From assembly GCF_002263515.1 (NCBI RefSeq), contig NZ_CP022752.1, positions 2,728,001 to 2,792,000 on the forward strand: a DNA stretch of 64,000 bases. The letters run 5' to 3'. The DNA is from Actinopolyspora erythraea. Lineage in GTDB: Bacteria; Actinomycetota; Actinomycetes; Mycobacteriales; Pseudonocardiaceae. Shown here one piece after another: positions 1 through 64,000 of the stretch. Below the pieces are notes generated by a model. That model was not told the origin of the DNA. It did no database searches and was given only the letters and a program-made list of their open reading frames with translations. The position numbers and the translations under genes are program-made. The first letter of the stretch is position 1, and each line of letters starts with the position of its first letter.

Positions 1-1031
1 TTCGACGGCCGGTGCGTGAGTTGGCTCTTGAACACGTCGGCCCCGTTGATCGGGCCGTACCAGGTGCTGGTCTCACCCCAGCCGTCGTGGATCGAGACGT
101 TGTTGGTCGACCAGTGCTCCGTCCTGGCTGGCATGTACACCGGATCCCGGTGCAGTCCGTACTCCACCCTCCGGTAGGGAAAACTCCCCAGGATTCCGCG
201 CAGGGACTCCGCCCCGGCGAGTGAGGAGAGCACGCACTCGGACACCGGCGGTGGCGCGGCGAAGACCACCGCGTCGACCGTCGATCTGCCGGCCACGGAA
301 TCGACCAATTCGTACCGCTGACCGTCGCGGAGTACGTTTTCGACGGTCACTCCCGTACGGATTTCCGCCGAGCACAGGTCGGCGGCCATCGACCACACCA
401 CGCTCTCCAACCCGCCGCGGAGGTTCTCGGTGCTCGGTGCGGCCTCGCTGGAGTCCCCACCGAGGAAGAAGGCCGTGGCCGCTCTGGCGGAGAGCTCGTC
501 CGCTTCGGCCAGCGAACACCCGAACAGGCTGCTCGGCAGGCAGCGCAGGACGTCGCGGGTCCCTTCGTCGGCGATCCCGCTCTCCTCCAGTAGCTCCGCC
601 AGGGGAGTTCGCCAGTCCCGGTCCCGCTCCTCCCACTCCATAGCTACCCGCAGAAACCGCGAGAGGCAGTCCCAGTACCCGCCGAGCACCGGGCTGCGCG
701 ACCATCCGGTGTCCGGCGCGTGCGGCCCGACCAGCAGTGGTTCGCTCGGGTCGTTCCGCAGTATCGTTCTCGAACCGGGCACCGCTACCAGGTCCTCGGC
801 GCCGAAACCGAGCACGCGAAGGAGTCGGGCGTGCAACGGGTATTCCTCGTCCGAGACCTCCTGGGTACCGAGATCGAACCAGTGGTGTTGGCCCCGGAGC
901 ACCATCCCCCTGGAACGAGCGTTGCCACCGAGCTCTCCGCGTGACTCGAACAGGACCGTTTCGTGAGTGCCGTCCAGTAGCCAGGCGGCGAGGACTCCGG
1001 CCATCCCCCCGCCGATGATTCCTACTCGCAC
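1..1031 (-). CDS. FAD-dependent amine-oxidase-like oxidoreductase (3' end cut by window edge)
   Basis: Reading leftwards from a GTG at 1031, about 343 residues are open to the window edge, so the C-terminus is missing. The N-terminus is a Rossmann dinucleotide site (VGIIGGGMAGVLAAWLL) followed by an acidic residue and the ELGGNARS segment typical of flavin amine oxidases and related NAD(P)/FAD proteins. The late segment HRDPVYMP...WSTNN fits this family. A G-rich Shine-Dalgarno run sits about 7 bases before the GTG. It lies 62 bp downstream of the heme-oxygenase-like gene on the same strand, so the two are probably cotranscribed. The substrate cannot be told from sequence. Confidence 0.75.
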   Translation of the reverse strand, partial: MRVGIIGGGMAGVLAAWLLDGTHETVLFESRGELGGNARSRGMVLRGQHHWFDLGTQEVSDEEYPLHARLLRVLGFGAEDLVAVPGSRTILRNDPSEPLLVGPHAPDTGWSRSPVLGGYWDCLSRFLRVAMEWEERDRDWRTPLAELLEESGIADEGTRDVLRCLPSSLFGCSLAEADELSARAATAFFLGGDSSEAAPSTENLRGGLESVVWSMAADLCSAEIRTGVTVENVLRDGQRYELVDSVAGRSTVDAVVFAAPPPVSECVLSSLAGAESLRGILGSFPYRRVEYGLHRDPVYMPARTEHWSTNNVSIHDGWGETSTWYGPINGADVFKSQLTHRPS

Positions 1032-1093
1032 CTGAACCCCCTTTTTCGGTCGTAGTGGTGAGGTGGCCGCGATGGGCGGACACCCCTCACGGC

Positions 1094-1759
1094 TCACCGG
1101 TCGGCGGCCGCTCGCCAGAACTGACCGATGCTCTCCTCCAGCAGACGTGCCTGGAAGAGGGCTTCCTCCGGATCGTCGCCGCGGCGCAGGCCGTCCTCGA
1201 CGGTCTCGGTCGCCATCCGCATCAACGTGTCGGAATGCCCTCCCTCGTAGTACGTGCGGAACTCGGCGGGGACGTCGACACCGGAATCATCGAGCACACC
1301 CGCGAGAATGTCGGCGCATCCGGAGAAGTACACGGTCATGTCGGTGTGCAGCGCCAGCGCGCCCGCGGTTTGGCTCCCGTTGAGCGCGATCCAGGACAAC
1401 GTTCCGTTGAAGGCGTAGGTGGCCAGTTCGCTGGGCCACCTGCGTACGTCGGATTCGTCCATCCCGAGCGAACGCGCGCATTCCATCAGTTTCGGCTGAG
1501 CACCGGATACCAGTTCCGTCAGCTTCGCGTAGAGATCGACGTTGGGGCGATGCGGAAACCGCGCGATGAGCGCACCGTAGGCGGTGAGCTCGGCGTGATG
1601 CGCCTTTTCCTCCACCGCCACCAGGCGTCGGAGGTGTTCGAACTCCAGGCTCCCCTCGCGCAGTCGGTCGAGCATCGCGTTGCCGACCGGGCGCGCGTCG
1701 CGGAGCTCCCGCAACCGATCGACCAGTTCCTGGGCCGTGGTGGACGTCGTTGTCGTCAT
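1094..1759 (-). CDS. heme-oxygenase-fold (TenA/PqqC-like) protein
   Basis: A 221-residue all-helical protein with no signal peptide or membrane segment. The region around residues 50-57 (EEKAHHAE) offers a cluster of Glu and His on one helix, as in heme-oxygenase-fold enzymes; some members of this fold are diiron N-oxygenases or oxidative decarboxylases, others are TenA-like thiaminases. The ligands cannot be assigned with certainty by eye. It is followed closely by an FAD amine-oxidase-like gene, a pairing that suggests stepwise oxidation of an amine or amino acid. The ATG is followed by a Thr-rich start. Confidence 0.6.
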   Translation of the reverse strand: MTTTTSTTAQELVDRLRELRDARPVGNAMLDRLREGSLEFEHLRRLVAVEEKAHHAELTAYGALIARFPHRPNVDLYAKLTELVSGAQPKLMECARSLGMDESDVRRWPSELATYAFNGTLSWIALNGSQTAGALALHTDMTVYFSGCADILAGVLDDSGVDVPAEFRTYYEGGHSDTLMRMATETVEDGLRRGDDPEEALFQARLLEESIGQFWRAAADR

Positions 1760-2111
1760 CGTCTTCCCCTCCGCCGTTTTGTGCCCCTCGGCTGATTCGC
1801 GGGACGTTCAGAGGCGCGCCTGGTGCCCGGACAAAATCTCCGGAACGAAGCGGTTCCGCTTCCGGAACTCCGGAACTGCCTCATTCACTGTCACCACTCG
1901 CACTGTGCTTTCCGGACCTGACGCCGAACTGACAGGTCACTGACACATGATCCGGATTCGCCCGCACTGCCGTGCTCATCGTGGAGTCAGCGAATTGTCA
2001 GCGAGCGGTCAGCTTCACGTGCTGCTATCGGTCGTGATTTCCGGTTTCACATTCGATCGCCTCGCATTTTCTCGTGCCGAGGCGATCCGGCGATATCCGT
2101 GAGGTGATCCG
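1760..2111. other. divergent intergenic region, no gene seen
   Basis: About 350 bp between the divergent heme-oxygenase-like gene and the MDR gene. It must hold both promoters. No convincing ORF, RNA or clear operator was found. Several TGACA/GTCAG-type words occur between 1930 and 2010 but do not form a clean inverted repeat. Confidence 0.5.
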
Positions 2112-3083
2112 TTGCGCTCGGTTGTGTTTCGTCGGCACGGCCCGGCGGAGGAAGTGGTGGAGGTCGTCGAAACCCCGGTTCCCATCCCCGGCCCCGGGCA
2201 GGTGCGGGTCAGGCTTCGTGCTCGACCGATCAACCCGTCCGACCTGCTCTACATCGAAGGGCGCTACGGACGTTCGGCCGAGCGGTTCCCCGCGGTTCCC
2301 GGATTCGAAGGAGCCGGGACGGTGGAAGCCGTGGGAGAAGGATCATCGCTGCGGTGCGGCACGAAGGTGGCCATGGCCACCGCTGCCGCGGGCACCTGGC
2401 AGGACCGCGTGGTCGCCGATGCCGATGAGGTGATGGCGCTACCGGAGGCACTGCCGGAATCGACCGGTTGCCAGGTCTCGATCAATCCGTTCACCGCGTT
2501 GTTGCTGTTGCGGACGTGCGATCCGGCCCCCGGCGACTGGATCGTGCAAAGCGCGGCGTCATCGGCCGTCGGGAAGATGCTGTTGTTCCTCGCGCGACGA
2601 AGCGGACTCAGGTGCGCGTGTGTGGCCCGAGATCCCCATCGCTGCGAGGAGCTCGCGCGGCTGGGGGCGGATGCCGTGATCGACTCCGCACGGGAACCCG
2701 TCGAGGACCGGATTCGCGAGCACACCGACGGCGCGGCCGTCGCGCTGGACGCGGTCGGCGGCGAGATCGGCACCGACCTGCTGCGGAGCCTCCGGGACGG
2801 AGGACGATTCATCTCCTACGGGATGCTCTCCGGTAAACCCGTCGAAGCGCAGCCGCATGATCTGGTGTTCCGGGACATCACCCTGGAGGGGTTCTGGCTG
2901 CCGCCCGTGTGGGCACGCGTGCCGGTGGCCGAACGGCAGCGACTCGCGGAGCGGGTGCTGGAACTGGTTTCGGAGCCGGGATTCGTGCCAACCGCCTCGG
3001 CGGAGTTCGACCTCTCGGACGTGCGTGATGCCATCCACCGCGCACGCAGCCGTCACGCGGGGAAGGTCCTGCTGAACGGCTGA
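2112..3083 (+). CDS. zinc-independent MDR-family NADPH:quinone / enoyl reductase
   Basis: A 323-residue medium-chain dehydrogenase/reductase. Residues 1-120 form the GroES-like domain (PGQVRVRLRARPINPSDL, then PGFEGAGTVEAVG), and the segment SSAVGKMLLFLARR near residue 155 is the start of the Rossmann cofactor domain. The catalytic zinc motif GHE of alcohol dehydrogenases is absent, which points to the quinone oxidoreductase or mitochondrial-type 2-enoyl thioester reductase branch. The start is a TTG with an AGGTGAT Shine-Dalgarno a few bases upstream. It stands alone, divergent from the upstream pair and convergent with the broken CoA-transferase genes. Confidence 0.8.
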   Translation: MRSVVFRRHGPAEEVVEVVETPVPIPGPGQVRVRLRARPINPSDLLYIEGRYGRSAERFPAVPGFEGAGTVEAVGEGSSLRCGTKVAMATAAAGTWQDRVVADADEVMALPEALPESTGCQVSINPFTALLLLRTCDPAPGDWIVQSAASSAVGKMLLFLARRSGLRCACVARDPHRCEELARLGADAVIDSAREPVEDRIREHTDGAAVALDAVGGEIGTDLLRSLRDGGRFISYGMLSGKPVEAQPHDLVFRDITLEGFWLPPVWARVPVAERQRLAERVLELVSEPGFVPTASAEFDLSDVRDAIHRARSRHAGKVLLNG

Positions 3084-3226
3084 ACCGGCACGGCACGACT
3101 TCCCGCCGAAAACGCGCCCCGGACTCCGCTGGCGGGCGGAGCCGAACCTCTGCCGTTCCCCCAGGAGCCAGCCTCGGAGGCGTGGCCCGGTGACGGCACG
3201 ACTTCCCGGCCCGGGGTCGCCGGAAT

Positions 3227-3876
3227 TCAGCGGCCTCCCAACCGGGACGATTCGATCCCGGCCCGCGTCCTGCCACGAACCTCTTCCTCGGTTACGCCGG
3301 GAGCGAGCGAGACCAGCTCCAGTCCGTCCGGGGGCACGTCCAGCACCGCCAGGTCGGTGATGATCCGATCGACCACCCCGGAACCGGTCAGCGGCAGCGC
3401 GCACTCCTCGACGATCTTCGGTGATCCGTCCTTGGCCACGTGATCGGTGAGCACGACGATCCTCCGGACGCCGATCACGAGGTCCATCGCGCCTCCCATG
3501 CCCTTGACCATGGCACCGGGGATCGTCCAGTTCACCAGATCCCCCGTCTCGCTGATCTGCGGCGCCCCCTCAGAACGGCGACGTCCACGTGCCCACCGCG
3601 CATCATCCCGAACGAGGACGCCGAGTCGAAGAAACCCGCCCCGGCGGTGACCGTCACGGTCTGCTTGCCCGCGTTGATCAGGTCGGCGTCCTCCTCGCCC
3701 TCGTGCGGGAAGGGCCCGAGGCCCAGCATGCCGTTCTCGCTCTGCAGAGTCACCCGGACCTCGTCCGGGATGTGGTTGGAGACCAGCGTCGGGATGCCGA
3801 TCCCCAGGTTGACGTAGTCGCCGTCGGCGAGCTCGGCGGCGGCGATCTCGGCCATCCGGTCACGGGTCCAGGCCAT
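3227..3876 (-). pseudogene. scoB: 3-oxoacid CoA-transferase subunit B, frameshifted
   Basis: The ATG at 3876 follows a perfect AGGAGGT and opens [19 protein letters not shown], the usual start of CoA-transferase B subunits. The catalytic SENG motif is present. Reading stays in frame to GGHVDVAVL and then breaks at a five-C run (3565-3569 on the plus strand). The correct continuation, [14 protein letters not shown] then [11 protein letters not shown], lies in another frame and ends at 3227. One extra base would restore about 216 residues. It is either a pseudogene or a homopolymer sequencing error; the clearly decayed scoA beside it favours real decay. Confidence 0.75.
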
Positions 3877-4130
3877 GCTTACCTCCTGAGGAGATCGGGT
3901 CGACTCGGTTTTCTCGGCCACTCGTTCGGCGGAACCTCCCGTCGACTCACGCTGGGTGAGGTCCGACATCGGGTAGCGGCCCGCACGACGTCGGGTCTCG
4001 GCCGCCGGGCGCGATGCGGCAGACCCCGCGAGTGGCCGGGCCGCGTGAACGGCCGTTTCGGCGCTGGGCGCGCCGCAGGAAACCGACCGCGTGCCCCGAC
4101 CGAACGGGCACATCGCCCCGGGAAGCGCCG

Positions 4131-4550
4131 CTAGTGGCTCGAAGCGGAGGCCTCGCCGCGCACGGTGCGCTTCTCGATGTCCTTGGCACGCGGCGTGGCG
4201 TGGACAACGCGGTCCACGTAGATCCCGGGGGGTTACCACCCGCTCCGGGGCGAGATACCCCTCGTCGAGGTTCTCGGCCTCGACCACCGTGATCCTGCCG
4301 CAGGTCGCGACGACCGGGGTGAAGTTGCGCGCGCTCGCCCGGTAGGTGAGGTTGCCCACCGGGTCGGCGGTGTGGGCGTGCACCAGAGCCACGTCGGCGA
4401 CGATCCCCCGCTCCCGGACGTGGGTGAGCCCGTCGGAACTCGGCCAGCGGTTTCCCATCGGCCACCGGGGTGCCCACGCCCGCACGGGTGTAGAACGCGG
4501 CGATCGCCGCCCCACCGGCCCGCAGCCGCTCGGTGGGGCGATGCCCACTT
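4131..4550 (-). pseudogene. scoA: 3-oxoacid CoA-transferase subunit A, truncated and multiply frameshifted
   Basis: Fragments of an A subunit are readable right to left. They are [19 protein letters not shown], then ADGKPLAEF, then a long intact part containing [20 protein letters not shown], then [18 protein letters not shown] to a TAG at 4131-4133. Shifts are needed near 4535-4538 (G run), near 4435 and near 4227-4232 (six G). Roughly the first 100 residues, with the start codon, are absent: homology stops about 4550, exactly where an IclR fragment begins on the other strand. It would have formed a heteromer with ScoB to activate 3-oxoadipate or acetoacetate with succinyl-CoA. It cannot be functional as it stands. 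Confidence 0.75.
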
Positions 4551-4812
4551 CGCCGAAGCGATCCGCGAGCGCGTCGGCCGCACTCGTCGCGACGGCTACG
4601 CCGTCAGCCCGGGCCTGGTGGTCGAGGGAAGCTGGGGGATGGCCGCGGCCGTGTTCGACCGCTCCGGCCGACCCGCCTGGGCCCGGACCCTGACCGGCGT
4701 CGAGACGCGGTTCCGCGCCGACCGCCAACCGGAGTTGGGGGCGCTGCTGCTGCACGAGGCCCACGTCCTCAGTCGCGCCATGCGCACCCCGGAGTACGGG
4801 ACGCGGCGCTGA
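4545..4812 (+). pseudogene. IclR-family regulator, C-terminal remnant
   Basis: About 88 residues ending at 4812 read as the effector-binding end of an IclR regulator: [32 protein letters not shown] and LTGVETRF. The winged-helix DNA-binding half and any start are missing. The fragment abuts the truncated scoA remnant head to head. The simplest history is an ancestral divergent pair (iclR rightwards, scoA leftwards) from which one deletion removed both N-termini and the shared promoter. IclR proteins often regulate 3-oxoadipate catabolism, which fits the neighbour. Confidence 0.65.
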
Positions 4813-4891
4813 TCCGAACACCCCTCACGTGCACCCCGGACCGGGCGCACACCGGGTTGTAAACTGCCTCGTACCCCGAGCGAGGAGAGGA

Positions 4892-5086
4892 ATGTCGTCC
4901 GGAAAGACGCACGCGGTCTTCCTCCGTCCGCGCGAGCTGATCGAGGCGATGGAACCAAGGGACGCGGCGGAAGCCGCGAGACCGCTCGCCGCGCACCCGT
5001 CCCGCGCTCGGGAGGCGATCGTCGAGCGACTCACGCGGAGGATCAGCACGGGCACGTTCGACGTCGGGATCGGACCGGTGTGTTGA
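4892..5086 (+). CDS. small protein resembling the end of a GntR/FCD regulator
   Basis: A 64-residue ORF with a good GAGGAGAGG just before the ATG at 4892. Its sequence (RELIEAMEPRDAAEAA then SRAREAIVERLTRR) resembles the last helices of FadR-type FCD domains, so it may be a remnant rather than an independent gene. Its stop overlaps the GTG of the MFS gene by 7 bases, which would allow translational coupling. The function is unknown. Confidence 0.35.
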   Translation: MSSGKTHAVFLRPRELIEAMEPRDAAEAARPLAAHPSRAREAIVERLTRRISTGTFDVGIGPVC

Positions 5087-6309
5087 GCAGGGCCGGACCG
5101 AAGGGGATCTCGCCTCCGAAGGGCCTTTCGCCGCGGTTGGCGCTGGTGCTGGTGTGCGTCGTCTGCACCCAGACCACCCTCAACCTGGCCCGGCCACTGC
5201 TCTCGTACCGCGTGCTCTCCCTCGGCGGCGGTGAGGTCGCCGTCGGGCTGATCACGGCCGCCTACGCACTGCTCTCGCTCGTGGTGGCCCTGCCGCTCGG
5301 CCGCTACACCGACCGCAACGGCCGCACCGTCCCGGTGCTGCTGACCGGGACCGTTCTGCTCGTCGCGGCGCCGCTGTGGTTGGCCAGTTCGACCTCCCTG
5401 CCGGGCGTGACCCTCGGTTCGGCCGTGTTGGGCCTGGGCCACATCGTGTTCATGATGGGTGGTCAGCGCTTCGTCACCACCGTGTCGGACGACGAGACGC
5501 TGGACCGCGACTTCGGGCTGTTCACCGCCGCGGTGTCCGTCGGGCAGATGCTCGGCCCGCTCGGCTCGGGCCTGTTGCTGGGCCAGGCCTCCGGGGAGGC
5601 ACTGACCGGTGCGACGACCAGGGCGTTCCTCGTCAGTGCGATCACGGCCGCGGTCGGTCTGCTGCCGGTGTTGCTGTTGCGCCGGCGCTCCTCCGACGCG
5701 ACCCCCACCCCCGAGTCCGGCGACCAGCGGGGCGCGCTGAGCCTGCTGCGTCGACCGGGCATGGCCACCGGCCTGTTCACCAGCCTCGCGCTGCTCGGCG
5801 CGGTCGACCTGCTGACCGCGTACCTGCCGCTGATCGCCGAAGAACGGGGCATCGCCCCCGCCGTGGCGGGCGTGCTGCTGGCGGTGCGCTCCGGGGCCTC
5901 GATCCTCTCCCGGCTGGGGCTGGGCCGCCTGGCCGCGCGGTGGCAGCGGCGCACCCTGATCGTGGCCAGCTGCCTCGGCGCCGGGACGTGCCTCGTCCTG
6001 GTCACCGCCCCCGGTCTGGGACTGGTGACGATGACCGCCGCGCTCGCCGTCGGCGGTTTCCTCCTCGGCATCGGACAACCGCTGACCATGACCGCGGTGG
6101 TGCGCACGGCGGGCACGGCCAACCGGGGTTCCGGACTCGCCCTGCGACTGTGGACCAACCGCGCCGGGCAGGTGGTGCTGCCCGCGTGCGCGGCGGCGGT
6201 CTCCGGCTCACTGGGTGCGCCGAGCGCCCTGCTGTTCGCCGCCGTGGTGCTGCTCGTCACCGGCGGACTCGCCCGATTCGGCACCGGCGAGGGTGCGCGG
6301 ACGGAGTGA
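5080..6309 (+). CDS. MFS transporter
   Basis: A 409-residue protein with about twelve hydrophobic helices. The loop after helix 2 reads GRYTDRNGRTVPV, the major-facilitator motif A. The chain is rich in Gly/Ala/Leu as in drug or metabolite exporters. The GTG start overlaps the stop of the small upstream ORF; no strong independent ribosome site is seen. It lies beside decayed CoA-transferase and regulator genes, so it may be a surviving member of a former aromatic-acid catabolic locus or an unrelated exporter. The substrate is unknown. Confidence 0.8.
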   Translation: MLSRAGPKGISPPKGLSPRLALVLVCVVCTQTTLNLARPLLSYRVLSLGGGEVAVGLITAAYALLSLVVALPLGRYTDRNGRTVPVLLTGTVLLVAAPLWLASSTSLPGVTLGSAVLGLGHIVFMMGGQRFVTTVSDDETLDRDFGLFTAAVSVGQMLGPLGSGLLLGQASGEALTGATTRAFLVSAITAAVGLLPVLLLRRRSSDATPTPESGDQRGALSLLRRPGMATGLFTSLALLGAVDLLTAYLPLIAEERGIAPAVAGVLLAVRSGASILSRLGLGRLAARWQRRTLIVASCLGAGTCLVLVTAPGLGLVTMTAALAVGGFLLGIGQPLTMTAVVRTAGTANRGSGLALRLWTNRAGQVVLPACAAAVSGSLGAPSALLFAAVVLLVTGGLARFGTGEGARTE

Positions 6310-6564
6310 ACGATGTTTAACGGATTCGGCGTGGCGAGTTGCGTGTTTCCGGCTCCGGTCCCGGAGGTACTGGGGATTCCTCTCGCACCGCCCGGACCCG
6401 CTTGTGCCCGAGCGGGCGGAGAGTTCAGGCGGAACGAGCCCGTTTTCCGGGAACTTTCCGCTGAAACCACGAAATCCGTGAGACCTCCACCGACATGCCT
6501 CGCCGGTGCTTCGGCGACGAGCCACTGGACCACCCGAAGTGGACCTACCGTGAACCCCCTTCCT

Positions 6565-6588
6565 GTCATATTGACATTAATGTACGAT
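6565..6588 (+). promoter_or_regulatory. probable leaderless promoter with overlapping palindromes before the NrtR-like operon
   Basis: Two inverted repeats overlap: GTCATATTGAC (6565-6575) and the perfect palindrome ACATTAATGT (6574-6583). A -10-like TACGAT at 6583-6588 would place transcription start at about the ATG at 6597, and no Shine-Dalgarno is present, so the mRNA is probably leaderless. Binding to the palindromes would block the -10, which fits autoregulation by the encoded regulator. This is inferred from position only. Confidence 0.45.
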
Positions 6589-6596
6589 CTCCCACC

Positions 6597-7328
6597 ATGA
6601 GTGACGAAGCGTGGTCACCTCCGGCCGTACTGCTAGCGGTTGATCTCGTCATCCTGACGTTGCGGGACTCACGGCTGTCCGTACTGCTCGTGGAACGCGG
6701 CATCGAGCCGCACCAGGGTGATCCGGCTTTACCGGGTGGGTTTCTCCAACACTCCTGTGAGGACCTCCGGGCTGCCGCTATTCGCGAGTTGAACGAAGAA
6801 GCGGCCCTCGACGCATCGAGACTCCACCTGGAGCAGTTGGGCACGTACGGGACTCCCGACCGCGACCCAAGAGGACGGGTCGTATCCGTGGCGTATCTGG
6901 TGATCGCTCCCGCCCTTCCCGAACCGATCGCGGGAACCGACGCGGCAGATGCGTCCTGGACACCGGTCGAGGAAATCCTGTCCGGAGATCGAAGGCTGGC
7001 CTTCGACCACGAAGAGATCGTCACCGACGGAGTCGAGCGCGCGCGGAACAAGTTGGAGCACTCGCCACTCGCCACCGCGTTCTGCGACAAGACGTTCACG
7101 ATCTCGCAACTACAACAAGTCTACGAAGCGGTTTGGGGGGTCGAGCTCGATCCCCGCAATTTCTACCGCAAGGTCCAGGCCGTGCCCGGCTTCATCGTCT
7201 CCGCCGGGACCGAACGCAGGAGCACGCGGGGACGCCCCGCCCGACTGTTCCGGGCCGGATCGCGAACCACGCTACATCCACCACTGGTAAGGCCCGACCC
7301 GCCGAATCCGAAAGAGGAGGAGAGATGA
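6597..7328 (+). CDS. NrtR-like Nudix-fold/winged-helix transcriptional regulator
   Basis: A 243-residue protein. Residues 8-145 form a Nudix fold (LLVERGIEPHQGDPALPGGF). The Nudix box is degenerate: the Gly-to-Glu spacing is six instead of five and the last Gly is Ala (RELNEEAAL), as in NrtR proteins that sense ADP-ribose without hydrolysing it. Residues 150-225 are the winged-helix domain, with QLQQVYEAVWG and FYRKVQ typical of NrtR. The ATG at 6597 is chosen because homology starts there; a longer frame upstream is not needed. Its stop overlaps the next ATG (ATGA), so it is coupled to the nucleosidase. ADP-ribose or a related NAD metabolite is the likely ligand by family. Confidence 0.85.
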   Translation: MSDEAWSPPAVLLAVDLVILTLRDSRLSVLLVERGIEPHQGDPALPGGFLQHSCEDLRAAAIRELNEEAALDASRLHLEQLGTYGTPDRDPRGRVVSVAYLVIAPALPEPIAGTDAADASWTPVEEILSGDRRLAFDHEEIVTDGVERARNKLEHSPLATAFCDKTFTISQLQQVYEAVWGVELDPRNFYRKVQAVPGFIVSAGTERRSTRGRPARLFRAGSRTTLHPPLVRPDPPNPKEEER

Positions 7329-8476
7329 CCGAGAACCGGGTGGTGATACTCACCGCTCTCAATCGTGAGTACACCGCCGTTCGCCGCAGGTTGAACGATC
7401 CGCGTGTATACCGCCACGAACGGGGAACCCGCTTCGAACTGGGTTCACTGTCCGGCACGAACTGCCAGATCGCTCTCGGTTTGGCCGACAAGGGGAACCA
7501 TCCCGCCGCGGTACTCGCGGAACGTGCGATTCAGCAGTTCTCACCAGCGGCGGTCCTGTTCGTAGGAGTTGCGGGGGCCCTGCGAGACACCACTCCACTG
7601 GGTGATGTCGTGATGGCGACACACGTGTACGCCTACCACGGCGGCACCAGCGAGGACGACGGACTCAAGGCACGCCCCCGGGTATGGGAAGCACCTCACG
7701 AGATCGTCCAGATCGCCGCTCACCTCGCCCGTACCGAGGAATGGCGGGAAGAGAAGTCAGCCGACGCGGGGGAACCGACTGTCCACTTCGGTGCCATCGC
7801 CGCCGGTGAAGTGGTGCAGAACTCCAGTATCTCCGGTGAGGCGAGATGGATCCGCGACCACTACAACGACGCACTCGCCATCGAGATGGAAGCGGCCGGT
7901 GTGGCCCAAGCCGGTCACCTGAACAGCTCGCGAGTAGCAGTCGTGCGCGGCATCAGCGACAGAGCCGACGGGACCAAGACCAGTAGCGAGGACAGCACCT
8001 GGCAACCGCGAGCCGCTGCGAACGCGGCGGCGTTCGCCTGCAAGCTCGCCGAGGAACTGAGCACGGAACAGGAGCACGCCGAGATGAACCAGCACTCGGA
8101 GCCGCAGCGGGGCACCGTCGTTCACAACTCCGCCCACCGAAGCCAGGTCGGCATCCAGGCCGCGCACGTGACCAACAGCACCGTTCGGATGAACACCGGT
8201 CCGCAGGAGTCCGGCACCACCGACCTCGCGGAAGAACTGGCCGCTTTCCGCGACCACCTCAGGCAGGAACGTTCGAGCGGCAACATCGACAAGGGGACCT
8301 ACGAGGCGGTTCAGAGCGAACTCGAGATCGCGGGCAAGGCACTGGAGAGCGAACAGCGGGAAGACAGGGGCACGGTGGTGCTGGCCCTCAAGAAGGTGAG
8401 CGGACTCATCGGCGACGTCACCAGCCTGGCAACACGGATCGCGACCCTGATCACTGCGGCGAACGGACTGTCATGA
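7325..8476 (+). CDS. MTAN-type nucleosidase with amyloid-like motif and helical tail
   Basis: A 383-residue protein. Residues 1-240 are a PNP/UDP-phosphorylase-fold nucleosidase. The MTA/SAH nucleosidase catalytic set appears intact: Glu15 (TALNREYTAV), Met188-Glu189 (IEMEAAG) and Asp212 (RGISD). A linker follows, with VGIQAAHVTNSTVRM at residues 275-289, which matches a motif at the N-terminus of the next gene product. Residues 300-383 are helical and amphipathic. PNP-fold domains are known effectors or signal-processing domains in bacterial conflict systems, and this one probably cleaves an N-glycosidic bond in a nucleoside or nucleotide. It overlaps both neighbours by ATGA, so the three form one operon. 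Confidence 0.8.
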   Translation: MTENRVVILTALNREYTAVRRRLNDPRVYRHERGTRFELGSLSGTNCQIALGLADKGNHPAAVLAERAIQQFSPAAVLFVGVAGALRDTTPLGDVVMATHVYAYHGGTSEDDGLKARPRVWEAPHEIVQIAAHLARTEEWREEKSADAGEPTVHFGAIAAGEVVQNSSISGEARWIRDHYNDALAIEMEAAGVAQAGHLNSSRVAVVRGISDRADGTKTSSEDSTWQPRAAANAAAFACKLAEELSTEQEHAEMNQHSEPQRGTVVHNSAHRSQVGIQAAHVTNSTVRMNTGPQESGTTDLAEELAAFRDHLRQERSSGNIDKGTYEAVQSELEIAGKALESEQREDRGTVVLALKKVSGLIGDVTSLATRIATLITAANGLS

Positions 8477-10458
8477 GCGAACACACGAACCACACCACGA
8501 ACATCGTGAAGGAAAATGGCAAGATTGGAGCCCAAGCCGGCGAAATAAAAAATTCAAACATAATCATGAATGATTATGCCGAATACTCCCCGGAAGAAAA
8601 ATATGAAGCCGCCGAGAAACTCCTAAAAGAAGGCGTCCCCAGAAAGGCCCGAGATCTGATCGACGACGCCATCTCCAAGGGGCACGACGGCGCCAGAGTA
8701 CGGTTCCATCGTGTGCTGGCGATCCTGAGCAAGCGCTCGTACCGGGACCTCACCGCCGAGGACCGGGAGCAGATGAGACTCAGCACGAAATCACCGCACG
8801 AGCACACAGACGACAGCTGGAGCGGTGCGCTGGACGCGATACGCGAACTGTTCGAACACTTCGAGAACCCCGATATCAGCACGAGACACACCGACAAGAA
8901 ACTGAGAGATCTGCCGTCGCAGCAGCACGAAAAGATCATGCGGCATCTCGATCTCTTCATCACCAGCGAACTGAAAGACGTTCTGTGGACCGAAACAAGC
9001 GATGAAGCACGAGAGGGCCGATTCAGCGGTGACCGCAGTAATCGAGTGTGGGCCTACTTTCAACCCGACCCCCTGGACGCACGGGTCAGGCACCCCGCCG
9101 AAGATCCCCTTCTGCCGTACGACCGCCGATGGGCGATAGTCACTTCCTGCACCGGCACGGCCGCTGTCGGCTACCTGGGATGGCTGGTGCTGACTCATGC
9201 GACGGTGTTGCCGGTACTCGCCTACCTGGCCATGCTGGCTTTCGGCTACGTGGCAAGCAGGAACGGATTCGAGTGGCACTACCGGACATCACGTTTGAAA
9301 CTCAAGGAGGGCGATTTTTTCCGGTCGACATCGGTCACCGGCTCCGATCCGGACGGGTTCGCCAACCAGGTCGATCGTTCTTTCTCCCACTATTTCCACA
9401 AGTACTGCCCCGAGAATACGAACCGCGAGAAGTGGCTCGCCGAAACCGCCGGGATTCGCGCCACACTCCGCGACGAGATCGTCGAACTCTATCGGGAAAG
9501 CCGAACCGGCGTCGGTCGCGTGAACTGGTTGATCCGATACCTGACCTCCGACGTCAAGCAGCGCTGGCGAGCAGGAACGCTGCTGCGACACCGTGAGCGG
9601 TATCGGGTGGCCACGTCCACGAAGGTGCGGTTCTCACTGGCTCTGGCAGCCCTGGTTCCAACCACGCTGATCGTGCTCGTCACCACCGTGACGACAAGTG
9701 TCCTCCCCGCCGCGCTCGCCGCGCTCGTCGCCGTGCCCAGTACGCGAGACGCCGTGAAGCGCTGGCTGCGCGTCGCGGTGGAACGCCGTCGGTTCGAGGA
9801 GGACCAGCGAGAAAGCGACCGTCTCCACCAGGAACGACACGAGGCGTACCTCCGCTGGAGGCGGAAGCTGGAGACCACGTGCCCGTCGGAAATCGAGATG
9901 GAGTACTGGCTACACTGCGACAAAGTGATCATGCTCGACGACGCCCTGCGTCATTACAGGTTGGCATGGCGTGACATCATAACTCACGCTTTCCTGCAAA
10001 CTCCCACTTCGGACGCCAAGCGAAAGCGCCGAGGTGGCCCGCTGCGCTTCTCGAAATACGATGTTAGATTGTTTCTGATCACCCGAGACGGTGTGCGCGA
10101 GACAAACACGACGCTGGATTTCGAGCAGGGATTGTTCGGCAGGGCACAACGTGGAAACTTCCGATTCGATGCGATTTCCTCCACCGACATCATCCCGTCC
10201 AGCGGTCTCGGTTACACCCTGAAGATAACCCTGATCAATGGCCCTACCAGGGAAGTGAACGTCAAGGAACCCGACCAGGAGGCATCGACCACCAATCCCA
10301 ACGACACCTCCGAGCGACTGTCCGAAATCGATCTCGACGCGGCGGGGTTCACGCACACCCGACACGTCCTCGAAGGGATCGCGGCGGAAGGAAAGGGGTG
10401 GATCGAACGCGATCCGGTTACCAGCGACGTCGGCTTCACTTCCAGCACCGACGAGTGA
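8473..10458 (+). CDS. four-TM membrane protein with N-terminal amyloid-like motif
   Basis: A 661-residue protein I cannot assign to a named family. Residues 18-32 (IGAQAGEIKNSNIIM) match the motif in the upstream nucleosidase. Residues 36-200 are helical and charged, TPR-like in texture. A hydrophobic hairpin at 220-262 and another at 385-423 predict four membrane segments. The last 240 residues are soluble, with a beta-rich part. The bases coding the motif (about 8520-8640) are strikingly AT-rich against high-GC neighbours. The hairpins recall two-TM effector domains such as SLATT, but I see no diagnostic motif. A membrane-acting partner or effector of the nucleosidase is an inference. Confidence 0.75.
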   Translation: MSEHTNHTTNIVKENGKIGAQAGEIKNSNIIMNDYAEYSPEEKYEAAEKLLKEGVPRKARDLIDDAISKGHDGARVRFHRVLAILSKRSYRDLTAEDREQMRLSTKSPHEHTDDSWSGALDAIRELFEHFENPDISTRHTDKKLRDLPSQQHEKIMRHLDLFITSELKDVLWTETSDEAREGRFSGDRSNRVWAYFQPDPLDARVRHPAEDPLLPYDRRWAIVTSCTGTAAVGYLGWLVLTHATVLPVLAYLAMLAFGYVASRNGFEWHYRTSRLKLKEGDFFRSTSVTGSDPDGFANQVDRSFSHYFHKYCPENTNREKWLAETAGIRATLRDEIVELYRESRTGVGRVNWLIRYLTSDVKQRWRAGTLLRHRERYRVATSTKVRFSLALAALVPTTLIVLVTTVTTSVLPAALAALVAVPSTRDAVKRWLRVAVERRRFEEDQRESDRLHQERHEAYLRWRRKLETTCPSEIEMEYWLHCDKVIMLDDALRHYRLAWRDIITHAFLQTPTSDAKRKRRGGPLRFSKYDVRLFLITRDGVRETNTTLDFEQGLFGRAQRGNFRFDAISSTDIIPSSGLGYTLKITLINGPTREVNVKEPDQEASTTNPNDTSERLSEIDLDAAGFTHTRHVLEGIAAEGKGWIERDPVTSDVGFTSSTDE

Positions 10459-10508
10459 CGCTGCAGGCTCGCGCCGCGCAGCCTGGGGTCATGCGGTGAA
10501 ATCGATCA

Positions 10509-10530
10509 GGCGCCGAGATCACTCGGCGCC
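10509..10530. terminator. terminator hairpin between convergent operons
   Basis: GGCGCCGAG (10509-10517) and CTCGGCGCC (10522-10530) form a perfect 9-bp stem with a 4-base loop, between the ends of the NrtR-nucleosidase operon and znuB. TTCG follows on the plus strand. It probably serves both directions. Confidence 0.7.
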
Positions 10531-10582
10531 TTCGTCGGGTACGATCAACGGCCCTCTCCTTCCAACCATTGAACTCTCCGGA

Positions 10583-11419
10583 TCACGCCGGTCTGCCGTG
10601 AAAACTCCTCCGAAGTCCCCGCGACGGCGGGAAAACGCCACGAACAGCGGTGAAGACCGCGCAGGCGCTGAGCACGATCGCGGGCCCGGATGGCAGGTCG
10701 AACGCGTAGGAGATGCCCAGACCGCCCAGGGTGACCACGACGCCCACCGCCACGGTGGCGGTCATCATGCTCGCGAGCGTGCGGGTGAACAACCCCGCGG
10801 TCGCGGCGGGAACGGTCAGCAACGCGATGAGCAGCACGACGCCGACGAGCTGGATGAGCACCACCACCGCCAGGGCCACGGCCGCGGGCACCACCAGCTC
10901 CAGCGCGAGCACGGGCAGGTTGCGGCTGCGCGCGAACGCCCGGTCTGCGGAGTAGGCCAGTAGCGGCCGGTAGTACAGCACGACGAACCCCACGAGCACC
11001 ACAGCGACCGCACCGAGCAGCGGGAGGTCACCGCGTGGGATCGACAGCAGCGAACCGAACAGGAAGCTGCGAGCGTTGGCGGTGTAGCCCGGGGTGAAGT
11101 GGACGAAGATCACCCCCAGCGACATGCCGACGGCCCACAGCATCCCGATCAGGGTGTCGTTGCGCTGCCGCGCGAAACGCCGCAGCAGCCCCATGAGCAC
11201 CGCCGCCAGCACGCCGAAGACCATGGCCAGCACGGAGGGGTCCATCCCGAGGAAGAAGCCGAGCCCCACCCCGCCGTAGGAGGCGTGCGCGATGCCGCCG
11301 CCCGCCAGCACCTCCCGGTTGACGACCACGAGGGTGCCGACGACACCGAGCACCACACTGGCGAGTACGGCGGCGATGACCGCGTTCTGCATGAACTCCA
11401 GCCGCAGTACCTCGATCAC
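10583..11419 (-). CDS. znuB: zinc/manganese ABC transporter permease
   Basis: A 278-residue ABC-3 family permease with eight or so hydrophobic helices. It contains NREVLAGGGIAHASYGGVGLG and the late VGVVLLIALLTVPAATA segment conserved in ZnuB/TroC permeases. The GTG at 11419 overlaps the znuC stop (GTGA), so the start is set by coupling. It forms the membrane channel for the ATPase and the lipoprotein encoded upstream. A longer frame running through this region to 12373 is not a real fusion. Confidence 0.9.
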   Translation of the reverse strand: MIEVLRLEFMQNAVIAAVLASVVLGVVGTLVVVNREVLAGGGIAHASYGGVGLGFFLGMDPSVLAMVFGVLAAVLMGLLRRFARQRNDTLIGMLWAVGMSLGVIFVHFTPGYTANARSFLFGSLLSIPRGDLPLLGAVAVVLVGFVVLYYRPLLAYSADRAFARSRNLPVLALELVVPAAVALAVVVLIQLVGVVLLIALLTVPAATAGLFTRTLASMMTATVAVGVVVTLGGLGISYAFDLPSGPAIVLSACAVFTAVRGVFPPSRGLRRSFHGRPA

Positions 11420-12201
11420 ACCGGCCTCCTCACCGAACGCGCGTGTTCCCGCTCGGAAGCCGTGGAGCCGCCCGGCGGAGGGTCGTGACTGACCGGCGGG
11501 TCGTCGTGGCGAACCGCCTCCCCGACCAGCCGTCCGCTGCCGGGCCACGGCCTCACACCGTGATCGACGGTGACGCCACACGTCGCCCGGGAAGCGATAC
11601 CGTCGATGTCGTGGGAGGCCACGACGATGGTCGTGCCGCCGGTCAACGAGGACAGCAGCCGATGGAGGTGCTCCGCCGAGTCGGCATCGATACCGGCTTC
11701 GGGTTCGTCCAGCACGAGCAGGTCCGGCTCGGCGGCCAGCGCCCTGGCGAGCAGCACGCGTCGGCGTTGTCCCGTGGACAGGGCTGACACCGGACGAGCG
11801 GCGAGCTCCGCGAGACCGACCCGTTCGAGGGCTCCGGTGACCGCCGACCGGTCGGCGGCGCGCAGTCGCTGCGGCAACCAGGTGGGACGGAGACGCCCCA
11901 TGGCCGTGAGATCCCGCACCGTCAGTGGGAACTCGGGATCGAGCCGAGCGTCCTGGGGGAGGTAGCCGATGCGTCCCCGGGCTCGTCGCGGCGGCTGACC
12001 GTGGACCTCGACCACCCCCCGAGTCGGCCGCAGCAGCCCGACGAGCAGTCCGAGCAGTGTGGACTTCCCCCCGCCGTTGGGGCCGGTCAGGGCGAGGAAC
12101 TCCCCTCGCTCCAGGGTCAGGTCCACCTCCGAGAGCACCGGGGCGGCGCCGTAGCCGGCCCGGACTCCGGCCAGCGAGACGGCGTTGCTCGCCCGCCCCA
12201 T
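11416..12201 (-). CDS. znuC: zinc ABC transporter ATP-binding protein
   Basis: A 261-residue ABC ATPase with Walker [10 protein letters not shown], signature LSTGQRRR and Walker [11 protein letters not shown] followed by the switch His in VASHD. The ATG shares a base with the znuA stop (TGATG), and its own stop overlaps znuB. The C-terminal 35 residues are Pro/Asp/His-containing and poorly conserved, perhaps a regulatory tail. It drives metal uptake through ZnuB. Confidence 0.9.
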
Positions 12202-13106
12202 CAGGAACCGCTCCGCAACGCGTCCGCCAGTTCGGTCGCGACGTGGCGCATGTTCTTCTCCCAGTCCCGTGCCAGCGGGTCCAGCGGTTCCACCGTGGCT
12301 CCGACCTGCTCGGCGATGGTGCGGGCATCGTCCTCGGAGAACCGCGGCTGGACGAACACCGCCCGGATGTCACGGTTCTCGGCCCGCTCGATGATCTCGC
12401 GTAACCGCGCCGCGCCGGGCTCCTTGCCGCCGGACTCGATCGGGAGCATCTTCAGGTCGTAGTCGTTGGCGAAGTAATGCCACGCCGGGTGGAACGACAT
12501 GAACGTCTTGCCCGCGACCGGTTCGAGCTCACTGGCTATGTCCGCGTCGAGGGCGTCGACGTGTTCCTCGAACCGTCGCAGGTTTTCGCGGTACTCGCGC
12601 TCGTGGTCGGGATCGATCCGGCTCAGCGCGGCCGCGATCGTCTCGGCCTGGGTCTTGGCCCGGCGCGGGGACAACCAGATGTGCGGGTCCGGCTTGCCGC
12701 CCTCCAGGCGTCCACGGTCGACGTCCTGCCAGGTACGCACCCACCGCATGTCGTCACCCCCGGCCGACCTGATCCGGTCGGCCACGGAACGTTCGAAGGG
12801 CACGTCGACGGCGAAGTAGACGTCCGTCCCGGACAGCGAGCGCAGTTCGGATGGCTTGGGTTCGTACAGGGCCGGCGAGGCGGCCGGCGGCAGCAGCACC
12901 GAGGTGCTGACGTGCTCACCGCCGATTCGCTCCACGAAGTAGCGCTGCGGCGGAATGCTCACGAACGCCCGCAGCCGCTCCGATCCGCCGTCGGAGGCCC
13001 CGTTGCCGCCTCCCGCCGTGCCGCAGGCGCCAGCCAGCACCCCTGACACCGCCAGCAGCAGGGCCAGCGACTTCCGAGCACGGGACTTTCTCCACTCTGT
13101 GAACAA
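12201..13106 (-). CDS. znuA: zinc ABC transporter substrate-binding lipoprotein
   Basis: A cluster-9 (ZnuA-like) binding protein. It has a hydrophobic signal ending in the lipobox LAGAC, so it is expected to be lipid-anchored outside the membrane. Conserved family segments include SIPPQRYFVERIGG, DPHIWLSPRRAK and FHPAWHYFANDYDL, which carry the metal-binding His and acidic residues. I chose a TTG at 13106 because AGGAG lies 9 bases upstream; a GTG at 13133 in the same frame lacks a ribosome site. It is the first gene of znuA-znuC-znuB and lies below a Zur-like box. Confidence 0.88.
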   Translation of the reverse strand: MFTEWRKSRARKSLALLLAVSGVLAGACGTAGGGNGASDGGSERLRAFVSIPPQRYFVERIGGEHVSTSVLLPPAASPALYEPKPSELRSLSGTDVYFAVDVPFERSVADRIRSAGGDDMRWVRTWQDVDRGRLEGGKPDPHIWLSPRRAKTQAETIAAALSRIDPDHEREYRENLRRFEEHVDALDADIASELEPVAGKTFMSFHPAWHYFANDYDLKMLPIESGGKEPGAARLREIIERAENRDIRAVFVQPRFSEDDARTIAEQVGATVEPLDPLARDWEKNMRHVATELADALRSGS

Positions 13107-13182
13107 GCTTTGGTTCTCCTCGAACTGAGACACGCTGGGTGATCAGCCGCGCCGGTGTACCGCCGACACAGCGACATGAAAA

Positions 13183-13197
13183 TGAAAACCGTTATCA
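13183..13197. promoter_or_regulatory. Zur-like operator
   Basis: TGAAAACCGTTATCA is a 7-1-7 near-palindrome close to the actinobacterial Zur box (TGAAAATnATTTTCA type). It lies about 80 bp upstream of znuA. By family precedent, zinc-loaded Zur would repress znuACB here. Confidence 0.65.
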
Positions 13198-13202
13198 ATA
13201 AT

Positions 13203-13626
13203 CTGTGTCAATCTCTTCCTGCCAGCACGGAGATGAGAAGGATCACTCGAACAAGGGATCGCGAAGCACCTTGGGGTGCGTTGGATGCGACTCTGCTCGC
13301 TACTACCAACGGAGGACGCGGACGCCCTGCCCCACCTCACCCGGAAACCGCGGATCCACCGCGACGGACCGAAACGGGCTCGACTTCCGTTCGGAACAGC
13401 ACCGCAAAACGGTGGACGAGACCGAACTTCGACGGTGACACCCCGGCGGTGGCGGCTCCGGCCCCGCCTCCCACCTCCACCAAGCCGTGGCCGGCGGCGG
13501 CCGGGGCGGCACCGTCGCCCTCTCAGAGCCCGATGTCGGTCCGCCCCGGAACGACTTTCCGGCCCCTCGGAACCACCCCGCCCGGCGGAGAGCGGGACGC
13601 CCACGACGAACCCCTCCGGAACCGGC
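13203..13626. other. intergenic stretch without a recognisable gene
   Basis: About 420 bp between the znu promoter and the end of the TRIC gene. Frames are open in several phases only because of GC content; none has a ribosome site with family-like sequence. The zinc operon promoter lies at its left edge. Confidence 0.5.
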
Positions 13627-14289
13627 TCACTCTCCCCCGTCTTCGGAGGCCTCCTCGCCACGACGACTGGTCCGTCGCGGAGTGCTCGGCACGTAGAGGT
13701 TGAACCGCAGTCCCAGCATCCGGATGACGAAGCAAACCGCCGCGGCGACCAGCGCACTGGCCAGTCCGTAGATCCCCGCCCGCTCGGCCACCACGGTCAC
13801 CGCCGCTCCCACCAGCGCGGGTACGACGTAGAAATCACTGCTCAGCACCGTCGGAACGCGCCGGATCAGGACGTCGCGCATCGTTCCTCCCCCGACGGCC
13901 GTGATCGCTCCGAGCAGCACGGCCTGCACACCGTCCAACCCGAACTCCAGGGCCTTGCTGGCACCCGTCACGCAGAACACGCTGAGCCCGACCGCGTCGA
14001 AGACCGTGATCAGCGCGGTGAATCTTTCCAACGGCAGACTCAGGAAGAACGCGAGCAGCGCTCCGGCCGCGGCCACCCCGAGATAGCCGAGAGCGTTGAA
14101 GGTCGCGGGCGGCAACGAGTCGATCAGGACGTCGCGCACGATGCCACCGCCCAGCGCGGTGACCACTCCCAGGGTCAGCACCCCGACGAGGTCCAGCCGC
14201 ACCGCCCGCACCGCGGTCAACGCACCGTTGAGCCCGAACGCGAACGTCCCCGTCAGGTCGAGGGCCAGCAGCAGCGGCGTCTGGGTCAT
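13627..14289 (-). CDS. TRIC-type cation channel family protein (UPF0126)
   Basis: A 220-residue membrane protein with seven hydrophobic helices arranged as two similar repeats, each carrying a GGG-x-x-RD-V-L-I motif (GGGIVRDVLI and GGGTMRDVLI). These glycines and the following Arg-Asp are the hallmark of bacterial TRIC channels, which conduct monovalent cations. The C-terminus is a short basic then acidic tail. It is a single gene without an obvious operon partner. Confidence 0.88.
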   Translation of the reverse strand: MTQTPLLLALDLTGTFAFGLNGALTAVRAVRLDLVGVLTLGVVTALGGGIVRDVLIDSLPPATFNALGYLGVAAAGALLAFFLSLPLERFTALITVFDAVGLSVFCVTGASKALEFGLDGVQAVLLGAITAVGGGTMRDVLIRRVPTVLSSDFYVVPALVGAAVTVVAERAGIYGLASALVAAAVCFVIRMLGLRFNLYVPSTPRRTSRRGEEASEDGGE

Positions 14290-14607
14290 CGCCCCAGTGT
14301 GCCGGTGGCGGCGTCGGGACGAGTTTCACCCCTGAACCACGACGATCCCCGAAATATGAGAAATGATTCACACTTCCCGGGTTTCGGCGAATTCCGGTCC
14401 GCCACAGGAAAAACGCCGAAAATCACATCAAAACATCCGACACGAGTTTTTTACCGAGCATTCACCGAATGTCCCGGAGTGACACACGACAAGGTGTGAT
14501 GTGCGTGGCGAGTGGGACTTCAGCGGCCTGGATCAGGTGATAATGGCCGAGCGGAACGAGAGGCGGCAGGACTTCGAACGGCACACTCGTGATCATCGGG
14601 AGGTGGA
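14290..14607. other. divergent intergenic region
   Basis: About 320 bp between the divergent TRIC and FUSC genes. The part around 14350-14480 is AT-richer than its surroundings and likely holds both promoters. No RNA or ORF of its own was recognised. Confidence 0.45.
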
Positions 14608-16587
14608 GTGTCTTCCGTCGGTGCGGTTTCCCGACAACGACCGTGGTGGGGTGGATTGCTGTACCTACTGCGAATTGTCGTACCGTCCTGGCTGCGCAGA
14701 ATGCTGCGTCCCGCCCCGATACCGGTGGACTGGAGCCGGGTGGGGGTGGCCGCCCTGGGAATAGCCGGGCCGCAGGCGGTGGGGCTGGCGAGCGGGCGGA
14801 TCGCCGAGACGATCCTGCTCTCGCTCGGTGCGTTGTGCATCAGCTTCTCGGACCTGACCAGCTCCTACCGGTACCGGCTGCGCCGCGTGGGGCTGACCGT
14901 GGTGCTGGGCGGGTTCGGCTTCGGGGTGGGTGTCCTCGCCCCCGGCCCCTGGACGGCGGCGTGCGTGGTGGTCACGGTGTCGGTGCTGTCCGTGCTGGCG
15001 AGCCGGCTGGGGGATCTGTGGGCGGCGGCGGGCACCCAGATGCTCACCTTCTGCATCGTGGCCACCGGTACTCCCACCGAGAGTATGGGCGCGGGTGCGC
15101 AGTTCTGGTGGTTCCTGGCCGGTGAGATCATGGCGTTCGGCCTCATCGCCGCCACCTGGCCGTTCCGCAGGACCGCTCCCGCACGCCAGGCCGTGGCCCG
15201 GGTCTTCGACACCACCGTGCGCATGCTCACCGCCGAGACCCCGCGAGCCCGCACCGACGCGCGGCAGGCCCTGACGAAAGCGTTGGACGACGCCCACGAC
15301 GTCCTGATCGGTGTCACGGCGGGCGCAACAGCGCGCAGCCGCGTCCACGACCGGCTCCACGTGGTGCTCTCCCAGGCGACGCCGATGGTGGAAGCTTCGG
15401 TCGCGCTGGCCCACGCGGGAAGCAGACCCCCCGAGCACACGCTGACCACGATGCGCACCCTGGCACGGTGCGTCCGCTCCGGCACGATCCCACCGCCCTC
15501 CCACCCCACGGCACACGAGACCTCCACGGCGGTGCGCGCTCTGGAACAGGCCCTGGCCGGGCTGATCGACTCACTTCGCACGGCGAAGCTCACCGATCCC
15601 ACCGAGCTGGTCAACAACCGGGACCGTCGTGCCAGGTTCCGGGTCTGGCGCGAGGGCCTGGCGATCGGGCGTACCGGCTGGCTGCTGGCGTCGCGGATGG
15701 CAGTGTGCCTGGCAGTCGCCGAGCTGGTCGGGCTGGCACTGCCGCTCGAACAGCCGTACTGGGTGGCTCTCACGGTGGCACTGGTGCTGAAACCGAATTC
15801 GGGATCGGTCTTCGCGCGGGGCGTGCTGCGCGGCATCGGCAGCGTGCTCGGCGTGGTGGTGGCCACCGCCCTGCTCACGTTCGTCCCACACGGCTGGTGG
15901 CTGCTGCCGTTCATGGTGTTGCTGGCCGCGATGGTGCCCGACGCGCTGAGCCGGCACTACGGGCTGTTCACCGGGGTGGTGACCTGCCTGGTGCTGCTGA
16001 AGATGACCCAGGTGGAACCGACACCGGCGCTGCCCGCCGTGCGGTTGGTCGACTCACTGATCGGATGCGCCATTCTGCTGGTGGTCGGTGGGCTGCTGTC
16101 CCCGCTGCACCGGCACACCCCGCTGGCGCCCCGGTTCGCCTCGGCGGTGGACACTGTTTCGGAGTACGTCTCACTGGCACTGGGCGGGTTCGAGCAGGGG
16201 CGCTCGGCGGCTCGCCGCCGCAGCTACCGCGAGCTGTCCGAACTGCGCGCCGCGCTGCGGCAGCGCCTGGTGGAACCGACCTCGGCGAACAACGCCGAGA
16301 AGTGGTGGACCTCGATCATCGTGCTGGAGCGGCTCGTCGACGGCGCCACGGCACGTGCCATCCACATCGAGCGGGGCGACGAGGCCTTCAGCCTGCAGCA
16401 CACCCAACGGATCGTGTCGAGCATGCGATCGACCGCTCGCCAGCTGCGGGAGGTGGCCAGCGGCGGTGCCGTGGAGCCACCCGCCGACCTGCCCGGCCGG
16501 CTCGCCGAACTGGGCGCCGAGATCAGCAGACGACACCCGGAACCACCCTCGCACCGCCGGGAGGACTTCGAAACCGCGGGACGCTGA
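14608..16587 (+). CDS. FUSC-family membrane protein (aromatic-acid exporter-like)
   Basis: A 659-residue protein with two bundles of about five to six transmembrane helices (residues 45-190 and 365-500) separated by a soluble helical region, and a soluble tail. The second bundle contains LPLEQPYWVALTVALVLKP, the FUSC/ArAE signature near the start of that domain, and a fusion of such halves is the usual layout. The GTG at 14608 is preceded by GGGAGGT. FUSC proteins export aromatic acids or modify envelope permeability; the substrate here is unknown. No regulator lies next to it. Confidence 0.82.
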   Translation: MSSVGAVSRQRPWWGGLLYLLRIVVPSWLRRMLRPAPIPVDWSRVGVAALGIAGPQAVGLASGRIAETILLSLGALCISFSDLTSSYRYRLRRVGLTVVLGGFGFGVGVLAPGPWTAACVVVTVSVLSVLASRLGDLWAAAGTQMLTFCIVATGTPTESMGAGAQFWWFLAGEIMAFGLIAATWPFRRTAPARQAVARVFDTTVRMLTAETPRARTDARQALTKALDDAHDVLIGVTAGATARSRVHDRLHVVLSQATPMVEASVALAHAGSRPPEHTLTTMRTLARCVRSGTIPPPSHPTAHETSTAVRALEQALAGLIDSLRTAKLTDPTELVNNRDRRARFRVWREGLAIGRTGWLLASRMAVCLAVAELVGLALPLEQPYWVALTVALVLKPNSGSVFARGVLRGIGSVLGVVVATALLTFVPHGWWLLPFMVLLAAMVPDALSRHYGLFTGVVTCLVLLKMTQVEPTPALPAVRLVDSLIGCAILLVVGGLLSPLHRHTPLAPRFASAVDTVSEYVSLALGGFEQGRSAARRRSYRELSELRAALRQRLVEPTSANNAEKWWTSIIVLERLVDGATARAIHIERGDEAFSLQHTQRIVSSMRSTARQLREVASGGAVEPPADLPGRLAELGAEISRRHPEPPSHRREDFETAGR

Positions 16588-16761
16588 CACCGGGGCGGGC
16601 TCCCACCCCGGCCACGCACGCGCCCGCCCCGCTCCGATCCCGCTCATCCCGAAGCCACCCACGCTTCGGAGACACTTCGCGGGCGACGCCCGACCACCGC
16701 TCCCGTGGCGGCACCGCCGCCGATCGGCAAGGATGGAGACGGCGTTTCCGGAGGTGATGGC

Positions 16762-17859
16762 GTGCACGATGAGCACACGTTGGGTGTGGAGGAGGAATTC
16801 CACCTCGTCGACGCGACCAGCGGAGAGCTGTCCGATACCGGCCCCGCCCTGGCCGGGGAACGCGCGGCGACCGTGGCGCCGGGGCGGCTCGATCCGGAGA
16901 TGCTGTCCTCGCAGATCGAGTTGTCCACCCCCGTGTGCACCGACCTGGCGGAACTCCGGGCCGCGCTGCTGCGGCTGCGCGGCGAACTGGTGAGCGCGGC
17001 GGGCGATCACGGCAACCGTCTGGTCGCCAGCGGCACCTATCCGGGAGACCAGACAACCGCGGTGACCCCGAAACCACGTTACGAGGAGACGGCGGCCCGG
17101 TTCGGGGTGGTGGCGCGGCAACAGGTGGTGTGCGGCTGTCACATTCACGTGGGAGTCGCGGACCCGGAGCACGCGATGGCGGTGATGAACCGCGTTCGCC
17201 CCTGGTTGTCGGTGCTGCTGGCCCTGTCGGCGAACTCCCCGTTCTGGCGCGGCGAGGACACCGACTACGCCAGCTACCGGGCACAGGTCTGGTGGCAGTG
17301 GCCGAGCGCGGGAATGCCGGCGGTGTTCGAGTCCTACGACGATTACGTCACCGCCACACAACGGCTCGTGGACGTCGGCGTGTTGCGGGACAGGGAGATG
17401 CTCTACTGGGACGTGCGCCCGTCCGAACACCTTTCCACTGTGGAGTTCCGGGTGTGCGACGTGGACCCGAGGGCGGAGCAGGCCGTGATGCTGGCAGGAC
17501 TGGCCCGCGCGCTGACAGCGCGCTGCGTGGCCGAGCAGCGCGATCGAATGCCGCTGCTCGAAACGACACCGGAGCTGGAACGCGCGGCGCGCTGGCGGGC
17601 GGCGCGCTCGGGGCTGTCCGGCCAGCTGGTCGATCCGTTGTCGGCGCGTCCCCGCCCCGCCGAACAACAGATACGACGCCTGCTGGAGTACCTCCGTCCG
17701 ACGCTGCGGGCTTACGGGGATCTGGAGGGGGTGCGCGACCAGGTCTCGCACCTGCTGGCCCGGGGAACGGGCGCGACCGCACAGCGCAGGGCTTTCGGGC
17801 AGCGGTACAGCCTGCACGACGTGCTGGCGGCGACGACCGTCACCGCCCAGGAGAGCTGA
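16762..17859 (+). CDS. carboxylate-amine ligase (YbdK / GCS2 family)
   Basis: A 365-residue member of glutamate-cysteine ligase family 2. It opens with TLGVEEEFHLVDATSGEL and later has SSQIELSTPVC, the GCHIHVGV metal/substrate motif and VEFRVCD. The GTG at 16762 is preceded by AGGTG, and homology begins immediately after it; an upstream GTG at 16705 would add only a low-complexity leader. It joins a carboxylate to an amine with ATP. By family it may have weak gamma-glutamylcysteine synthetase activity, but actinomycetes make mycothiol, so its true substrate is open. Confidence 0.88.
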   Translation: MHDEHTLGVEEEFHLVDATSGELSDTGPALAGERAATVAPGRLDPEMLSSQIELSTPVCTDLAELRAALLRLRGELVSAAGDHGNRLVASGTYPGDQTTAVTPKPRYEETAARFGVVARQQVVCGCHIHVGVADPEHAMAVMNRVRPWLSVLLALSANSPFWRGEDTDYASYRAQVWWQWPSAGMPAVFESYDDYVTATQRLVDVGVLRDREMLYWDVRPSEHLSTVEFRVCDVDPRAEQAVMLAGLARALTARCVAEQRDRMPLLETTPELERAARWRAARSGLSGQLVDPLSARPRPAEQQIRRLLEYLRPTLRAYGDLEGVRDQVSHLLARGTGATAQRRAFGQRYSLHDVLAATTVTAQES

Positions 17860-18032
17860 CCTCCCCGGTCCCGTCGCGACGGCTCCAGGGGGCGGCGACC
17901 ATCGCCCACGGGGTTCCGGGGAACACCCTGTGCCGACAGCGGGTGTTGACAGGGGTTCAACGCGTAATCGATGATCCCGCCGGATTGATCACGATCGTCC
18001 CGAACGGCACCCTTAGGAAGCGGGAGATCAGC

Positions 18033-19292
18033 ATGAACTCGGGTGAATCGAACGAGAACGCACGGAGAACGGACGGCGGACTCGGCCGTCGGAACTTCCT
18101 GAGGCTGGGCACCGCTGGAGTGGCCGGACTCGCCGTGGCGGGAGCGACGGCGGGCACGGCGACCGCATCGGCCCGCACCGCGAGCACGCGGACGTCGACC
18201 ACCGCCGCTGCCGCGGTGACCACCATGCCCGACCCCGCTCCGGTGGATCTGAAACAGGGCGGCGGCAAGACCTACCACGCCAGCCCGGGCGACACTCCGG
18301 AGTTCCACGTCAACGATTTCGCGAGTTTCAAGAACGCGGTGGAAAACGCCGGTGACGGCGACATCATCCGCGTCGCCGACGACGCCGCGATCGACATGAC
18401 CGGGGCGGAGAACACGCTCTCGATCGGCACCGGTGTCATCATCTCCGGCGGCCGCGGCAACAACGGCAGCCTCGGCGGGCTGATCTACACCACCAGGGAC
18501 CGGAACCCGGTGGCGGACAAAGCCCTGCCAATGTTCAAGACCTACGGGGACCGGGTGCGGTTCACCGGCCTGCGGATCCAGGGTCCCCGGCTGGCGAACT
18601 ACTGGGACCCGGAAGGCTTCGACGGCGACCTCTCCGACCACACGGCCTACGACAACTACCTCATCGGCGGTATCCACTTCCTGGGCGAGAACTGCCGGGT
18701 GGACAACTGCCAGCTGTACGGCTTCACCCACGCGGCCATCTCGGTCGGCGCCGGTAGCTACCCGGTCTCGGCCCGGATCGACCACTGCAGCATCCACAAC
18801 AACCCCATGGAGCACTTCGGCTACGGGGTGAACCTCTACAACGGCGAGTCCGTGATCGAGTGGAACTACTTCGACTACAACCGGCACTCGATCGCCGGTT
18901 ACGGCTACGCCACGAACGGATACACGGCCCGCTACAACCTGGTCGGTGAGCACCCGATCAGCCACGCCTTCGACATGCACGGGCGCGCCCAGAACGACGG
19001 CAGCGACACCGACGTCGCGGGTGGCACCATCAACATCCACCACAACACCTTCCGGTTCACCACCGACGTCTCCCCCGCCAACCGTGACCAGGAGGCCATC
19101 GCGATCCGCGGGGTGCCGGAGAACCGCTGCGACATCGACAACAACTGGTTCTACCACAGCTCGAAGCCCGTGGAGGTCAACAAGCAGGGCAACGCCTACC
19201 GGCAGGAAAACGAACAGTGGATGCACATGTGGGCCTCGGACAACCACTTCGGCCGGAGCGAGCCCGCGGGTGACATCGGTCATCCCCGCTGA
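18033..19292 (+). CDS. Tat-exported pectate lyase-like polysaccharide lyase (family 1)
   Basis: A 419-residue secreted protein. The twin-arginine signal RRNFLRLG begins near residue 20, followed by a hydrophobic stretch and an Ala-rich cleavage region. The mature part is a right-handed parallel beta-helix of pectate lyase type, seen in repeated short strands such as NCQLYGFTHAAISVG, IDHCSIHNN and INIHHNTFRF; the SxHxxxF-like region ISHAFDMHG lies near the predicted active cleft. It probably cleaves polygalacturonate outside the cell with calcium. A GGGAG precedes the ATG, and a strong hairpin follows the gene. Confidence 0.85.
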   Translation: MNSGESNENARRTDGGLGRRNFLRLGTAGVAGLAVAGATAGTATASARTASTRTSTTAAAAVTTMPDPAPVDLKQGGGKTYHASPGDTPEFHVNDFASFKNAVENAGDGDIIRVADDAAIDMTGAENTLSIGTGVIISGGRGNNGSLGGLIYTTRDRNPVADKALPMFKTYGDRVRFTGLRIQGPRLANYWDPEGFDGDLSDHTAYDNYLIGGIHFLGENCRVDNCQLYGFTHAAISVGAGSYPVSARIDHCSIHNNPMEHFGYGVNLYNGESVIEWNYFDYNRHSIAGYGYATNGYTARYNLVGEHPISHAFDMHGRAQNDGSDTDVAGGTINIHHNTFRFTTDVSPANRDQEAIAIRGVPENRCDIDNNWFYHSSKPVEVNKQGNAYRQENEQWMHMWASDNHFGRSEPAGDIGHPR

Positions 19293-19335
19293 TCCGCCGC
19301 CGAGGCGGCCGACCGGGCGGACCGTTCCGTGACGG

Positions 19336-19378
19336 GTCCCCGCGCGGCACTTCCCTCCACCGGGTGCCGCGCGGGGAC
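19336..19378 (+). terminator. GC-rich terminator hairpin after pectate lyase
   Basis: Positions 19336-19350 and 19364-19378 form a perfect 15-bp stem with a 13-base loop, about 45 bp after the pectate lyase stop. There is no T-run, as is common for actinomycete terminators. Confidence 0.65.
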
Positions 19379-19513
19379 CGGGAACCGAGCTGAGCGGGGC
19401 GAGCCCCCTCACCCCCGAAGAGCACGTCAGCGGTGCTCGAACACCGGCACCGGCTCTGCCGCAGTGGACGGTGCGTGGCCCCATGGCGGAGAACCGTTCA
19501 GTAGGATTCCCCC

Positions 19514-20239
19514 GTGACCGGCGAATCCGCTCCCGAACCGTCCCGGAACCAGTCCGCCGAGCCCACCGTGGTGGCCGAACCACCGTGGACGTACCCGGCG
19601 GCCGGAGTCGCGTTCACCGTGCTCGGCGCGGGGCTGGGCTGGGGCGTGCGGCTGCTCGCCGACTGGTTGGTGGGGTTGCCGTGGGCACCGATGCGGGGAC
19701 CGGCCGAACTGGTCGACTCGTTGCCCGAGCCCTGGGTGACCATCGGTCTCGTCGTGCTCGGCGCCCTAGCCGGAATCACCCTCGCGGTGCATGCCTATCA
19801 CGACAGTCTCACGGTGACCGTCGCCGCCGACCGCGTGGCGCTGAATCGGCGGGGTACGAGCCGCGAGTGGCCCGCCGAGCGGGTGGACGTCGCCTGCCGG
19901 GACGGCAAGCAGTTCGTGCTGCTGGACGACGACGCGGTCGAACTGGCACGGGAGAAGTACGACTTCAGAACCGAGGATCTGGCGGCCGCCTTCCGCGCCC
20001 ACGGCTACCGGTGGGCCGACGAGGACCCCTACCGCGAGGAGTTCCGCCGCTGGGTACCGGACACCCCCGGTCTTCCCGAGGGGGCGGACGCGCTGCTCAA
20101 GGCGCGCGCGAAAGCACTGCGCCACAACCACGACTCCGGCGACGAAGCGCGGGAACTGCGCGACGAACTCGCCCGGCTGGGCGTGGTGGTGCGGGACACG
20201 GACCGGAAGCAGTACTGGCGGCTGTCCCGCAACCGGTGA
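19514..20239 (+). CDS. YqeB-like two-TM membrane protein
   Basis: A 241-residue protein with two transmembrane segments (residues 28-50 and 75-93) and a soluble C-terminal half that begins like a PH-type beta domain (VTVAADRVALNRRG) and ends in charged helices. It resembles the YqeB family, whose function is not established. A TAGGAT -10 at 19502-19507 lies 6 bases before the GTG, so the transcript is probably leaderless. No operon partner is seen. Confidence 0.7.
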   Translation: MTGESAPEPSRNQSAEPTVVAEPPWTYPAAGVAFTVLGAGLGWGVRLLADWLVGLPWAPMRGPAELVDSLPEPWVTIGLVVLGALAGITLAVHAYHDSLTVTVAADRVALNRRGTSREWPAERVDVACRDGKQFVLLDDDAVELAREKYDFRTEDLAAAFRAHGYRWADEDPYREEFRRWVPDTPGLPEGADALLKARAKALRHNHDSGDEARELRDELARLGVVVRDTDRKQYWRLSRNR

Positions 20240-20317
20240 CCCCGGTTCGCGACACCGGGACCACCACTCGCCGAAGCACCGGGACCGGGCGGAACGGGGT
20301 GGCACGTGGGAACCGCG

Positions 20318-20545
20318 TCACCCCGCCCGTGAACGGTCCGGGTCGTCCTGCTGCCACGAGGTGCCGAGGTGGTGCAACTGCTGGTCGTAGTCCCGCAGCA
20401 GAGCCCGGAGCTCCTGCCGCGCCGACTCGGGCACCTCGGCGGGCCCCGTTTCCGCGACGTAGCGCACCGCCGTCATCAGGGTGGCCAGTTCGTGCGCGTG
20501 CAGCACCATCCGCAGCACCGTGGGGCGGATCCGTTCCAGGCGCAT
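20318..20545 (-). CDS. small helical protein of unknown function
   Basis: A 75-residue, mostly helical, soluble protein that begins 4 bp after the stop of the AhpD-like gene, so the two are cotranscribed. The charge pattern (ARQELRALLRDYDQQLHHLG) suggests a four-helix or dimeric helical fold. I do not recognise the family. Its tight linkage suggests a role with the peroxidase-like protein. Confidence 0.6.
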   Translation of the reverse strand: MRLERIRPTVLRMVLHAHELATLMTAVRYVAETGPAEVPESARQELRALLRDYDQQLHHLGTSWQQDDPDRSRAG

Positions 20546-20549
20546 GAGT

Positions 20550-20948
20550 TCAGCCCCTGGAAGCGAGATACTCGCCGATGCGGGTGAGCTCGGCGGCGAA
20601 GCCGTCGTAGTCCTCCCGCATGCCGTTCAGGTAGGCACTCCACCCCAGGCTGCTCTTGGCGTAGTGCACCGCCTCCTGGATCTCCTCGTCGGTGGCGCCG
20701 AACAGTTTCGCCGCCTCGGTGTGGAACAGGGTGCAGTAGGAGCACTTGGTCTCGGCGTGCAGCGCGACCCCTATCAGCTCCTTGTACTTGTTGGGGATCA
20801 ACGTCTGGTCGAGTTCCAGGCGCTTGAACAGCTCCCACTCCGGGGCCAGCAGCTCGTCCGGGATCCGGGAGAAGAAACTGGGAACCAGGCCGAGGGTCTC
20901 CCTCATGTCGGCCTCCACCTCGGCCCTGGTCAGTGTTGTGGTAGTCAT
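20550..20948 (-). CDS. AhpD-like carboxymuconolactone decarboxylase family protein
   Basis: A protein of about 132 residues with the AhpD-type CxxC and following His (CSYCTLFHTEAA). This supports thiol-disulfide alkylhydroperoxidase chemistry rather than lactone decarboxylation. The segment NKYKELIGVALHAETKCSYC is the core of the fold. The start is ambiguous: ATG at 20948, with GGGAG very close, or GTG three codons upstream. It is divergent from the NDH-2 gene and followed immediately by a small helical partner. An antioxidant role is likely. Confidence 0.82.
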   Translation of the reverse strand: MTTTTLTRAEVEADMRETLGLVPSFFSRIPDELLAPEWELFKRLELDQTLIPNKYKELIGVALHAETKCSYCTLFHTEAAKLFGATDEEIQEAVHYAKSSLGWSAYLNGMREDYDGFAAELTRIGEYLASRG

Positions 20949-21208
20949 GTCTCCCACTCGCTCTTTCCGTCACGCGACCGGCCGATGAGCCGGGCCCCTC
21001 GTGGTCACCCCACCGCGCGGCGCTCGGTGCCACGTCCGGCCGAAAGCTCACCTCCGATAACCATCACGACGCGTCCAGCATGTGGTGGGAAACCAGCCGG
21101 CACTAGAGTCTTCCGCCCCGGCTTCCCCGGCCGGAACCGGCCTTCCGGTTTGATCGAGACCCACTTCGGGTACGCGGTAGCGGACGGAACCGACCAGTTG
21201 GGAACGCG

Positions 21209-22546
21209 ATGGGACGAAACCGAGTAGTGATCGTCGGGGGCGGATTCGCCGGTTACCACGCGGCCGCGCAACTCACCCGGAACACCCGGCCCGAGGAAAC
21301 CGAGATCGTCCTCGTCAACCCCACCGACTACTTCCTGTACCTGCCGCTGCTGCCCGAGGTGGCCGCCGGGATCCTCGATCCGCGCGCGATCACGGTGTCC
21401 CTGCCGGGCACCCTGCCCGCCGTCCGACTGGTGCTGGGCGAGGTCACCGCGATCGATCCGGACGCCCGTTACCTCACCTACACCGACCCCGAGGACAACA
21501 CCGGGTCGGTGACCTTCGACAGGTTGGTCCTGGCCGCGGGCAGCGTCAACAAGCTCCTGCCGATCCCCGGCCTCGCCACGCACGGACACGGTTTCCGGGG
21601 CGTGCCCGAGGCACTGTACTTCAGGGATCACGTCACCAGGCAGATCGAGCTCGCCGCCGCGACCTCCGACCAGGCCGAACGGGACTCCCGCTGCACGTTC
21701 GTGGTGGTCGGAGCCGGATACACCGGGACCGAGATCGCCGCCCAGGGCCCCGATTTCACCCGGATGCTGGCGGCCCGGCACCCGGAGCTGCGCGACCAGC
21801 CGATCCGCTGGAAGCTGCTCGACGTGGCGCCCCGCGTGCTTCCCGGGCTGGACAGACGGTTGTCGCGCACGGCCACCGAGGTGCTGCGCAGGCGGGGGGT
21901 CGAGCTGCTGACCGAAACCTCGATCAGCGAAGCCACCGACAGCGGCGTCACCCTCGACGACGGGCAACAGGTGCCGACACGTTCGCTGATCTGGTGCGTG
22001 GGGGTGCGCCCCGATCCGCTGGTGCGGTCACTCGGTCTGCGGACCACCGAGGGCAGGCTCGCGGTCGACGAGACGCTCACCGTACCCGGATATCCGCACG
22101 TCTTCGCCTGCGGCGACGCAGCCGGGGTTCCCGACCGCACCAACCCGGGGCAGCTCACGACCATGACCGCCCAGCACGCCACGCGTCAGGGCAGGTTGGC
22201 CGGGGCCAACGTGCTGGCCTCGCTGCGGGGCGAGCAGCTGAGCGGCTACCGACACCGTGACCTCGGGTTCGTCGTGGACCTCGGGGCTCGTGAGGCCGCG
22301 GCCAACCCTCTGCACGTTCCGCTGTCCGGCCTCGCCGCCAAAGCCGTCACCCGGGGATACCACCTCATGGCGATGCCGAAGAACCGGCTGCGGGTGGCCG
22401 TCGACTGGCTGCTGGAGGCCACCACCGAGCGGCAGGGCGTACAGCTGGGCATGGTCCGCTCCGGCACGGTCCCGCTGGACACCGCCTCCCCCGAGCTGCC
22501 GAACCTGCGCGGCGAGCGGCGGGAGCAGAGTTCGGTCCGAACCTGA
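21209..22546 (+). CDS. ndh: type II NADH dehydrogenase / FAD-dependent pyridine nucleotide oxidoreductase
   Basis: A 445-residue enzyme with an FAD site at the N-terminus (VIVGGGFAGYHAA), a second NAD(P) Rossmann site (VVVGAGYTGTEIAA) and the late CGDAAGVPD FAD motif. The C-terminal 100 residues include an amphipathic region, as in membrane-attached NDH-2 enzymes. It would pass electrons from NADH to quinone without proton pumping. It is a single gene divergent from the AhpD-like pair. Confidence 0.85.
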   Translation: MGRNRVVIVGGGFAGYHAAAQLTRNTRPEETEIVLVNPTDYFLYLPLLPEVAAGILDPRAITVSLPGTLPAVRLVLGEVTAIDPDARYLTYTDPEDNTGSVTFDRLVLAAGSVNKLLPIPGLATHGHGFRGVPEALYFRDHVTRQIELAAATSDQAERDSRCTFVVVGAGYTGTEIAAQGPDFTRMLAARHPELRDQPIRWKLLDVAPRVLPGLDRRLSRTATEVLRRRGVELLTETSISEATDSGVTLDDGQQVPTRSLIWCVGVRPDPLVRSLGLRTTEGRLAVDETLTVPGYPHVFACGDAAGVPDRTNPGQLTTMTAQHATRQGRLAGANVLASLRGEQLSGYRHRDLGFVVDLGAREAAANPLHVPLSGLAAKAVTRGYHLMAMPKNRLRVAVDWLLEATTERQGVQLGMVRSGTVPLDTASPELPNLRGERREQSSVRT

Positions 22547-22613
22547 GGTCGGCCGGCTCCCGGGCGGGCTCGCACGGTCGGGAGCGGCTCCGGCGGGTGC
22601 CACACCACCGCGC

Positions 22614-23318
22614 TCACCGGTCGGTGAGAGCGCCGAAGCGCCACGACGCCACGAAGTACCCCACCCCGTAGGGCGCCTGGTAGTCGAGCAGCTCGCCCTC
22701 AGGGGACCGTCCCTCGGCGGCCCCGGCGAGAACCTGCCAGGCGGGGCGTCCCGCCACCAGCAACCGCTCGGCGGCTTCCGGGTCCAACGCGGCGAGCGCG
22801 GCGGTGTCCCCGCCCCGCAGCGCCTCGGCGACGTGGTCGTCGAGGGGAACCGCGTCGGGGTCGAGGAATCCGGGGGAACGCTCCGTGCGGCACGCCGAGC
22901 CGTCCCCCAGCACCATCAGCGCCACGCGGGGGGCGAGTCCGGAGAGCCGCTCCCCCAGTTCGAGGCAGTCCGCCGGAGCGGTGTCCCAGCCCACCGAGCG
23001 GAACTCGGTGTTCACCAGCTCGGCGCGGGAGCCGAGCAGCCAGCGCCCGATCGTCAACGACAACGGTAGCCGGGCCTCCCCGTCGCCGAAGGTCATGTCC
23101 ACCCCGTGGGGAAGCAGGGTGCCCCGCACGTCCGAACCGTGGCAGGCGGTGCGCTCGTCCCCGCCGAGCACGACCAGCAGGTCGGGTCCGGCGTCGAACA
23201 ACCGGGTCACCGCCCGCTCGCAGTTGGCCCGCACCCCGTCGAGGTCCACCGAACGACGTCCGGCGGCCTCGGGGACCAGCACTGGGGGGTGGGGAAAGAT
23301 TCCGGCTGCTACCAGCAT
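22614..23318 (-). CDS. class III extradiol dioxygenase-like (LigB-like) protein
   Basis: A 234-residue protein that opens VAAGIFPHPPVLVPEAAG, with the early His-Pro pair of the LigB/MEMO fold, and later contains VVLGGDERT and MVLGDGSACRTE. The fold binds Fe(II) in dioxygenases but is redox-inactive in MEMO-type relatives. This actinobacterial subfamily has no assigned substrate. It lies just downstream of gpgS on the same strand with a 45-bp gap. Confidence 0.72.
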   Translation of the reverse strand: MLVAAGIFPHPPVLVPEAAGRRSVDLDGVRANCERAVTRLFDAGPDLLVVLGGDERTACHGSDVRGTLLPHGVDMTFGDGEARLPLSLTIGRWLLGSRAELVNTEFRSVGWDTAPADCLELGERLSGLAPRVALMVLGDGSACRTERSPGFLDPDAVPLDDHVAEALRGGDTAALAALDPEAAERLLVAGRPAWQVLAGAAEGRSPEGELLDYQAPYGVGYFVASWRFGALTDR

Positions 23319-23363
23319 GTTCGCCTCACATCACTCGCGCCCGGTGGACGATCGGTTGCCCAC

Positions 23364-24347
23364 TCATCGCGCCTGGCTCTCCCGAAGGCTTCGCAGCGGT
23401 GGACGTTCCGCGGTCGGGATCGCCTGCTCGTGGGGCACCCATTCCGATTCGAGTTGCACGAACTGGGTGTAGGAAACCTCGGCGCCCGAACCGCCGGACG
23501 CCTCGGCCGGGTGGGGGTGCTCCTCGGTGCGGGACAACGCGGCGGCCAGGATCTGCCGGGACATGATCCCCAGCTGCAACAACCCCCGGTTGCGGTGTTT
23601 GCGCACGCCGAGGTTGACCTGGGCCAGCCCGTCGAGTCCGTGCCGGTCGTAGGCGTCGATCAGCAGCCCGGTCTCCACCCCGTAACCGGGGGCGAAGGGC
23701 ACCGCCTCCAGGAACTCCCGCCTGGCGGCGTACTCGCCCCCCAGTGGCTGGATCACTCCGGCCAGGTCCGGCCGCACCGCCGAGAGCACGGGACGGGCGA
23801 GCAGCTCGGTGACTCGTCCTCCTCCCTCGGCTTGCTGCAGGCCTTCCCTCGGCAGTCGCAGCGGACGCCGGTAGAACCCTTTGACCAGCACCGGCTCCGG
23901 CCGGGTGAGCAGGGGGCCCAGCAGTGCCGGAACGAAGCCGGCGTCGAAGTCGACCAGGTCGGAATCGAGGAACACCAGGACGTCACCGGAGACGGCGGCC
24001 AACGAGCGCCACAGCACCTCGCCCTTACCCGCCCGTGGTTCGAACTCGGTGAGCACGTCCTCGCGACTCACCACGCGGGCTCCCGCCCGCGAGGCGCGTT
24101 CGCGGGTGTTGTCGGTGGAGCCGGAGTCGAGCACCACGATCTCGTCCACCAGGGGTGGCCGGTGGCCCCCCGGATCGGCCAGCGGCGCGAGCGCGGTGAC
24201 GATGGGGGCGATCGTGTCCTGCTCGTTCAACGCGGGCAACACGACACTGACGCGGGTCCGCCCCTTGAGCGGTGCCAGTCGCTCGACCGACCACGACGGT
24301 TCCTGCCAGCTACGGGCGGCGAACCACCGTTCAGCCTCGGGCGTCAT
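23364..24347 (-). CDS. gpgS: glucosyl-3-phosphoglycerate synthase
   Basis: A 327-residue GT-A glycosyltransferase of family 81. It has the nucleotide site VVLPALNEQDTIAP, EIVVLDSGSTDNT, the metal-binding LDSDLVDF and the acceptor region GGEYAARREFLEAVPF. It transfers glucose from a nucleotide sugar to 3-phosphoglycerate, the first step toward methylglucose lipopolysaccharide or the solute glucosylglycerate. The order folP2-gpgS is the same as in mycobacteria. A solute role would suit a salt-tolerant actinomycete, but that is inference. Confidence 0.92.
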   Translation of the reverse strand: MTPEAERWFAARSWQEPSWSVERLAPLKGRTRVSVVLPALNEQDTIAPIVTALAPLADPGGHRPPLVDEIVVLDSGSTDNTRERASRAGARVVSREDVLTEFEPRAGKGEVLWRSLAAVSGDVLVFLDSDLVDFDAGFVPALLGPLLTRPEPVLVKGFYRRPLRLPREGLQQAEGGGRVTELLARPVLSAVRPDLAGVIQPLGGEYAARREFLEAVPFAPGYGVETGLLIDAYDRHGLDGLAQVNLGVRKHRNRGLLQLGIMSRQILAAALSRTEEHPHPAEASGGSGAEVSYTQFVQLESEWVPHEQAIPTAERPPLRSLRESQAR

Positions 24348-24413
24348 ACGTCTCCCAGCAGCTCGGTTCCTCGCAACGACCTCCGGGTGTCGCCGTCGAC
24401 CGGCGCGGAGGGA

Positions 24414-25289
24414 TCACGCCAGTCCGCGCACGGTCGAAGCCGGCTCCCGGTCACCGGTGATGCCCGCGACCATGTCCAGCACCTGGCGCGTCTGGCGTAC
24501 TTCGTGGGCCCGGAACACGGCCGCACCGTCCCTCGCCGCCAGCGCGGTGGCGGCCAGCGTGCCCGTCACGCGCTCGGACAGCTCCGTGCCCAGCGTCTCA
24601 CCCACGAAGTCCTTGTTCGACAGCGCCATCAGCACCGGCCATCCGGTGGCGACCAGCTCGTCGGTGTGCCGCAGCAGGGCCAGACTGTGCCGGGTGTTCT
24701 TGCCGAAGTCGTGGGTCGGATCGATGAGGATGCCGTCCTCGGGAACACCGAGCTCGGCCGCGTGCTCGGCCTGTCGCGTGGTCTCCCGGATCACCGCCCG
24801 CACCACGTCCTCGTAGCGCACGCGGTGCGGGCGGGTGCGCGGCGCGGCCCCGCCGGTGTGGGAGCACACGTAGCCCGCCCGGAACTCGGCGGCCACCTCG
24901 ACCAGCTTCGGATCGGCTCCGGCCCAGGTGTCGTTGAGCAGGTCCGCTCCCCGCTCGCACACCGCCCTGCCCACCTCGTGGCGCCACGTGTCAACGCTGA
25001 TCACCAGGTCGGGGAAGTGCCGCCGCACCTCGGTCACGAAGGGGGCAGTGCGCTCGATCTCCTCGTCCACGTCCACGACGGTTCCGGGACCGGCCTTCAC
25101 GCCGCCGATGTCGACGATGTCCGCGCCGTCGGAGACGGCCTCGTCGACCGCCGCCAGTGCCGCGTCGAACCCGAACGTCCTCCCCCTGTCGTAGAAGGAG
25201 TCCGGTGTACGGTTCACGATCGCCATGACCAGTGGGCACCGGACGCCGAGCTCACGTCCCCGAAAGCGCACGGTCGTCCGCATATCCAC
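24414..25289 (-). CDS. folP2: dihydropteroate synthase paralogue
   Basis: A protein of about 291 residues with the DHPS TIM-barrel and the altered signature MAIVNRTPDSFYDRGRTF, found in actinobacterial FolP2 rather than FolP1. Other barrel motifs are ADIVDIGGVKAGPG, ISVDTWRHEVG, LLNDTWAG and ILIDPTHDFGKN. Mycobacterial FolP2 reportedly lacks normal sulfonamide-sensitive DHPS activity, so a different pterin-like substrate is possible. The GTG at 25289 has GAGG seven bases upstream; an ATG at 25283 is also possible. gpgS follows 66 bp downstream. Confidence 0.88.
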   Translation of the reverse strand: MDMRTTVRFRGRELGVRCPLVMAIVNRTPDSFYDRGRTFGFDAALAAVDEAVSDGADIVDIGGVKAGPGTVVDVDEEIERTAPFVTEVRRHFPDLVISVDTWRHEVGRAVCERGADLLNDTWAGADPKLVEVAAEFRAGYVCSHTGGAAPRTRPHRVRYEDVVRAVIRETTRQAEHAAELGVPEDGILIDPTHDFGKNTRHSLALLRHTDELVATGWPVLMALSNKDFVGETLGTELSERVTGTLAATALAARDGAAVFRAHEVRQTRQVLDMVAGITGDREPASTVRGLA

Positions 25290-25421
25290 CAATCCGCCTC
25301 GTCGGAACCATCACCCCGACCAATGTGCCACATCGAGCGGCGGGGGCGGTCCCAGCTGCCGTGCCCACTTCCGGGAGCGGTGTCACTTCTCTCCCGACGC
25401 CGCAGCGATCGGACAGGGTGA

Positions 25422-26213
25422 TCAACGGGACTCCTCCAGGCGACGAACGGCCTGGGCGGTGTGATAGCGGAGCAACAGGGCGTCGGCGGCCCGCACGACC
25501 GAGCGCAACCGGAGCCTCCTGTCCGCGTCCTCCACGAGGTCGCTGACGATCCGCCCGGCACCGGAACCGGCCAGCAGCGGGGAAACGGTCAGGCACACCT
25601 CGTCGACGAGTCCGTTGGCGAGCATCCTGCCGAACAGCGCCGGACCGCCCTCGCAGGCGATCCGCCGCCAGCCGCGCCTGCCGAACTCCGCCACGACCCA
25701 GGAGAGGTCGACCTCCCACTCACCGGCCATGAGCACCTCGGCCCCCGCCGCTCGGTAGGCCTGGACACGTTCCCGCCCCGCGGTGGCGCACGTGACCACC
25801 AGGGTGGGAACCTCGGTGTCGGTGATCACCCCGGCGTCCGGCGGCAGGGCTCCCCGGGTGACCACGGCGAGCGGTGGCACGTCGGAACGCCCCAGTGCAC
25901 GGCGGCGCCTTACCCGCTCGGCGGTGCGGGAGACCCCACCGTAGCCCTCCGCCACCGCCGTGCCCGCACCGACGAGCACCACGTCGGCGAGGTCCCGCAC
26001 CAGTTCGAAGACCACTCCGTCGGCGGGGTGTCCCAGACCGCCACTGCGCCCCTCGACGCTGGAGGCCCCGTCGACACTGGTCACGAAATTGACTCTCGTC
26101 CACGGGTAGGTCAGCGACTCGGGATACGCGTAACTCGAAGCGAGTTCCTCGGCGTCGAGGTCGCGACTGCGCTCCACGTCCCGCACGAACACCGCGGCCC
26201 CTTTCGTCGGCAC
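25422..26213 (-). CDS. RibD C-terminal / dihydrofolate-reductase-like pyrimidine reductase
   Basis: A 263-residue protein with the RibD reductase fold: RVNFVTSVDGASSVEGRSGG near residue 40, ADVVLVGAGTAVAEGY and the late CEGGPALFGRMLANGLVDE. The deaminase domain of full RibD is absent. Relatives in actinobacteria are annotated as pyrimidine reductases and may serve riboflavin, folate or cofactor F420-linked chemistry. The GTG at 26213 is the first codon in the homology region. It sits upstream of folP2 on the same strand. Confidence 0.82.
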   Translation of the reverse strand: MPTKGAAVFVRDVERSRDLDAEELASSYAYPESLTYPWTRVNFVTSVDGASSVEGRSGGLGHPADGVVFELVRDLADVVLVGAGTAVAEGYGGVSRTAERVRRRRALGRSDVPPLAVVTRGALPPDAGVITDTEVPTLVVTCATAGRERVQAYRAAGAEVLMAGEWEVDLSWVVAEFGRRGWRRIACEGGPALFGRMLANGLVDEVCLTVSPLLAGSGAGRIVSDLVEDADRRLRLRSVVRAADALLLRYHTAQAVRRLEESR

Positions 26214-26382
26214 TCCAGGCCGTGCACCACCGGCACGATCCTACTCACGAGTCGGTCGGCACGGCTCACTCGCCGCCGCGCGGTCGAAGCGCGAGAGGAA
26301 CTCCGGAAACCGGACGGCAACGGGGCGTCGCTGGTGGAGAGCGGTTCGTCGAGCACGGCAGAGCTCGGGGACAATCGGGCCC

Positions 26383-26595
26383 ATGGAGGACGTGGAGATC
26401 GACGAGGGCACCATCCGTCTCGGTCAGCTGCTGAAGCTGGCGGGCCTGGTCGAGCACGGCGGGGAGGCGAAGAGCCTGATCCAGGACGGCGAGGTCATGG
26501 TCAACGAGCTGCCGGAGACCCGGCGGGGGCGGCAGCTGGCACCGGGTGACCGCGTCAGCGTCGGCTCGGAGACCGTGCGGGTCACCTCGGCCTGA
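26383..26595 (+). CDS. S4-domain RNA-binding protein (YbcJ-like)
   Basis: A 70-residue protein that is almost only an S4 domain: IRLGQLLKLAGLVEHGGEAK followed by IQDGEVMVNELPETRRG. Such single-domain proteins bind structured RNA, often on the ribosome. A GACAAT -10 element lies 7 bases before the ATG and no Shine-Dalgarno is visible, so a leaderless mRNA is likely. Confidence 0.85.
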   Translation: MEDVEIDEGTIRLGQLLKLAGLVEHGGEAKSLIQDGEVMVNELPETRRGRQLAPGDRVSVGSETVRVTSA

Positions 26596-26696
26596 ATCGC
26601 CCCGGTGTAACGAACGCGACATACCGGAACAAGGTGATGCCGCGCTCGTGTTGTCGTCGCCGAAACCGTTGTTCCACCACCCCGGGAGGTCGGGTC

Positions 26697-27785
26697 ATGC
26701 AGTTCGGAGTCTTCACCGTCGGCGACGTCACGCCGGACCCGACCACCAACCGAACCCCCACCGAGCACGAGCGGATCAAGGCGATGGTGGCCATCGCGCG
26801 CAAGGCCGAGGAGATCGGACTGGACGTGTTCGCCACCGGCGAGCACCACAACCCGCCGTTCGTGCCCTCCTCCCCGACCACCATGCTGGGCTACGTCGCC
26901 GCCCACACCGAGCGGCTGGTCCTGTCGACCTCGACGACGCTGATCACCACGAACGATCCGGTCAAGATCGCCGAGGACTTCGCCATGCTGCAGCACCTGG
27001 CGGACGGCCGGGTGGACCTCATGCTCGGCCGCGGCAACCAGGCTCCGGTGTATCCTTGGTTCGGGCAGGACATCCGTCAGGGGATACCGCTGGCGATCGA
27101 GAACTACCACCTGCTGCACCGGCTCTGGCGCGAGGACGTCGTGGACTGGCAGGGCGAGTTCCGCACCCCGCTGCGGGGCTTCACCGCCACACCGCGTCCC
27201 CTGGACGGTCTGCCGCCGTTCGTGTGGCACGGTTCCATCCGGAGCCCGGAGATCGCGGAGCAGGCCGCCTACTACGGCGACGGCTTCTTCCACAACCACA
27301 TCTTCTGGCCCCCCGAGCACACCAAGCGGATGGTCGAGCTGTACCGGCAGCGCTTCGAGCACTACGGTCACGGCGCGGCAGACCAGGCGATCGTGGGTCT
27401 GGGAGGCCACGTGTTCATGCGCCCCAACTCCCAGGACGCGGTGGCCGAGTTCCGGCCCTACTTCAACGAGGCCCCGGTCTACGGCGGCGGCCCCTCGCTC
27501 GAGGAGTTCATGTCCCAGACCCCGCTGACGGTCGGCAGCCCCCAGCAGGTCATTGACCGCACGCTGTCCTTCCGCGAGTACGTCGGCGACTACCAGCGCC
27601 AGCTGTTCCTCATCGATCACGCGGGGCTGCCGCTCAAGACCGTGCTGGAGCAGATGGACATGCTCGGCGAGGAGGTGGTGCCGGTGCTGCGCGAGGAATT
27701 CGACGCCCGCAAGCCCTCGCACGTGCCCGAGGCGCCCACGCACGAGTCCCGGCTGCGCGCGCGGCAGGGGGAAGCGGTGAACTGA
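26697..27785 (+). CDS. LLM-class flavin-dependent monooxygenase
   Basis: A 362-residue luciferase-like monooxygenase. It has MQFGVFTVGDVTPDP at the first strand, FATGEHHNPPFVPSS, STTLITTNDPVKIAEDFAML and the flavin loop GRGNQAPVYPWFG. Homologues use reduced FMN from a partner reductase, but no flavin reductase lies nearby. GGGAGGT precedes the ATG. The gene stands alone and is convergent with the SnoaL-like gene, with a hairpin between them. Confidence 0.85.
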   Translation: MQFGVFTVGDVTPDPTTNRTPTEHERIKAMVAIARKAEEIGLDVFATGEHHNPPFVPSSPTTMLGYVAAHTERLVLSTSTTLITTNDPVKIAEDFAMLQHLADGRVDLMLGRGNQAPVYPWFGQDIRQGIPLAIENYHLLHRLWREDVVDWQGEFRTPLRGFTATPRPLDGLPPFVWHGSIRSPEIAEQAAYYGDGFFHNHIFWPPEHTKRMVELYRQRFEHYGHGAADQAIVGLGGHVFMRPNSQDAVAEFRPYFNEAPVYGGGPSLEEFMSQTPLTVGSPQQVIDRTLSFREYVGDYQRQLFLIDHAGLPLKTVLEQMDMLGEEVVPVLREEFDARKPSHVPEAPTHESRLRARQGEAVN

Positions 27786-27989
27786 GCGTCGCAGCGCGAC
27801 CACGATCACGGCCTCGACGGAATGAGGACTCCGCTTCCGTCACCGGATAACCGGGGGAAGCGCGGGGGGGTACCGCGACGGTGCCGCCGCTCCCGCCGAA
27901 GGCGCCACGTGTTTCCGCCGACGTCGCGCGTGGTCGGGCGAACGCCGCGGTTTCGGCACGACCGAACGAGTCCGTGGCCGCACCCGTGC

Positions 27990-28016
27990 CCGGCCGGGCT
28001 GAAGTGGCCCGGCCGG
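27990..28016. terminator. bidirectional terminator hairpin
   Basis: CCGGCCGGGC (27990-27999) pairs perfectly with GCCCGGCCGG (28007-28016) across a 7-base loop. It lies between the convergent LLM and SnoaL-like genes. Confidence 0.6.
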
Positions 28017-28040
28017 AAACGCCGCTGCCCGCGACACCGT

Positions 28041-28472
28041 TCAGGAGGCCCCCGTCAGCTTCGAGCTCTCCAAGTGGCCCAGCTGCGTGAGGATGCTGAG
28101 CTGGTCGTAGTAGATCTCGCCGCCGATGACCCTGCCCTGCGTGTCGTAGCGCAGGGTTTCGCAGAAGGGCACGTCCATCTGGCGCCCGGTCGGGGACAGT
28201 GAGCCCATCGGGCCGTCGTTGTCACCACGTCCGTGGAAGTAGGCCACGGAGACGTTCTCCCCTTCGACGAACGACTCCCCGAGCACGCGGGCGTCGGAGA
28301 AGGCCGTGGTCCACTCCCTCATCCACTCCTTGAACTCGTCGAGCGAGTGCATGGTCATCCCCCGCGCGTGGTCGATGTAGGCGTACTGGTCACCGGCGTA
28401 GGCGTCCATCTCGTCGAACCGGCGCTCGTTGAACAGCTGGTGCAGCTTCAGGTGCGTCTGGGCGTGTGACAT
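28041..28472 (-). CDS. SnoaL/NTF2-fold polyketide-cyclase-like protein
   Basis: A 143-residue protein of the SnoaL-like ester cyclase group (LHQLFNERRFDEMDAYAGD, EFKEWMREWTTAFSDARV, LRYDTQGRVIGGEIYYDQ). The ATG at 28472 has AGGAGGA five bases upstream, so the longer upstream frame is rejected. The fold binds small hydrophobic ligands; a reaction cannot be assigned. It does not sit in a polyketide cluster. Confidence 0.8.
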   Translation of the reverse strand: MSHAQTHLKLHQLFNERRFDEMDAYAGDQYAYIDHARGMTMHSLDEFKEWMREWTTAFSDARVLGESFVEGENVSVAYFHGRGDNDGPMGSLSPTGRQMDVPFCETLRYDTQGRVIGGEIYYDQLSILTQLGHLESSKLTGAS

Positions 28473-28668
28473 GGGTTCCTCCTCTGGTCGCGAGTCCCGT
28501 TGCCGCAGCTCCGGTTCCTCGTTTCCGAGACTGCGCCGCTCGGAACGGGCTCGACCAGAGTCCAAAGACTCCCGAGGTCCCACCGCAGGCATCGCCGCTC
28601 CCTCCCCCTGCGCGGGAGCGGCCTTCCGCGCGAGGTGAGCACCACCCGGATCCGTGGATTGACACCGG

Positions 28669-28721
28669 GGTAACCTAGTGACATGGTTACCTACATGACT
28701 AATGAACCAACTAACTGGTTC
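28669..28721 (+). promoter_or_regulatory. operator pair upstream of the YtrA-like ABC operon
   Basis: Two inverted repeats precede the GntR gene: GGTAACC-N9-GGTTACC (28669-28691) and GAACCA-N6-TGGTTC (28704-28721). A TTGACA at 28659-28664 is a plausible -35, so the first repeat would cover the core promoter. Autorepression by the YtrA-like protein is the likely use. Confidence 0.55.
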
Positions 28722-28741
28722 GCACGCCGGTGGTGGACGTG

Positions 28742-29101
28742 ATGGACGACGGTCGCCCGCTGTTCCTCCAGATCGCCGAGCAGATCGAGGGATCGATCAT
28801 CGACGGCTCGCTGCCGGAGGAAACACGGGTTCCCTCCACCAACGAACTGGCCGCGTTCCACCGGATCAATCCCGCGACCGCGGCGAACGGAATCAACCAG
28901 TTGGTGACCGACGGGGTGCTCTACAAACGAAGGGGGATCGGAATGTTCGTGGCCAGCGGGGCACGCGAGCAGTTACTGGAACGCCGCAGGCAGGACTTCG
29001 GGCGGAAGTTCATCGCGCCGCTGCTCGGCGAGGCGCAGAAGCTGGGGATGGACGCCGAGGATCTGAAGAAGATGATCGACGCCTGGAGGGACGAGGCATG
29101 A
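28742..29101 (+). CDS. GntR-family (YtrA-like) transcriptional regulator
   Basis: A protein of about 119 residues with an N-terminal GntR winged helix (PLFLQIAEQIEGSIIDGSLP, RVPSTNELAAFHRINPAT) and a short helical tail typical of the YtrA subfamily, without a large effector domain. I use the ATG at 28742; in-frame GTGs at 28730 and 28733 are alternatives. The stop overlaps the ABC ATPase start by ATGA. It probably controls its own operon from the two palindromes just upstream, responding to envelope stress or an antibiotic as in related systems. Confidence 0.85.
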   Translation: MDDGRPLFLQIAEQIEGSIIDGSLPEETRVPSTNELAAFHRINPATAANGINQLVTDGVLYKRRGIGMFVASGAREQLLERRRQDFGRKFIAPLLGEAQKLGMDAEDLKKMIDAWRDEA

Positions 29102-30000
29102 CGGTGGCCGGACTGGACGGGGTGACCAAGCGGTACGGCGAGACCGTCGTGCTCGACGACGTGTCGCTGGGCTTCACCGAGAACCGGATCCACGGACTGC
29201 TGGGCCGCAACGGTGCGGGCAAGACGACGATCATGCAGATCCTCACCGGGCAGGGCTTCGAGACCTCGGGAAAGGTCGAGGTTTTCGGCGAACACCCCTA
29301 CGAGAACGACAGGGTGCTGCGCGACGTCTGCTTCATCAAGGAGTCGCAGAAGTACCCGGACATGTTCGCGGTGCACCACGCGCTGACCGCGGCGAGCCTG
29401 TTGTACGACAACTGGGACGCGGAGTTCGCCGCCCAGCTGGTCGAGGAGTTCGCCCTACCGCCCAAACGCCGCATCAAGAAGCTCTCCCGGGGACAGATGT
29501 CGGCGGTGGGCATCATCATCGGGCTCGCCTCGCGGGCGAAGCTGACCTTCTTCGACGAGCCGTATCTGGGCCTGGACGCGGTGGCACGGCACCGGTTCTA
29601 CGAGCTCCTGCTCGCCGACTACGCCGAGCATCCGCGCACCATCGTGCTGTCCACGCACCTCATCGACGAGATCAGCGACCTGATCGAACACGTCACGCTC
29701 GTGGACAAGGGGCGAGTGCTGCTCGACGGGGACTCGGACGAGCTCCGGGCCAGCGCCGTGACGGTGACCGGACCGGCGCGGGCCGTGGCGGAGTTCGCGG
29801 CGGACCACACCGAACTGCACCGGGAACAGCTCGGTGGCTTCCTCCGGGTGACCCTGAGCGGATCGATGCCCGAGCAGAGCCCCGAGGACCTGCACGTGGA
29901 ACCGGTCTCACTGCAACAGCTCGTCGTACGAACCACCCAACAGGCGACCGGTGAGCGGGGATTCGTCGGCGCCGCGACCGACAGGGGGACGCGCTCATGA
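29098..30000 (+). CDS. ABC transporter ATP-binding protein
   Basis: A 300-residue ABC ATPase with Walker A GRNGAGKTT, a signature-like LSRGQMSAVG, Walker B LTFFDEPYLGLD and the switch His in LSTHLIDE. After residue 215 a C-terminal domain of about 85 residues is present. Coupled by ATGA overlaps to the GntR gene before and the permease after. It probably energises a small exporter of a peptide or lipid-targeting antibiotic, by analogy with Ytr-type operons. Confidence 0.87.
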   Translation: MTVAGLDGVTKRYGETVVLDDVSLGFTENRIHGLLGRNGAGKTTIMQILTGQGFETSGKVEVFGEHPYENDRVLRDVCFIKESQKYPDMFAVHHALTAASLLYDNWDAEFAAQLVEEFALPPKRRIKKLSRGQMSAVGIIIGLASRAKLTFFDEPYLGLDAVARHRFYELLLADYAEHPRTIVLSTHLIDEISDLIEHVTLVDKGRVLLDGDSDELRASAVTVTGPARAVAEFAADHTELHREQLGGFLRVTLSGSMPEQSPEDLHVEPVSLQQLVVRTTQQATGERGFVGAATDRGTRS

Positions 30001-30695
30001 GGCGCCTGCTCAACGTCAGCCGCATCCAGCTGGTCAACCTGCCCGTCGTGTTCGGCCTGCCACTGCTGGTGCTGGGGCTGGTCCTGCTCGCGAACCTGGC
30101 GATATTCGCCGTGATCAACGACTCGGCACGGGCGAGCGAACCGATCACCGGGGCGGTGGTCTCGGTCTACTTCGTCCTGCTGTCGGTGCACCTGCAGACC
30201 ATGACCCAGGTCTTCCCGTTCGCCGCCGGCCTCAGCGTCACCCGACGCACCTTCTTCGGCGCCACCACGCTGGTGGTGCTGGGCCAGTCACTGGTCTACG
30301 GGATTCTGCTGACCCTGCTGCGGCTGGTCGAATCGGGCACCGGCGGCTGGGGAATGGAGCTGCGCTTCTTCGGACTGCCGTTCCTGGTGCAGGACAACCC
30401 ACTGCTGCAACTCCTGGTCTACACAGCGCCCCTCCTGCTCATGTCGTTCATCGGTGTCTGGATCGGCATCGTGTTCAAGCGCTGGGGTCAGCCCGGCGTC
30501 TACACCGTCGTGATCGGTGCCGGGCTGCTGGCCGTGGCGTTCGCCTTCCTGGTTACCTGGCAGGAGCAGTGGCACTCGGTGGCACGCTTCTTCGTCGACC
30601 AGCCGACCCTGGCGCTGCTGTTCGCCTACCCCCTCGTACTGGCGGCGGTGTTCGCCGGTGCCGGGTACGTGACGATACGCCGCGCGGTGCCGTGA
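29997..30695 (+). CDS. ABC-2-like transporter permease
   Basis: A 232-residue protein with six hydrophobic helices and no soluble domain, starting within the stop of the ATPase gene (ATGA). The motif FAAGLSVTRRTFFGATTLVV is typical of the cytoplasmic loop of Ytr/ABC-2 permeases. It forms the membrane part of the transporter encoded by this operon. Confidence 0.82.
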   Translation: MRRLLNVSRIQLVNLPVVFGLPLLVLGLVLLANLAIFAVINDSARASEPITGAVVSVYFVLLSVHLQTMTQVFPFAAGLSVTRRTFFGATTLVVLGQSLVYGILLTLLRLVESGTGGWGMELRFFGLPFLVQDNPLLQLLVYTAPLLLMSFIGVWIGIVFKRWGQPGVYTVVIGAGLLAVAFAFLVTWQEQWHSVARFFVDQPTLALLFAYPLVLAAVFAGAGYVTIRRAVP

Positions 30696-30991
30696 TCCAC
30701 CCGCCGCCGAAGCGCGTACGGGGGCAGGCATCCGCCCCGGAAGCCTCCCGAACCAGGGGGGCTCCCGTGGGTGCTCACCGGAAAGCCGGGGAACTCACCC
30801 CGGAACTTCCCGCTCGTTCCCGCGATCCGGCGGCGGCGATCGAGGCCCTCGGCATCGTGCGAGCCCTCCACAGGTGGCGGTCCGGCGAGTCCCCGGTGGT
30901 GTGGGTGCCGCGCGCACCGGCACCGACCGAACCCGGCGACCCGGGCACCGAGATCGCCTGGCTGAAGCGGGTGGCCCGTATTCTTCCCGCC

Positions 30992-31633
30992 GTGAACACG
31001 TCCGCCCCGCAGACCCCGCTGAATCCGACCCGCACCCGGTCCAGGACGGCCACGATCGGCACGGCGTGCGCTCACCTGCTCACCGAGATGTTCGCACCGT
31101 GGGTCCTCGTTCTGCTCCTGCCGCTCCTGGTGGCCCGGCAGGCCACCGAAACACTGCTCGCGACGCTGTCGTGGGGCTTGCTCGTTGCGCTGACCAGCAG
31201 TCTCCTGCCGATGGGTGTCATCGTGTGGGGAGCCCGAACCGGCCGCTGGGACGGTCACCACGTCCGGGACCGCGCCGGAAGGTTGGTTCCCTTCCTCGTG
31301 CTGCTGGGCTCCAGCGCGCTGGGACACGGACTGCTGGTCGCGCTCGGCAGTCCTTGGATGCTCATCGCGCTCGACATCACGATGGTGCTAACACTGCTGG
31401 TGACCGGAACGGTCACCGTGTGGTGGAAGATCTCCATGCACACCGCGGTGGCGGCCGGTTCCGTCGTGATCCTCGCCGTGACCTACGGAGCCGGTTGGTG
31501 GGCGGCGGCGCCGCTGGTGGCCGCGATCGGCTGGTCGCGGGTCGCCGTCAACGATCACACGAGAGCTCAGGTCACGGTGGGAACGATCGCGGGGGCGCTG
31601 GTCGGCGGTGGTGTCTACGCGGTACTCGTGTGA
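30992..31633 (+). CDS. PAP2-superfamily membrane protein
   Basis: A 213-residue protein with six hydrophobic helices. The C-terminal half carries WWKISMHTAVAAG and later WSRVAVNDHTRAQV, matching the second and third PAP2 phosphatase motifs (SxxH... and SRxxxxxHxxxD-like). The start is a GTG at 30992. TATTCT at 30979-30984 acts as a -10, with no Shine-Dalgarno, so a leaderless mRNA is likely. A longer frame from 29951 is rejected. It may dephosphorylate a lipid or isoprenoid phosphate; the final Asp of the canonical motif is not obvious. Confidence 0.72.
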   Translation: MNTSAPQTPLNPTRTRSRTATIGTACAHLLTEMFAPWVLVLLLPLLVARQATETLLATLSWGLLVALTSSLLPMGVIVWGARTGRWDGHHVRDRAGRLVPFLVLLGSSALGHGLLVALGSPWMLIALDITMVLTLLVTGTVTVWWKISMHTAVAAGSVVILAVTYGAGWWAAAPLVAAIGWSRVAVNDHTRAQVTVGTIAGALVGGGVYAVLV

Positions 31634-31787
31634 TGCCGCGACCAACCGCCGAAGCGGGCCCGCTGACCTACGACGCCCCGGGACATCGGGCACCGTGCGG
31701 CCACGACCCCGAATCGGCTCATCGACCACCCGGGCCCGGGCGAATCAGCTACGGGAGAGGCCGTCCGACCGGGCGCCGCCGGTTTCC

Positions 31788-32777
31788 CTACAGCTCCAGG
31801 CGTGCGGAGAACTCCGGGGCGTAGCGCTCGCCGGCCGCCACCCCCTGGGGAAACAGCTCTCCCAGCTCCGCGACGACGGCCCTGTCCAGCGGCTGCTCGG
31901 CGGCCCGGACGTTGGTGGCCACCTTGTCGAAACTCCTGCTCCCTGGGATGGGGACGACGTCCTCGCCCTGCGCGAGCAGCCACCCCAGCGCGAGCTCGGC
32001 GGGAGTTCGGCCGAGTTCCTCGGCCCTGCGGTGCAGCAGTCGGACGAGTTCCAGGTTCCGGTCCAGGTTCTGCGCCGCGAACCGCGGGTAGCGTTGCCGC
32101 CGCTGATCGATGTTTTCCACCTCGGAGCTCTCCCGGAAGGAGCCACCGAGCATTCCGCGCCCCAGTGGTGAGTAGGCGACCAACCCGACGCCGAGCTCGC
32201 GCAGGGTCGGCAGCAGTCGGTTCTCGGGCTCGCGGCTGAACAGCGAGTACTCCTGCTGGACGGCGGCGATCCGATGGGTGGCATGCGCCCGGCGCAGTGT
32301 GTCCGAGCTGACCTCGGAAAGGCCGATGTGGCCCACCTTGCCCTCCCGGACGAGCTCCCCGAGCGCACCGACCGTTTCCTCGATCGGGGTCTCGGGATCG
32401 ACGCGGTGCAGGTAGTAGAGATCGACGTGGTCGGTCCCCAACCGCCGCAGGCTAGCGTCGATGGCCGTGCGCACGTAATCCGGCCTGCCCGCCCCGGTCT
32501 CGTGTCCCGCGCCGAACTTGGTGGCCAGCACGATCTCGTCCCGACGGTCGGCGAGGACACGCCCGAGCAGCCGCTCGTTGTGTCCGTCGCCGTACACGTC
32601 GGCGGTGTCGACGAAGTTGATCCCGAGATCGAGCAGCGCGCGCAGCAGCCGCTCCGACTCGGCGTCCTCCACCTGACCGTACACTCCGGACAGCCCCATC
32701 GCTCCGTATCCCACGGCGCTGACTTCCGGCCCCCGCTCACCGAGCACACGCGTGGGGATCACTTGGTCGGAGGGCAT
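31788..32777 (-). CDS. aldo/keto reductase
   Basis: A 329-residue AKR with the catalytic tetrad visible: Asp and Tyr in FVDTADVYGDGHNE, Lys in VLATKFGAG and His in DLYYLHRVDPETP. The NADP site includes VPIPGSRSFDKV. It is in the AKR13-like group of actinobacterial reductases. AAGGGG precedes the ATG. It lies 93 bp downstream of an MFS gene on the same strand and may be cotranscribed. Confidence 0.9.
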   Translation of the reverse strand: MPSDQVIPTRVLGERGPEVSAVGYGAMGLSGVYGQVEDAESERLLRALLDLGINFVDTADVYGDGHNERLLGRVLADRRDEIVLATKFGAGHETGAGRPDYVRTAIDASLRRLGTDHVDLYYLHRVDPETPIEETVGALGELVREGKVGHIGLSEVSSDTLRRAHATHRIAAVQQEYSLFSREPENRLLPTLRELGVGLVAYSPLGRGMLGGSFRESSEVENIDQRRQRYPRFAAQNLDRNLELVRLLHRRAEELGRTPAELALGWLLAQGEDVVPIPGSRSFDKVATNVRAAEQPLDRAVVAELGELFPQGVAAGERYAPEFSARLEL

Positions 32778-32870
32778 CCCGGCCCCTTCCTGATCGGTTC
32801 GTGGTCCGCGGCAGCGGGAACGTCGCGGGTTTCGCGAACATTCCCACGCACGCGTCTCCTCGTCGCGAGT

Positions 32871-34115
32871 TCAGGGGGTTCCGACGTGTTGGGGCTCCGC
32901 TGCCGGGGATTCGTCGTCGCGCGGGCTTCCCGAATCGGAACGGGACAACAGCGGAAGGACGAAGAACCCGGCGGCGGTGACCAGCCCCACCACGAGGACG
33001 ATCGACCACAGCGTGGTGAAGCCGTAGGCCTGGCCCAGTGCCAGCCCCATCGGTCCACCCAGCACGAACGCGGCGTTCCAGGCCAAGAAGTACGACCCCT
33101 GATAAGTCGCGACCCGCCCTTCCGGAGCCCGGCTCGCGATGTAGGCCGCCGACATGGGAGCCCAGACCACCTCTCCCAGGGTCCAGATCACGGTGGCGGT
33201 CACGAACATTCCCACGCCCGAGGCGGGCCCGTTGAGGCCGAATCCCACGGCCATCAGCACCGCGGCCAGCACCAGGGGCATGTGGTCGCGCCACCGTCCG
33301 ACCACACGCGGCACGAGACCCACCAGAACGATCGCCAGCACCGCGTTGACAGCCAGGATCATCCCGATACGGGTGGGGTCCAGACCGCTGGCGCGCATGT
33401 CCACGGGCAGTGCGGAGTTCATCTGCAGATAGACGCACCCCAGCAGGAAGGTCAGCACCAGGAACAACACCAGCCCGGGCTTGCGGAACGGCTCGGCGAG
33501 CCCGACCAACGCGTCACGCCCCCGCGACGAGGCGCTCCCGGCCTCCGTGGGCTCGTCCTGGGGAAGCCACCACACCAACCCCGCGTAGATCAGTGCGCAA
33601 CTCGCCCAGACCCCGAACAGCAGCGGCGGCCACAGTGCCAGGACGAACCCCGCCACCACCGGCCCCACCGACATGCCGACGTTGAACCCGACCATGTGCA
33701 TCCCGTAGGCCCGCGCGAACCGATCGGGGGGCACCAGCCGTGCGATCGCCCCAGCCGAAGCGGGACGGTCGACCATCGAGACGAAGCCGGCGAGCAGGGC
33801 GAGCCCGCACACCATCCATCCCTGCTGCGCCAGCACGAACCCCGAGGCGGTCAGCATCGCCACCGGTTGCGCGCCGAGGATCACCCTGCGGTTGCCCAGC
33901 ACGTCGGCCAGCACACCGCCGACCACACTGGAAACGAGCACTCCGGCGCCGAACAGTCCGACCATCACCGGGATCAGCGACGACGAAACGACTCCCTCCT
34001 GGCGCACGTACAGCACCACGAAGGCCGGAACCAACATGCCGAGCCGGTTGACGACCTGTCCCCACCACAGCAGCCAAAACGCACCGGGAACCCCCAGCCG
34101 CGCGGAAAACCCCAT
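32871..34115 (-). CDS. MFS transporter
   Basis: A 414-residue protein with twelve predicted helices. Motif A after helix 2 reads GGVLADVLGNRRVIL, as in drug exporters. GAGGTG lies upstream of the ATG. It begins 44 bp after a 54-residue peptide gene and is followed by an aldo/keto reductase on the same strand, so a three-gene transcript is plausible. The substrate is unknown. Confidence 0.85.
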   Translation of the reverse strand: MGFSARLGVPGAFWLLWWGQVVNRLGMLVPAFVVLYVRQEGVVSSSLIPVMVGLFGAGVLVSSVVGGVLADVLGNRRVILGAQPVAMLTASGFVLAQQGWMVCGLALLAGFVSMVDRPASAGAIARLVPPDRFARAYGMHMVGFNVGMSVGPVVAGFVLALWPPLLFGVWASCALIYAGLVWWLPQDEPTEAGSASSRGRDALVGLAEPFRKPGLVLFLVLTFLLGCVYLQMNSALPVDMRASGLDPTRIGMILAVNAVLAIVLVGLVPRVVGRWRDHMPLVLAAVLMAVGFGLNGPASGVGMFVTATVIWTLGEVVWAPMSAAYIASRAPEGRVATYQGSYFLAWNAAFVLGGPMGLALGQAYGFTTLWSIVLVVGLVTAAGFFVLPLLSRSDSGSPRDDESPAAEPQHVGTP

Positions 34116-34159
34116 CAGTCACACCTCATCGATCGATCCGGCCCGAGTTCTCGGTGGTG

Positions 34160-34324
34160 TCATTTGAGCGCGTCGGCACGCCAGCGTCCGATTTCGGCGA
34201 ACCAGGAACGCCGAACCGGTGCGGTATCGATCTCGGTGGTGGGGTGCTGCTCGTCGATCTCCTCGACCTCGTGCGGCCGGAGCTCGGATGTGGCCGTCCC
34301 GTCCTGAACATTCTGCTCTGGCAT
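34160..34324 (-). CDS. 54-residue acidic peptide upstream of an MFS exporter
   Basis: A short ORF with GGGAGA five bases before its ATG. The first two thirds are acidic and leader-like (HEVEEIDEQHPTTEIDT); the end is basic and aromatic (RRSWFAEIGRWRADALK). There is no Cys and no signal peptide. It immediately precedes an MFS transporter. It could be a precursor peptide, a regulator of the transporter, or a family I do not recognise. No RiPP maturase is visible nearby. Confidence 0.5.
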   Translation of the reverse strand: MPEQNVQDGTATSELRPHEVEEIDEQHPTTEIDTAPVRRSWFAEIGRWRADALK

Positions 34325-36076
34325 CGTCGTCTCCCGGTGTTTCCAGTACGACCGCCGGACCTGGTACCGGTTCCGTTGGTCACCGTTCGCTGTCACCGTC
34401 AACGATGCGGACAGAATCACGGTAGCACAAGTGAAAGTTGCTTTACTACCTGTTAGGGACGCTAAAACGTCAATTCTGTGCTGGTCACAGCGGTACGGTT
34501 GGCGGGATGTCCCGTGCGGACCAGCGATGGCCGGCCGGAGGCCGAGAACACGGAAAGTACACCTCCTCGTCGGGTTCCCCAACAGCCGAACCGGATGATG
34601 TTACGTCGTACCGCCCCGGTGCGCCCGCGGCGAGCACGTGCCCCAGGATGCACCACGCGGCCGACGCGCGCGGACGTCACCGATGCCCGTCGAACGGAGC
34701 GACTCGGAAGAGGGACTCTGGAGCGAGTTCAGAACACTGTCGCGCGTCCAACAAGGAGTGGACGGTGTCGCTCACCGTCGCGGAAATCGGGGGGCCAACC
34801 TCGGATTCAGCATCAGTCCGACGCGCTTCTCGTGCCGAACTTCGCCGCGCACGCCCGTCAGCCGCCCCGTCAGCGTCCTGAGAACCGCGCGAAATCACTG
34901 TTCACACAACTCGGCGTGTGTTTCACACACCGAGGGAACACCGCACACCGCAGCGAACGAACCGTCACCGATCGAACCGGAACCGAACGGACAAACCCCG
35001 GTTCCAGAACGGAAGCGCCGGGGACAGCACCTGATGACTTTTCCCGCCCGGAAAAGTCAAGGGGACACCGACTCGGACGACGAGCGCACAAACGTAACCG
35101 AAACGATCGCGACAGCTGAGGCCGTCCACATTTCCCAGAGCGAATCAGTTTTCGGTCACCCTGTCCCGGTGGGCACGGACTCCACTTGCGATCCCGAGCA
35201 GTACCGGCCGGTGGACACCGGGCGCACGAGGTTCGTAACACGTCGTTCGGCGGTGTGCGGTGTTCACGACGAGGGAAACGACTCTTCCCGTGAACCCGGA
35301 TGCTATAAACCACGCCACATACGGCCACACCTCCTTTCTGGACCGAGCTGTTTCACCCGAAACCACTCAACCAACCACTCAGGTTCAGCCGAGGCGGGAT
35401 CAACCAACATCGCGAAAACTTGTGTCGCACTCGCTGATCAAGAAGTCTATACATCGAGAACCCAGACGACAAACTCCCACCACTCAAAACACACGAACGA
35501 GCTACGATCTCCCCAACCAAAACCGCAAAAGAACAGGCGAGACCAACTTACGAAATAAATTCACACCCTGGCTGCTCCCGTCGGGCGGGGAACGGCCGTC
35601 CCTGCCGCACCCCGGGAAGGTCCCGGCCGGATCCGGGCACGTGCGGCTCGGCGCACCGTGGATAACCCCACTGCCAGGCCGTTGGGGTGCCCGGGCCACG
35701 GCCGGCCGGGGAGGCGGGGTGGCCCCGTCACGGCGCCCCCGGGACGACAGGGGCGTTCCCGTTCGGACCATACGGCGGGAGCACCCTCCCCCGTGGGGCC
35801 CCCGCCCGGCACCACCTGGCCGCCACCGGGGATCACCGCCGGGGTGAACTGGGTCATGCTCGTGCCGCCACCCCCGCTCCACCGACAACGGAGCTGTTAT
35901 GGTCGAGGTCGGTTGAGCAGTCAGCCGGATCACATCCGAGCAGGGTGTCGTCGGATCCAGGCGCCAGATGACTGCCTCCACGACCGGGCACGGCCCCGGT
36001 CACGTTCTTGGTCGGTTCCCCTTCGGGCTCTCTGGCCTGGGTCGGCGGCACACGTCGACGCGGGAAACGGAGCCCC
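34325..36076. other. 1.75-kb gene-poor region with an AT-rich island
   Basis: No ORF here has both a ribosome site and family-like sequence. The part at about 35,250-35,570 is strikingly AT-rich for this genome and A/C-biased on the plus strand, with no stop-free coding pattern. The part at 35,600-35,860 is G/C-rich and could encode a 98-residue Gly/Pro-rich protein on the minus strand (35,857 to 35,561), which I do not accept. The promoter of the STAS gene lies at the right end. Confidence 0.45.
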
Positions 36077-36598
36077 ATGACACCGACGCCCTTCGAACAA
36101 CGACTCGGCCCTCCGCAACAGGGGACGGCAAGCGCCCGCTCACCCGAACCGGATCGACGGGAAGGGGCCGACGACGCCGAACGGCTCCACCTCCGGATCG
36201 CACGGCCGGAGGAGAACGCGATCCTGCTCACCGCGTCCGGAGAAGTGGACGAGACCACCATTCCCCGGTTCCGGGAGGTGCTCCTCCCCCGCCTGTCGGC
36301 CACGGCCCTATTACTGGTGGTGGACCTCGGTGGCGTGGAGTTCCTGAACGTGACCGGACTCGAACTGCTGCGCTACGCCCACTCCCACGCCCGCAACCAA
36401 GGTATGCTGTTGCGGCTGGTCGTGAGCACACGCGCGGTCCGGCGAGCGGTGTGGCAGGCGGAGTTGGACAGCGTGCTGGAGATTCATCCCACGGTGACCT
36501 CGGCACTGGCCCGAGTTCCCGAGGCCTCCACCCCCGAAGTGGTGAGTCACCGGAACACCACCGCCTCCGCCCGTGAGAACCCGGGTGGAGGCGGGTGA
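36077..36598 (+). CDS. STAS-domain anti-sigma factor antagonist
   Basis: A 173-residue protein with a STAS domain at about residues 30-135: LLTASGEVDETTIPRFREVL, then LLVVDLGGVEFLNVTGLELL, where the usual phosphorylated Ser is the Thr of NVTG. This is the fold of SpoIIAA-type antagonists that bind anti-sigma kinases. The ATG at 36077 has GGAG upstream. No kinase or sigma gene is adjacent, but a GAF-ANTAR gene follows on the same strand, a frequent companion of such stress-response proteins in actinomycetes. Confidence 0.82.
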   Translation: MTPTPFEQRLGPPQQGTASARSPEPDRREGADDAERLHLRIARPEENAILLTASGEVDETTIPRFREVLLPRLSATALLLVVDLGGVEFLNVTGLELLRYAHSHARNQGMLLRLVVSTRAVRRAVWQAELDSVLEIHPTVTSALARVPEASTPEVVSHRNTTASARENPGGGG

Positions 36599-36757
36599 CG
36601 CCGACGGTGCCGGTCACACGCACCCGTTCCGCTGGTCCGCCGTCCCGGACTCGTCCACATCCGCGCAGCGGGACTTCCGGACACCGGGGGGCTCGTCCGA
36701 ACCGTCAGGGTCGCGACCAGCGGTCCATCTCCAGCGAGCACACGGTAAGAAAGACCC

Positions 36758-37514
36758 ATGCGGCAGCATCCGACGCGGGACACGGAGTGGCAGGCTCAGC
36801 TGGAGGAGATCACCGGCGCGCTGGAAACGGTGACCGAGGACATGGAGCGGGAGGAGAAGCTCGAGGTACTGCTGGACCGGGTGTGCCGACAGGTGTTGCG
36901 GGCCGTCCCGGATGTGGACATGGCCGGGGTCACGCTGAACGGTGCGGAAGGGCCGGAAACCGTCGTCCGCACGGACGAGGCGGTGATCGAGGTGGACGCC
37001 GAGCAGCACCGCGCGGGTAACGGCCCCTCCCTGCACGCCGCGGAGACCGGAAGGATCGTGCGGGTCGGGGTGACCGAGGCCGAGCGGCGCTGGCCGGAGC
37101 TCACCAGCGCGGCCAGCAGGGCGGGGCCTGGCCAGCTACCTGTCCGCACCGCTGTTCATCGACCACGAGTACCAGGGAGCCATGAACCTGTACTCGAAGC
37201 GGGATCACGGGTACCGCGAACTGGACGCGACCGTCCTCGAGCTCTACACCACCGCGATCGAGGGTTACCTGCGCGCCTGGCAGCGCTACCTGGCCACCCG
37301 GCGTCTGACCGAGCAGTTGCGCACCGCCCTGGAGTCCCGTCCGGTGATCGAACAGGCCAAGGGCATCCTGATGGTGCTGAACAACTGCGGCGCGGAACAG
37401 GCGTTCGCCACCCTGGTCGACTACTCCCGGCGCAGCAACACCAAGCTTCGCGAGGTCGCCGAGCGTATGATCAGTGAGGCGGTCAGCCCGGCGAGCACCG
37501 ACCACCGGAGGTGA
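36758..37514 (+). pseudogene. GAF-ANTAR RNA-binding regulator, frameshifted
   Basis: The first frame (from 36758) encodes a GAF domain up to ELTSAASRAG. A one-base excess in the GCGGGGCC run at 37131-37138 then moves the rest to another frame: LASYLSAPLFIDHEYQGAMN, followed by the ANTAR domain (ALESRPVIEQAKGILMVLNN) to the stop at 37514. Removing one base restores about 251 residues. ANTAR domains bind terminator-overlapping RNA hairpins and prevent termination. A sequencing error at the G run is as likely as true inactivation, because both halves look well conserved. Confidence 0.75.
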
Positions 37515-37673
37515 GCCGCGCGCTCGCGCACCACGGGAGCCTCCCCCGGCACACCGACGGTGTCCGCTGGTCGAACCGTCGGACTCCGCGCTCGCCGGTT
37601 CGCGTCCCGGATGCTTCCGGTGCGGAGACGTACGACCCCAGGAACGAGCGACGAGAACGAAAGTGGCGAAACG

Positions 37674-38513
37674 ATGAAGGTGCTGCTCGCCGGATGTGGC
37701 GACCTCGGCACGGAGACGGGGCTGCGTTTCGCGGCCGCCGGGCACCGGGTCCTCGGCCTGCGACGCGACCCGGATCCGCTTCCCGCGCAGCTCACCGGGC
37801 AGGCCGTGGATCTCACCCGGCAACGCCCCCGGATTCCCGGCGACACCGACGTCGTGGTCATCGTGCTCACCGCCGACAGGCGGAACGCCGCGGGCTACCG
37901 CGCCACCTACGTCGACGGTACGACCAACGTGCTCGACGCGGTCGAAGCGGCCGGGACCGAACCGCGGGTGCTGTTCGTCTCCTCCACAGCGGTCTACGGC
38001 GACGTCGACGGCGAGGTGGACGAGAACACTCCCACCGAGCCCACCTCGGAGACGGGCGAGGTGCTGCTGGAAGCCGAACGCAGGCTGCGCGAGCGCTCAC
38101 CGGGGGCGACCGTGCTGCGGCTGGCCGGCCTGTACGGCCCCGGCCGCACCGCTCTGATCGAGCAGGTGCGCGACGGAACCGCACGGGTGGACGCCGTGCC
38201 GCGCCACACGAACCGCATCCACCGCGACGACGCCGCCTCGGCCATCGTTCACCTCACGAGTGCGGTGCCGGCCCCGGCCCCGCTCTACGTGGGGGTGGAC
38301 CACGAACCGGTCGACCGGGCTCGGCTGCTGCGTTTCCTGGCCGATGAGCTCGGGGTGCCACAGCCCCCCGTGGACGGTTCCGCGTCAGGAAAGGGCCCCG
38401 GCAAGTGGTGCCGCGGCGACCGGTTGCGGGGCACGGGCTTCCGGTTCACCTATCCCACCTATCGCGAGGGGTACCGAGCCGTGCTCGCCGGGGAGGGCAG
38501 CCGTCATCCGTGA
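37674..38513 (+). CDS. NAD(P)-dependent epimerase/dehydratase-like SDR protein
   Basis: A 279-residue extended-SDR-like protein. The N-terminus (MKVLLAGCGDLGTETGLRFA) is the GxxGxxG cofactor site in the YeeZ-type form; VLFVSSTAVYGDVDG gives the Ser/Tyr active region, though the usual YxxxK lysine is not evident. LAGLYGPGR is the typical family segment. Such proteins often act on nucleotide sugars or serve as NAD-binding regulators. It is convergent with the GNAT gene. Confidence 0.8.
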   Translation: MKVLLAGCGDLGTETGLRFAAAGHRVLGLRRDPDPLPAQLTGQAVDLTRQRPRIPGDTDVVVIVLTADRRNAAGYRATYVDGTTNVLDAVEAAGTEPRVLFVSSTAVYGDVDGEVDENTPTEPTSETGEVLLEAERRLRERSPGATVLRLAGLYGPGRTALIEQVRDGTARVDAVPRHTNRIHRDDAASAIVHLTSAVPAPAPLYVGVDHEPVDRARLLRFLADELGVPQPPVDGSASGKGPGKWCRGDRLRGTGFRFTYPTYREGYRAVLAGEGSRHP

Positions 38514-38600
38514 CGCGGTGCCGAACGACGAGACCGCCGGTCGGTACCCACGGGACGCGACAGGGGCTGATCACACGGATGTCGATCCGACGGGTCGTGT

Positions 38601-39074
38601 TCACAGTTCACGCTCGTAGTACAGCATCCGTGTCTCGGGACGGCCTTCGCGTTCGAGGTTGGTGAAGCCGAACTTCTCGTACACCGCCCGCGCCGCGCTG
38701 TCGTTGAACGCCGTGCCCAGTTCCATCGTGGCCGCACCTCGCTGCCGGGCGACGCGCATCGCGGCGTCCAGCACCTCGCTGCCGTGGCCCCGTCCCCGCT
38801 GTTCGGGCACCACGTAGAACTCCTCGAGCAGGCACACCGGCCTGGCGGTGAACAGGTGGTCCCGGAACCGAAGCTGCGCCACCCCCACGTGCTCGGGGCC
38901 TGCCAGCACGAAAACGCTGAGCTCGGTCGTGACGTGCGTACGAACTCGCTCGGCGAGCCTGCCCGCCCCCGGTGTGGGCCCGTCGAACTCCCGCTGGAAC
39001 CGATCGAGCAGTCCCGCGACCTCCTCCGCCTCGGCGCTACCAGCCACCCGACAGCGGGTCCGCGACGTATCCAT
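38601..39074 (-). CDS. GNAT-family N-acetyltransferase
   Basis: A 157-residue GNAT protein. The acetyl-CoA loop is VVPEQRGRGHGSEVLDAA and the C-terminal NDSAARAVYEKFGFTNLERE is typical of the fold. The ATG at 39074 is chosen because homology begins there; the frame upstream to 39200 is low-complexity. GAGGA directly abuts the ATG, so the ribosome site is poor. The substrate is unknown. It lies 140 bp from the nucleoside cluster but is not obviously part of it. Confidence 0.82.
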   Translation of the reverse strand: MDTSRTRCRVAGSAEAEEVAGLLDRFQREFDGPTPGAGRLAERVRTHVTTELSVFVLAGPEHVGVAQLRFRDHLFTARPVCLLEEFYVVPEQRGRGHGSEVLDAAMRVARQRGAATMELGTAFNDSAARAVYEKFGFTNLEREGRPETRMLYYEREL

Positions 39075-39211
39075 TCCTCGAAAGTACCGCCGACCGCCCG
39101 GCGGCACCGGAATACCCGCGGAGCCCACCGTTTCCTCTCGGGATTCCGCCCCCGCGGTGGAACCCGACGACGGTCGTCGGGTTCCACCGCCCCTCCCCAC
39201 ACCTCACGTGC

Positions 39212-40447
39212 TCAGTGCCCGTGCCTCACCGACCCCCGGAGCAGCGCCACACCGACCAGGCACACCACCAGCGTCACCGGGCCGATCGCCCACCAGCCCC
39301 CGGCGCCGGTGACGACCAGCCCCATCAACGGCGGCCCCGCCAACGAGCCCAGGCTCCCGAGCTGGGCGACCAGCCCGTTGGCGGTTCCGACCCGCCGCGC
39401 GCTCGACACCACCATCGGCACGGCCGCGAAGACGGCGGCAACGACCGCCTCGTTGGCCAGGGCGACCAGCACCGCCCCGCCCACCGAGAGGACCACTCCC
39501 CCGAAACCGGCGAAGGCCACGAGCGCGCCCACCGGCATGAGCACACCGACCACGAACACGCGCGCGATCCGCGTCCCCCTGCGCAGCAACCCACTGGTGA
39601 CGAAACCACCGATCACTCCGATCAGGGAGATCAGCCCGGTCAGAGTTCCCGCCTGAGCCGTGGGCACGCCGAAGGACTCCGCGAGATAGGTCGGGAAGAG
39701 TGCCACCAGGGACACGATCACGGCACTCGCGGTGGCGAATCCCGACGACAGCGCCAGCGGCCGCGCGAGCTCCAGCGGCGCACTCCGAGTCCGCTCGGCG
39801 CCCGCACCGTCGTCCTCCTGCTCCTCCCCGATCGTGCCCCGCGGCACCGTCGCGGCCACCAGAACGGCCAGCACCGCCACTGCCCCGGCTGCGACCACGA
39901 GCCAAGCGCGCCACCCCAGCGCCGCCGAGACCGTTCCCCCGGCGAAGGAGCCCAGCGCCAGTCCCACCGGCAGGAAGGTCCCCCACACGGCCAACGCCGC
40001 CGTGCGGCGGGCACCGCCCCCGAGCGACATCACCAGCACCGGAGCGGTGACCACGACGACCACATAACCGAGACTTTCCAGCAGCCTCGTGGCGAGCAAC
40101 GCCGCGAACCCGTCCAACCGGGCGAGCAACGCCCCCGAAACCGCCATCACGACCAGTCCGCTCAACAGCAACGATTTCTTGCCCGCCGAACGGGTCACGA
40201 AACCGACGAGAAGCCCCAGCACGGCGGCGGTGGCCGTTACGGACGAAGAAATCAGCCCCACCTGGCTGATCGACAGTCCCAGCTCCCCCCGCAGCTCTCC
40301 CGATATCGGACCGATCTTTCCGATGCTGGCGGCCGCGAGCACGCCCGAGGCGTAGATCGCCGAGAACTTCGGCCAATAGGCCCTCGTCCCCACCGAGCTC
40401 GCCGCGTCCTTTCGGAGGTCATCACTCACCTCGGAATCTTCACGCAT
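39212..40447 (-). CDS. MFS transporter at the end of the deazapurine cluster
   Basis: A protein of about 411 residues with twelve hydrophobic helices (GPISGELRGELGLSISQVGL; later VPTAQAGTLTGLISLIGVIG), similar to CynX/NimT-type major facilitators. I use the ATG at 40447 because AGGTGA lies 8 bases upstream; an earlier ATG at 40468 has no ribosome site. It is divergent from the PfkB kinase across 109 bp. Its place beside the 7-deazapurine genes suggests export of the nucleoside, giving self-protection. That is inferred from position. Confidence 0.8.
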   Translation of the reverse strand: MREDSEVSDDLRKDAASSVGTRAYWPKFSAIYASGVLAAASIGKIGPISGELRGELGLSISQVGLISSSVTATAAVLGLLVGFVTRSAGKKSLLLSGLVVMAVSGALLARLDGFAALLATRLLESLGYVVVVVTAPVLVMSLGGGARRTAALAVWGTFLPVGLALGSFAGGTVSAALGWRAWLVVAAGAVAVLAVLVAATVPRGTIGEEQEDDGAGAERTRSAPLELARPLALSSGFATASAVIVSLVALFPTYLAESFGVPTAQAGTLTGLISLIGVIGGFVTSGLLRRGTRIARVFVVGVLMPVGALVAFAGFGGVVLSVGGAVLVALANEAVVAAVFAAVPMVVSSARRVGTANGLVAQLGSLGSLAGPPLMGLVVTGAGGWWAIGPVTLVVCLVGVALLRGSVRHGH

Positions 40448-40556
40448 TGAGGGGTCACCTTTCGACACGTGACGGGCAGTTCTCGTGCGTTCGGCCGATC
40501 ACAACCGGGCATTCTCCGGGTATGGTTCCGGCGACGAACTCCGGAAAGGAAAAACG

Positions 40557-41489
40557 GTGACGATCACAGCGGATGTTCAGAACCGTCGAAATCCTCGTGT
40601 CGTCGTTGTCGGTTCCATGGTGGTGGACCGCAAGTTCTTCGAGGCCGGCGAGTACGCCACCGGCGGGGAGGACGGCACCGTGTGGCACGTCGAACAACGC
40701 CCCGGAGGGATCGGGCGCAACGTGGCGGTCAACCTGGCTCGCCTGGGAGCCCGCGTTTCCTTCGTCGCGGTGTCCGGGGACGACGAGCAGTCCCGGGAAC
40801 TCGAACTCGGACTGCGCGGGGCCGGTGTGTCGGTCACGGCTCACCGCGTCCCCGACGGTCTCGGAGCCGTCGAGCTCTTCTTGGACGCGGAGCGCAACCT
40901 CACGGCCACGACGGTGCGGCTTCCCGATCGGACGGAAAGCCTCGCCCTGCGGCGCGCGGAAGTCGAGAGCCTCGTTTCGGCGGCCGACGGTGTGGTGGTC
41001 GAGACCGGGCTCGACTCGCGTCTCGTCGAATGGCTGCGGAACGGGTCGCGCCGGGGTGGAGCCGTACTGTGCGGACTGCCGAGCAGGCTCGACGCTCCGG
41101 ACGTGCTCGCCGAATCGTTGTCCGCGTACGACGTGCTCGTGCTGAATCATCGCGAGGCCGCACGACTGCTGGGGCGGGCACACGACGACGTGGCCACGGC
41201 CGAACGGCACGCTCGGTCGCTGCGGGCACGCTTCGCCCGCACCGTGGTGGTCACCTGCGGACCGTCAGGAGCGCTGCTGATCGGGCCGGACCACTCCTCG
41301 TTACGGCTCCCCGCGGACGACGGGCCGTGCCGGGACGACACCGGGGCGGGTGACGCACTGGCGGCGACGTTCTTCGCACACCTGCTCCGGGGCGGTGAGC
41401 CCGGCACCGCGCTGCGCCACGGCATGAGCGCGGCGACGCTGACCCTGCGGTGCCGGAAAGCCACCTGTGTACGACTCGCGCTGGTGTAG
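40557..41489 (+). CDS. PfkB-family sugar/nucleoside kinase
   Basis: A 310-residue ribokinase-fold kinase. Its N-terminal signature is PGGIGRNVAVNLARLG and the C-terminal signature DDTGAGDALAATFF holds the catalytic Asp and anion hole. The GTG at 40557 has GGAAAGGA upstream. It is the only rightward gene of the cluster, and its stop lies 4 bp from the ubiX stop (convergent). It could phosphorylate ribose for PRPP supply, act on a nucleoside precursor, or salvage the product. Relatives include adenosine and pseudouridine kinases. The role is unproven. Confidence 0.82.
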   Translation: MTITADVQNRRNPRVVVVGSMVVDRKFFEAGEYATGGEDGTVWHVEQRPGGIGRNVAVNLARLGARVSFVAVSGDDEQSRELELGLRGAGVSVTAHRVPDGLGAVELFLDAERNLTATTVRLPDRTESLALRRAEVESLVSAADGVVVETGLDSRLVEWLRNGSRRGGAVLCGLPSRLDAPDVLAESLSAYDVLVLNHREAARLLGRAHDDVATAERHARSLRARFARTVVVTCGPSGALLIGPDHSSLRLPADDGPCRDDTGAGDALAATFFAHLLRGGEPGTALRHGMSAATLTLRCRKATCVRLALV

Positions 41490-41493
41490 CCGG

Positions 41494-42099
41494 TCACGAA
41501 GCGGAGAACTCCAGGGAGGGATCGGTGGAGAACTCCGAACGCTCACCGGTCCAGCGCGCGGCGTTGGGCGACCGCAGACCGATGAGGTCCAGGCAACGCG
41601 CCACAGTGTGGTCGACCACGTCCTCCAGGGTGTACGGACGCTGGTAGAAGGCCGGTACCGGAGGCATGACGACACCTCCCGTGCTGGTGACTTCGCTCAT
41701 GAGCCGCAGGTGCCCCGCGTGCAGCGGAGTCTCGCGGACCGTCAGGACCAGCGGACGCCGCTCCTTGAGCTGCACGTCGGCCGCGCGTATCAGCAGGTTG
41801 TCGTCGAAACTGTTCGCGATTCCCGACAGCGTTCTGATGCTGCAGGGCATTACCAGCATTCCCCTCGTGGGGAACGAACCACTGGCGATCGAGGCGCCGA
41901 GATCGTGCTCACCGTGCACGACCGATGCCTTTTCCTTGACCTGGGCGGGGCTCAGTTCTGTCTCCTGCCTGAGGGTGGCACGGGCGTGCCGTGTGAGCAC
42001 CAGATGCGTTTCCACACCGAGCTCGTTCAACGCGTCGAGAGCGCGGACGCCGTAAACGACTCCCGAGGCCCCCGTGATACCGACAATCACTGGATGCAT
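41494..42099 (-). CDS. ubiX: UbiX-like flavin prenyltransferase
   Basis: A 201-residue flavoprotein with the UbiX motifs GITGASGVVYGVRALD, MPCSIRTLSGIANSFDDNLL and LVLTVRETPLHAGHLR. UbiX proteins attach a dimethylallyl unit to FMN to make the prenylated cofactor used by UbiD decarboxylases. It is the last gene of the leftward operon, just after the UbiD-like gene, so the two very likely work together. Its presence is the key reason to predict a decarboxylation step on the deazapurine. Confidence 0.92.
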   Translation of the reverse strand: MHPVIVGITGASGVVYGVRALDALNELGVETHLVLTRHARATLRQETELSPAQVKEKASVVHGEHDLGASIASGSFPTRGMLVMPCSIRTLSGIANSFDDNLLIRAADVQLKERRPLVLTVRETPLHAGHLRLMSEVTSTGGVVMPPVPAFYQRPYTLEDVVDHTVARCLDLIGLRSPNAARWTGERSEFSTDPSLEFSAS

Positions 42100-42119
42100 G
42101 TGAACCGCTCTCGCTCGAC

Positions 42120-43328
42120 TCAGAATTCAACCGGCCAGCCATCGGGTTTTCTGTCGAAGACGAACCCGACCCGATCACCGTACTCGACACCCTTGCGGTA
42201 GTAGGTGTGTTTCTCGACCGAGAAACCGTAAACCGCCACCATCTGCCAGAAGTCCTCGGCTTCCGGGGCACAGACCACCATCTTCGAACGCACGTCGAAG
42301 TCCATGGCCGCGCGGAGCAGCTCCTCGCACGGCTCCGGGCTGACGACGACGGCGAGGAACTCGGCCCGGGCGGCGTGCGGATAAACCACCGATTCCACCG
42401 GGAATCCCCGCTCCACCAGATGCGCGTACATGAGGTACTCGTTCTGCAGGGACATGAGGGTCAGCCCCGACTCCGCCCCGGTGACGATGGTCGGGTAGTA
42501 GGGGCTCTCCGCCGAGGCCACCTCCGTCACCTCCAGCACGGGACTCTCCCGCGCGGGAACGTAGTAGCCCTTGAACTCCGCGAACGGCCCCTCGGTCTCG
42601 AGCGTGCCTCCCACCCTTCCGGTCAGCACGTACTGCGCGTCGACCGGCACACCGAACCGGTCGTCGAGCACGAGCTGTTCACCGGCCAGCCGGGCGGCGA
42701 CCTCGAAGTCGCTTCCCCCCTCGGTCAGCCGCGAGGCCCCGGCCAGCAGGTGGACGGGACTGGCTCCGATGAACACCGTCACGTCCATCGACTCACCGGC
42801 CTCGAGGTGGCGGGACCAGTTCCGGTGCGCGTCGGTGCGGGGATCGAAGAAGATCCTGGCCCGGTGCGAGTCGACGACCTGCACGCGGTAGACCCCGAGG
42901 TTGACCTCCCCCTCCGGTGATCTGGTGATGCCGACCCCCGCCGTGATGTAGCGACCGGCGTCACCGGGACGGTGCTGGGGCACCGGCAGAGCGTCCAGGC
43001 CGGACAACGTCTTCCACTCCCGCCGTCGGGTGAGGACTCCCGGGCCGGGGGCCCGCAGTCGGTGCTCCAGCTGTTCGGCCCAGTGGGCGCCGTCCAGTCC
43101 CATCGCCTCGAGCAAGACCGGCTTCGGGCACGGATTGACCAGCACCGCCGCATCCGGATGCCCCACGACCTCGGAGAAGAGCACGGTGGGACGTCTTCCC
43201 AGCCTTCTCTCCTCCTCGGCGGTCCACCTGGTCAGCTCCACGATCGGCGACAGCGGGGTGTCGTGCACCCTCACCTCGGTGGCCCGGTAGAAACCGGGCA
43301 GCCGTAACGAAGGCGCTTCGGCACTCAT
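42120..43328 (-). CDS. UbiD-family prenyl-FMN-dependent decarboxylase
   Basis: A 402-residue UbiD-like enzyme, shorter than the usual 450-500. The prFMN and catalytic residues are visible: Arg148 in NLGVYRVQVVD, and Glu246 and Glu251 in TEGPFAEFKGYY, matching the Arg-Glu-Glu set of Fdc/UbiD enzymes. The ATG at 43328 overlaps the Nudix stop (ATGA). In this cluster the natural substrate would be 7-carboxy-7-deazaguanine or its ribonucleotide, whose C7 carboxylate must be lost to give an unsubstituted 7-deazapurine. That assignment is inference from the gene set. Confidence 0.88.
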   Translation of the reverse strand: MSAEAPSLRLPGFYRATEVRVHDTPLSPIVELTRWTAEEERRLGRRPTVLFSEVVGHPDAAVLVNPCPKPVLLEAMGLDGAHWAEQLEHRLRAPGPGVLTRRREWKTLSGLDALPVPQHRPGDAGRYITAGVGITRSPEGEVNLGVYRVQVVDSHRARIFFDPRTDAHRNWSRHLEAGESMDVTVFIGASPVHLLAGASRLTEGGSDFEVAARLAGEQLVLDDRFGVPVDAQYVLTGRVGGTLETEGPFAEFKGYYVPARESPVLEVTEVASAESPYYPTIVTGAESGLTLMSLQNEYLMYAHLVERGFPVESVVYPHAARAEFLAVVVSPEPCEELLRAAMDFDVRSKMVVCAPEAEDFWQMVAVYGFSVEKHTYYRKGVEYGDRVGFVFDRKPDGWPVEF

Positions 43329-43834
43329 CGGGAGCTCCCAACCGTACGTCCGACGACAGTGCTCATTCGCAGTTTGTCCTCGTGCAGGCGGTCCGCTATC
43401 TCCTGCTCGGGAACCGCCATGACACCGGCGTCGCTGAGTATGCGGTAGTCCGTCGAGTGCAACGGCATCTCCGCCGGGACCGCCTGGCGGAGTCCGTCGA
43501 CGTTGTGCCCCTGAAAGCCCGCTTCGAGCGTGTGGGTGCCCCGTTCCAGGTAGCAGGTCATGTTGATCTGGAAGGGGCTGCCGTCCGGCCAGGACCCGAT
43601 GATGTCGTAGACGGCGAAGCACAGGGGGTCCCGCATTCGACACCCGGTCTCCTCGCGCACCTCGCGCACGACGGCGTCCCGCGTCTGTTCACCGACCTCC
43701 ACGCCACCGCCCGGCAGCAGCCAGTTGCCCGCGAACGGTCCGTTGCGCTGCCGCACGAACGTCACCGTCCCGTCCGGGCCCGGCACCACTGCCAAGCAGG
43801 CGACGAGTACGCGTTCGTAACGCCTTCCGCTCAC
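43325..43834 (-). CDS. Nudix hydrolase (TubG-like)
   Basis: A 169-residue protein with a perfect Nudix box (residues 43-65: G-x5-E-x7-REVREETGC), so it should be catalytically active. The start is a GTG overlapping the phosphoribosyltransferase stop (GTGA) and the stop overlaps the UbiD start, so it is translated with both. In the known tubercidin pathway a Nudix enzyme (TubG) performs the last phosphate removal. This gene is the natural counterpart, releasing the nucleoside from its 5'-phosphate. Confidence 0.87.
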   Translation of the reverse strand: MSGRRYERVLVACLAVVPGPDGTVTFVRQRNGPFAGNWLLPGGGVEVGEQTRDAVVREVREETGCRMRDPLCFAVYDIIGSWPDGSPFQINMTCYLERGTHTLEAGFQGHNVDGLRQAVPAEMPLHSTDYRILSDAGVMAVPEQEIADRLHEDKLRMSTVVGRTVGSSR

Positions 43835-44394
43835 TCTCGAACTCCGGATCCCGTCGGCATCGGTACGTCACGCGTGACCGCATCGGCTGGGATTCGCCGG
43901 TCCTCCCAGGGGAACACCACCCAGTCGTCCAACTCCACCGCGGCCATGTCCGGCGTACTCCCTCCTCGCAGCATGCGGACCAGCACAACGGTACACACGA
44001 ACGTTGGACCGACGGTGTCCAGTTCGGCACGCACCGCGTCCAAGGTATCGCCCGCACCGGCCACGTCGTCGACCACCAGCACGCGCTTATCGCGCATCTC
44101 ACGCGGATCGGACATCCACCGCACCTCGGGATTGCTCTTCTCGGAGTAGCGACCGCTCCCGAGGTTGCGCCGCACCGACACGATGCCGAACTCGGGCACC
44201 CCGAGGACGTTCGACAGCGAAACGGCGGGCACGAGCCCACCTCGCGAGATCCCCAGCACGCAGTCGAACTCGAAGCCGTTCCGCGTCATTCGCTCGGTGA
44301 GCCCCCGAACCGCCTGATCGAAGTCGGGCCAGCTCAACAGGTACAGCACCGACCGTCGCCACAGGTCCGACGACTCGGTCTCTTCCACTGACAT
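43831..44394 (-). CDS. phosphoribosyltransferase (TubE-like)
   Basis: A 187-residue type I phosphoribosyltransferase. The PRPP-binding loop is VLVVDDVAGAGDTLDAV (residues 105-121), and GISRGGLVPAVSLSNVLGVP forms the early loop. The ATG at 44394 is preceded by GGAAGG. The gene lies inside the 7-deazaguanine operon, so the base accepted from PRPP is probably 7-carboxy-7-deazaguanine, as shown for TubE in tubercidin biosynthesis. General purine salvage enzymes share the loop, so context carries the assignment. Confidence 0.85.
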   Translation of the reverse strand: MSVEETESSDLWRRSVLYLLSWPDFDQAVRGLTERMTRNGFEFDCVLGISRGGLVPAVSLSNVLGVPEFGIVSVRRNLGSGRYSEKSNPEVRWMSDPREMRDKRVLVVDDVAGAGDTLDAVRAELDTVGPTFVCTVVLVRMLRGGSTPDMAAVELDDWVVFPWEDRRIPADAVTRDVPMPTGSGVRE

Positions 44395-44422
44395 CGATCC
44401 ATCCCTTCCGGAGGTCGGCCCC

Positions 44423-44464
44423 GTGCTGGGAACCGGGTGCTGGGAACCGGGTGCTGGGAGCCGT
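44423..44464. repeat. three tandem 14-bp units
   Basis: The unit GTGCTGGGAACCGG occurs at 44423-44436 and 44437-44450, then with two changes at 44451-44464. It lies in the 237-bp gap between the phosphoribosyltransferase and GMP-reductase-like genes. It may be a slippage repeat with no function. Confidence 0.85.
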
Positions 44465-44631
44465 TCGAACGAGCCGGGCCCGGCTCGACGACGGGGTGGC
44501 GCGAGCCGCCCGAACCCCCGCGCCGCGAAATGCACGGGTTCCGCCCGGTCGCCCAGTGGTTTCGGCCGGCTCCCACGGCGCGGGTGTTCGAAAGGTCCCA
44601 CCCGCCGTCCCCTGTAGTCGGTGTGTTCGGC

Positions 44632-45804
44632 CTAGGACGACGTCGCCTCGGCCAGGAAGTCCGATCGGTAGTCCGGATGCACCTGACGGGTCCGCTCCAC
44701 GGCGTGCGGCCGGTTCTCCCCCAGTCCGGCGGGGGTGACCCTGGTGAACTCGGCCTTGCCGTGCAGCTCGGCGATGTCCAGTGCTCCCGAGTAGCTCACA
44801 CCGGAACGAATGCCCCCGGTGTACTGGGTGAGTACCGTGTCCAGCCCGCCGAGGTAGTCGAAGCTCGCCTCCACCCCCTCGGGAACGTACTCCTCGAGTT
44901 CCCGTCGGGTGATGCGCTCACCGCGCTGGCGCTTCAGGGTCAGCGGCACGCCCAACGTGACGAACCCCGTGGTCACCTTGTACTTCGCGCCGTCCTGCTC
45001 CACGAGCAACGCCGCGCTCTCGTCGACCCCCGCCAACATGGAGCCGAGCATGACGCTGGAGGCACCGGCCGCCAACGCCTTGACCATGTCGCCGGAGGAG
45101 CGGACACCGCCGTCGGCGACGACCGGGACGTCGAACTCCGCCGCGGCCTCGGCGCAGTCCATGATCGCGGTGATCTGCGGTACACCGGCGCCGGCCACCT
45201 GCCGAGTCGTACAGATACCGCCCGGACCGATCCCCACCTTGACCGCCTGCGCGCCTGCCTCGACGAGGTCGCGGGTCCCCTCCGCGGTGGCGACGTTACC
45301 CGCCATCAGGCCCACGTCCGGGTGGTTCTCCCGGAGTTTCTCCAGTGCCGCCAGGGTCTGCGTCGAGTGGCCGTGGGCTATGTCGATGACGAGCACGTCG
45401 ACCCCGGCGTCGACCAGCTGCCTCGCGCGCTCGAGGAACTCGTCCCTGACCCCGACGGCGGCACCGACGCGCAGCCTCCCCCAACCGTCCCGACTGGCCC
45501 CCGGAAAACTCGTCTCGTCGGCCGGGGTGTTCTTGACCTCGGCGACCTGCCGCGCCTGTTCCTCGACGGGCTGCATCCGGTGCACGAAACCGCACCCACC
45601 GGCACGAGCCATGCCGACCGCCATCTCGGCCCCCGTGCACCACGGCGTGTTGGCCGAGAGCAGCGGCATCCCCAGCGTGATGTCAGTGGTCAGCCGGGTC
45701 GACAGCTCCACATCGCGGCGGCTGTGCGCGCGTGTCCGCTGGGGAACCAGCAGCACGTCGTCGAAGGACAGCCCGCTCCGAACCCTCGGTTTACGAAAAG
45801 ACAC
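44632..45804 (-). CDS. GMP reductase/IMPDH-like enzyme without CBS domains (TubD/ToyE-like)
   Basis: A 390-residue TIM-barrel protein of the IMPDH/GMPR family. The catalytic loop GIGPGGICTTRQVAGAGVPQ holds Cys198; the phosphate site includes VVADGGVRSSGDM. The CBS pair of IMP dehydrogenase is absent: only about 20 residues replace it near residues 90-110. In tubercidin biosynthesis the related TubD performs NADPH-dependent reductive deamination, turning the 2-amino group into the inosine-type base. The same step, 7-deaza-GMP to 7-deaza-IMP, is expected here. It is separate from any housekeeping guaB. Confidence 0.87.
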   Translation of the reverse strand: MSFRKPRVRSGLSFDDVLLVPQRTRAHSRRDVELSTRLTTDITLGMPLLSANTPWCTGAEMAVGMARAGGCGFVHRMQPVEEQARQVAEVKNTPADETSFPGASRDGWGRLRVGAAVGVRDEFLERARQLVDAGVDVLVIDIAHGHSTQTLAALEKLRENHPDVGLMAGNVATAEGTRDLVEAGAQAVKVGIGPGGICTTRQVAGAGVPQITAIMDCAEAAAEFDVPVVADGGVRSSGDMVKALAAGASSVMLGSMLAGVDESAALLVEQDGAKYKVTTGFVTLGVPLTLKRQRGERITRRELEEYVPEGVEASFDYLGGLDTVLTQYTGGIRSGVSYSGALDIAELHGKAEFTRVTPAGLGENRPHAVERTRQVHPDYRSDFLAEATSS

Positions 45805-45846
45805 GAAACCTCCAAACGCGTTCCGTTCCGGTGCTCTGCCGGGATG

Positions 45847-46452
45847 TCACGAACTCAGCCGGGTACGCAGTTCCGCGTTCCGCTCGAAATCTCCGCGCAG
45901 CACCGAGGTGGACATGTCGGCCGAGGTACGCACCCCGCGCATGGTCATGCACAGGTGCTCGCCGCGCGCACGGACCGCCACGTCGGGTGACCCGGTGAAC
46001 TCCTGCACGGAATCGGCTATTCCCGCGGTGAGGCGTTCCTGCACCTGCAATCGGTGGGCGTGCTTATGAGCGATTCGGGCGAACTTGGACAGTCCGAGAA
46101 TCTTGTTGTGGGCCACGTAGGCGATGGAGACATCGCACCAGAACGGCAGGAGGTGGTGTTCGCACAGGGACCAGACCCTGATTCCGCTCACCTCGATCAA
46201 CTGGTCACTGCTCACCGAGTGGAAAGAGGTTTCGATCTTCCCCGGATCGTAGTCGATGAACTCGCGCCACCACCGCGCGTAGCGTGCTGGTGTCTCACGC
46301 AGCCCGTCCCGATCCGGGTCCTCACCTATCTCCACCAACAACGATCTGGCGATTTCCTCCAGCGGATCGGAACCGACCCCCACTTCCTCACCGCGTTCGA
46401 AGTCGTCGTCGAAGGAATCGCTGCCACTCCTGGGCGGCGAAAAGGAAGTCAT
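45847..46452 (-). CDS. folE: GTP cyclohydrolase I
   Basis: A 201-residue enzyme with the zinc ligands Cys97 and His100 (SLCEHHLLPF) and Cys168 (GEHLCMTMRG), and the substrate segment RIAHKHAHRLQVQERLT. It converts GTP to dihydroneopterin triphosphate, the first step of deazapurine and folate synthesis. It lies directly after queE (3-bp gap) and before the GMPR-like gene, so it is a pathway-dedicated copy. The first 28 residues are acidic and variable. Confidence 0.94.
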   Translation of the reverse strand: MTSFSPPRSGSDSFDDDFERGEEVGVGSDPLEEIARSLLVEIGEDPDRDGLRETPARYARWWREFIDYDPGKIETSFHSVSSDQLIEVSGIRVWSLCEHHLLPFWCDVSIAYVAHNKILGLSKFARIAHKHAHRLQVQERLTAGIADSVQEFTGSPDVAVRARGEHLCMTMRGVRTSADMSTSVLRGDFERNAELRTRLSS

Positions 46453-46455
46453 GTG

Positions 46456-47220
46456 TCACACTCCTCGGACGTCGTTCCAGGCAAGGATGTGCAGCCGACC
46501 GGTGAGGTTCCACTTTCGTCGAACCACCTCGTCCGCGACGGCGGAAAGGTTCCGAACGAGAGTGTCGACATCGCGCCCCTCGGGCATTATCCACACCGGC
46601 CGCAGCGAGTTGGCCGCCACGATCCCGTCCACCTCCCTCAGGTCCTCCGGCGAGGTGACGACGAACTTGAAGTCCGATTTCCCCAGCTCGCGGAACGAAC
46701 GAAGCGCGGCGGCCGATATGCGGCGTCGTTCGCTGTCACCGGAGTGGGAGAGCTTCGGGGAGACGACGAAGCGGTCGACCAGCCGGGCCAACGGAGCGAC
46801 CGGTTCGTGCGTGCCGTTGGTCTCCACCTCGACGGTCACCGCCTCGCCCGACAGGAGCTCCAGCAGCGGAACGAGCCTGTGCTGCTGGTTCAGCGGCTCA
46901 CCTCCGGAGACGATCACGCGGTCTACCCCGGTCGCGCGGATTCTGTCCGCCACCTCCTCCACCGGGAGCAGATGGAGTTCCTCGGCCGGATCGTGGGGGA
47001 CCGGAGAAGCGATCCCGGTCCAGTCCCAGGTGTACGGTGTGTCGCACCAACGGCAGGAGAGGTTGCACCCGCCCAGCCTCACGAAGGCGCAGATCCTGCC
47101 CGCGCTGGGGCCCTCACCCTGCACGGTGGGGCCGAATATCTCGTTCACCACCAGCCCCGAGCGGTCCGGGTAACCGCTTCCTCCCGAACGGGTGACGGAA
47201 TCGCGCACGGTCTCGCTCAT
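46456..47220 (-). CDS. queE: 7-carboxy-7-deazaguanine synthase, radical SAM
   Basis: A 254-residue radical SAM enzyme with the cluster-binding cysteines Cys52, Cys56 and Cys59 (GCNLSCRWCDTPYTWDW). The N-terminal EIFGPTVQGEGPSAG and VIVSGGEPL are typical of QueE. It rearranges 6-carboxytetrahydropterin to 7-carboxy-7-deazaguanine with loss of ammonia. The gap to folE is 3 bp, so they form one operon with queD upstream. Confidence 0.95.
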   Translation of the reverse strand: MSETVRDSVTRSGGSGYPDRSGLVVNEIFGPTVQGEGPSAGRICAFVRLGGCNLSCRWCDTPYTWDWTGIASPVPHDPAEELHLLPVEEVADRIRATGVDRVIVSGGEPLNQQHRLVPLLELLSGEAVTVEVETNGTHEPVAPLARLVDRFVVSPKLSHSGDSERRRISAAALRSFRELGKSDFKFVVTSPEDLREVDGIVAANSLRPVWIMPEGRDVDTLVRNLSAVADEVVRRKWNLTGRLHILAWNDVRGV

Positions 47221-47268
47221 ATACGACGCTCCTCGCGTAATCGGTCCGCACCACCACCGCTGCCGCGA

Positions 47269-47646
47269 TCAGGCGGGCCGCGGGGACGGGTGGTACCTGG
47301 CCCAGGTGCTGGGAGTCTCCGAGACGCAGACGGCAGACAGCTCCGGAATCTCCCCCTTCCAGTTCTCGTAAATCCATTTCGATATGTTCTCGGCAGTGGG
47401 GTTCACACCACCCATGACATCGTTGAGGTGACGATGGTCGAAATTATCGTCCAACCACTTTTTCACCACCGACAATTCACCGAAATCACGAACGAAACCG
47501 GCGGAGTCCAGGTCCTCCGGAGCGGCACTGAGCTCAATCACGACAAGATAGTTGTGACCGTGCATCCGACCGCACTGATGCCCCTCGGGAAGATTGCTGA
47601 GCACATGACTCGCGGAAAAACGAAACTCTTTGCTGATCGTCAGCAT
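47269..47646 (-). CDS. queD: 6-carboxy-5,6,7,8-tetrahydropterin synthase
   Basis: A 125-residue protein of the PTPS/QueD family. The zinc ligands His14, His29 and His31 are visible, and the catalytic Cys25 is within QCGRMHGHNY. It turns dihydroneopterin triphosphate into the carboxylated tetrahydropterin used by QueE. It is the first gene of the leftward operon; AAGGTGAAGG lies directly before the ATG. No QueC or queuosine transport gene is in the window. Confidence 0.94.
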   Translation of the reverse strand: MLTISKEFRFSASHVLSNLPEGHQCGRMHGHNYLVVIELSAAPEDLDSAGFVRDFGELSVVKKWLDDNFDHRHLNDVMGGVNPTAENISKWIYENWKGEIPELSAVCVSETPSTWARYHPSPRPA

Positions 47647-48350
47647 CCTTCACCTTCGTTACCCGTTGGCGGTTGACGGAACACACCAACACGGAAAAGC
47701 TTTTCGCGTCCCGGTGACTACGGTTCCGCCCGGCGACTGACCTCCGGCAGCGGCCAGCTTCGACCTCCTCCGTGTGAACATCACGAGATTAACGTGATCC
47801 TCCACCGGATGAGGTACCGCCTATCGAGTGGTGTAAGGACACACTCCGTGTTTCCGGACCTGTTCAATTACCTTTTCGAATGAAATCCCGGTAACCCGTT
47901 CCCCACGAATCACCGAACGAGTCGCGGACGCAACCGCCGAACAGCCCCACCCCACCACGAACCCGCCTCCTTCTCCCGCGCGCGGAGGCACACACTGCTT
48001 CAGCGCACTCGGACCGGGAGAACCGATCAGCTCCGTGGTGGGCGAACGAATCGTTCGGCCGGGACAGCGGAGAACGAGCCGACGCGGCATCTGGCACGGC
48101 GAGCGGGTCGAGCGCCGGAAGACGCGGGCACGGTCCGGATACGACCGGAGCGAACACGACCCGAGCCCCGGCACCAGCGGGGACTGCGCGACGAGGTGCT
48201 CGGCACGCCGCTGCCGAGGCTGAGCGCATCGTGCCGTCCGAGTGATCGCTCCTACCACGCACCACCGCTCGGTGATGCGATCTGCGCGCCTCCGAGGCAG
48301 CCTGGAAACCGGAGCGTCCACGTTCCTGATCGGCGAACGAGGTGTATGGC
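47647..48350. other. promoter region of the deazapurine operon, no accepted gene
   Basis: About 700 bp between queD and the divergent universal stress gene. It must carry both promoters. The segment 47,640-47,900 is AT-richer than average. A minus-strand frame ending at 47821 finishes with natural-looking sequence (ISFEKVIEQVRKHGVC) but has no credible start, and may be a remnant. No operator could be defined. Confidence 0.5.
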
Positions 48351-49163
48351 ATGGACGCCTCGCACTACCGGATCCTCGTCGGAGCGGACGGCTCGGAGTC
48401 CTCACGGCGCGCGGCGGACTGGGCCGTCGCCGAGGCCCGTCGGCGCGGCGAAGCGGTGAGTCTGGGGATCGTGCTGGTCAACGACGATCCGGCCCGTGAG
48501 GAGTACGCGAGGGAGACGACTGCCGAGATCGAACGTCGCTGCCGCGAGGCGGTCCCCCAACTGCGGGTGAACAGCGAGGTGGTCGGGGGGCACCCGGTCG
48601 AGGGGTTGACGCGGCGGTCCACGGGAGCCGACCTGCTGGTGCTCGGTTCACGTGGCCACGGACCGGTGGCCGACGCGCTGCTCGGCTCGGTCAGCGTCGG
48701 GGTGGCGAGGCGGACGCGGTGCCCACTGGTGGTGGTTCGAGGCGAGCAGGACGAACCCCGCGAGAAGGTCGTGGTGGGGGTGGACGACTCCGCGGCGAGC
48801 GATGCGGCGCTGGAGTTCGGGTTCGCTTCCGCGCGAGAACGCACCGCGGAACTGCTGGTGATACGAGCCGTCCATCGGAAGCATCGGCGGGAGGGGGCCC
48901 GAGACGCGGGCGGCTGGGACCTCACCGAACGGTTGAAGCGCTGGGGGGCGTGGTTCCCGGAGGTGACGGCGCGTCGAATCGACGTGGAAGAGCATCCGGT
49001 CACCGGCCTGCTCGAACTAGCCCGCAGGGCGGACCTGGTGGTGGTGGGGCGTCGTGGAAGCGGCGGTTTCAGCGGGCTCATGCTGGGCTCCGTGGCACGG
49101 TCGGTGCTGCACCACGCGTCCTGCCCGGTGGCGGTGGTTCCCGGCGCTGCGGAGCAGGACTGA
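48351..49163 (+). CDS. tandem universal stress protein
   Basis: A 270-residue protein with two UspA domains (about residues 4-135 and 140-266). Each ends with an ATP-binding loop: GSRGHGPVADALLGSVS and GRRGSGGFSGLMLGSVAR. Two-domain Usp proteins are common in mycobacteria and relatives under dormancy control. The ATG at 48351 is chosen over a GTG three codons upstream. It lies just before an Acg-type nitroreductase, a known stress-regulon companion. Confidence 0.9.
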   Translation: MDASHYRILVGADGSESSRRAADWAVAEARRRGEAVSLGIVLVNDDPAREEYARETTAEIERRCREAVPQLRVNSEVVGGHPVEGLTRRSTGADLLVLGSRGHGPVADALLGSVSVGVARRTRCPLVVVRGEQDEPREKVVVGVDDSAASDAALEFGFASARERTAELLVIRAVHRKHRREGARDAGGWDLTERLKRWGAWFPEVTARRIDVEEHPVTGLLELARRADLVVVGRRGSGGFSGLMLGSVARSVLHHASCPVAVVPGAAEQD

Positions 49164-49245
49164 CTCCCGAATCGGGACCGCGCGGCACGGACCCAAGGGT
49201 GGCCGAGCGGCCACATCACCGGAGCAGTGGCTGGGAGGTGCGAGG

Positions 49246-50227
49246 ATGGCGGATTTTCCACCGGCGCTGGGGCTGTCCAGCGAGCGGACCGAGCGAGTGA
49301 TCTGGCTCGCGGCCATGGCCCCCTCGCTGCACAACCGGCAACCCTGGCGGTTCCGGCCACTGCCCCACTCGATCGAGCTGCACTACGATCCGCGGGCGAG
49401 GTTGCCCGCCACCGACCCGTGGGACCGGGAGCTGCGGCTCGGCTGTGGTGCGGCGCTGCTGAACCTGCGGCTGGCGCTCTGGCACGAAGGCATCGACCCC
49501 GTCACCACGCTGCTTCCGAGCCTCGGTGAGGAATCGGCGCTGGCCGAAGCACGCGGGGAGGGACCATCGAGCGCTTCCCCGGAGCAGCGGACGCTGTATC
49601 AGGCGATCGGTGACCGCCACACCAACAGACGTCCGTTCCGGCCCGCCACGGTATCGGTGGAGCAGCGGCACTCGTTGATCGAAGCGGTGACGCGGGAGGG
49701 GTGCTGGCTGCACGTCGTGGAACGCGGCGAGCTGGGGCGGCTGGCGGGCATGGTGCACCGTGCGCACCGGGCCCAGTTGGCCGACCCGCGTTTCCGGGCG
49801 GAAATGACCAGGTGGACCGGGGCAGGATCCCGAGGTCAGCGAGGGAGTACCTGCCTCGGCGGCGGGCCCCGAGCGGGAACCGCAGGACCAGTGGGTACTG
49901 CGTGACTACGCGGCGGGCCGGGCGAAACAACGCGTTCCGGGCAAGGACTTCGAGGACGACCCGCTGCTGCTGGTCGTCTGCTCCTACCACGAGGGCCGCA
50001 CGGCGGACCTGCGAGCGGGACAGGCCCTGCAACGGATGCTGCTGGCCGCCACCGCCCACGGTTTGGTGGCTTCGCTGATGTCACAGGTGATCGAGGTCGA
50101 GGAAACCAGGCAGGAGCTGCGGCGGCTGCTGGGGGGCAGCCCGCACCCACGAGCCCTGCTCCGGATCGGGTACGGCTCACGCGCCGCACCGACACCGCGG
50201 CTCGAACCACGCGAGCTGCTGCTGTAG
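49246..50227 (+). pseudogene. Acg-type nitroreductase-like FMN protein, frameshifted
   Basis: The first frame (ATG at 49246) has AAMAPSLHNRQPWRFRP and RELRLGCGAALLNLRLAL, typical of the Acg/Rv3131 group of nitroreductase-like dormancy proteins. It breaks at a GGGG run at 49819-49822 (after RAEMTRWTG). The other frame continues with QDPEVSEG, then KDFEDDPLLLVVCSYHEGR and the C-terminal RALLRIGYG to 50227. Deleting one G restores about 326 residues. Both halves look well conserved, so a sequencing error is a real possibility. Confidence 0.75.
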
Positions 50228-50836
50228 CTCCCGTCCGCGCACCACCTCGTGACTCCAGCATCACGTGTCGTCGCTTCCGCGAGCTTCGTCGGGCCCAGGA
50301 CCACGACCACCGGACAGCGCGCGTACCGCACGCGGTACCGGGCCACCGGGCCCGGCAGGGCGGTCGCGAACCCGTCCAGGGCCCTGCTGCCGACACCGGC
50401 GGGTCGGCGTTGGGCTCACTCGCCTCGTCCGGCGGCGACTCGGCCGGACGCGATCACCTCCCCGCACCGTGGTGTCCCGGACGTGAACGGCTCGGCGGTC
50501 CGGGCTCGCGACACGGTTCGAGGGCGCTCACCGAAGTCCCGAGTGCTCACCGAAGCGGTGCACTCGACCGAGGACGACCCTGGGAAGTCGGGACCGGTCG
50601 CACGAGCCGCGGGAGCGCGCGGCGAGGTGCGGGCCTTTGCCGTTCGTGATCGCGGTCCGCCCACCGGGATCACCGACAAAGGCCCTTCCACCGCCCGTTT
50701 CAGAGAATTCAACGAGGCCTTCCGAGATTTCGACGGCGCGGAAGCGCGCGGCTGGATCCGGGCGGATACGCCGGCAACCGCACATCCCCGATGAACGAAA
50801 GGGAAACCTCAGCCGGACAGCGTTTCAGAACAGCGG
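50228..50836. other. 600-bp region without an accepted gene
   Basis: Several frames are open by GC bias but none has family-like sequence with a ribosome site. It lies between the converging nitroreductase and DUF4360 genes. No repeat or clear RNA was found. Confidence 0.45.
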
Positions 50837-51469
50837 TCAGGATTCACACTTCTTCCAGGAAAAGTGGTAAGTGGTCTTGATGCTCCCGTCGGTCGAATCC
50901 ATGGTCATGAAGCTGGTCTCGCTCGAGTCCGAGGTTCCCGCGTCCACGCGCAATTCCGTGTTGATGTTGAAGTTGCGCTGCACGCCGCAGGGTTTGTAGA
51001 CGACATCGCCGATCTCGGTCTCGTCGGTGACCTGCCAGTTGTCGCTGTAGGCCCCCTCGAACGTCTCGCTGGAGTGCGTCGTCCTGGAGTCACCCTGGAA
51101 GTAGTAACTGGCCTGGTGGGTGCCGGTGGCCCCCTCGGCCAGATGCGCGAAACCGCGGTAGTCGGCCCGGGCGATCCCGTAGGTGAGTCCCTGGGGCACG
51201 TGCACGATGAGGTTGAGCTGGCAGTTCTTCCGGAAAGCCGTGGGGTCCGAGTCCGGTCCCACCTCGGCGAGGTAGTCGCTGTAGGTGACGGTGAAGGCCT
51301 TGTTGTCGGGGGAAACGGCCACGTCGGCCGTCCCCTCCGGACATCCGGAGCCGTTCACGGTGGCGACGTCGATGACTATCTCGTCCGAAGGCGGCGAGTC
51401 GAACTCGACCGCTGTCGGAGCGAAGAGGGTGGACAACGCCATGCCGGACGCGATCAGACTGCTTAACAC
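50837..51469 (-). CDS. secreted DUF4360 protein
   Basis: A 210-residue protein with a short hydrophobic signal (MLSSLIASGMALSTLFAPTA). The mature part has paired cysteines and the DUF4360 pattern: NGSGCPEGTADVAVSPD, AFTVTYSDYLAEVG, CQLNLIVHVPQGLTYGI, and a terminal SWKKC. GAGGTG precedes the GTG start. DUF4360 proteins are small exported beta-rich proteins of unknown function found in actinomycetes and fungi. Confidence 0.85.
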   Translation of the reverse strand: MLSSLIASGMALSTLFAPTAVEFDSPPSDEIVIDVATVNGSGCPEGTADVAVSPDNKAFTVTYSDYLAEVGPDSDPTAFRKNCQLNLIVHVPQGLTYGIARADYRGFAHLAEGATGTHQASYYFQGDSRTTHSSETFEGAYSDNWQVTDETEIGDVVYKPCGVQRNFNINTELRVDAGTSDSSETSFMTMDSTDGSIKTTYHFSWKKCES

Positions 51470-51825
51470 CGAATTTCACCTCTTCGAGTGAAAATGACAC
51501 TACTGTTCGTTCCCGCAACACGGAAAACGGCTGCCCATTTCTTCCGGCAGCTTTGGATCACTTTATGAGAACGCTCCCACGTGTCACAGATCCTTTCGGA
51601 GTAGTATCGCTTCCACACCTGTGTCGAAATGCAGACAAAGAACCAATGATAGGATGATCCGAAATTCTGGGAACGGCATTCCACGCTGAGATCACCTGGA
51701 AGAACCAGCGTACCACTCGGATTTTTCCGGACCACCGCGCTAACCACGAATTCTCCCGAAACGTGTCGCCGCGTTCCTCGCCTCGTTCGCGGCGGTCGGG
51801 GACGTCTCGCTCAGGAACACCCGCC
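51470..51825. other. intergenic, no gene seen
   Basis: About 355 bp upstream of the DUF4360 gene and downstream of the DUF2332 gene. It contains the DUF4360 promoter and is AT-richer than its surroundings. No ORF is convincing. Confidence 0.45.
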
Positions 51826-52830
51826 TCAGCGATACCAACGCACCCAGGCACCGTGGGGGTCGGTCGATGCCAGTGCCTCGCTACCGTTCCGGACCAGGAC
51901 GAACGAGTCGTCCGGGCCGTCCACGGTTTCGACGGGACCGATCACACCGGGCGCTTCGTTGGACAGCCAGACCGCTCCGACCTCGCGCACGGCAGCGGCG
52001 AAGTCACGGCGAACGGACTCGGACACGTAGGCCAACACGGCCGAGTGATACACCACCAGGGTGGCTCCGGCCGGGGCGTCGGCGGCGATTCGCCCGAGGT
52101 CCTCGAGCAGGTCACCACGGTGGATGACAGGACGGTGCCGGGCGGCGGTGCGCAACGCCGCACGCAGCCGTTCCCGACGACCCGCCTCCCCCGGCCATAG
52201 CAGGCACTCCAGCCAGTTCGCGTGATCCTGCCGCGCGGCGTCGAGCGGAGCGGTGTCGATCCCCGCCCGCCACACGACGGTGGGAGCCCCGTCGGGCAGC
52301 GGTACCGGACCGCGTGGACGGCAGCGCAGCACCGGGGCCTCGGGATCGGTGCCGGTCACGTGGTGGCCTGCGTAGTCGTAGGAGTAGCGGTCTGGCAGCA
52401 GGTTCAGCCCCGCCGAGGCTCCCACCTCCAGCAGCGCCAGCGGCCCCCGCAGCTGGGCCAGCGCGGGAAGCAGCGTGGCGCAGCGCCCCGCCTCGTTGGT
52501 CTGGGTGCGCCGGGCCAGCACCACGGCGGTCAACTCCCCGGCTCGTTCGCGGACGAGTCCGCGCAGGGTGGCGGGGTCGGGCGGAGCACCGAGCAGGTAC
52601 CGCGCGGCGGCGAACAACAGGTTCGGTTGGCGTTTGTCGCCGGGCAGCGTGGCCAGCAGCCCCAGGATCTCCTCGTCGTCGGCGACCGCCTCGGCGAGGG
52701 CGCCGTACTCCGGTGACCGCTCGGCGACCGCCGCGGCGAACCTCCGGTAGTTCTCGGCGGTGCTCAGGTCCGGTTCGTGGCCCGCCATGCCTCGCGCACC
52801 CGGGCCGCCGCACCACTGTCGATCGTCCAT
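51826..52830 (-). CDS. DUF2332-family protein (methyltransferase-like)
   Basis: A 334-residue protein matching DUF2332: ENYRRFAAAVAERSPEYGAL near the start, then LLEVGASAGLNLLPDRYSYD, which resembles a SAM-binding loop, and VVYHSAVLAYVS. The ATG at 52830 starts shortly before the homology. The family has no proven reaction. It is divergent from the DUF4185 gene. Confidence 0.78.
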   Translation of the reverse strand: MDDRQWCGGPGARGMAGHEPDLSTAENYRRFAAAVAERSPEYGALAEAVADDEEILGLLATLPGDKRQPNLLFAAARYLLGAPPDPATLRGLVRERAGELTAVVLARRTQTNEAGRCATLLPALAQLRGPLALLEVGASAGLNLLPDRYSYDYAGHHVTGTDPEAPVLRCRPRGPVPLPDGAPTVVWRAGIDTAPLDAARQDHANWLECLLWPGEAGRRERLRAALRTAARHRPVIHRGDLLEDLGRIAADAPAGATLVVYHSAVLAYVSESVRRDFAAAVREVGAVWLSNEAPGVIGPVETVDGPDDSFVLVRNGSEALASTDPHGAWVRWYR

Positions 52831-52966
52831 CCCGGAAAGCATGCCCGACACCGGGAGCGGTGGCGAGCGGCTGTTTCCGTTACCTCGCTCACCCGGCCAG
52901 GCTCGAACGGAAAGCCGGGTGGATGGGTGAGGATCGGGGTGGCGGAGACCGCGAAGGCCCGAGCTG

Positions 52967-53974
52967 GTGGGAACGGGGGCGACGGTGCGCAAGATACGGG
53001 ATCTGACCGGGCCGGGGGTGACCGGCGAGTTCGGGATCGGGGGCACCGATCTGGGGGTGATGGCCACCGCTCCGGACGGCAGGTTGGTGGCGGTGTTCGG
53101 GGACACTTTCGAGCGGGCCGGTGTGGGTGGGCCAGGCTGGCGCTCCCCGGTGGTGCTGTTCGGCGCCCCGGCAACGGCGCGCACCGGGATCCAGTGGATC
53201 GGCGCGGCGGGCCGGGGCCGCTACGCCGAGCAGATACTGCCCTACGAGCACGACTCGATCATCCACGGCAGGCGCGTGAGCACCGTGATCCCCACCGATG
53301 TCATCACGATCGGCGCGACGATGTACCTGCACGTGATGGTCTGCGCGGGCATCGGCAGGGTGCACTGGACCGAGGTGCACCGCTCCACCGACAACGGCGA
53401 GACCTGGCACCACACCGGGGCCACCTGGCCGGGCGACCACCACGGCGGGCTGTTCCAGATGCTGACCTGGGCGCTCGACGACGACGGCTACGTCTACGTC
53501 TTCTCCACCGGTTTCCAGCGCGACAAGGGGCTGGTGTTGCAGCGGGTTCCCGCCGAGCGCCTCACCGATCCCGCCGCGTGGCAGGGCTGGGGCTTCCGCG
53601 ACGGCGCGTGGGCGTGGGGTAATCCGCCGACGGTCGTGTTGAGCGGCTCCTACGGTGAACTGTGCCTGCGCCGCGTGGCGGACCAGTGGTTGCTGTGCCT
53701 GTTCGACGCGGGCAACTACCGCATCGACGTGTCACGACCGGCCCACCCGAGCTCGAACCCGCACGAGGCGCCGCGCACCACGGTGCTGCGCGGCAGCTCC
53801 TGGCACGACGAGGACCACGCGAGCGGACACGTCGCCCAGCTCTACGGCGGCTACATCGTCCCGACAACCACGTTGGACGACCTGCACCTCGTGGTCAGCC
53901 AGTGGAACACCGCGAGGAACTGGCCCTACCGGTCCATGCAGTTCGCCGGCGATCTGTCCCACCTGGCCGGATAG
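52967..53974 (+). CDS. DUF4185 beta-propeller-like protein
   Basis: A 335-residue protein with glycosidase-like repeats typical of DUF4185: GGTDLGVMATAPDGRLVAVF, VHRSTDNGETWHHTG and YGGYIVPTTTLDDLHLVVSQ. These are five-bladed propeller-type blades found in glycan-active or binding proteins. No signal peptide is seen, although a GTG 18 bases downstream is an alternative start. The substrate is unknown. Confidence 0.8.
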   Translation: MGTGATVRKIRDLTGPGVTGEFGIGGTDLGVMATAPDGRLVAVFGDTFERAGVGGPGWRSPVVLFGAPATARTGIQWIGAAGRGRYAEQILPYEHDSIIHGRRVSTVIPTDVITIGATMYLHVMVCAGIGRVHWTEVHRSTDNGETWHHTGATWPGDHHGGLFQMLTWALDDDGYVYVFSTGFQRDKGLVLQRVPAERLTDPAAWQGWGFRDGAWAWGNPPTVVLSGSYGELCLRRVADQWLLCLFDAGNYRIDVSRPAHPSSNPHEAPRTTVLRGSSWHDEDHASGHVAQLYGGYIVPTTTLDDLHLVVSQWNTARNWPYRSMQFAGDLSHLAG

Positions 53975-54093
53975 GGCGGTCACGACGTGTCCAGCCCAGG
54001 GCGCACCGGCCGGGCGGGCGCGTCCGCCGGTGCCGTGCCCGGTGGCGGTTCGGGGACGCACCGCCGGTAGGCCCATCCGGCCGGCACGCTCCG

Positions 54094-55311
54094 CTACCGG
54101 GCCGGTTCGACCGGCTCGTGATCACGCCGTTCGAGCAGTTTGCGGATCGGGCCGAGCGCGGTGTTCACCCCGACCAGCGCGGTGGCGAAGTCCCGGACTC
54201 GGCAGAGCGCCCTGCCACGGCGCAGCATCAGGCCGGCCAGCTGTCGTGAGTTGCGCTGCGCCGACTCGACCCGGGGGCGCTGGACGCGTTCGTAGTCCCG
54301 CAGCGCCTCGCCCACCGTGTTGCTGTCGGCCGCGGCGAGGCGCCGCGCCAGGGCCCCGGCGGACTCCATCGCCATGGCCGCGCCCACTCCGGCGGTGGGC
54401 AGGAAACCGGCCGCCGCGTCCCCGAGCAGGGCGACGCGTCCCGCGGTCCATTCCCCGCACCGCACATCGGACAGGCTCCAGTAGTGGTTCTCCGGGCTGG
54501 TGGCCAGCCCGGTGAGGGCACGGGAGCAACGGGCGTCGACGGTGCGCAGTCGGTCGCGAACCAGCTCGGCGAACGCGGCCGGTCCCCGCCGCGTGTCCGC
54601 ACGGGGGCCACCGACGAACACGCCGAGCCTTCCCGGCACGGGGTAGAGCCCCACGAAGCATCCCGGTCCCCAGACCTCCTGGTAGAGGTCGGGGTGACCG
54701 TCGGACTCGGTCCAGGTCACCCAGCCACCCCAGGCGGTGTCGTAGGTGTGCACCCGTTCGGCGCCGAGCACCAGTTCCCTGGTGGCCGAGTGCGTCCCGT
54801 CGGCGGCGATCACGGCGTCGAACTCCGCCTCGAACTCGGTCCCGTCCTCGGTCAGACCGACCCGAACGGTCCGTCCGCTGTGGTCGATCCGCGTCGGGGA
54901 GGTTCGCCAGGCGACCGGGATGCCGTCGGTGGCCAGCAGTTCGAGCAGCTCGCCGCGCTCGATGCCCCGGTAGTGGCCGAACTCCCCCAACGCGGTGGCC
55001 ACCGAGTAGTCGTGGAGCCTCGCGCCGGTCGAGGAGCACAGCCGGTACTCGCGCACGGCCACGCTCCGTTCCAGATAGCTGCGTTCCAGGCCGAGTTCGC
55101 GGATCACGGGGTCGACGAAGGGCATCAATCCGAGCATGTAGCCGGACTCGTGGCGCTGTTCCGCCCGCTCGACGAGCACGGGGTGCAGTCCCCGGTCGCG
55201 CAACGACCGGGCCAGTGTCACTCCGGCCACCCCGGCACCGACGATCAGGGTTCGCGGTTCGTGCTCGCCGACGGCGGCGAGCTGTTCGGCTACTGCTGTG
55301 GGGACGAACAT
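54094..55311 (-). CDS. FAD-dependent aromatic-type monooxygenase
   Basis: A 405-residue class A flavin monooxygenase. The FAD site is LIVGAGVAGVTLARSLRDRG near residue 22, VIAADGTHSATRE is the DG motif, and LLGDAAAGFLPTAGVGA is the GD motif. GGAGGT lies 8 bases before the ATG at 55311. It is divergent from a TetR gene across two matching palindromes, so it is probably induced by its substrate through that regulator. Related enzymes hydroxylate aromatic compounds or inactivate antibiotics. Confidence 0.88.
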   Translation of the reverse strand: MFVPTAVAEQLAAVGEHEPRTLIVGAGVAGVTLARSLRDRGLHPVLVERAEQRHESGYMLGLMPFVDPVIRELGLERSYLERSVAVREYRLCSSTGARLHDYSVATALGEFGHYRGIERGELLELLATDGIPVAWRTSPTRIDHSGRTVRVGLTEDGTEFEAEFDAVIAADGTHSATRELVLGAERVHTYDTAWGGWVTWTESDGHPDLYQEVWGPGCFVGLYPVPGRLGVFVGGPRADTRRGPAAFAELVRDRLRTVDARCSRALTGLATSPENHYWSLSDVRCGEWTAGRVALLGDAAAGFLPTAGVGAAMAMESAGALARRLAAADSNTVGEALRDYERVQRPRVESAQRNSRQLAGLMLRRGRALCRVRDFATALVGVNTALGPIRKLLERRDHEPVEPAR

Positions 55312-55335
55312 CGGTGTTGACCTCCGCACTTCGTT

Positions 55336-55386
55336 TGGACCACCTGGTCCACAACAACGGTAGCAGCGCTTGGACCGGCTGGTCCA
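55336..55386. promoter_or_regulatory. two TetR-type operators
   Basis: TGGACCACCTGGTCCA (55336-55351) and TGGACCGGCTGGTCCA (55371-55386) share TGGACC-N4-GGTCCA, spaced 35 bp. They lie between the divergent monooxygenase and TetR genes, where they can shut both promoters. Confidence 0.8.
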
Positions 55387-55404
55387 ATGCCTTAGGGTGA
55401 GCGC

Positions 55405-56040
55405 ATGGCACTACACGATCCGTCCTCCGAGCGGCGCGAGCGGGTGCTGGAGACGGCCACCCGCGAGTTCGCCCGCCGTGGGTACGAGCACGCCTCGCTG
55501 AACTCGATCATCCGGGCGTGCGGGATGAGCAAGAGCTCCTTCTACCACTTCTTCGACTCGAAGGCGGCGCTGTTCGAGACGGTGGTGACCGAGGCGATGC
55601 GGCTGCTGGGGCGGGAGATCGACGTGCCGGCCCCCCGGGAGCTGGCCGGTCCTCACTTCTGGGAACACGTCACCCGGCTCGTCACCGAGCTGCTGGAGCT
55701 GGCGGGCCGGGGAAGCTGGTTCGCCGAAGCGGGGAAACTGTTCTACTCGGCCGATTCCCCCGTCGAGCACAGTCCGGCGCTGCGCGGCGCGATCTCGTCC
55801 GTGCGGGACTGGCTCGACGAGGCGCTTGAGGTCGGACGGGAGTGCGGCGCGGTGCGGGACGACCTGCCGAGCTCGCTGCAGGCCTCGCTCGTGTTCGCGG
55901 CGCTGCGGTGTCTGGACGACTGGTCCCTGCACCACCTGCACGAGTACTCGGAACGGGAGCGCGAGCGGATCGCGCGGGCACAGCTGGAAACGCTGTACCG
56001 GATGCTGGCCCGCGAGCCCGGCACGGCCGGAAACCGGTGA
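55405..56040 (+). CDS. TetR-family regulator
   Basis: A 211-residue TetR protein. The helix-turn-helix is ASLNSIIRACGMSKSSFYHF at residues 34-53, followed by a helical ligand-binding domain. A TAGGGT -10 at 55393-55398 is 6 bases before the ATG, so the mRNA is probably leaderless. It should bind the two TGGACC palindromes in front of it and control the divergent monooxygenase as well as itself. The ligand is unknown. Confidence 0.9.
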   Translation: MALHDPSSERRERVLETATREFARRGYEHASLNSIIRACGMSKSSFYHFFDSKAALFETVVTEAMRLLGREIDVPAPRELAGPHFWEHVTRLVTELLELAGRGSWFAEAGKLFYSADSPVEHSPALRGAISSVRDWLDEALEVGRECGAVRDDLPSSLQASLVFAALRCLDDWSLHHLHEYSERERERIARAQLETLYRMLAREPGTAGNR

Positions 56041-56140
56041 CACGTGGCCGACCGCAGCCGTGCACGAGGCGCGTCTCCGACATTCGGTAACCGGGAACGC
56101 GGCCAGGCGAAGCACGTTCGAGTCCCGACGACGAACGCGC

Positions 56141-56177
56141 CCGCGCCCCGCCGGACACCCTGGTCGGCGGGGCGCGG
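56141..56177. terminator. bidirectional terminator hairpin
   Basis: CCGCGCCCCGCC (56141-56152) pairs perfectly with GGCGGGGCGCGG (56166-56177) across a 13-base loop, between the convergent tetR and fprB genes. Confidence 0.7.
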
Positions 56178-56195
56178 TAATGGTCGTCGCGGTCG

Positions 56196-57794
56196 TCAGC
56201 CGAGCCGGGCGGCTCCGCCGGACAACTTCGCGCGCAGTCGCGACACCGGCCCGTCCACCCCGGACCTCCGGGCGCTCGGCTCGGGCAGCCGCCCGGCCAC
56301 GGCGTCGTCGAGCAGCGTGCCGACCGTCTCCTTGGCGCAGGCGCGGTTCGCGCCGATCCCGCCGGAAGGACCGCGCTTGATCCATCCCACCACGTAGGTT
56401 CCCGGCCGGTCGCTGACCCGACCACCGGAGTTCGGCACGGTCGCGGTCCGTTCGTCGAACGGCAGTCCGGGCAGCGGCACGCCGCGGTAGCCGACCGCTT
56501 TGACCACCAGACCGGTGGGGATCTCGATGTCCTGGTCCCCGGCGCCGACGCGGATTCCGCGTACCTCGGTCTCGCCCACCAGCTCCACCGGGGCGGAGTG
56601 GAACCGGAGCACGATACGCTTCCGGCCGCTCGTTCCGGTGCCACCGGCGGGAGCGGACCAGTCGACGGAGTCGCGGTCGAGCTCCCGCAGCAACCCCGCC
56701 TTGTCGTCGCTGTCGGCGGTGTCGATGGTCGGCGCGATGCGCGGGTCGTGCGTGTCCACCACGAGCTCGATGTCGTCGCGCTGCACGAGTTCGAGCAGCT
56801 CCGGCCTGGTGTAGGCGGCGTGCTCGGGACCTCTGCGTCCCAGCAGCACCACCTCGCGGACCCTGCTGGAGCGCAGCTGCCGCAGGGCCCGCGGCGAGAT
56901 CGGGGTCTCGGCGAGCCGGTCGGGATCGGTGGTCAGCACTCGGGCCACGTCCAGCGCGACGTTGCCGTTGCCCACCACGACCACTCGCTCGGCCGAGAGG
57001 TCGACGGCGTCGGTGACTGCGTCGGGGTGCCCGTTGTACCAGGACACCACCGAGGTGGCGCTGACGCTGCCCGTCAGGTCCTCGCCCGCCACGCCGAGTT
57101 CCCGCGCGGAGGAGGCGCCGACCGCGTAGATCACCGCGTCGTGGCGGGAGGCCAGCTCCTCGACGGAGACGTCCCTGCCGACCTCGACCCCGAGCCTCAT
57201 CCGGAGCCGGGGGTGGGTGTGGAACCGGGCGAACGTCTCGCCGATCCGCCTCGTCGACGGGTGGTCGGGAGCGACCCCGTAGCGCACGAGACCTCCCGCC
57301 ACGGGAAGCCGGTCCAGCAGGGTGACCCGGGAGTTGGTGTGCAGCAGCAGGTCCTCGACGGCGTACATCCCCGCCGGACCGGTGCCGACCACCGCGACGT
57401 CCAGCGGCGCGAAGTCACTGGGGATGACGCGGTCGAACACCGGCGGTGACCAGGAGTGGAAAATCGGCGAGGACTTCGACGGGGACTCGGTGGTCTCCGT
57501 GTTCGAGGCCGTCTCCGCCTCCGGGTCGGCATCGGTGCCGCGCTTGGCGTAGTACTCGGCGTTGATGTCGGCGTACGCCTTGAGGGAGCCGGTGAGCCGG
57601 TCGACCGGGAACACCGCGTCCACCGGGCACGCGTCGGCGCAGGCACCGCAGTCGATGCAGGTGCTCGGGTCGACGTAGAGCATCTCGGTGGAGCCGAAGT
57701 CCGGCTCGTCCGGTGTGGGGTGGATGCAGTTGACCGGGCACGCCGCGATGCAGGAGGCGTCCGTGCAGCAGGTCTGGGTGATCGCGTAGGCCAT
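56196..57794 (-). CDS. fprB: ferredoxin/ferredoxin-NADP reductase fusion
   Basis: A 532-residue protein like mycobacterial FprB. Residues 1-65 are a bacterial ferredoxin (CCTDASCIAACPVNC, then CIDCGACADACPVDAV). After a linker of about 45 residues the FAD/NADP reductase begins with AVVGTGPAGMYAVEDLLLH and continues with VVVGNGNVALDVARVL, ending in VVGWIKRGPSGGIGANRACA. It passes electrons from NADPH to an iron-sulfur centre. It starts 3 bp after the stop of a diiron oxygenase gene, its likely electron acceptor. Confidence 0.93.
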   Translation of the reverse strand: MAYAITQTCCTDASCIAACPVNCIHPTPDEPDFGSTEMLYVDPSTCIDCGACADACPVDAVFPVDRLTGSLKAYADINAEYYAKRGTDADPEAETASNTETTESPSKSSPIFHSWSPPVFDRVIPSDFAPLDVAVVGTGPAGMYAVEDLLLHTNSRVTLLDRLPVAGGLVRYGVAPDHPSTRRIGETFARFHTHPRLRMRLGVEVGRDVSVEELASRHDAVIYAVGASSARELGVAGEDLTGSVSATSVVSWYNGHPDAVTDAVDLSAERVVVVGNGNVALDVARVLTTDPDRLAETPISPRALRQLRSSRVREVVLLGRRGPEHAAYTRPELLELVQRDDIELVVDTHDPRIAPTIDTADSDDKAGLLRELDRDSVDWSAPAGGTGTSGRKRIVLRFHSAPVELVGETEVRGIRVGAGDQDIEIPTGLVVKAVGYRGVPLPGLPFDERTATVPNSGGRVSDRPGTYVVGWIKRGPSGGIGANRACAKETVGTLLDDAVAGRLPEPSARRSGVDGPVSRLRAKLSGGAARLG

Positions 57795-57797
57795 GTA

Positions 57798-58715
57798 TCA
57801 GATCAGATTCGCTCGCTTGTAGAACCAGGTGGCGGGCTTGGTGAGCAGTCCGGCCGAGTCGAGGAACTCCATCAGTCCGGCGCAGCTGGAGCGCACCAGG
57901 GACTTGTAGTGCTGGTTCGCCTTGGCCTCGCGGACGGCTCGGTCCACGTCCAGTCCCGCGTTCTCGTAGACCTTCTTGTTCACCATGCTGGTGACGATGA
58001 AGTACGAGGCGGCGGCGACCACCACGGATTGGATCTGCCTGCGCACCGGGCCCACCCCGCGGAGACGCTCCTTGGTCTCCTGCCGGGCGAACTTCATGTG
58101 CCGCGACTCCTCGACCACGTGGATGTTGTTGATGGTGCGGACGAAGGGGGCGACCCGTTCGTCGCGCATCCAGTCCCGTTGCATCACGTCGAGGACCTCC
58201 TCCGCGACCAGGATCGCGGCGTAGGCGGCCTCGCCGAAGGCGAGCGTCTTGAACGCCCGGCCGAGCTCGAGCACGGGGCGGGGCGGCCGGTAGGCGGGTG
58301 CGCGCAGTTTCGCGGCGCCCCGGCCGAACATGATGGAGTGTCGGCACTCATCGGCGATCTCGGTCAGCGCCCACTGGAAAGCGGGGTCGGCCGGATCCTT
58401 GGCGTAGAAGTCCCGCAGCACCATCTGCTGCAGGATCATCTCGAACCAGATGCCGGTGCTGGCCACGCAGGCGGCTTCCTGCCTGGTGAGCTCGCGTTGC
58501 TGCTCCGGGGTCATCTCGGACCAGTAGGCGGTGCCGTAGAGCGTGCTCCACTCCGGACTCGCACCGTGGTAGTCGGTGTCGAGCGGCGTTTCCCAGTCGA
58601 CCTCCTGGACCGGGTCGTAGGACAGCGTCTCCGAGGAGTCCAGCAACCTGCGGGCCACCTCCTCGCGGTCGGGCGTCGCAGCGGTCGCGTCGGATCCGGT
58701 GATACTGCTGGTCAT
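57798..58715 (-). CDS. AurF-like diiron oxygenase
   Basis: A 305-residue helical protein with paired diiron motifs TEIADECRHSIMF and IHVVEESRHMKFARQETKER, as in the p-aminobenzoate N-oxygenase (AurF) family. The ATG at 58715 has GGGAG upstream; a GTG two codons earlier is possible. It is translated just before fprB, the same arrangement as in mycobacteria, so the reductase probably supplies its electrons. The substrate is not known. Confidence 0.85.
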   Translation of the reverse strand: MTSSITGSDATAATPDREEVARRLLDSSETLSYDPVQEVDWETPLDTDYHGASPEWSTLYGTAYWSEMTPEQQRELTRQEAACVASTGIWFEMILQQMVLRDFYAKDPADPAFQWALTEIADECRHSIMFGRGAAKLRAPAYRPPRPVLELGRAFKTLAFGEAAYAAILVAEEVLDVMQRDWMRDERVAPFVRTINNIHVVEESRHMKFARQETKERLRGVGPVRRQIQSVVVAAASYFIVTSMVNKKVYENAGLDVDRAVREAKANQHYKSLVRSSCAGLMEFLDSAGLLTKPATWFYKRANLI

Positions 58716-59050
58716 GGGCACTCCCTACCGAAATGACGACGATATTTCGGTGCCGCCGAAATAGTGTTACTGAAGGTAACAGCTACTCGTGCGTAACCGC
58801 GAGAGTGCGACATACGCTACATGTGTGACTTACATCACTACAAGCCCTGTGGTGTGGTCGTCACCGCGTGATCCGCCCCGCGCCGGAGGGCGCGGCGGGA
58901 CGACCGTCGTCGGGCTCGGCTTCGGTGCGCGGGCCTCGTCCCGTCGGCGGGAGCGCGGGCCGGTCCGAGCGGGCACGAAGTTTCCGGACAGCACCCGATG
59001 GGTGCAGAGTGGGGAACGAGCCTGACACCACGCGGAAACGAGCGGGACCG

Positions 59051-59797
59051 ATGAGCGAACACGAGGAGATCCGGGCCGAGGACTCCGATAAGCGCGTGCG
59101 CACCATGCTGGCGGGGCGGGTGGTGGCCGACACCCGGCGACCGGTTCTCGTCTGGGAGCACCCCCACTACCCCACCTACTACGTTCCGCGCGAGGACGTG
59201 CGAGCCGGGCTGACCGACACCGGCGAGGTGCGGCGGTCGCGGCGGCTCGGCGAGGGCACGATCTACGACGTCGTCACCGACTCGGCGACGGCACCGGCCG
59301 CCGCGATCGGCTACCGGAACTGCCCGCTGCCCCGACTGCGCGACCTGGTCCGGATCGACTGGAACTCGATGGACGAGTGGTTCGAGGAGGACGAGCCGGT
59401 CTACGTCCACCCCCGCGACCCTTACACGCGGGTGGACGTCCTGGAGAGCTCGCGGCACGTGGAGATCCGGCTCGACGGCGTCACCCTCGCCGACTCGCAC
59501 CACCCGCGAATCCTGTTCGAGACCGGCCTGCCGCCCCGGTACTACCTGCCGCTGCCCGACGTGCGGATGGACCTGCTGCGGCCCAGCGACCACGAGACCC
59601 ACTGCCCGTACAAGGGGACCGCGAGCTACTGGCACGTGCACACCGGCGAGGCCGAGCACCCCGACACCGTGTGGACCTACCGCACCCCGCTGCCGGAGAG
59701 CCACAAGATCGCCGGACTGGCGTGCTTCTACGACGAACGCGTGGACGTCCTCCTGGACGGCGAGCTCCAGCGGCGGCCCGAGACTCCGTTCTCCTGA
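59051..59797 (+). CDS. double DUF427 protein
   Basis: A 248-residue protein made of two DUF427 units. Each has the pattern of an HPxxYYxPxxDV-like strand (HPHYPTYYVPREDVRAGL; GLPPRYYLPLPDVRMDLL), and CPYKGTASYWHVHTG follows in the second, where Cys, Lys and His cluster. DUF427 proteins are small beta-rich enzymes without a settled function. The ATG at 59051 starts the homology. Confidence 0.85.
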   Translation: MSEHEEIRAEDSDKRVRTMLAGRVVADTRRPVLVWEHPHYPTYYVPREDVRAGLTDTGEVRRSRRLGEGTIYDVVTDSATAPAAAIGYRNCPLPRLRDLVRIDWNSMDEWFEEDEPVYVHPRDPYTRVDVLESSRHVEIRLDGVTLADSHHPRILFETGLPPRYYLPLPDVRMDLLRPSDHETHCPYKGTASYWHVHTGEAEHPDTVWTYRTPLPESHKIAGLACFYDERVDVLLDGELQRRPETPFS

Positions 59798-59928
59798 CGG
59801 ACCTCCCACCACAGTGGCCGGGAACGGTCGGGGACGTGCGGCCGCGCCACTCACGGGGCTTGGAAAGCGGGACGGGTTTGCCCGACACGACCGAGCACAT
59901 CCGGCCGGATCCGTGGTGTGATCGGGTT

Positions 59929-60096
59929 ATGCGACGAGGACGCAACGGGCACCCCTGCGAACCGGACACCTCGCGGATCGGGCTGTGGCGCTGCGAGGAG
60001 TGCGGGCAGCAGTGGGAGATCCACGGTGTCGCCGACAACCCCCGCGTCCGCAAGGTCAGCCGGATCGGGTGGTTCTTCGCCAAGCTCTTCGGTTGA
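59929..60096 (+). CDS. 55-residue zinc-ribbon-like protein
   Basis: A short basic protein with CEECG and an earlier Cys in HPCEP, suggesting a small metal-binding knuckle. It ends with a hydrophobic WFFAKLFG tail. No strong ribosome site is seen. I do not recognise the family. Confidence 0.5.
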   Translation: MRRGRNGHPCEPDTSRIGLWRCEECGQQWEIHGVADNPRVRKVSRIGWFFAKLFG

Positions 60097-60229
60097 ACGG
60101 TGCCGATTTGAACGGTGCCGGACGCCGCTCAACCGACGAGCCGTGCGGGCTCGGCACGTGGTGTGCGGGAACCACCGCCGTGGCGACGACTCCCGGCGCC
60201 GCGAAGGGCCGGACGCGCTGCCGTGCGGT

Positions 60230-61762
60230 TCATCGCCCCAGTTCGTCGAGCCGAGCCAGCATCCGGCGTGCCTGCTCGGCGTGGAGCTGGGACTCCTCGG
60301 TGGTGGCGGCGGCCAGCACCTGCCGCAGCAGTTCCCTGGCCGCGTTCGTCTCACCGGTGTTCGACAGCAACGTCGCGAGCTGAACACGAACCTCCAGGAT
60401 GCGTTCCAGCTCGCTCGGCAGCAGGCGCAGGTATTCGTTGAGCAGTGAGCGGAGTTCGCGGGCCGCCCGCTGGTCCTCGCCGAGCTCCATGCGGCAGGTG
60501 GCGGCCATGAACCGGCATTCCAGCACGGACGCGATCGGGACGCCCGAGTCGTCGTCGAACTCCGCGAGCAGCGTGGTGTACTCCTCCAGCGCCGCCCGGT
60601 AGTCGCCGCCGAGGAAGTGGAAGGTCGCGAGGTTGCGCCTGATCTTCGTTCTGCGCTCCGGGGTGAGCTGTCGCCGCAACGAGCGGTCCAGCAGCAACGA
60701 GCGCAGCAGTTCCGCCGCCTGCGTGAACCGTGCCTCGTCGACCAGTTCGTTGGCCCGCTGCTGCTCCGAGCGGATGCGCTCCTCGGCCGCCCGTGGGTCG
60801 GCGACCGGAACCTCACCGGGAGTCTCGGTGGACTCGGGCCGACGTCGCGAGGATCGCGGGGCGTGCGGGTGCCGGTAGGGAGCTGTCGGGTCACCGCTGT
60901 CGATGACGGAGGCGGAGTCCTCCGGCGCGGGCAGGTACGGCAGCAGCCGCCGGTAGACCTCCCGCGCGTCCTCGGGGCGCTGCTGCGGGTTCTTGGCCAG
61001 CAGATCGAGCACGAGCCGTTCCAGCTCCGCCGGAACCGCGACGCCGCACTCCCGCAACGGGGTCGGTGGCACGCTCATGTGCTTGTGGACGATCGCGGGC
61101 GCACCGGGAGCGTCGAACACCCGTTCGCCGCTGAGCAGCTCGTGCAGCACGCATCCCAGGGAGTACAGGTCACCGGCCGGGGTGGCGGTGTTGTGCATGG
61201 CCTGTTCCGGTGCCATGTAGGCGGGGGTACCCATACTGTCGCCCGCACGGGTGAGCTTGGTGTGCCCGCCTTCCAGTACGGCCGCGATGCCGAAGTCGAG
61301 CACTTTGACCGTGCCGCTATCGGCGATCATCACATTGCTCGGTTTGAGATCGCGGTGGATCAGCGAGGCCTCGTGAGCCGAGGTCAGCACGGCGGCGATC
61401 TGCGCGGCGACCGACACCGCCCAGGACACCGACAGCGGCGCGTGCTCGGCGATGATGTCGGCGAGATCGGTGCCGGAGATCCGCTGCATGACCAGGAACA
61501 GCTCGTCACCCTCGGTGCCGACGTCGTGCACCGCCGGAACGCCGGGGTGTTCGACCTTGGCGGTGAGCTGGGCCTCGCGCACGAACCGCTTGGTCAACAG
61601 CTGCGGGTCGTCGGCTTCGGCCAGCTTGGCCGAAGGCAGCAGTTTCACCGCGATCCGCCGGTCCAGCCGCTGGTCGTAGCCGGACCAGACCTCGCCCATC
61701 GATCCCCGCCCGATCGGCGAGGTCAACTCGTAGCGCCGCGCGATCACCCGGTTGCCGCTCAC
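60230..61762 (-). CDS. soluble Ser/Thr protein kinase with TPR-like tail
   Basis: A 510-residue Hanks-type kinase. Gly loop GRGSMGEV (18-25), Lys40 in IAVKLLP, HRDLKPSN (136-143), Asp157 of DFG and GTPAYMAPEQ are all intact. No membrane segment is present. After a Pro/Arg linker the last 190 residues are helical repeats (RNLATFHFLGGDYRAALEEY) like TPR. The GTG at 61762 follows GAGGAGGA; a longer frame upstream is rejected. Kinases with such a tail recall PknG-like signalling but lack its rubredoxin part. Confidence 0.88.
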   Translation of the reverse strand: MSGNRVIARRYELTSPIGRGSMGEVWSGYDQRLDRRIAVKLLPSAKLAEADDPQLLTKRFVREAQLTAKVEHPGVPAVHDVGTEGDELFLVMQRISGTDLADIIAEHAPLSVSWAVSVAAQIAAVLTSAHEASLIHRDLKPSNVMIADSGTVKVLDFGIAAVLEGGHTKLTRAGDSMGTPAYMAPEQAMHNTATPAGDLYSLGCVLHELLSGERVFDAPGAPAIVHKHMSVPPTPLRECGVAVPAELERLVLDLLAKNPQQRPEDAREVYRRLLPYLPAPEDSASVIDSGDPTAPYRHPHAPRSSRRRPESTETPGEVPVADPRAAEERIRSEQQRANELVDEARFTQAAELLRSLLLDRSLRRQLTPERRTKIRRNLATFHFLGGDYRAALEEYTTLLAEFDDDSGVPIASVLECRFMAATCRMELGEDQRAARELRSLLNEYLRLLPSELERILEVRVQLATLLSNTGETNAARELLRQVLAAATTEESQLHAEQARRMLARLDELGR

Positions 61763-62677
61763 CGGCTCCTCCTCGTCACTTTCCACCGTCACGCCGCACC
61801 CGAGCACCACTCCGGCGGACGAGCCCGAGCCACCCGGAACCGCGTGTCCCGTCCGATGCGTCCGGTGCGCGCCGACCGCCACCGCCGCGAGGGCCGGCGA
61901 GAGGTTCCGCCGAATGACCGCCCGAAACCGGGACGACAGCGTCCCACTACCAACGCACGGACAGAAGATCATCCGTATCACCCCGGAGAACAGCGGTCAA
62001 AACAACGGTCAAAACAGCGGCCAAGGCGCTGTGTCGTCCGCTGCGACTCGTCTGTCGGACCTCGCGGTTTCCGCTGGGTGCCGCGCTCGCGCTGACTCGT
62101 CGCTGCCCCGAGCCTCGGAGGTTTTCCGTCGAAGTCGCACCGCACCGGCTCCCCGGGGGTCCAGAGACCTCCCAGACATCGGGGTTGTTGCCGGCCTCGG
62201 ACCGCGACCCCGACAACCTCCCCCAGCCCCGGAACCAGGCCGCCGTCCGTCTTTGCTCGTGAGCCGGAGGCGATGCCGGGGCTCGGGAACCGCGTGGACC
62301 CGTAAGGCTGCGAGCCCCCTCGATCTCGGGTAAGGCGTGAAACGGACACAGTTCTCCCGGGGTCGAGGGGGAGGTGAAGGTCTCGGTCTACCGGAGTTGT
62401 GACTTCGGAGCTTCACCCCGCGAGCCGGATTGAGGGCTCGCCGAGCCGGGGGTTACGCACAGTGCCGGGATGATGGCCGGGCTACACGAGCATGAGCGCC
62501 AGGGCTTACCAAGGACACGGCCGGGTTCGCCTAGATCGTGCGTTGCCTGACGCGCGAGCTACACGCCCTCTGACGGCGGCCCGCACGGCTGTGAACCGTG
62601 GCCAGGACTTACAGCCCTACCCACGCGCTGCCTGGGGTGCGCGTGGAGGGAAGCGTATTCCGTGCTACGCTCAGCAC
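61763..62677. other. 900-bp region upstream of the kinase, no accepted gene
   Basis: Contains the kinase promoter. Frames are open on both strands through GC bias but carry no family-like sequence. The right end leads into a candidate small RNA. Confidence 0.45.
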
Positions 62678-62750
62678 TGCTATTTTGTCTTCTTGGCGGA
62701 ATCAAGATAGCACGAGTCCCCTGGTCACGATCAGGGGACTCTTCTTTGTT
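62678..62750 (+). ncRNA. candidate small RNA with two hairpins
   Basis: A TACGCT -10 (62666-62671) is followed at about 62678 by a 5' hairpin: GCTATTTTG (62679-62687) pairs with CAAGATAGC (62703-62711), one G-U, with a 15-base loop. A terminator hairpin and T-run follow directly. The predicted RNA is about 70 nt. The -35 is weak. It could also be the tail of a longer transcript. Confidence 0.4.
62714..62750 (+). terminator. rho-independent terminator
   Basis: GAGTCCCCTG (62714-62723) pairs with CAGGGGACTC (62732-62741) across an 8-base loop, followed by TTCTTTGTT. The T-run is on the plus strand, so it ends rightward transcription, opposite to the DUF397 genes. Confidence 0.75.
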
Positions 62751-62761
62751 CGTGACCGATC

Positions 62762-62920
62762 GTGCACGCGATAGAAGCACCCCCGGAACGGATCCGAGGG
62801 TGCGAAACAGTTCAGCTGTCGATCAGTCGAACCGGCTGGTCTTCACGGCGTCGAGGAAGGCCGACCACTGCGAGCCGGTAGCGGTGAAGAAACCAGCCTC
62901 GCGGTCCTTGCTGTCGCGAA
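62762..62920. repeat. direct repeat copy 1 (DUF397 3' end plus terminator)
   Basis: About 160 bp nearly identical to 63307-63466, covering a terminator hairpin and the 3' half of a DUF397 gene. Differences are mostly around 62804-62815. Confidence 0.85.
62777..62803 (-). terminator. terminator of DUF397 gene copy 1
   Basis: GCACCC (62777-62782) pairs with GGGTGC (62798-62803), with further pairing inside. On the minus strand it is followed by TTCTATCG. Confidence 0.6.
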
Positions 62921-63017
62921 CGCCTACGTTGTCTGAAGTCACCGCGACCTCAACGCAGTTGTCCGCGCCCTGCGAGCGGCTGGACTTCCGCCAGGTCACG
63001 CCGGTCAGATCAGCCAT
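62823..63017 (-). CDS. DUF397 protein, copy 1
   Basis: A 64-residue DUF397 protein (VTWRKSSRSQGADNCVEVAV; VRDSKDREAG; WSAFLDAVKTSRFD). DUF397 proteins are small partners encoded beside XRE-DUF5753 regulators in actinomycetes. Here the upstream regulator gene is only a remnant, so this copy is probably orphaned. The last 30 residues are nearly identical to copy 2. Confidence 0.85.
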   Translation of the reverse strand: MADLTGVTWRKSSRSQGADNCVEVAVTSDNVGVRDSKDREAGFFTATGSQWSAFLDAVKTSRFD

Positions 63018-63023
63018 GTTTAC

Positions 63024-63309
63024 CTACTCCGTGGTCTGGTGTCGCAGCTCCTTGATTCGACGGTCAAGCATCGTCGCGGTCTCGCGCTCGGACGCCGCCG
63101 CCGCGCGCAGCCTATCGAATCGACCGCTTGTCGGCGACAGTTTCCATCCGCTGCCGAGCACGACGTACTCGCCGGTCGTGAACGGGATTACCCGCGGAAC
63201 GACGTTGTAGCGCTTGGTCATCTCGCGCGGGTGTTGAAGCTGATCACGAACACCTGGTGGTCGCCGATCTGTCGATGTAGCGCGGCTTCGCTGTTCGCTA
63301 CCGACTGTG
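63024..63309 (-). pseudogene. XRE-DUF5753 regulator remnant
   Basis: Only the C-terminal part of a DUF5753 protein remains. ANSEAALHRQIGDHQVF is in one frame and DQLQHPREMTKRYNVVPRVI in another, then SGRFDRLRAAAASERETA to the stop at 63024. The missing HTH half and the shift mark it as broken. Its 5' edge coincides with the start of the duplicated terminator at 63307, which suggests the duplication cut it. Confidence 0.65.
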
Positions 63310-63466
63310 CACGCGATAAAAAGCACCCCCGGAACGGATCCGAGGGTGCGATGCTCTCCGGCTGTCGATCAATCGAACCGGCTGGTCTTCACAGCGTCGA
63401 GGAAGGCCGACCACTGCGAGCCGGTAGCGGTAAAGTAACCCGCCTCGCGGTCCTTGCTGTCACGTA
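63307..63466. repeat. direct repeat copy 2 (DUF397 3' end plus terminator)
   Basis: Second copy of the repeat at 62762-62920. It includes a better terminator (63323-63349), followed on the minus strand by five T. Confidence 0.85.
63323..63349 (-). terminator. terminator of DUF397 gene copy 2
   Basis: GCACCC (63323-63328) pairs with GGGTGC (63344-63349); the minus strand continues with TTTTTA. It ends the DUF5753-DUF397 transcript. Confidence 0.7.
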
Positions 63467-63548
63467 CGGCAGCATGTTCATTCACACGGCCAACCTCGAC
63501 ACACTGACCGCCTTGCCCGGAGTACGAGCTCGTGCGCCACGTGCTCAT
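63369..63548 (-). CDS. DUF397 protein, copy 2
   Basis: A 59-residue DUF397 protein (STWRTSSYSGQGGQCVEVG; VRDSKDREAGYF). The ATG at 63548 has GGAGGG 8 bases upstream. An in-frame ATG at 63578 overlaps the regulator stop and is an alternative. It forms the intact pair with the XRE-DUF5753 gene at the window edge. Confidence 0.85.
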   Translation of the reverse strand: MSTWRTSSYSGQGGQCVEVGRVNEHAAVRDSKDREAGYFTATGSQWSAFLDAVKTSRFD

Positions 63549-63574
63549 GGTGCGTTCCCTCCTGTCGCATCCGC

Positions 63575-64000
63575 TCATGCGGGGATCATCGTACGCACCA
63601 ACTTCACGGACTCCCGCTGCGACAGCGTTGCCGAACGGACCTCGTCGAAGATGTGTCGCAGCGTGGTTACTTCGTTACTATCCTCGATAATGTGCCCGCC
63701 GAGCGGGCCTTCGATGTATCCAATGTCCGGGTCGGTTTCCTCGAACGAGAGTACAGTGAACCCGCCGCCGCTGAGTCCAGCGTGGACACCGCTCGCGGCT
63801 GAGATCACCTGGAACATCACGTTGGGTAGCTCGGCGAGCTTCACGATGTGTTGAAGCTGCTCGGCCATGACCTCTTCCCCACCGATACTCCGCCGTAGCG
63901 CCGCTTCGCTGACCACAGCTCGGAGTTCGAGGGGTGAGGATTCGTACAGGCGACGTTGACGCTGCATCCGTGCCGATACCCACTGTTCGACCCTGTCGGG
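63575..64000 (-). CDS. XRE-family regulator, DUF5753 domain (5' end cut by window edge)
   Basis: About 142 residues of the C-terminal DUF5753 domain are visible (VVSEAALRRSIGGEEVMAEQ; LAELPNVMFQVISAASGVHA; FTVLSFEETDPDIGYIEG). The N-terminal XRE helix-turn-helix lies beyond the window. The frame is open to position 64000. It pairs with the DUF397 gene directly downstream; such pairs regulate development or secondary metabolism in streptomycetes. Confidence 0.85.
   Translation of the reverse strand, partial: PDRVEQWVSARMQRQRRLYESSPLELRAVVSEAALRRSIGGEEVMAEQLQHIVKLAELPNVMFQVISAASGVHAGLSGGGFTVLSFEETDPDIGYIEGPLGGHIIEDSNEVTTLRHIFDEVRSATLSQRESVKLVRTMIPA

Follow-up and report, generated by a model that had tools for sequence, protein, structure and literature searches.

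The window analysed here, a 64,000-nucleotide stretch of the Actinopolyspora erythraea genome, contains a three-gene operon in which a nucleosidase and a membrane protein carry a common RHIM-like motif, with the core VGIQA..V..STV, located in the linker of the former and at the N-terminus of the latter. The operon, which like all features described below lies on the forward strand, encodes an NrtR-type repressor with Nudix and winged-helix parts (6597..7328, 243 aa), a PNP/MTAN-fold nucleosidase (7325..8476, 383 aa) and a membrane protein to which Pfam assigns no family at E<=0.1 (8473..10458, 661 aa). The two ATGA overlaps described in the initial annotation as joining the genes are located at 7325-7328 and 8473-8476. 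The presence of the same amyloid-like tag on a nucleosidase and on a membrane protein of certain soil actinobacteria suggests that the two form an 'arrest or death' complex of the membrane, similar to the animal necrosome, and the chances are about even that the pair, once released by the repressor, co-assembles through this motif and arrests the cell without an NLR.

The motif occupies residues 264-291 of the nucleosidase (8114..8197), forming a low-entropy island within a variable linker, and residues 6-35 of the membrane protein (8488..8577), where it is conserved both in A1 and in the loci. Each profile finds the other partner: the membrane motif profile recovered PNP ORFs (46 rows) and the PNP profile recovered membrane-protein ORFs (57 rows), with a best E of 2.6e-8 in each direction, and across 80 loci the motif profiles matched no other ORF and no shuffled ORF at E<=0.05. 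A motif search of the genome itself at E<=10 returned only two PNPs and two membrane proteins, the second of each belonging to a second copy of the trio. Of 22 relatives with a membrane-protein match, 18 genomes gave a total of 35 motif matches, of which 33 lie at the trio and two in one repeat protein; the remaining four gave none. The extra motif carrier in genome G142 was considered as an NLR and rejected, since it is the repeat protein.

Several divergent lineages have the motif altered in both partners, and in one pair (L156) a recognisable shared motif is absent (score 17). Cognate pairs scored 50.9 vs 35.6 for non-cognate pairs, and a sister-swap test gave 17 comparisons for, nine against and two ties (p 0.032, with the broken loci L087 and L114 included). 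However, a partial Mantel test on the close class (77 rows, with L087, L114, L111, L072 and L079 dropped) revealed no coevolution of the motifs beyond phylogeny (r -0.05, p 0.76; non-redundant r 0.05, p 0.28), and the unadjusted within-locus excess (0.545 vs 0.462, p 0.0002) can reflect shared descent. Strong coevolution of the two motifs was therefore set aside or at least weakened, the sister-swap test alone being mildly positive. When compared with BASS3-type peptides, the distant-class profile was equalled by 12 and 59 of 1000 shuffles and the two close-class profiles by 37 to 345 of 1000, so that any likeness at the level of sequence is weak. The motif is probably a beta-arch or amyloid element.

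The membrane protein is predicted from a structure model to follow its motif with a TPR-like helical region (residues 35-160, 8575..8952), a first TM hairpin (residues about 215-263, 9115..9261), a second TM hairpin (residues about 381-427, 9613..9753) and a PH-like beta domain (residues about 500-600, 9970..10272). The two TM hairpins proposed earlier for this protein are thus present in the model; they are also seen as hydropathy peaks, with one helix per hairpin above threshold in the window protein and one or two in eight family members. At least 142 relatives were found at E<=0.001, own copies counted. One of these, P0035, is named 'SMODS and SLOG-associating 2TM effector' in its source, and Pfam recognised SLATT in one of 42 members (SLATT_fungal only, E 0.013), the window protein being without a match. 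Classification as a SLATT protein or holin was rejected in the absence of a convincing Pfam match. Foldseek gave no match at E<=0.001, either for the whole model against PDB and BFVD or for the C-terminal domain alone against PDB, and the top PDB sequence matches of the family (a designed protein, E 0.0014, and ribonucleotide reductase, E 0.016) were judged to be due to chance.

The nucleosidase matches PF01048 (E 2.8e-32) and the PADLOC 'Effector PN-superfamily' model (E 2.7e-20). It has the MTA/SAH nucleosidase fold. Of 82 rows, 79 retain E15, 81 retain E189 and 81 retain D212, the catalytic residues noted in the initial annotation. The protein falls below the cut-off of the curated MTA/SAH nucleosidase equivalog models (98.7 bits vs 169; 56 vs 73.8). 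Its C-terminus forms a helical module (residues 298-383, 8216..8473). With residues 255-383 as the query, all 43 proteins found (candidates of 0.55-1.75 of the length) bear PF01048, and effector swapping on this module was rejected for that reason; in the genome itself nothing but the two PNP copies reached E<0.1, the third match having an E of 0.28.

The repressor matches PF00293 (NUDIX, E 4.5e-15) and PF21906 (NrtR_WHD, E 8.3e-16), and its closest PDB relative is 3gz5 (E 7.7e-29). Its earlier description as a degenerate Nudix protein holds in part: the loop is GX6E, not GX5E, and the final Gly of the box is Ala (Gly occurs in 5 of 79 alignment rows), but E55, R63, E64, E67 and E68 are conserved in all 79. 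Because these five residues are conserved, the box is less degraded than that published for M. smegmatis NrtR (PMC6800001). Just 5' of the NrtR start lies an operator-like palindrome, TTCCTGTCA-TAT-TGACATTAA (6560..6580), a candidate operator which, with zero mismatches, precedes the window trio and the second trio and is found nowhere else in the 5.24 Mb genome. Of 79 operons, 54 have the strict form TGTC-N5-GACA 5' of NrtR, against none in any of ten shuffle rounds. The protein therefore has the Nudix domain and winged helix of an NrtR, with a putative site at its own promoter, and the metabolite-controlled derepression suggested previously would fit such a dedicated palindrome. At the other end of the operon, where a hairpin had been noted, folding located two GC-rich hairpins after the membrane protein gene (10464-10485 and 10508-10531; MFE -43.6 kcal/mol, z -2.4, with 4 of 200 shuffles equally good). 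These have no T-run, and a terminator scan of the sequence gave no entry for them.

The trio is conserved well beyond this strain and down to 24-31% identity, as the initial annotation required for its reading. NrtR, PNP and membrane protein occur in this order in 77 of 80 named loci. All 77 have the genes on one strand, with start-stop overlaps between PNP and membrane protein in 75 and between NrtR and PNP in 37; a gene is broken in three (L072, L087 and L114). All three genes are also present in each of the 11 distant-class loci examined (17 genomes had such a match, and 11 of them were covered), five of which add a Nudix hydrolase with a canonical box. Distribution is patchy. With the genome itself counted, matches occur in 41 of 150 family genomes at E<=0.001 and, at E<=1e-20, in 2 of 396 genomes from a phylum sample, and in a same-genus genome unrelated genes occupy the space between the same flanks. 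One of 72,556 plasmid records and none of 50,697 phage records gave a match. The named hosts belong to genera that are presumably mostly mycelial (Streptomyces, Saccharopolyspora, Amycolatopsis, Nocardiopsis, Streptosporangium and others). The membrane protein of the second trio in this genome is 45-46% identical to the window copy; the latter groups with A. xinjiangensis (97%) and the former with A. biskrensis (80%), and recent duplication was rejected because each copy groups with a different Actinopolyspora species. This second trio, the palindrome, the helical module of the nucleosidase and the motif common to the second and third proteins all lay beyond the initial annotation.

In the favoured mechanism, the dedicated repressor would bind its private palindrome and keep expression of the operon low, until a nucleotide metabolite, possibly ADP-ribose by analogy with NrtR, releases it. 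The operon would then yield the nucleosidase and the multi-pass membrane protein, which may recognise each other through the common motif. Co-assembly would concentrate the nucleosidase at the membrane and/or open the membrane protein, and hydrolysis of a nucleotide pool and/or breaching of the membrane would lead to arrest or death. The system would then be analogous to an amyloid signalosome, but lacking an NLR.

A strict abortive infection system, as initially proposed, in which phage infection increases the inducer or activates the pair directly and the pair kills the cell, is a reading of less than even probability. The expected enrichment in defence islands did not appear: with genes >900 aa omitted from both sets, 140 neighbours (from 215 non-trio neighbour genes at 18 loci) gave 6 matches to PADLOC protein families at E<=1e-20, vs 6 for 138 controls (from 279 genes in 17 control regions). 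The rarity of the operon in plasmid and phage records also argues against it, as do the flanks of the window copy, which resemble genes for an MFS transporter and for an ABC transporter of the zinc type. Nevertheless, the second copy is flanked by JetA3 on one side and Cas3e on the other, the copies are patchy and separately descended, the nucleosidase matches the PADLOC effector model, and the PNP effectors of CBASS and Detocs degrade (d)ATP (PMC10952713).

It is unlikely that the motif serves as a conventional docking peptide with no amyloid state, with the membrane protein anchoring a nucleosidase of salvage or signal turnover that NrtR induces when NAD-derived nucleotides accumulate, and with no cell death. 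The MTA/SAH nucleosidase fold and triad, the Nudix-type regulator, the canonical-box Nudix hydrolase of the five distant-class loci and the lack of defence enrichment are all consistent with such a role; the patchy presence and the replacement between the same-genus flanks argue against it. Moreover, a conserved link to methionine salvage, which had been named as the finding that would count against a conflict system, did not emerge. There is no sign of a fixed context, no non-trio family exceeding 6 of 41 non-redundant loci in a survey whose gene caller picked up NrtR at 29 of these loci and PNP at 25, and methionine salvage was rejected or weakened accordingly. The commonest of these families (6 of 41 loci) resembles an HTH-STAND NTPase, which leaves room for a receptor elsewhere, though no such ORF with the motif occurs in the 80 loci. 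Regulated cell death in development, or mycelial nutrient recycling (substrate hyphae lysis, autolysis), without phage would suit the mycelial hosts assumed above, but is improbable, since a core developmental step should be less patchily distributed. Amyloid signalling is placed in filamentous bacteria by a review (PMC7889193).

In the literature covered, which included few subscription papers, neither the trio nor the PNP/membrane pair was found described. Tentatively, and short of an even chance, the pair may form an NLR-independent bacterial signalling amyloid, with nucleosidase and multi-pass membrane protein in a heteromeric RHIM-type fibril, a counterpart of the necrosome transcriptionally armed by a nucleotide-sensing repressor. 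This would answer, for bacteria, a question that the same review leaves open for bacteria and fungi alike (PMC7889193), namely whether signalling amyloids exist outside NLR pathways. The answer would come from a compact system, made up of a single enzyme, a single membrane protein and a pair of short peptides, and would link a nucleotide-sensing regulator to a nucleotide-destroying arrest or death machinery.

Several known systems come close to the operon. The NrtR/NdnR repressors of NAD synthesis share the Nudix and NrtR_WHD domains and a palindrome at their own promoter, but the apparent target here is the PNP/membrane pair, and the family form of the palindrome is TTCCTGTCA-N3-TGACAGGAA, whereas that of mycobacterial NrtR is GTTTTCGA-N7-TCGAAAAC (PMC6800001); this genome also encodes a separate NrtR with a mycobacterial-type box. 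PNP domains have been described elsewhere as immune ATP nucleosidases (PMC10197012, PMC12881547, PMC10952713). Cap17 of CBASS, Detocs and other such nucleosidases resemble the window protein in PF01048, conserved catalytic residues and the match to the PADLOC effector model; the trio differs in having no further partner family above 6 of 41 loci, with the shared motif and helical module instead. In GTPase-centred conflict systems, a PNPase or TIR domain likewise lies beside a 2TM SLATT protein proposed to form a pore (PMC7159879), whereas here Pfam matches SLATT in one of 42 family members, and the pair has a common motif and an NrtR. Fungal PNP_UDP effectors bear a motif shown to be prion-forming, and in the PNP_UDP/PUASM arrangement a PNP-fold domain is likewise followed by an amyloid motif common to the product of a neighbouring gene (PMC9815663). 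The fungal partner is an NLR, and against the motif described here the PUASM peptide does not outscore shuffles. BASS, which pairs an NLR with a Bell effector, is similar in its adjacent, often overlapping genes, its common short motif with one copy N-terminal, its actinomycete hosts and its Gly/Gln core (PMC7889193, PMC8086366, PMC12261475), and the operon has the BASS feature of two neighbouring genes with a common short conserved motif. In contrast to BASS, the motif occurs on no NLR in the genome itself and no NTPase family is found in the three trio proteins; the partners are instead a nucleosidase, in which the motif is central, and a membrane protein that includes TPR-like and PH-like regions, and the window operon possesses its own NrtR and palindrome.

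The NrtR gene (6597-7328), the PNP nucleosidase gene (7325-8476) and the membrane protein gene (8473-10458), all on the plus strand, make up a genuine conserved unit that has a private palindrome, and the enzyme and the membrane protein have in common a specific RHIM-like motif. The genes lie where the initial annotation had placed them, with both ATGA overlaps, and the operon end, previously assigned to a strong hairpin, is followed by two GC-rich hairpins. There are no tRNA or tmRNA genes in the window (1-64000). Protein 1 contains the NUDIX and NrtR_WHD domains of an NrtR and has 3gz5 as its closest PDB relative. Its Nudix box had been called degenerate; loop length and the last glycine are noncanonical, but every box glutamate is retained (79/79 rows). 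Protein 2 is a PF01048 nucleosidase that keeps the three catalytic residues attributed to it (79/82, 81/82 and 81/82 alignment rows), scores under the cut-offs of curated MTAN models, and runs from a catalytic domain through the motif to a C-terminal helical module. For protein 3, a Pfam search returned zero families at E<=0.1. A polar signature, YHGG.SED.....RP..W, is conserved in the PNP family, varying somewhat in the distant class (loci of 24-31% identity), and MTANs have another loop there in the alignment. We infer that the PNP substrate would be a 5'-phosphorylated nucleotide and not MTA.

The trio, which had been singled out as a candidate conflict or NAD-signalling system, is conserved beyond this strain. 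A scan of species genomes with the protein 3 alignment yielded 141 confirmed relatives, and among the best 80 of these 141 all three genes were found in identical order on a single strand at 77/80 loci, with one gene broken in three of the 77 (L072, L087 and L114). The exceptions are two short contigs (L079, L091) and L111, in which NrtR is absent and only a PNP fragment is present. Because the PNP and membrane genes overlap in 75/77 loci and the NrtR and PNP genes in 37/77, the PNP-membrane pair is the core, with NrtR as an attached switch. Protein 3 matches were obtained in 41/150 genomes of the taxonomic family (E<=0.001) and in 2/396 genomes of the phylum sample (E<=1e-20), own genome included in each. 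Distant-class loci, fetched from 11 of the 17 genomes with such matches, carry NrtR, PNP and membrane genes in 11/11 cases; NrtR is divergent in eight of these, and a profile search found no match to the helical module in their PNPs. An additional canonical-box Nudix hydrolase is present in five (L163, L164, L166, L167 and L168), three of which (L164, L166 and L168) also encode a second NrtR; in L164 and L166 two membrane proteins of the protein 3 family stand in tandem. At L159 and L160 (G129:C1:4317310-4337708), two pieces of the membrane gene stand about 18 kb from each other, as a large insertion would leave them, and L173 is a decayed trio, with PNP and membrane gene fragments in several frames and a long NrtR frame adjoining.

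Just upstream of the NrtR gene lies the palindrome CTTCCTGTCA-N3-TGACAGGAAG. Strict TGTC-N5-GACA was present upstream of NrtR in 54/79 operons, whereas ten rounds of shuffling each gave 0, and the remaining 25, mostly from Streptomyces and relatives, have imperfect palindromes by eye. With zero mismatches the palindrome occurs in the host genome before the two trio operons only; at <=2 mismatches there were 16 genome matches and 21 in the reversed control, hence no excess. It differs from the mycobacterial NrtR operator described in PMC6800001. A third NrtR of the host genome (L185 1444-2160, minus strand) has the box RQLAEKVD as in mycobacterial NrtR and is probably the ordinary NAD regulator, and since this separate protein exists, the trio NrtR looks specialised.

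The RHIM-like motif, with the core VGIQA..V..STV, is found both in the PNP linker before the helical module (residues 264-291) and at the extreme N-terminus of the membrane protein (residues 6-35); in most Streptomyces PNPs the core is VGIMA. It forms a low-entropy island in variable surroundings. The membrane-side profile matched PNP ORFs (46 rows) and the PNP-side profile membrane ORFs (57 rows), with a best E of 2.6e-8 in each direction, and at E<=0.05 there were no matches to other ORFs of the 80 loci or to shuffled ORFs. When the combined profile was run on the complete host genome (5.24 Mb), only the two PNPs and the two membrane proteins came up at E<=10. In a set of 22 relatives selected for having a membrane-protein match, the profile had 35 matches spread over 18 genomes, of which 33 lie at the trio and the other 2 within a single repeat protein; the remaining 4/22 genomes gave none. 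That repeat protein (L172 4745-6265, minus strand; 506 aa, two VGIQAGVV copies), the sole non-trio carrier in the 22 relatives, adjoins an 888 aa gene that we take from its appearance to be FtsK/Tra-like. In several divergent lineages the motif is altered in both partners; most distant-class loci, for example, have a VGQQ-type core, and L155 has AGIQG. The L156 partners have no recognisable common motif. Cognate motifs scored 50.9 versus 35.6 for non-cognate ones (60 non-redundant loci), and partner swaps in 28 sister pairs lowered the score in 17, raised it in 9 and tied in 2 (Wilcoxon p 0.032). Coevolution beyond common descent is only mildly supported by these sequence comparisons, because the close class gave negative partial Mantel results, with r -0.05 and p 0.76, or r 0.05 and p 0.28 for the non-redundant set.

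The second host trio lies on the minus strand of L005 (1-14001, G000:C1:2962000-2976000), and its membrane protein is 45-46% identical to the window copy. The two copies fall on separate branches, the window trio with A. xinjiangensis and the other with A. biskrensis and Halosaccharopolyspora. In the same-genus genome G097 both window-trio flanks are collinear (84% and 81% identity), with 1.9 kb of unrelated sequence where the trio sits; another, G134, matches one flank only. We read the trio as a cassette that would be gained or lost as a single unit. In L191 (7826-9743), the trio's place in a same-genus genome is occupied by what are presumably ECF sigma (SigJ-like) and carboxymuconolactone decarboxylase-like genes.

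A receptor that acts without the motif is possible. Non-trio gene families recur in at most 6/41 non-redundant loci, and a six-locus family <=10 kb from the trio (L047, L054, L059, L102, L104 and L106) is, we assume by appearance, an HTH-STAND NTPase; in the 80 loci no ORF apart from the trio genes carries the motif, so nothing ties this family to the pair. Phage defence is also possible, and the L005 trio stands between a Wadjet-type JetA3 gene (E 2.3e-87) and a Cas3e gene (E 8.1e-163), one per side. The genome context nevertheless does not favour phage defence, and the suggested enrichment in defence islands did not emerge from PADLOC scans of trio neighbourhoods.

The interpretation that fits best is an amyloid-type assembly that does without an NLR, with the nucleosidase at the membrane and cell arrest or death as the outcome. 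No account of the trio turned up in the searchable literature, which covers few subscription papers. In position and composition the trio motif resembles RHIM and BASS3 (bacterial amyloid signalosome) motifs, and we reason that it may form amyloid. A direct score test of published peptides against 1000 shuffles showed a weak likeness: the archaeal BASS3-like peptide was equalled by 12 shuffles with the distant-class profile, 37 with the membrane-side and 345 with the PNP-side profile; the corresponding numbers for the Frankia BASS3 peptide were 59, 46 and 102, and the sigma peptide was equalled by 75 to 217. A non-aggregating peptide and PUASM, the motif of fungal PNP_UDP effectors, scored no better than shuffles. 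Amyloid-like aggregation is described for peptides of the RHIM/BASS3 kind (PMC8086366), fibril formation and prion behaviour for a fungal PNP_UDP effector motif (PMC9815663), and ATP cleavage for PNP domains in other immune systems (PMC10197012, PMC12881547, PMC10952713).
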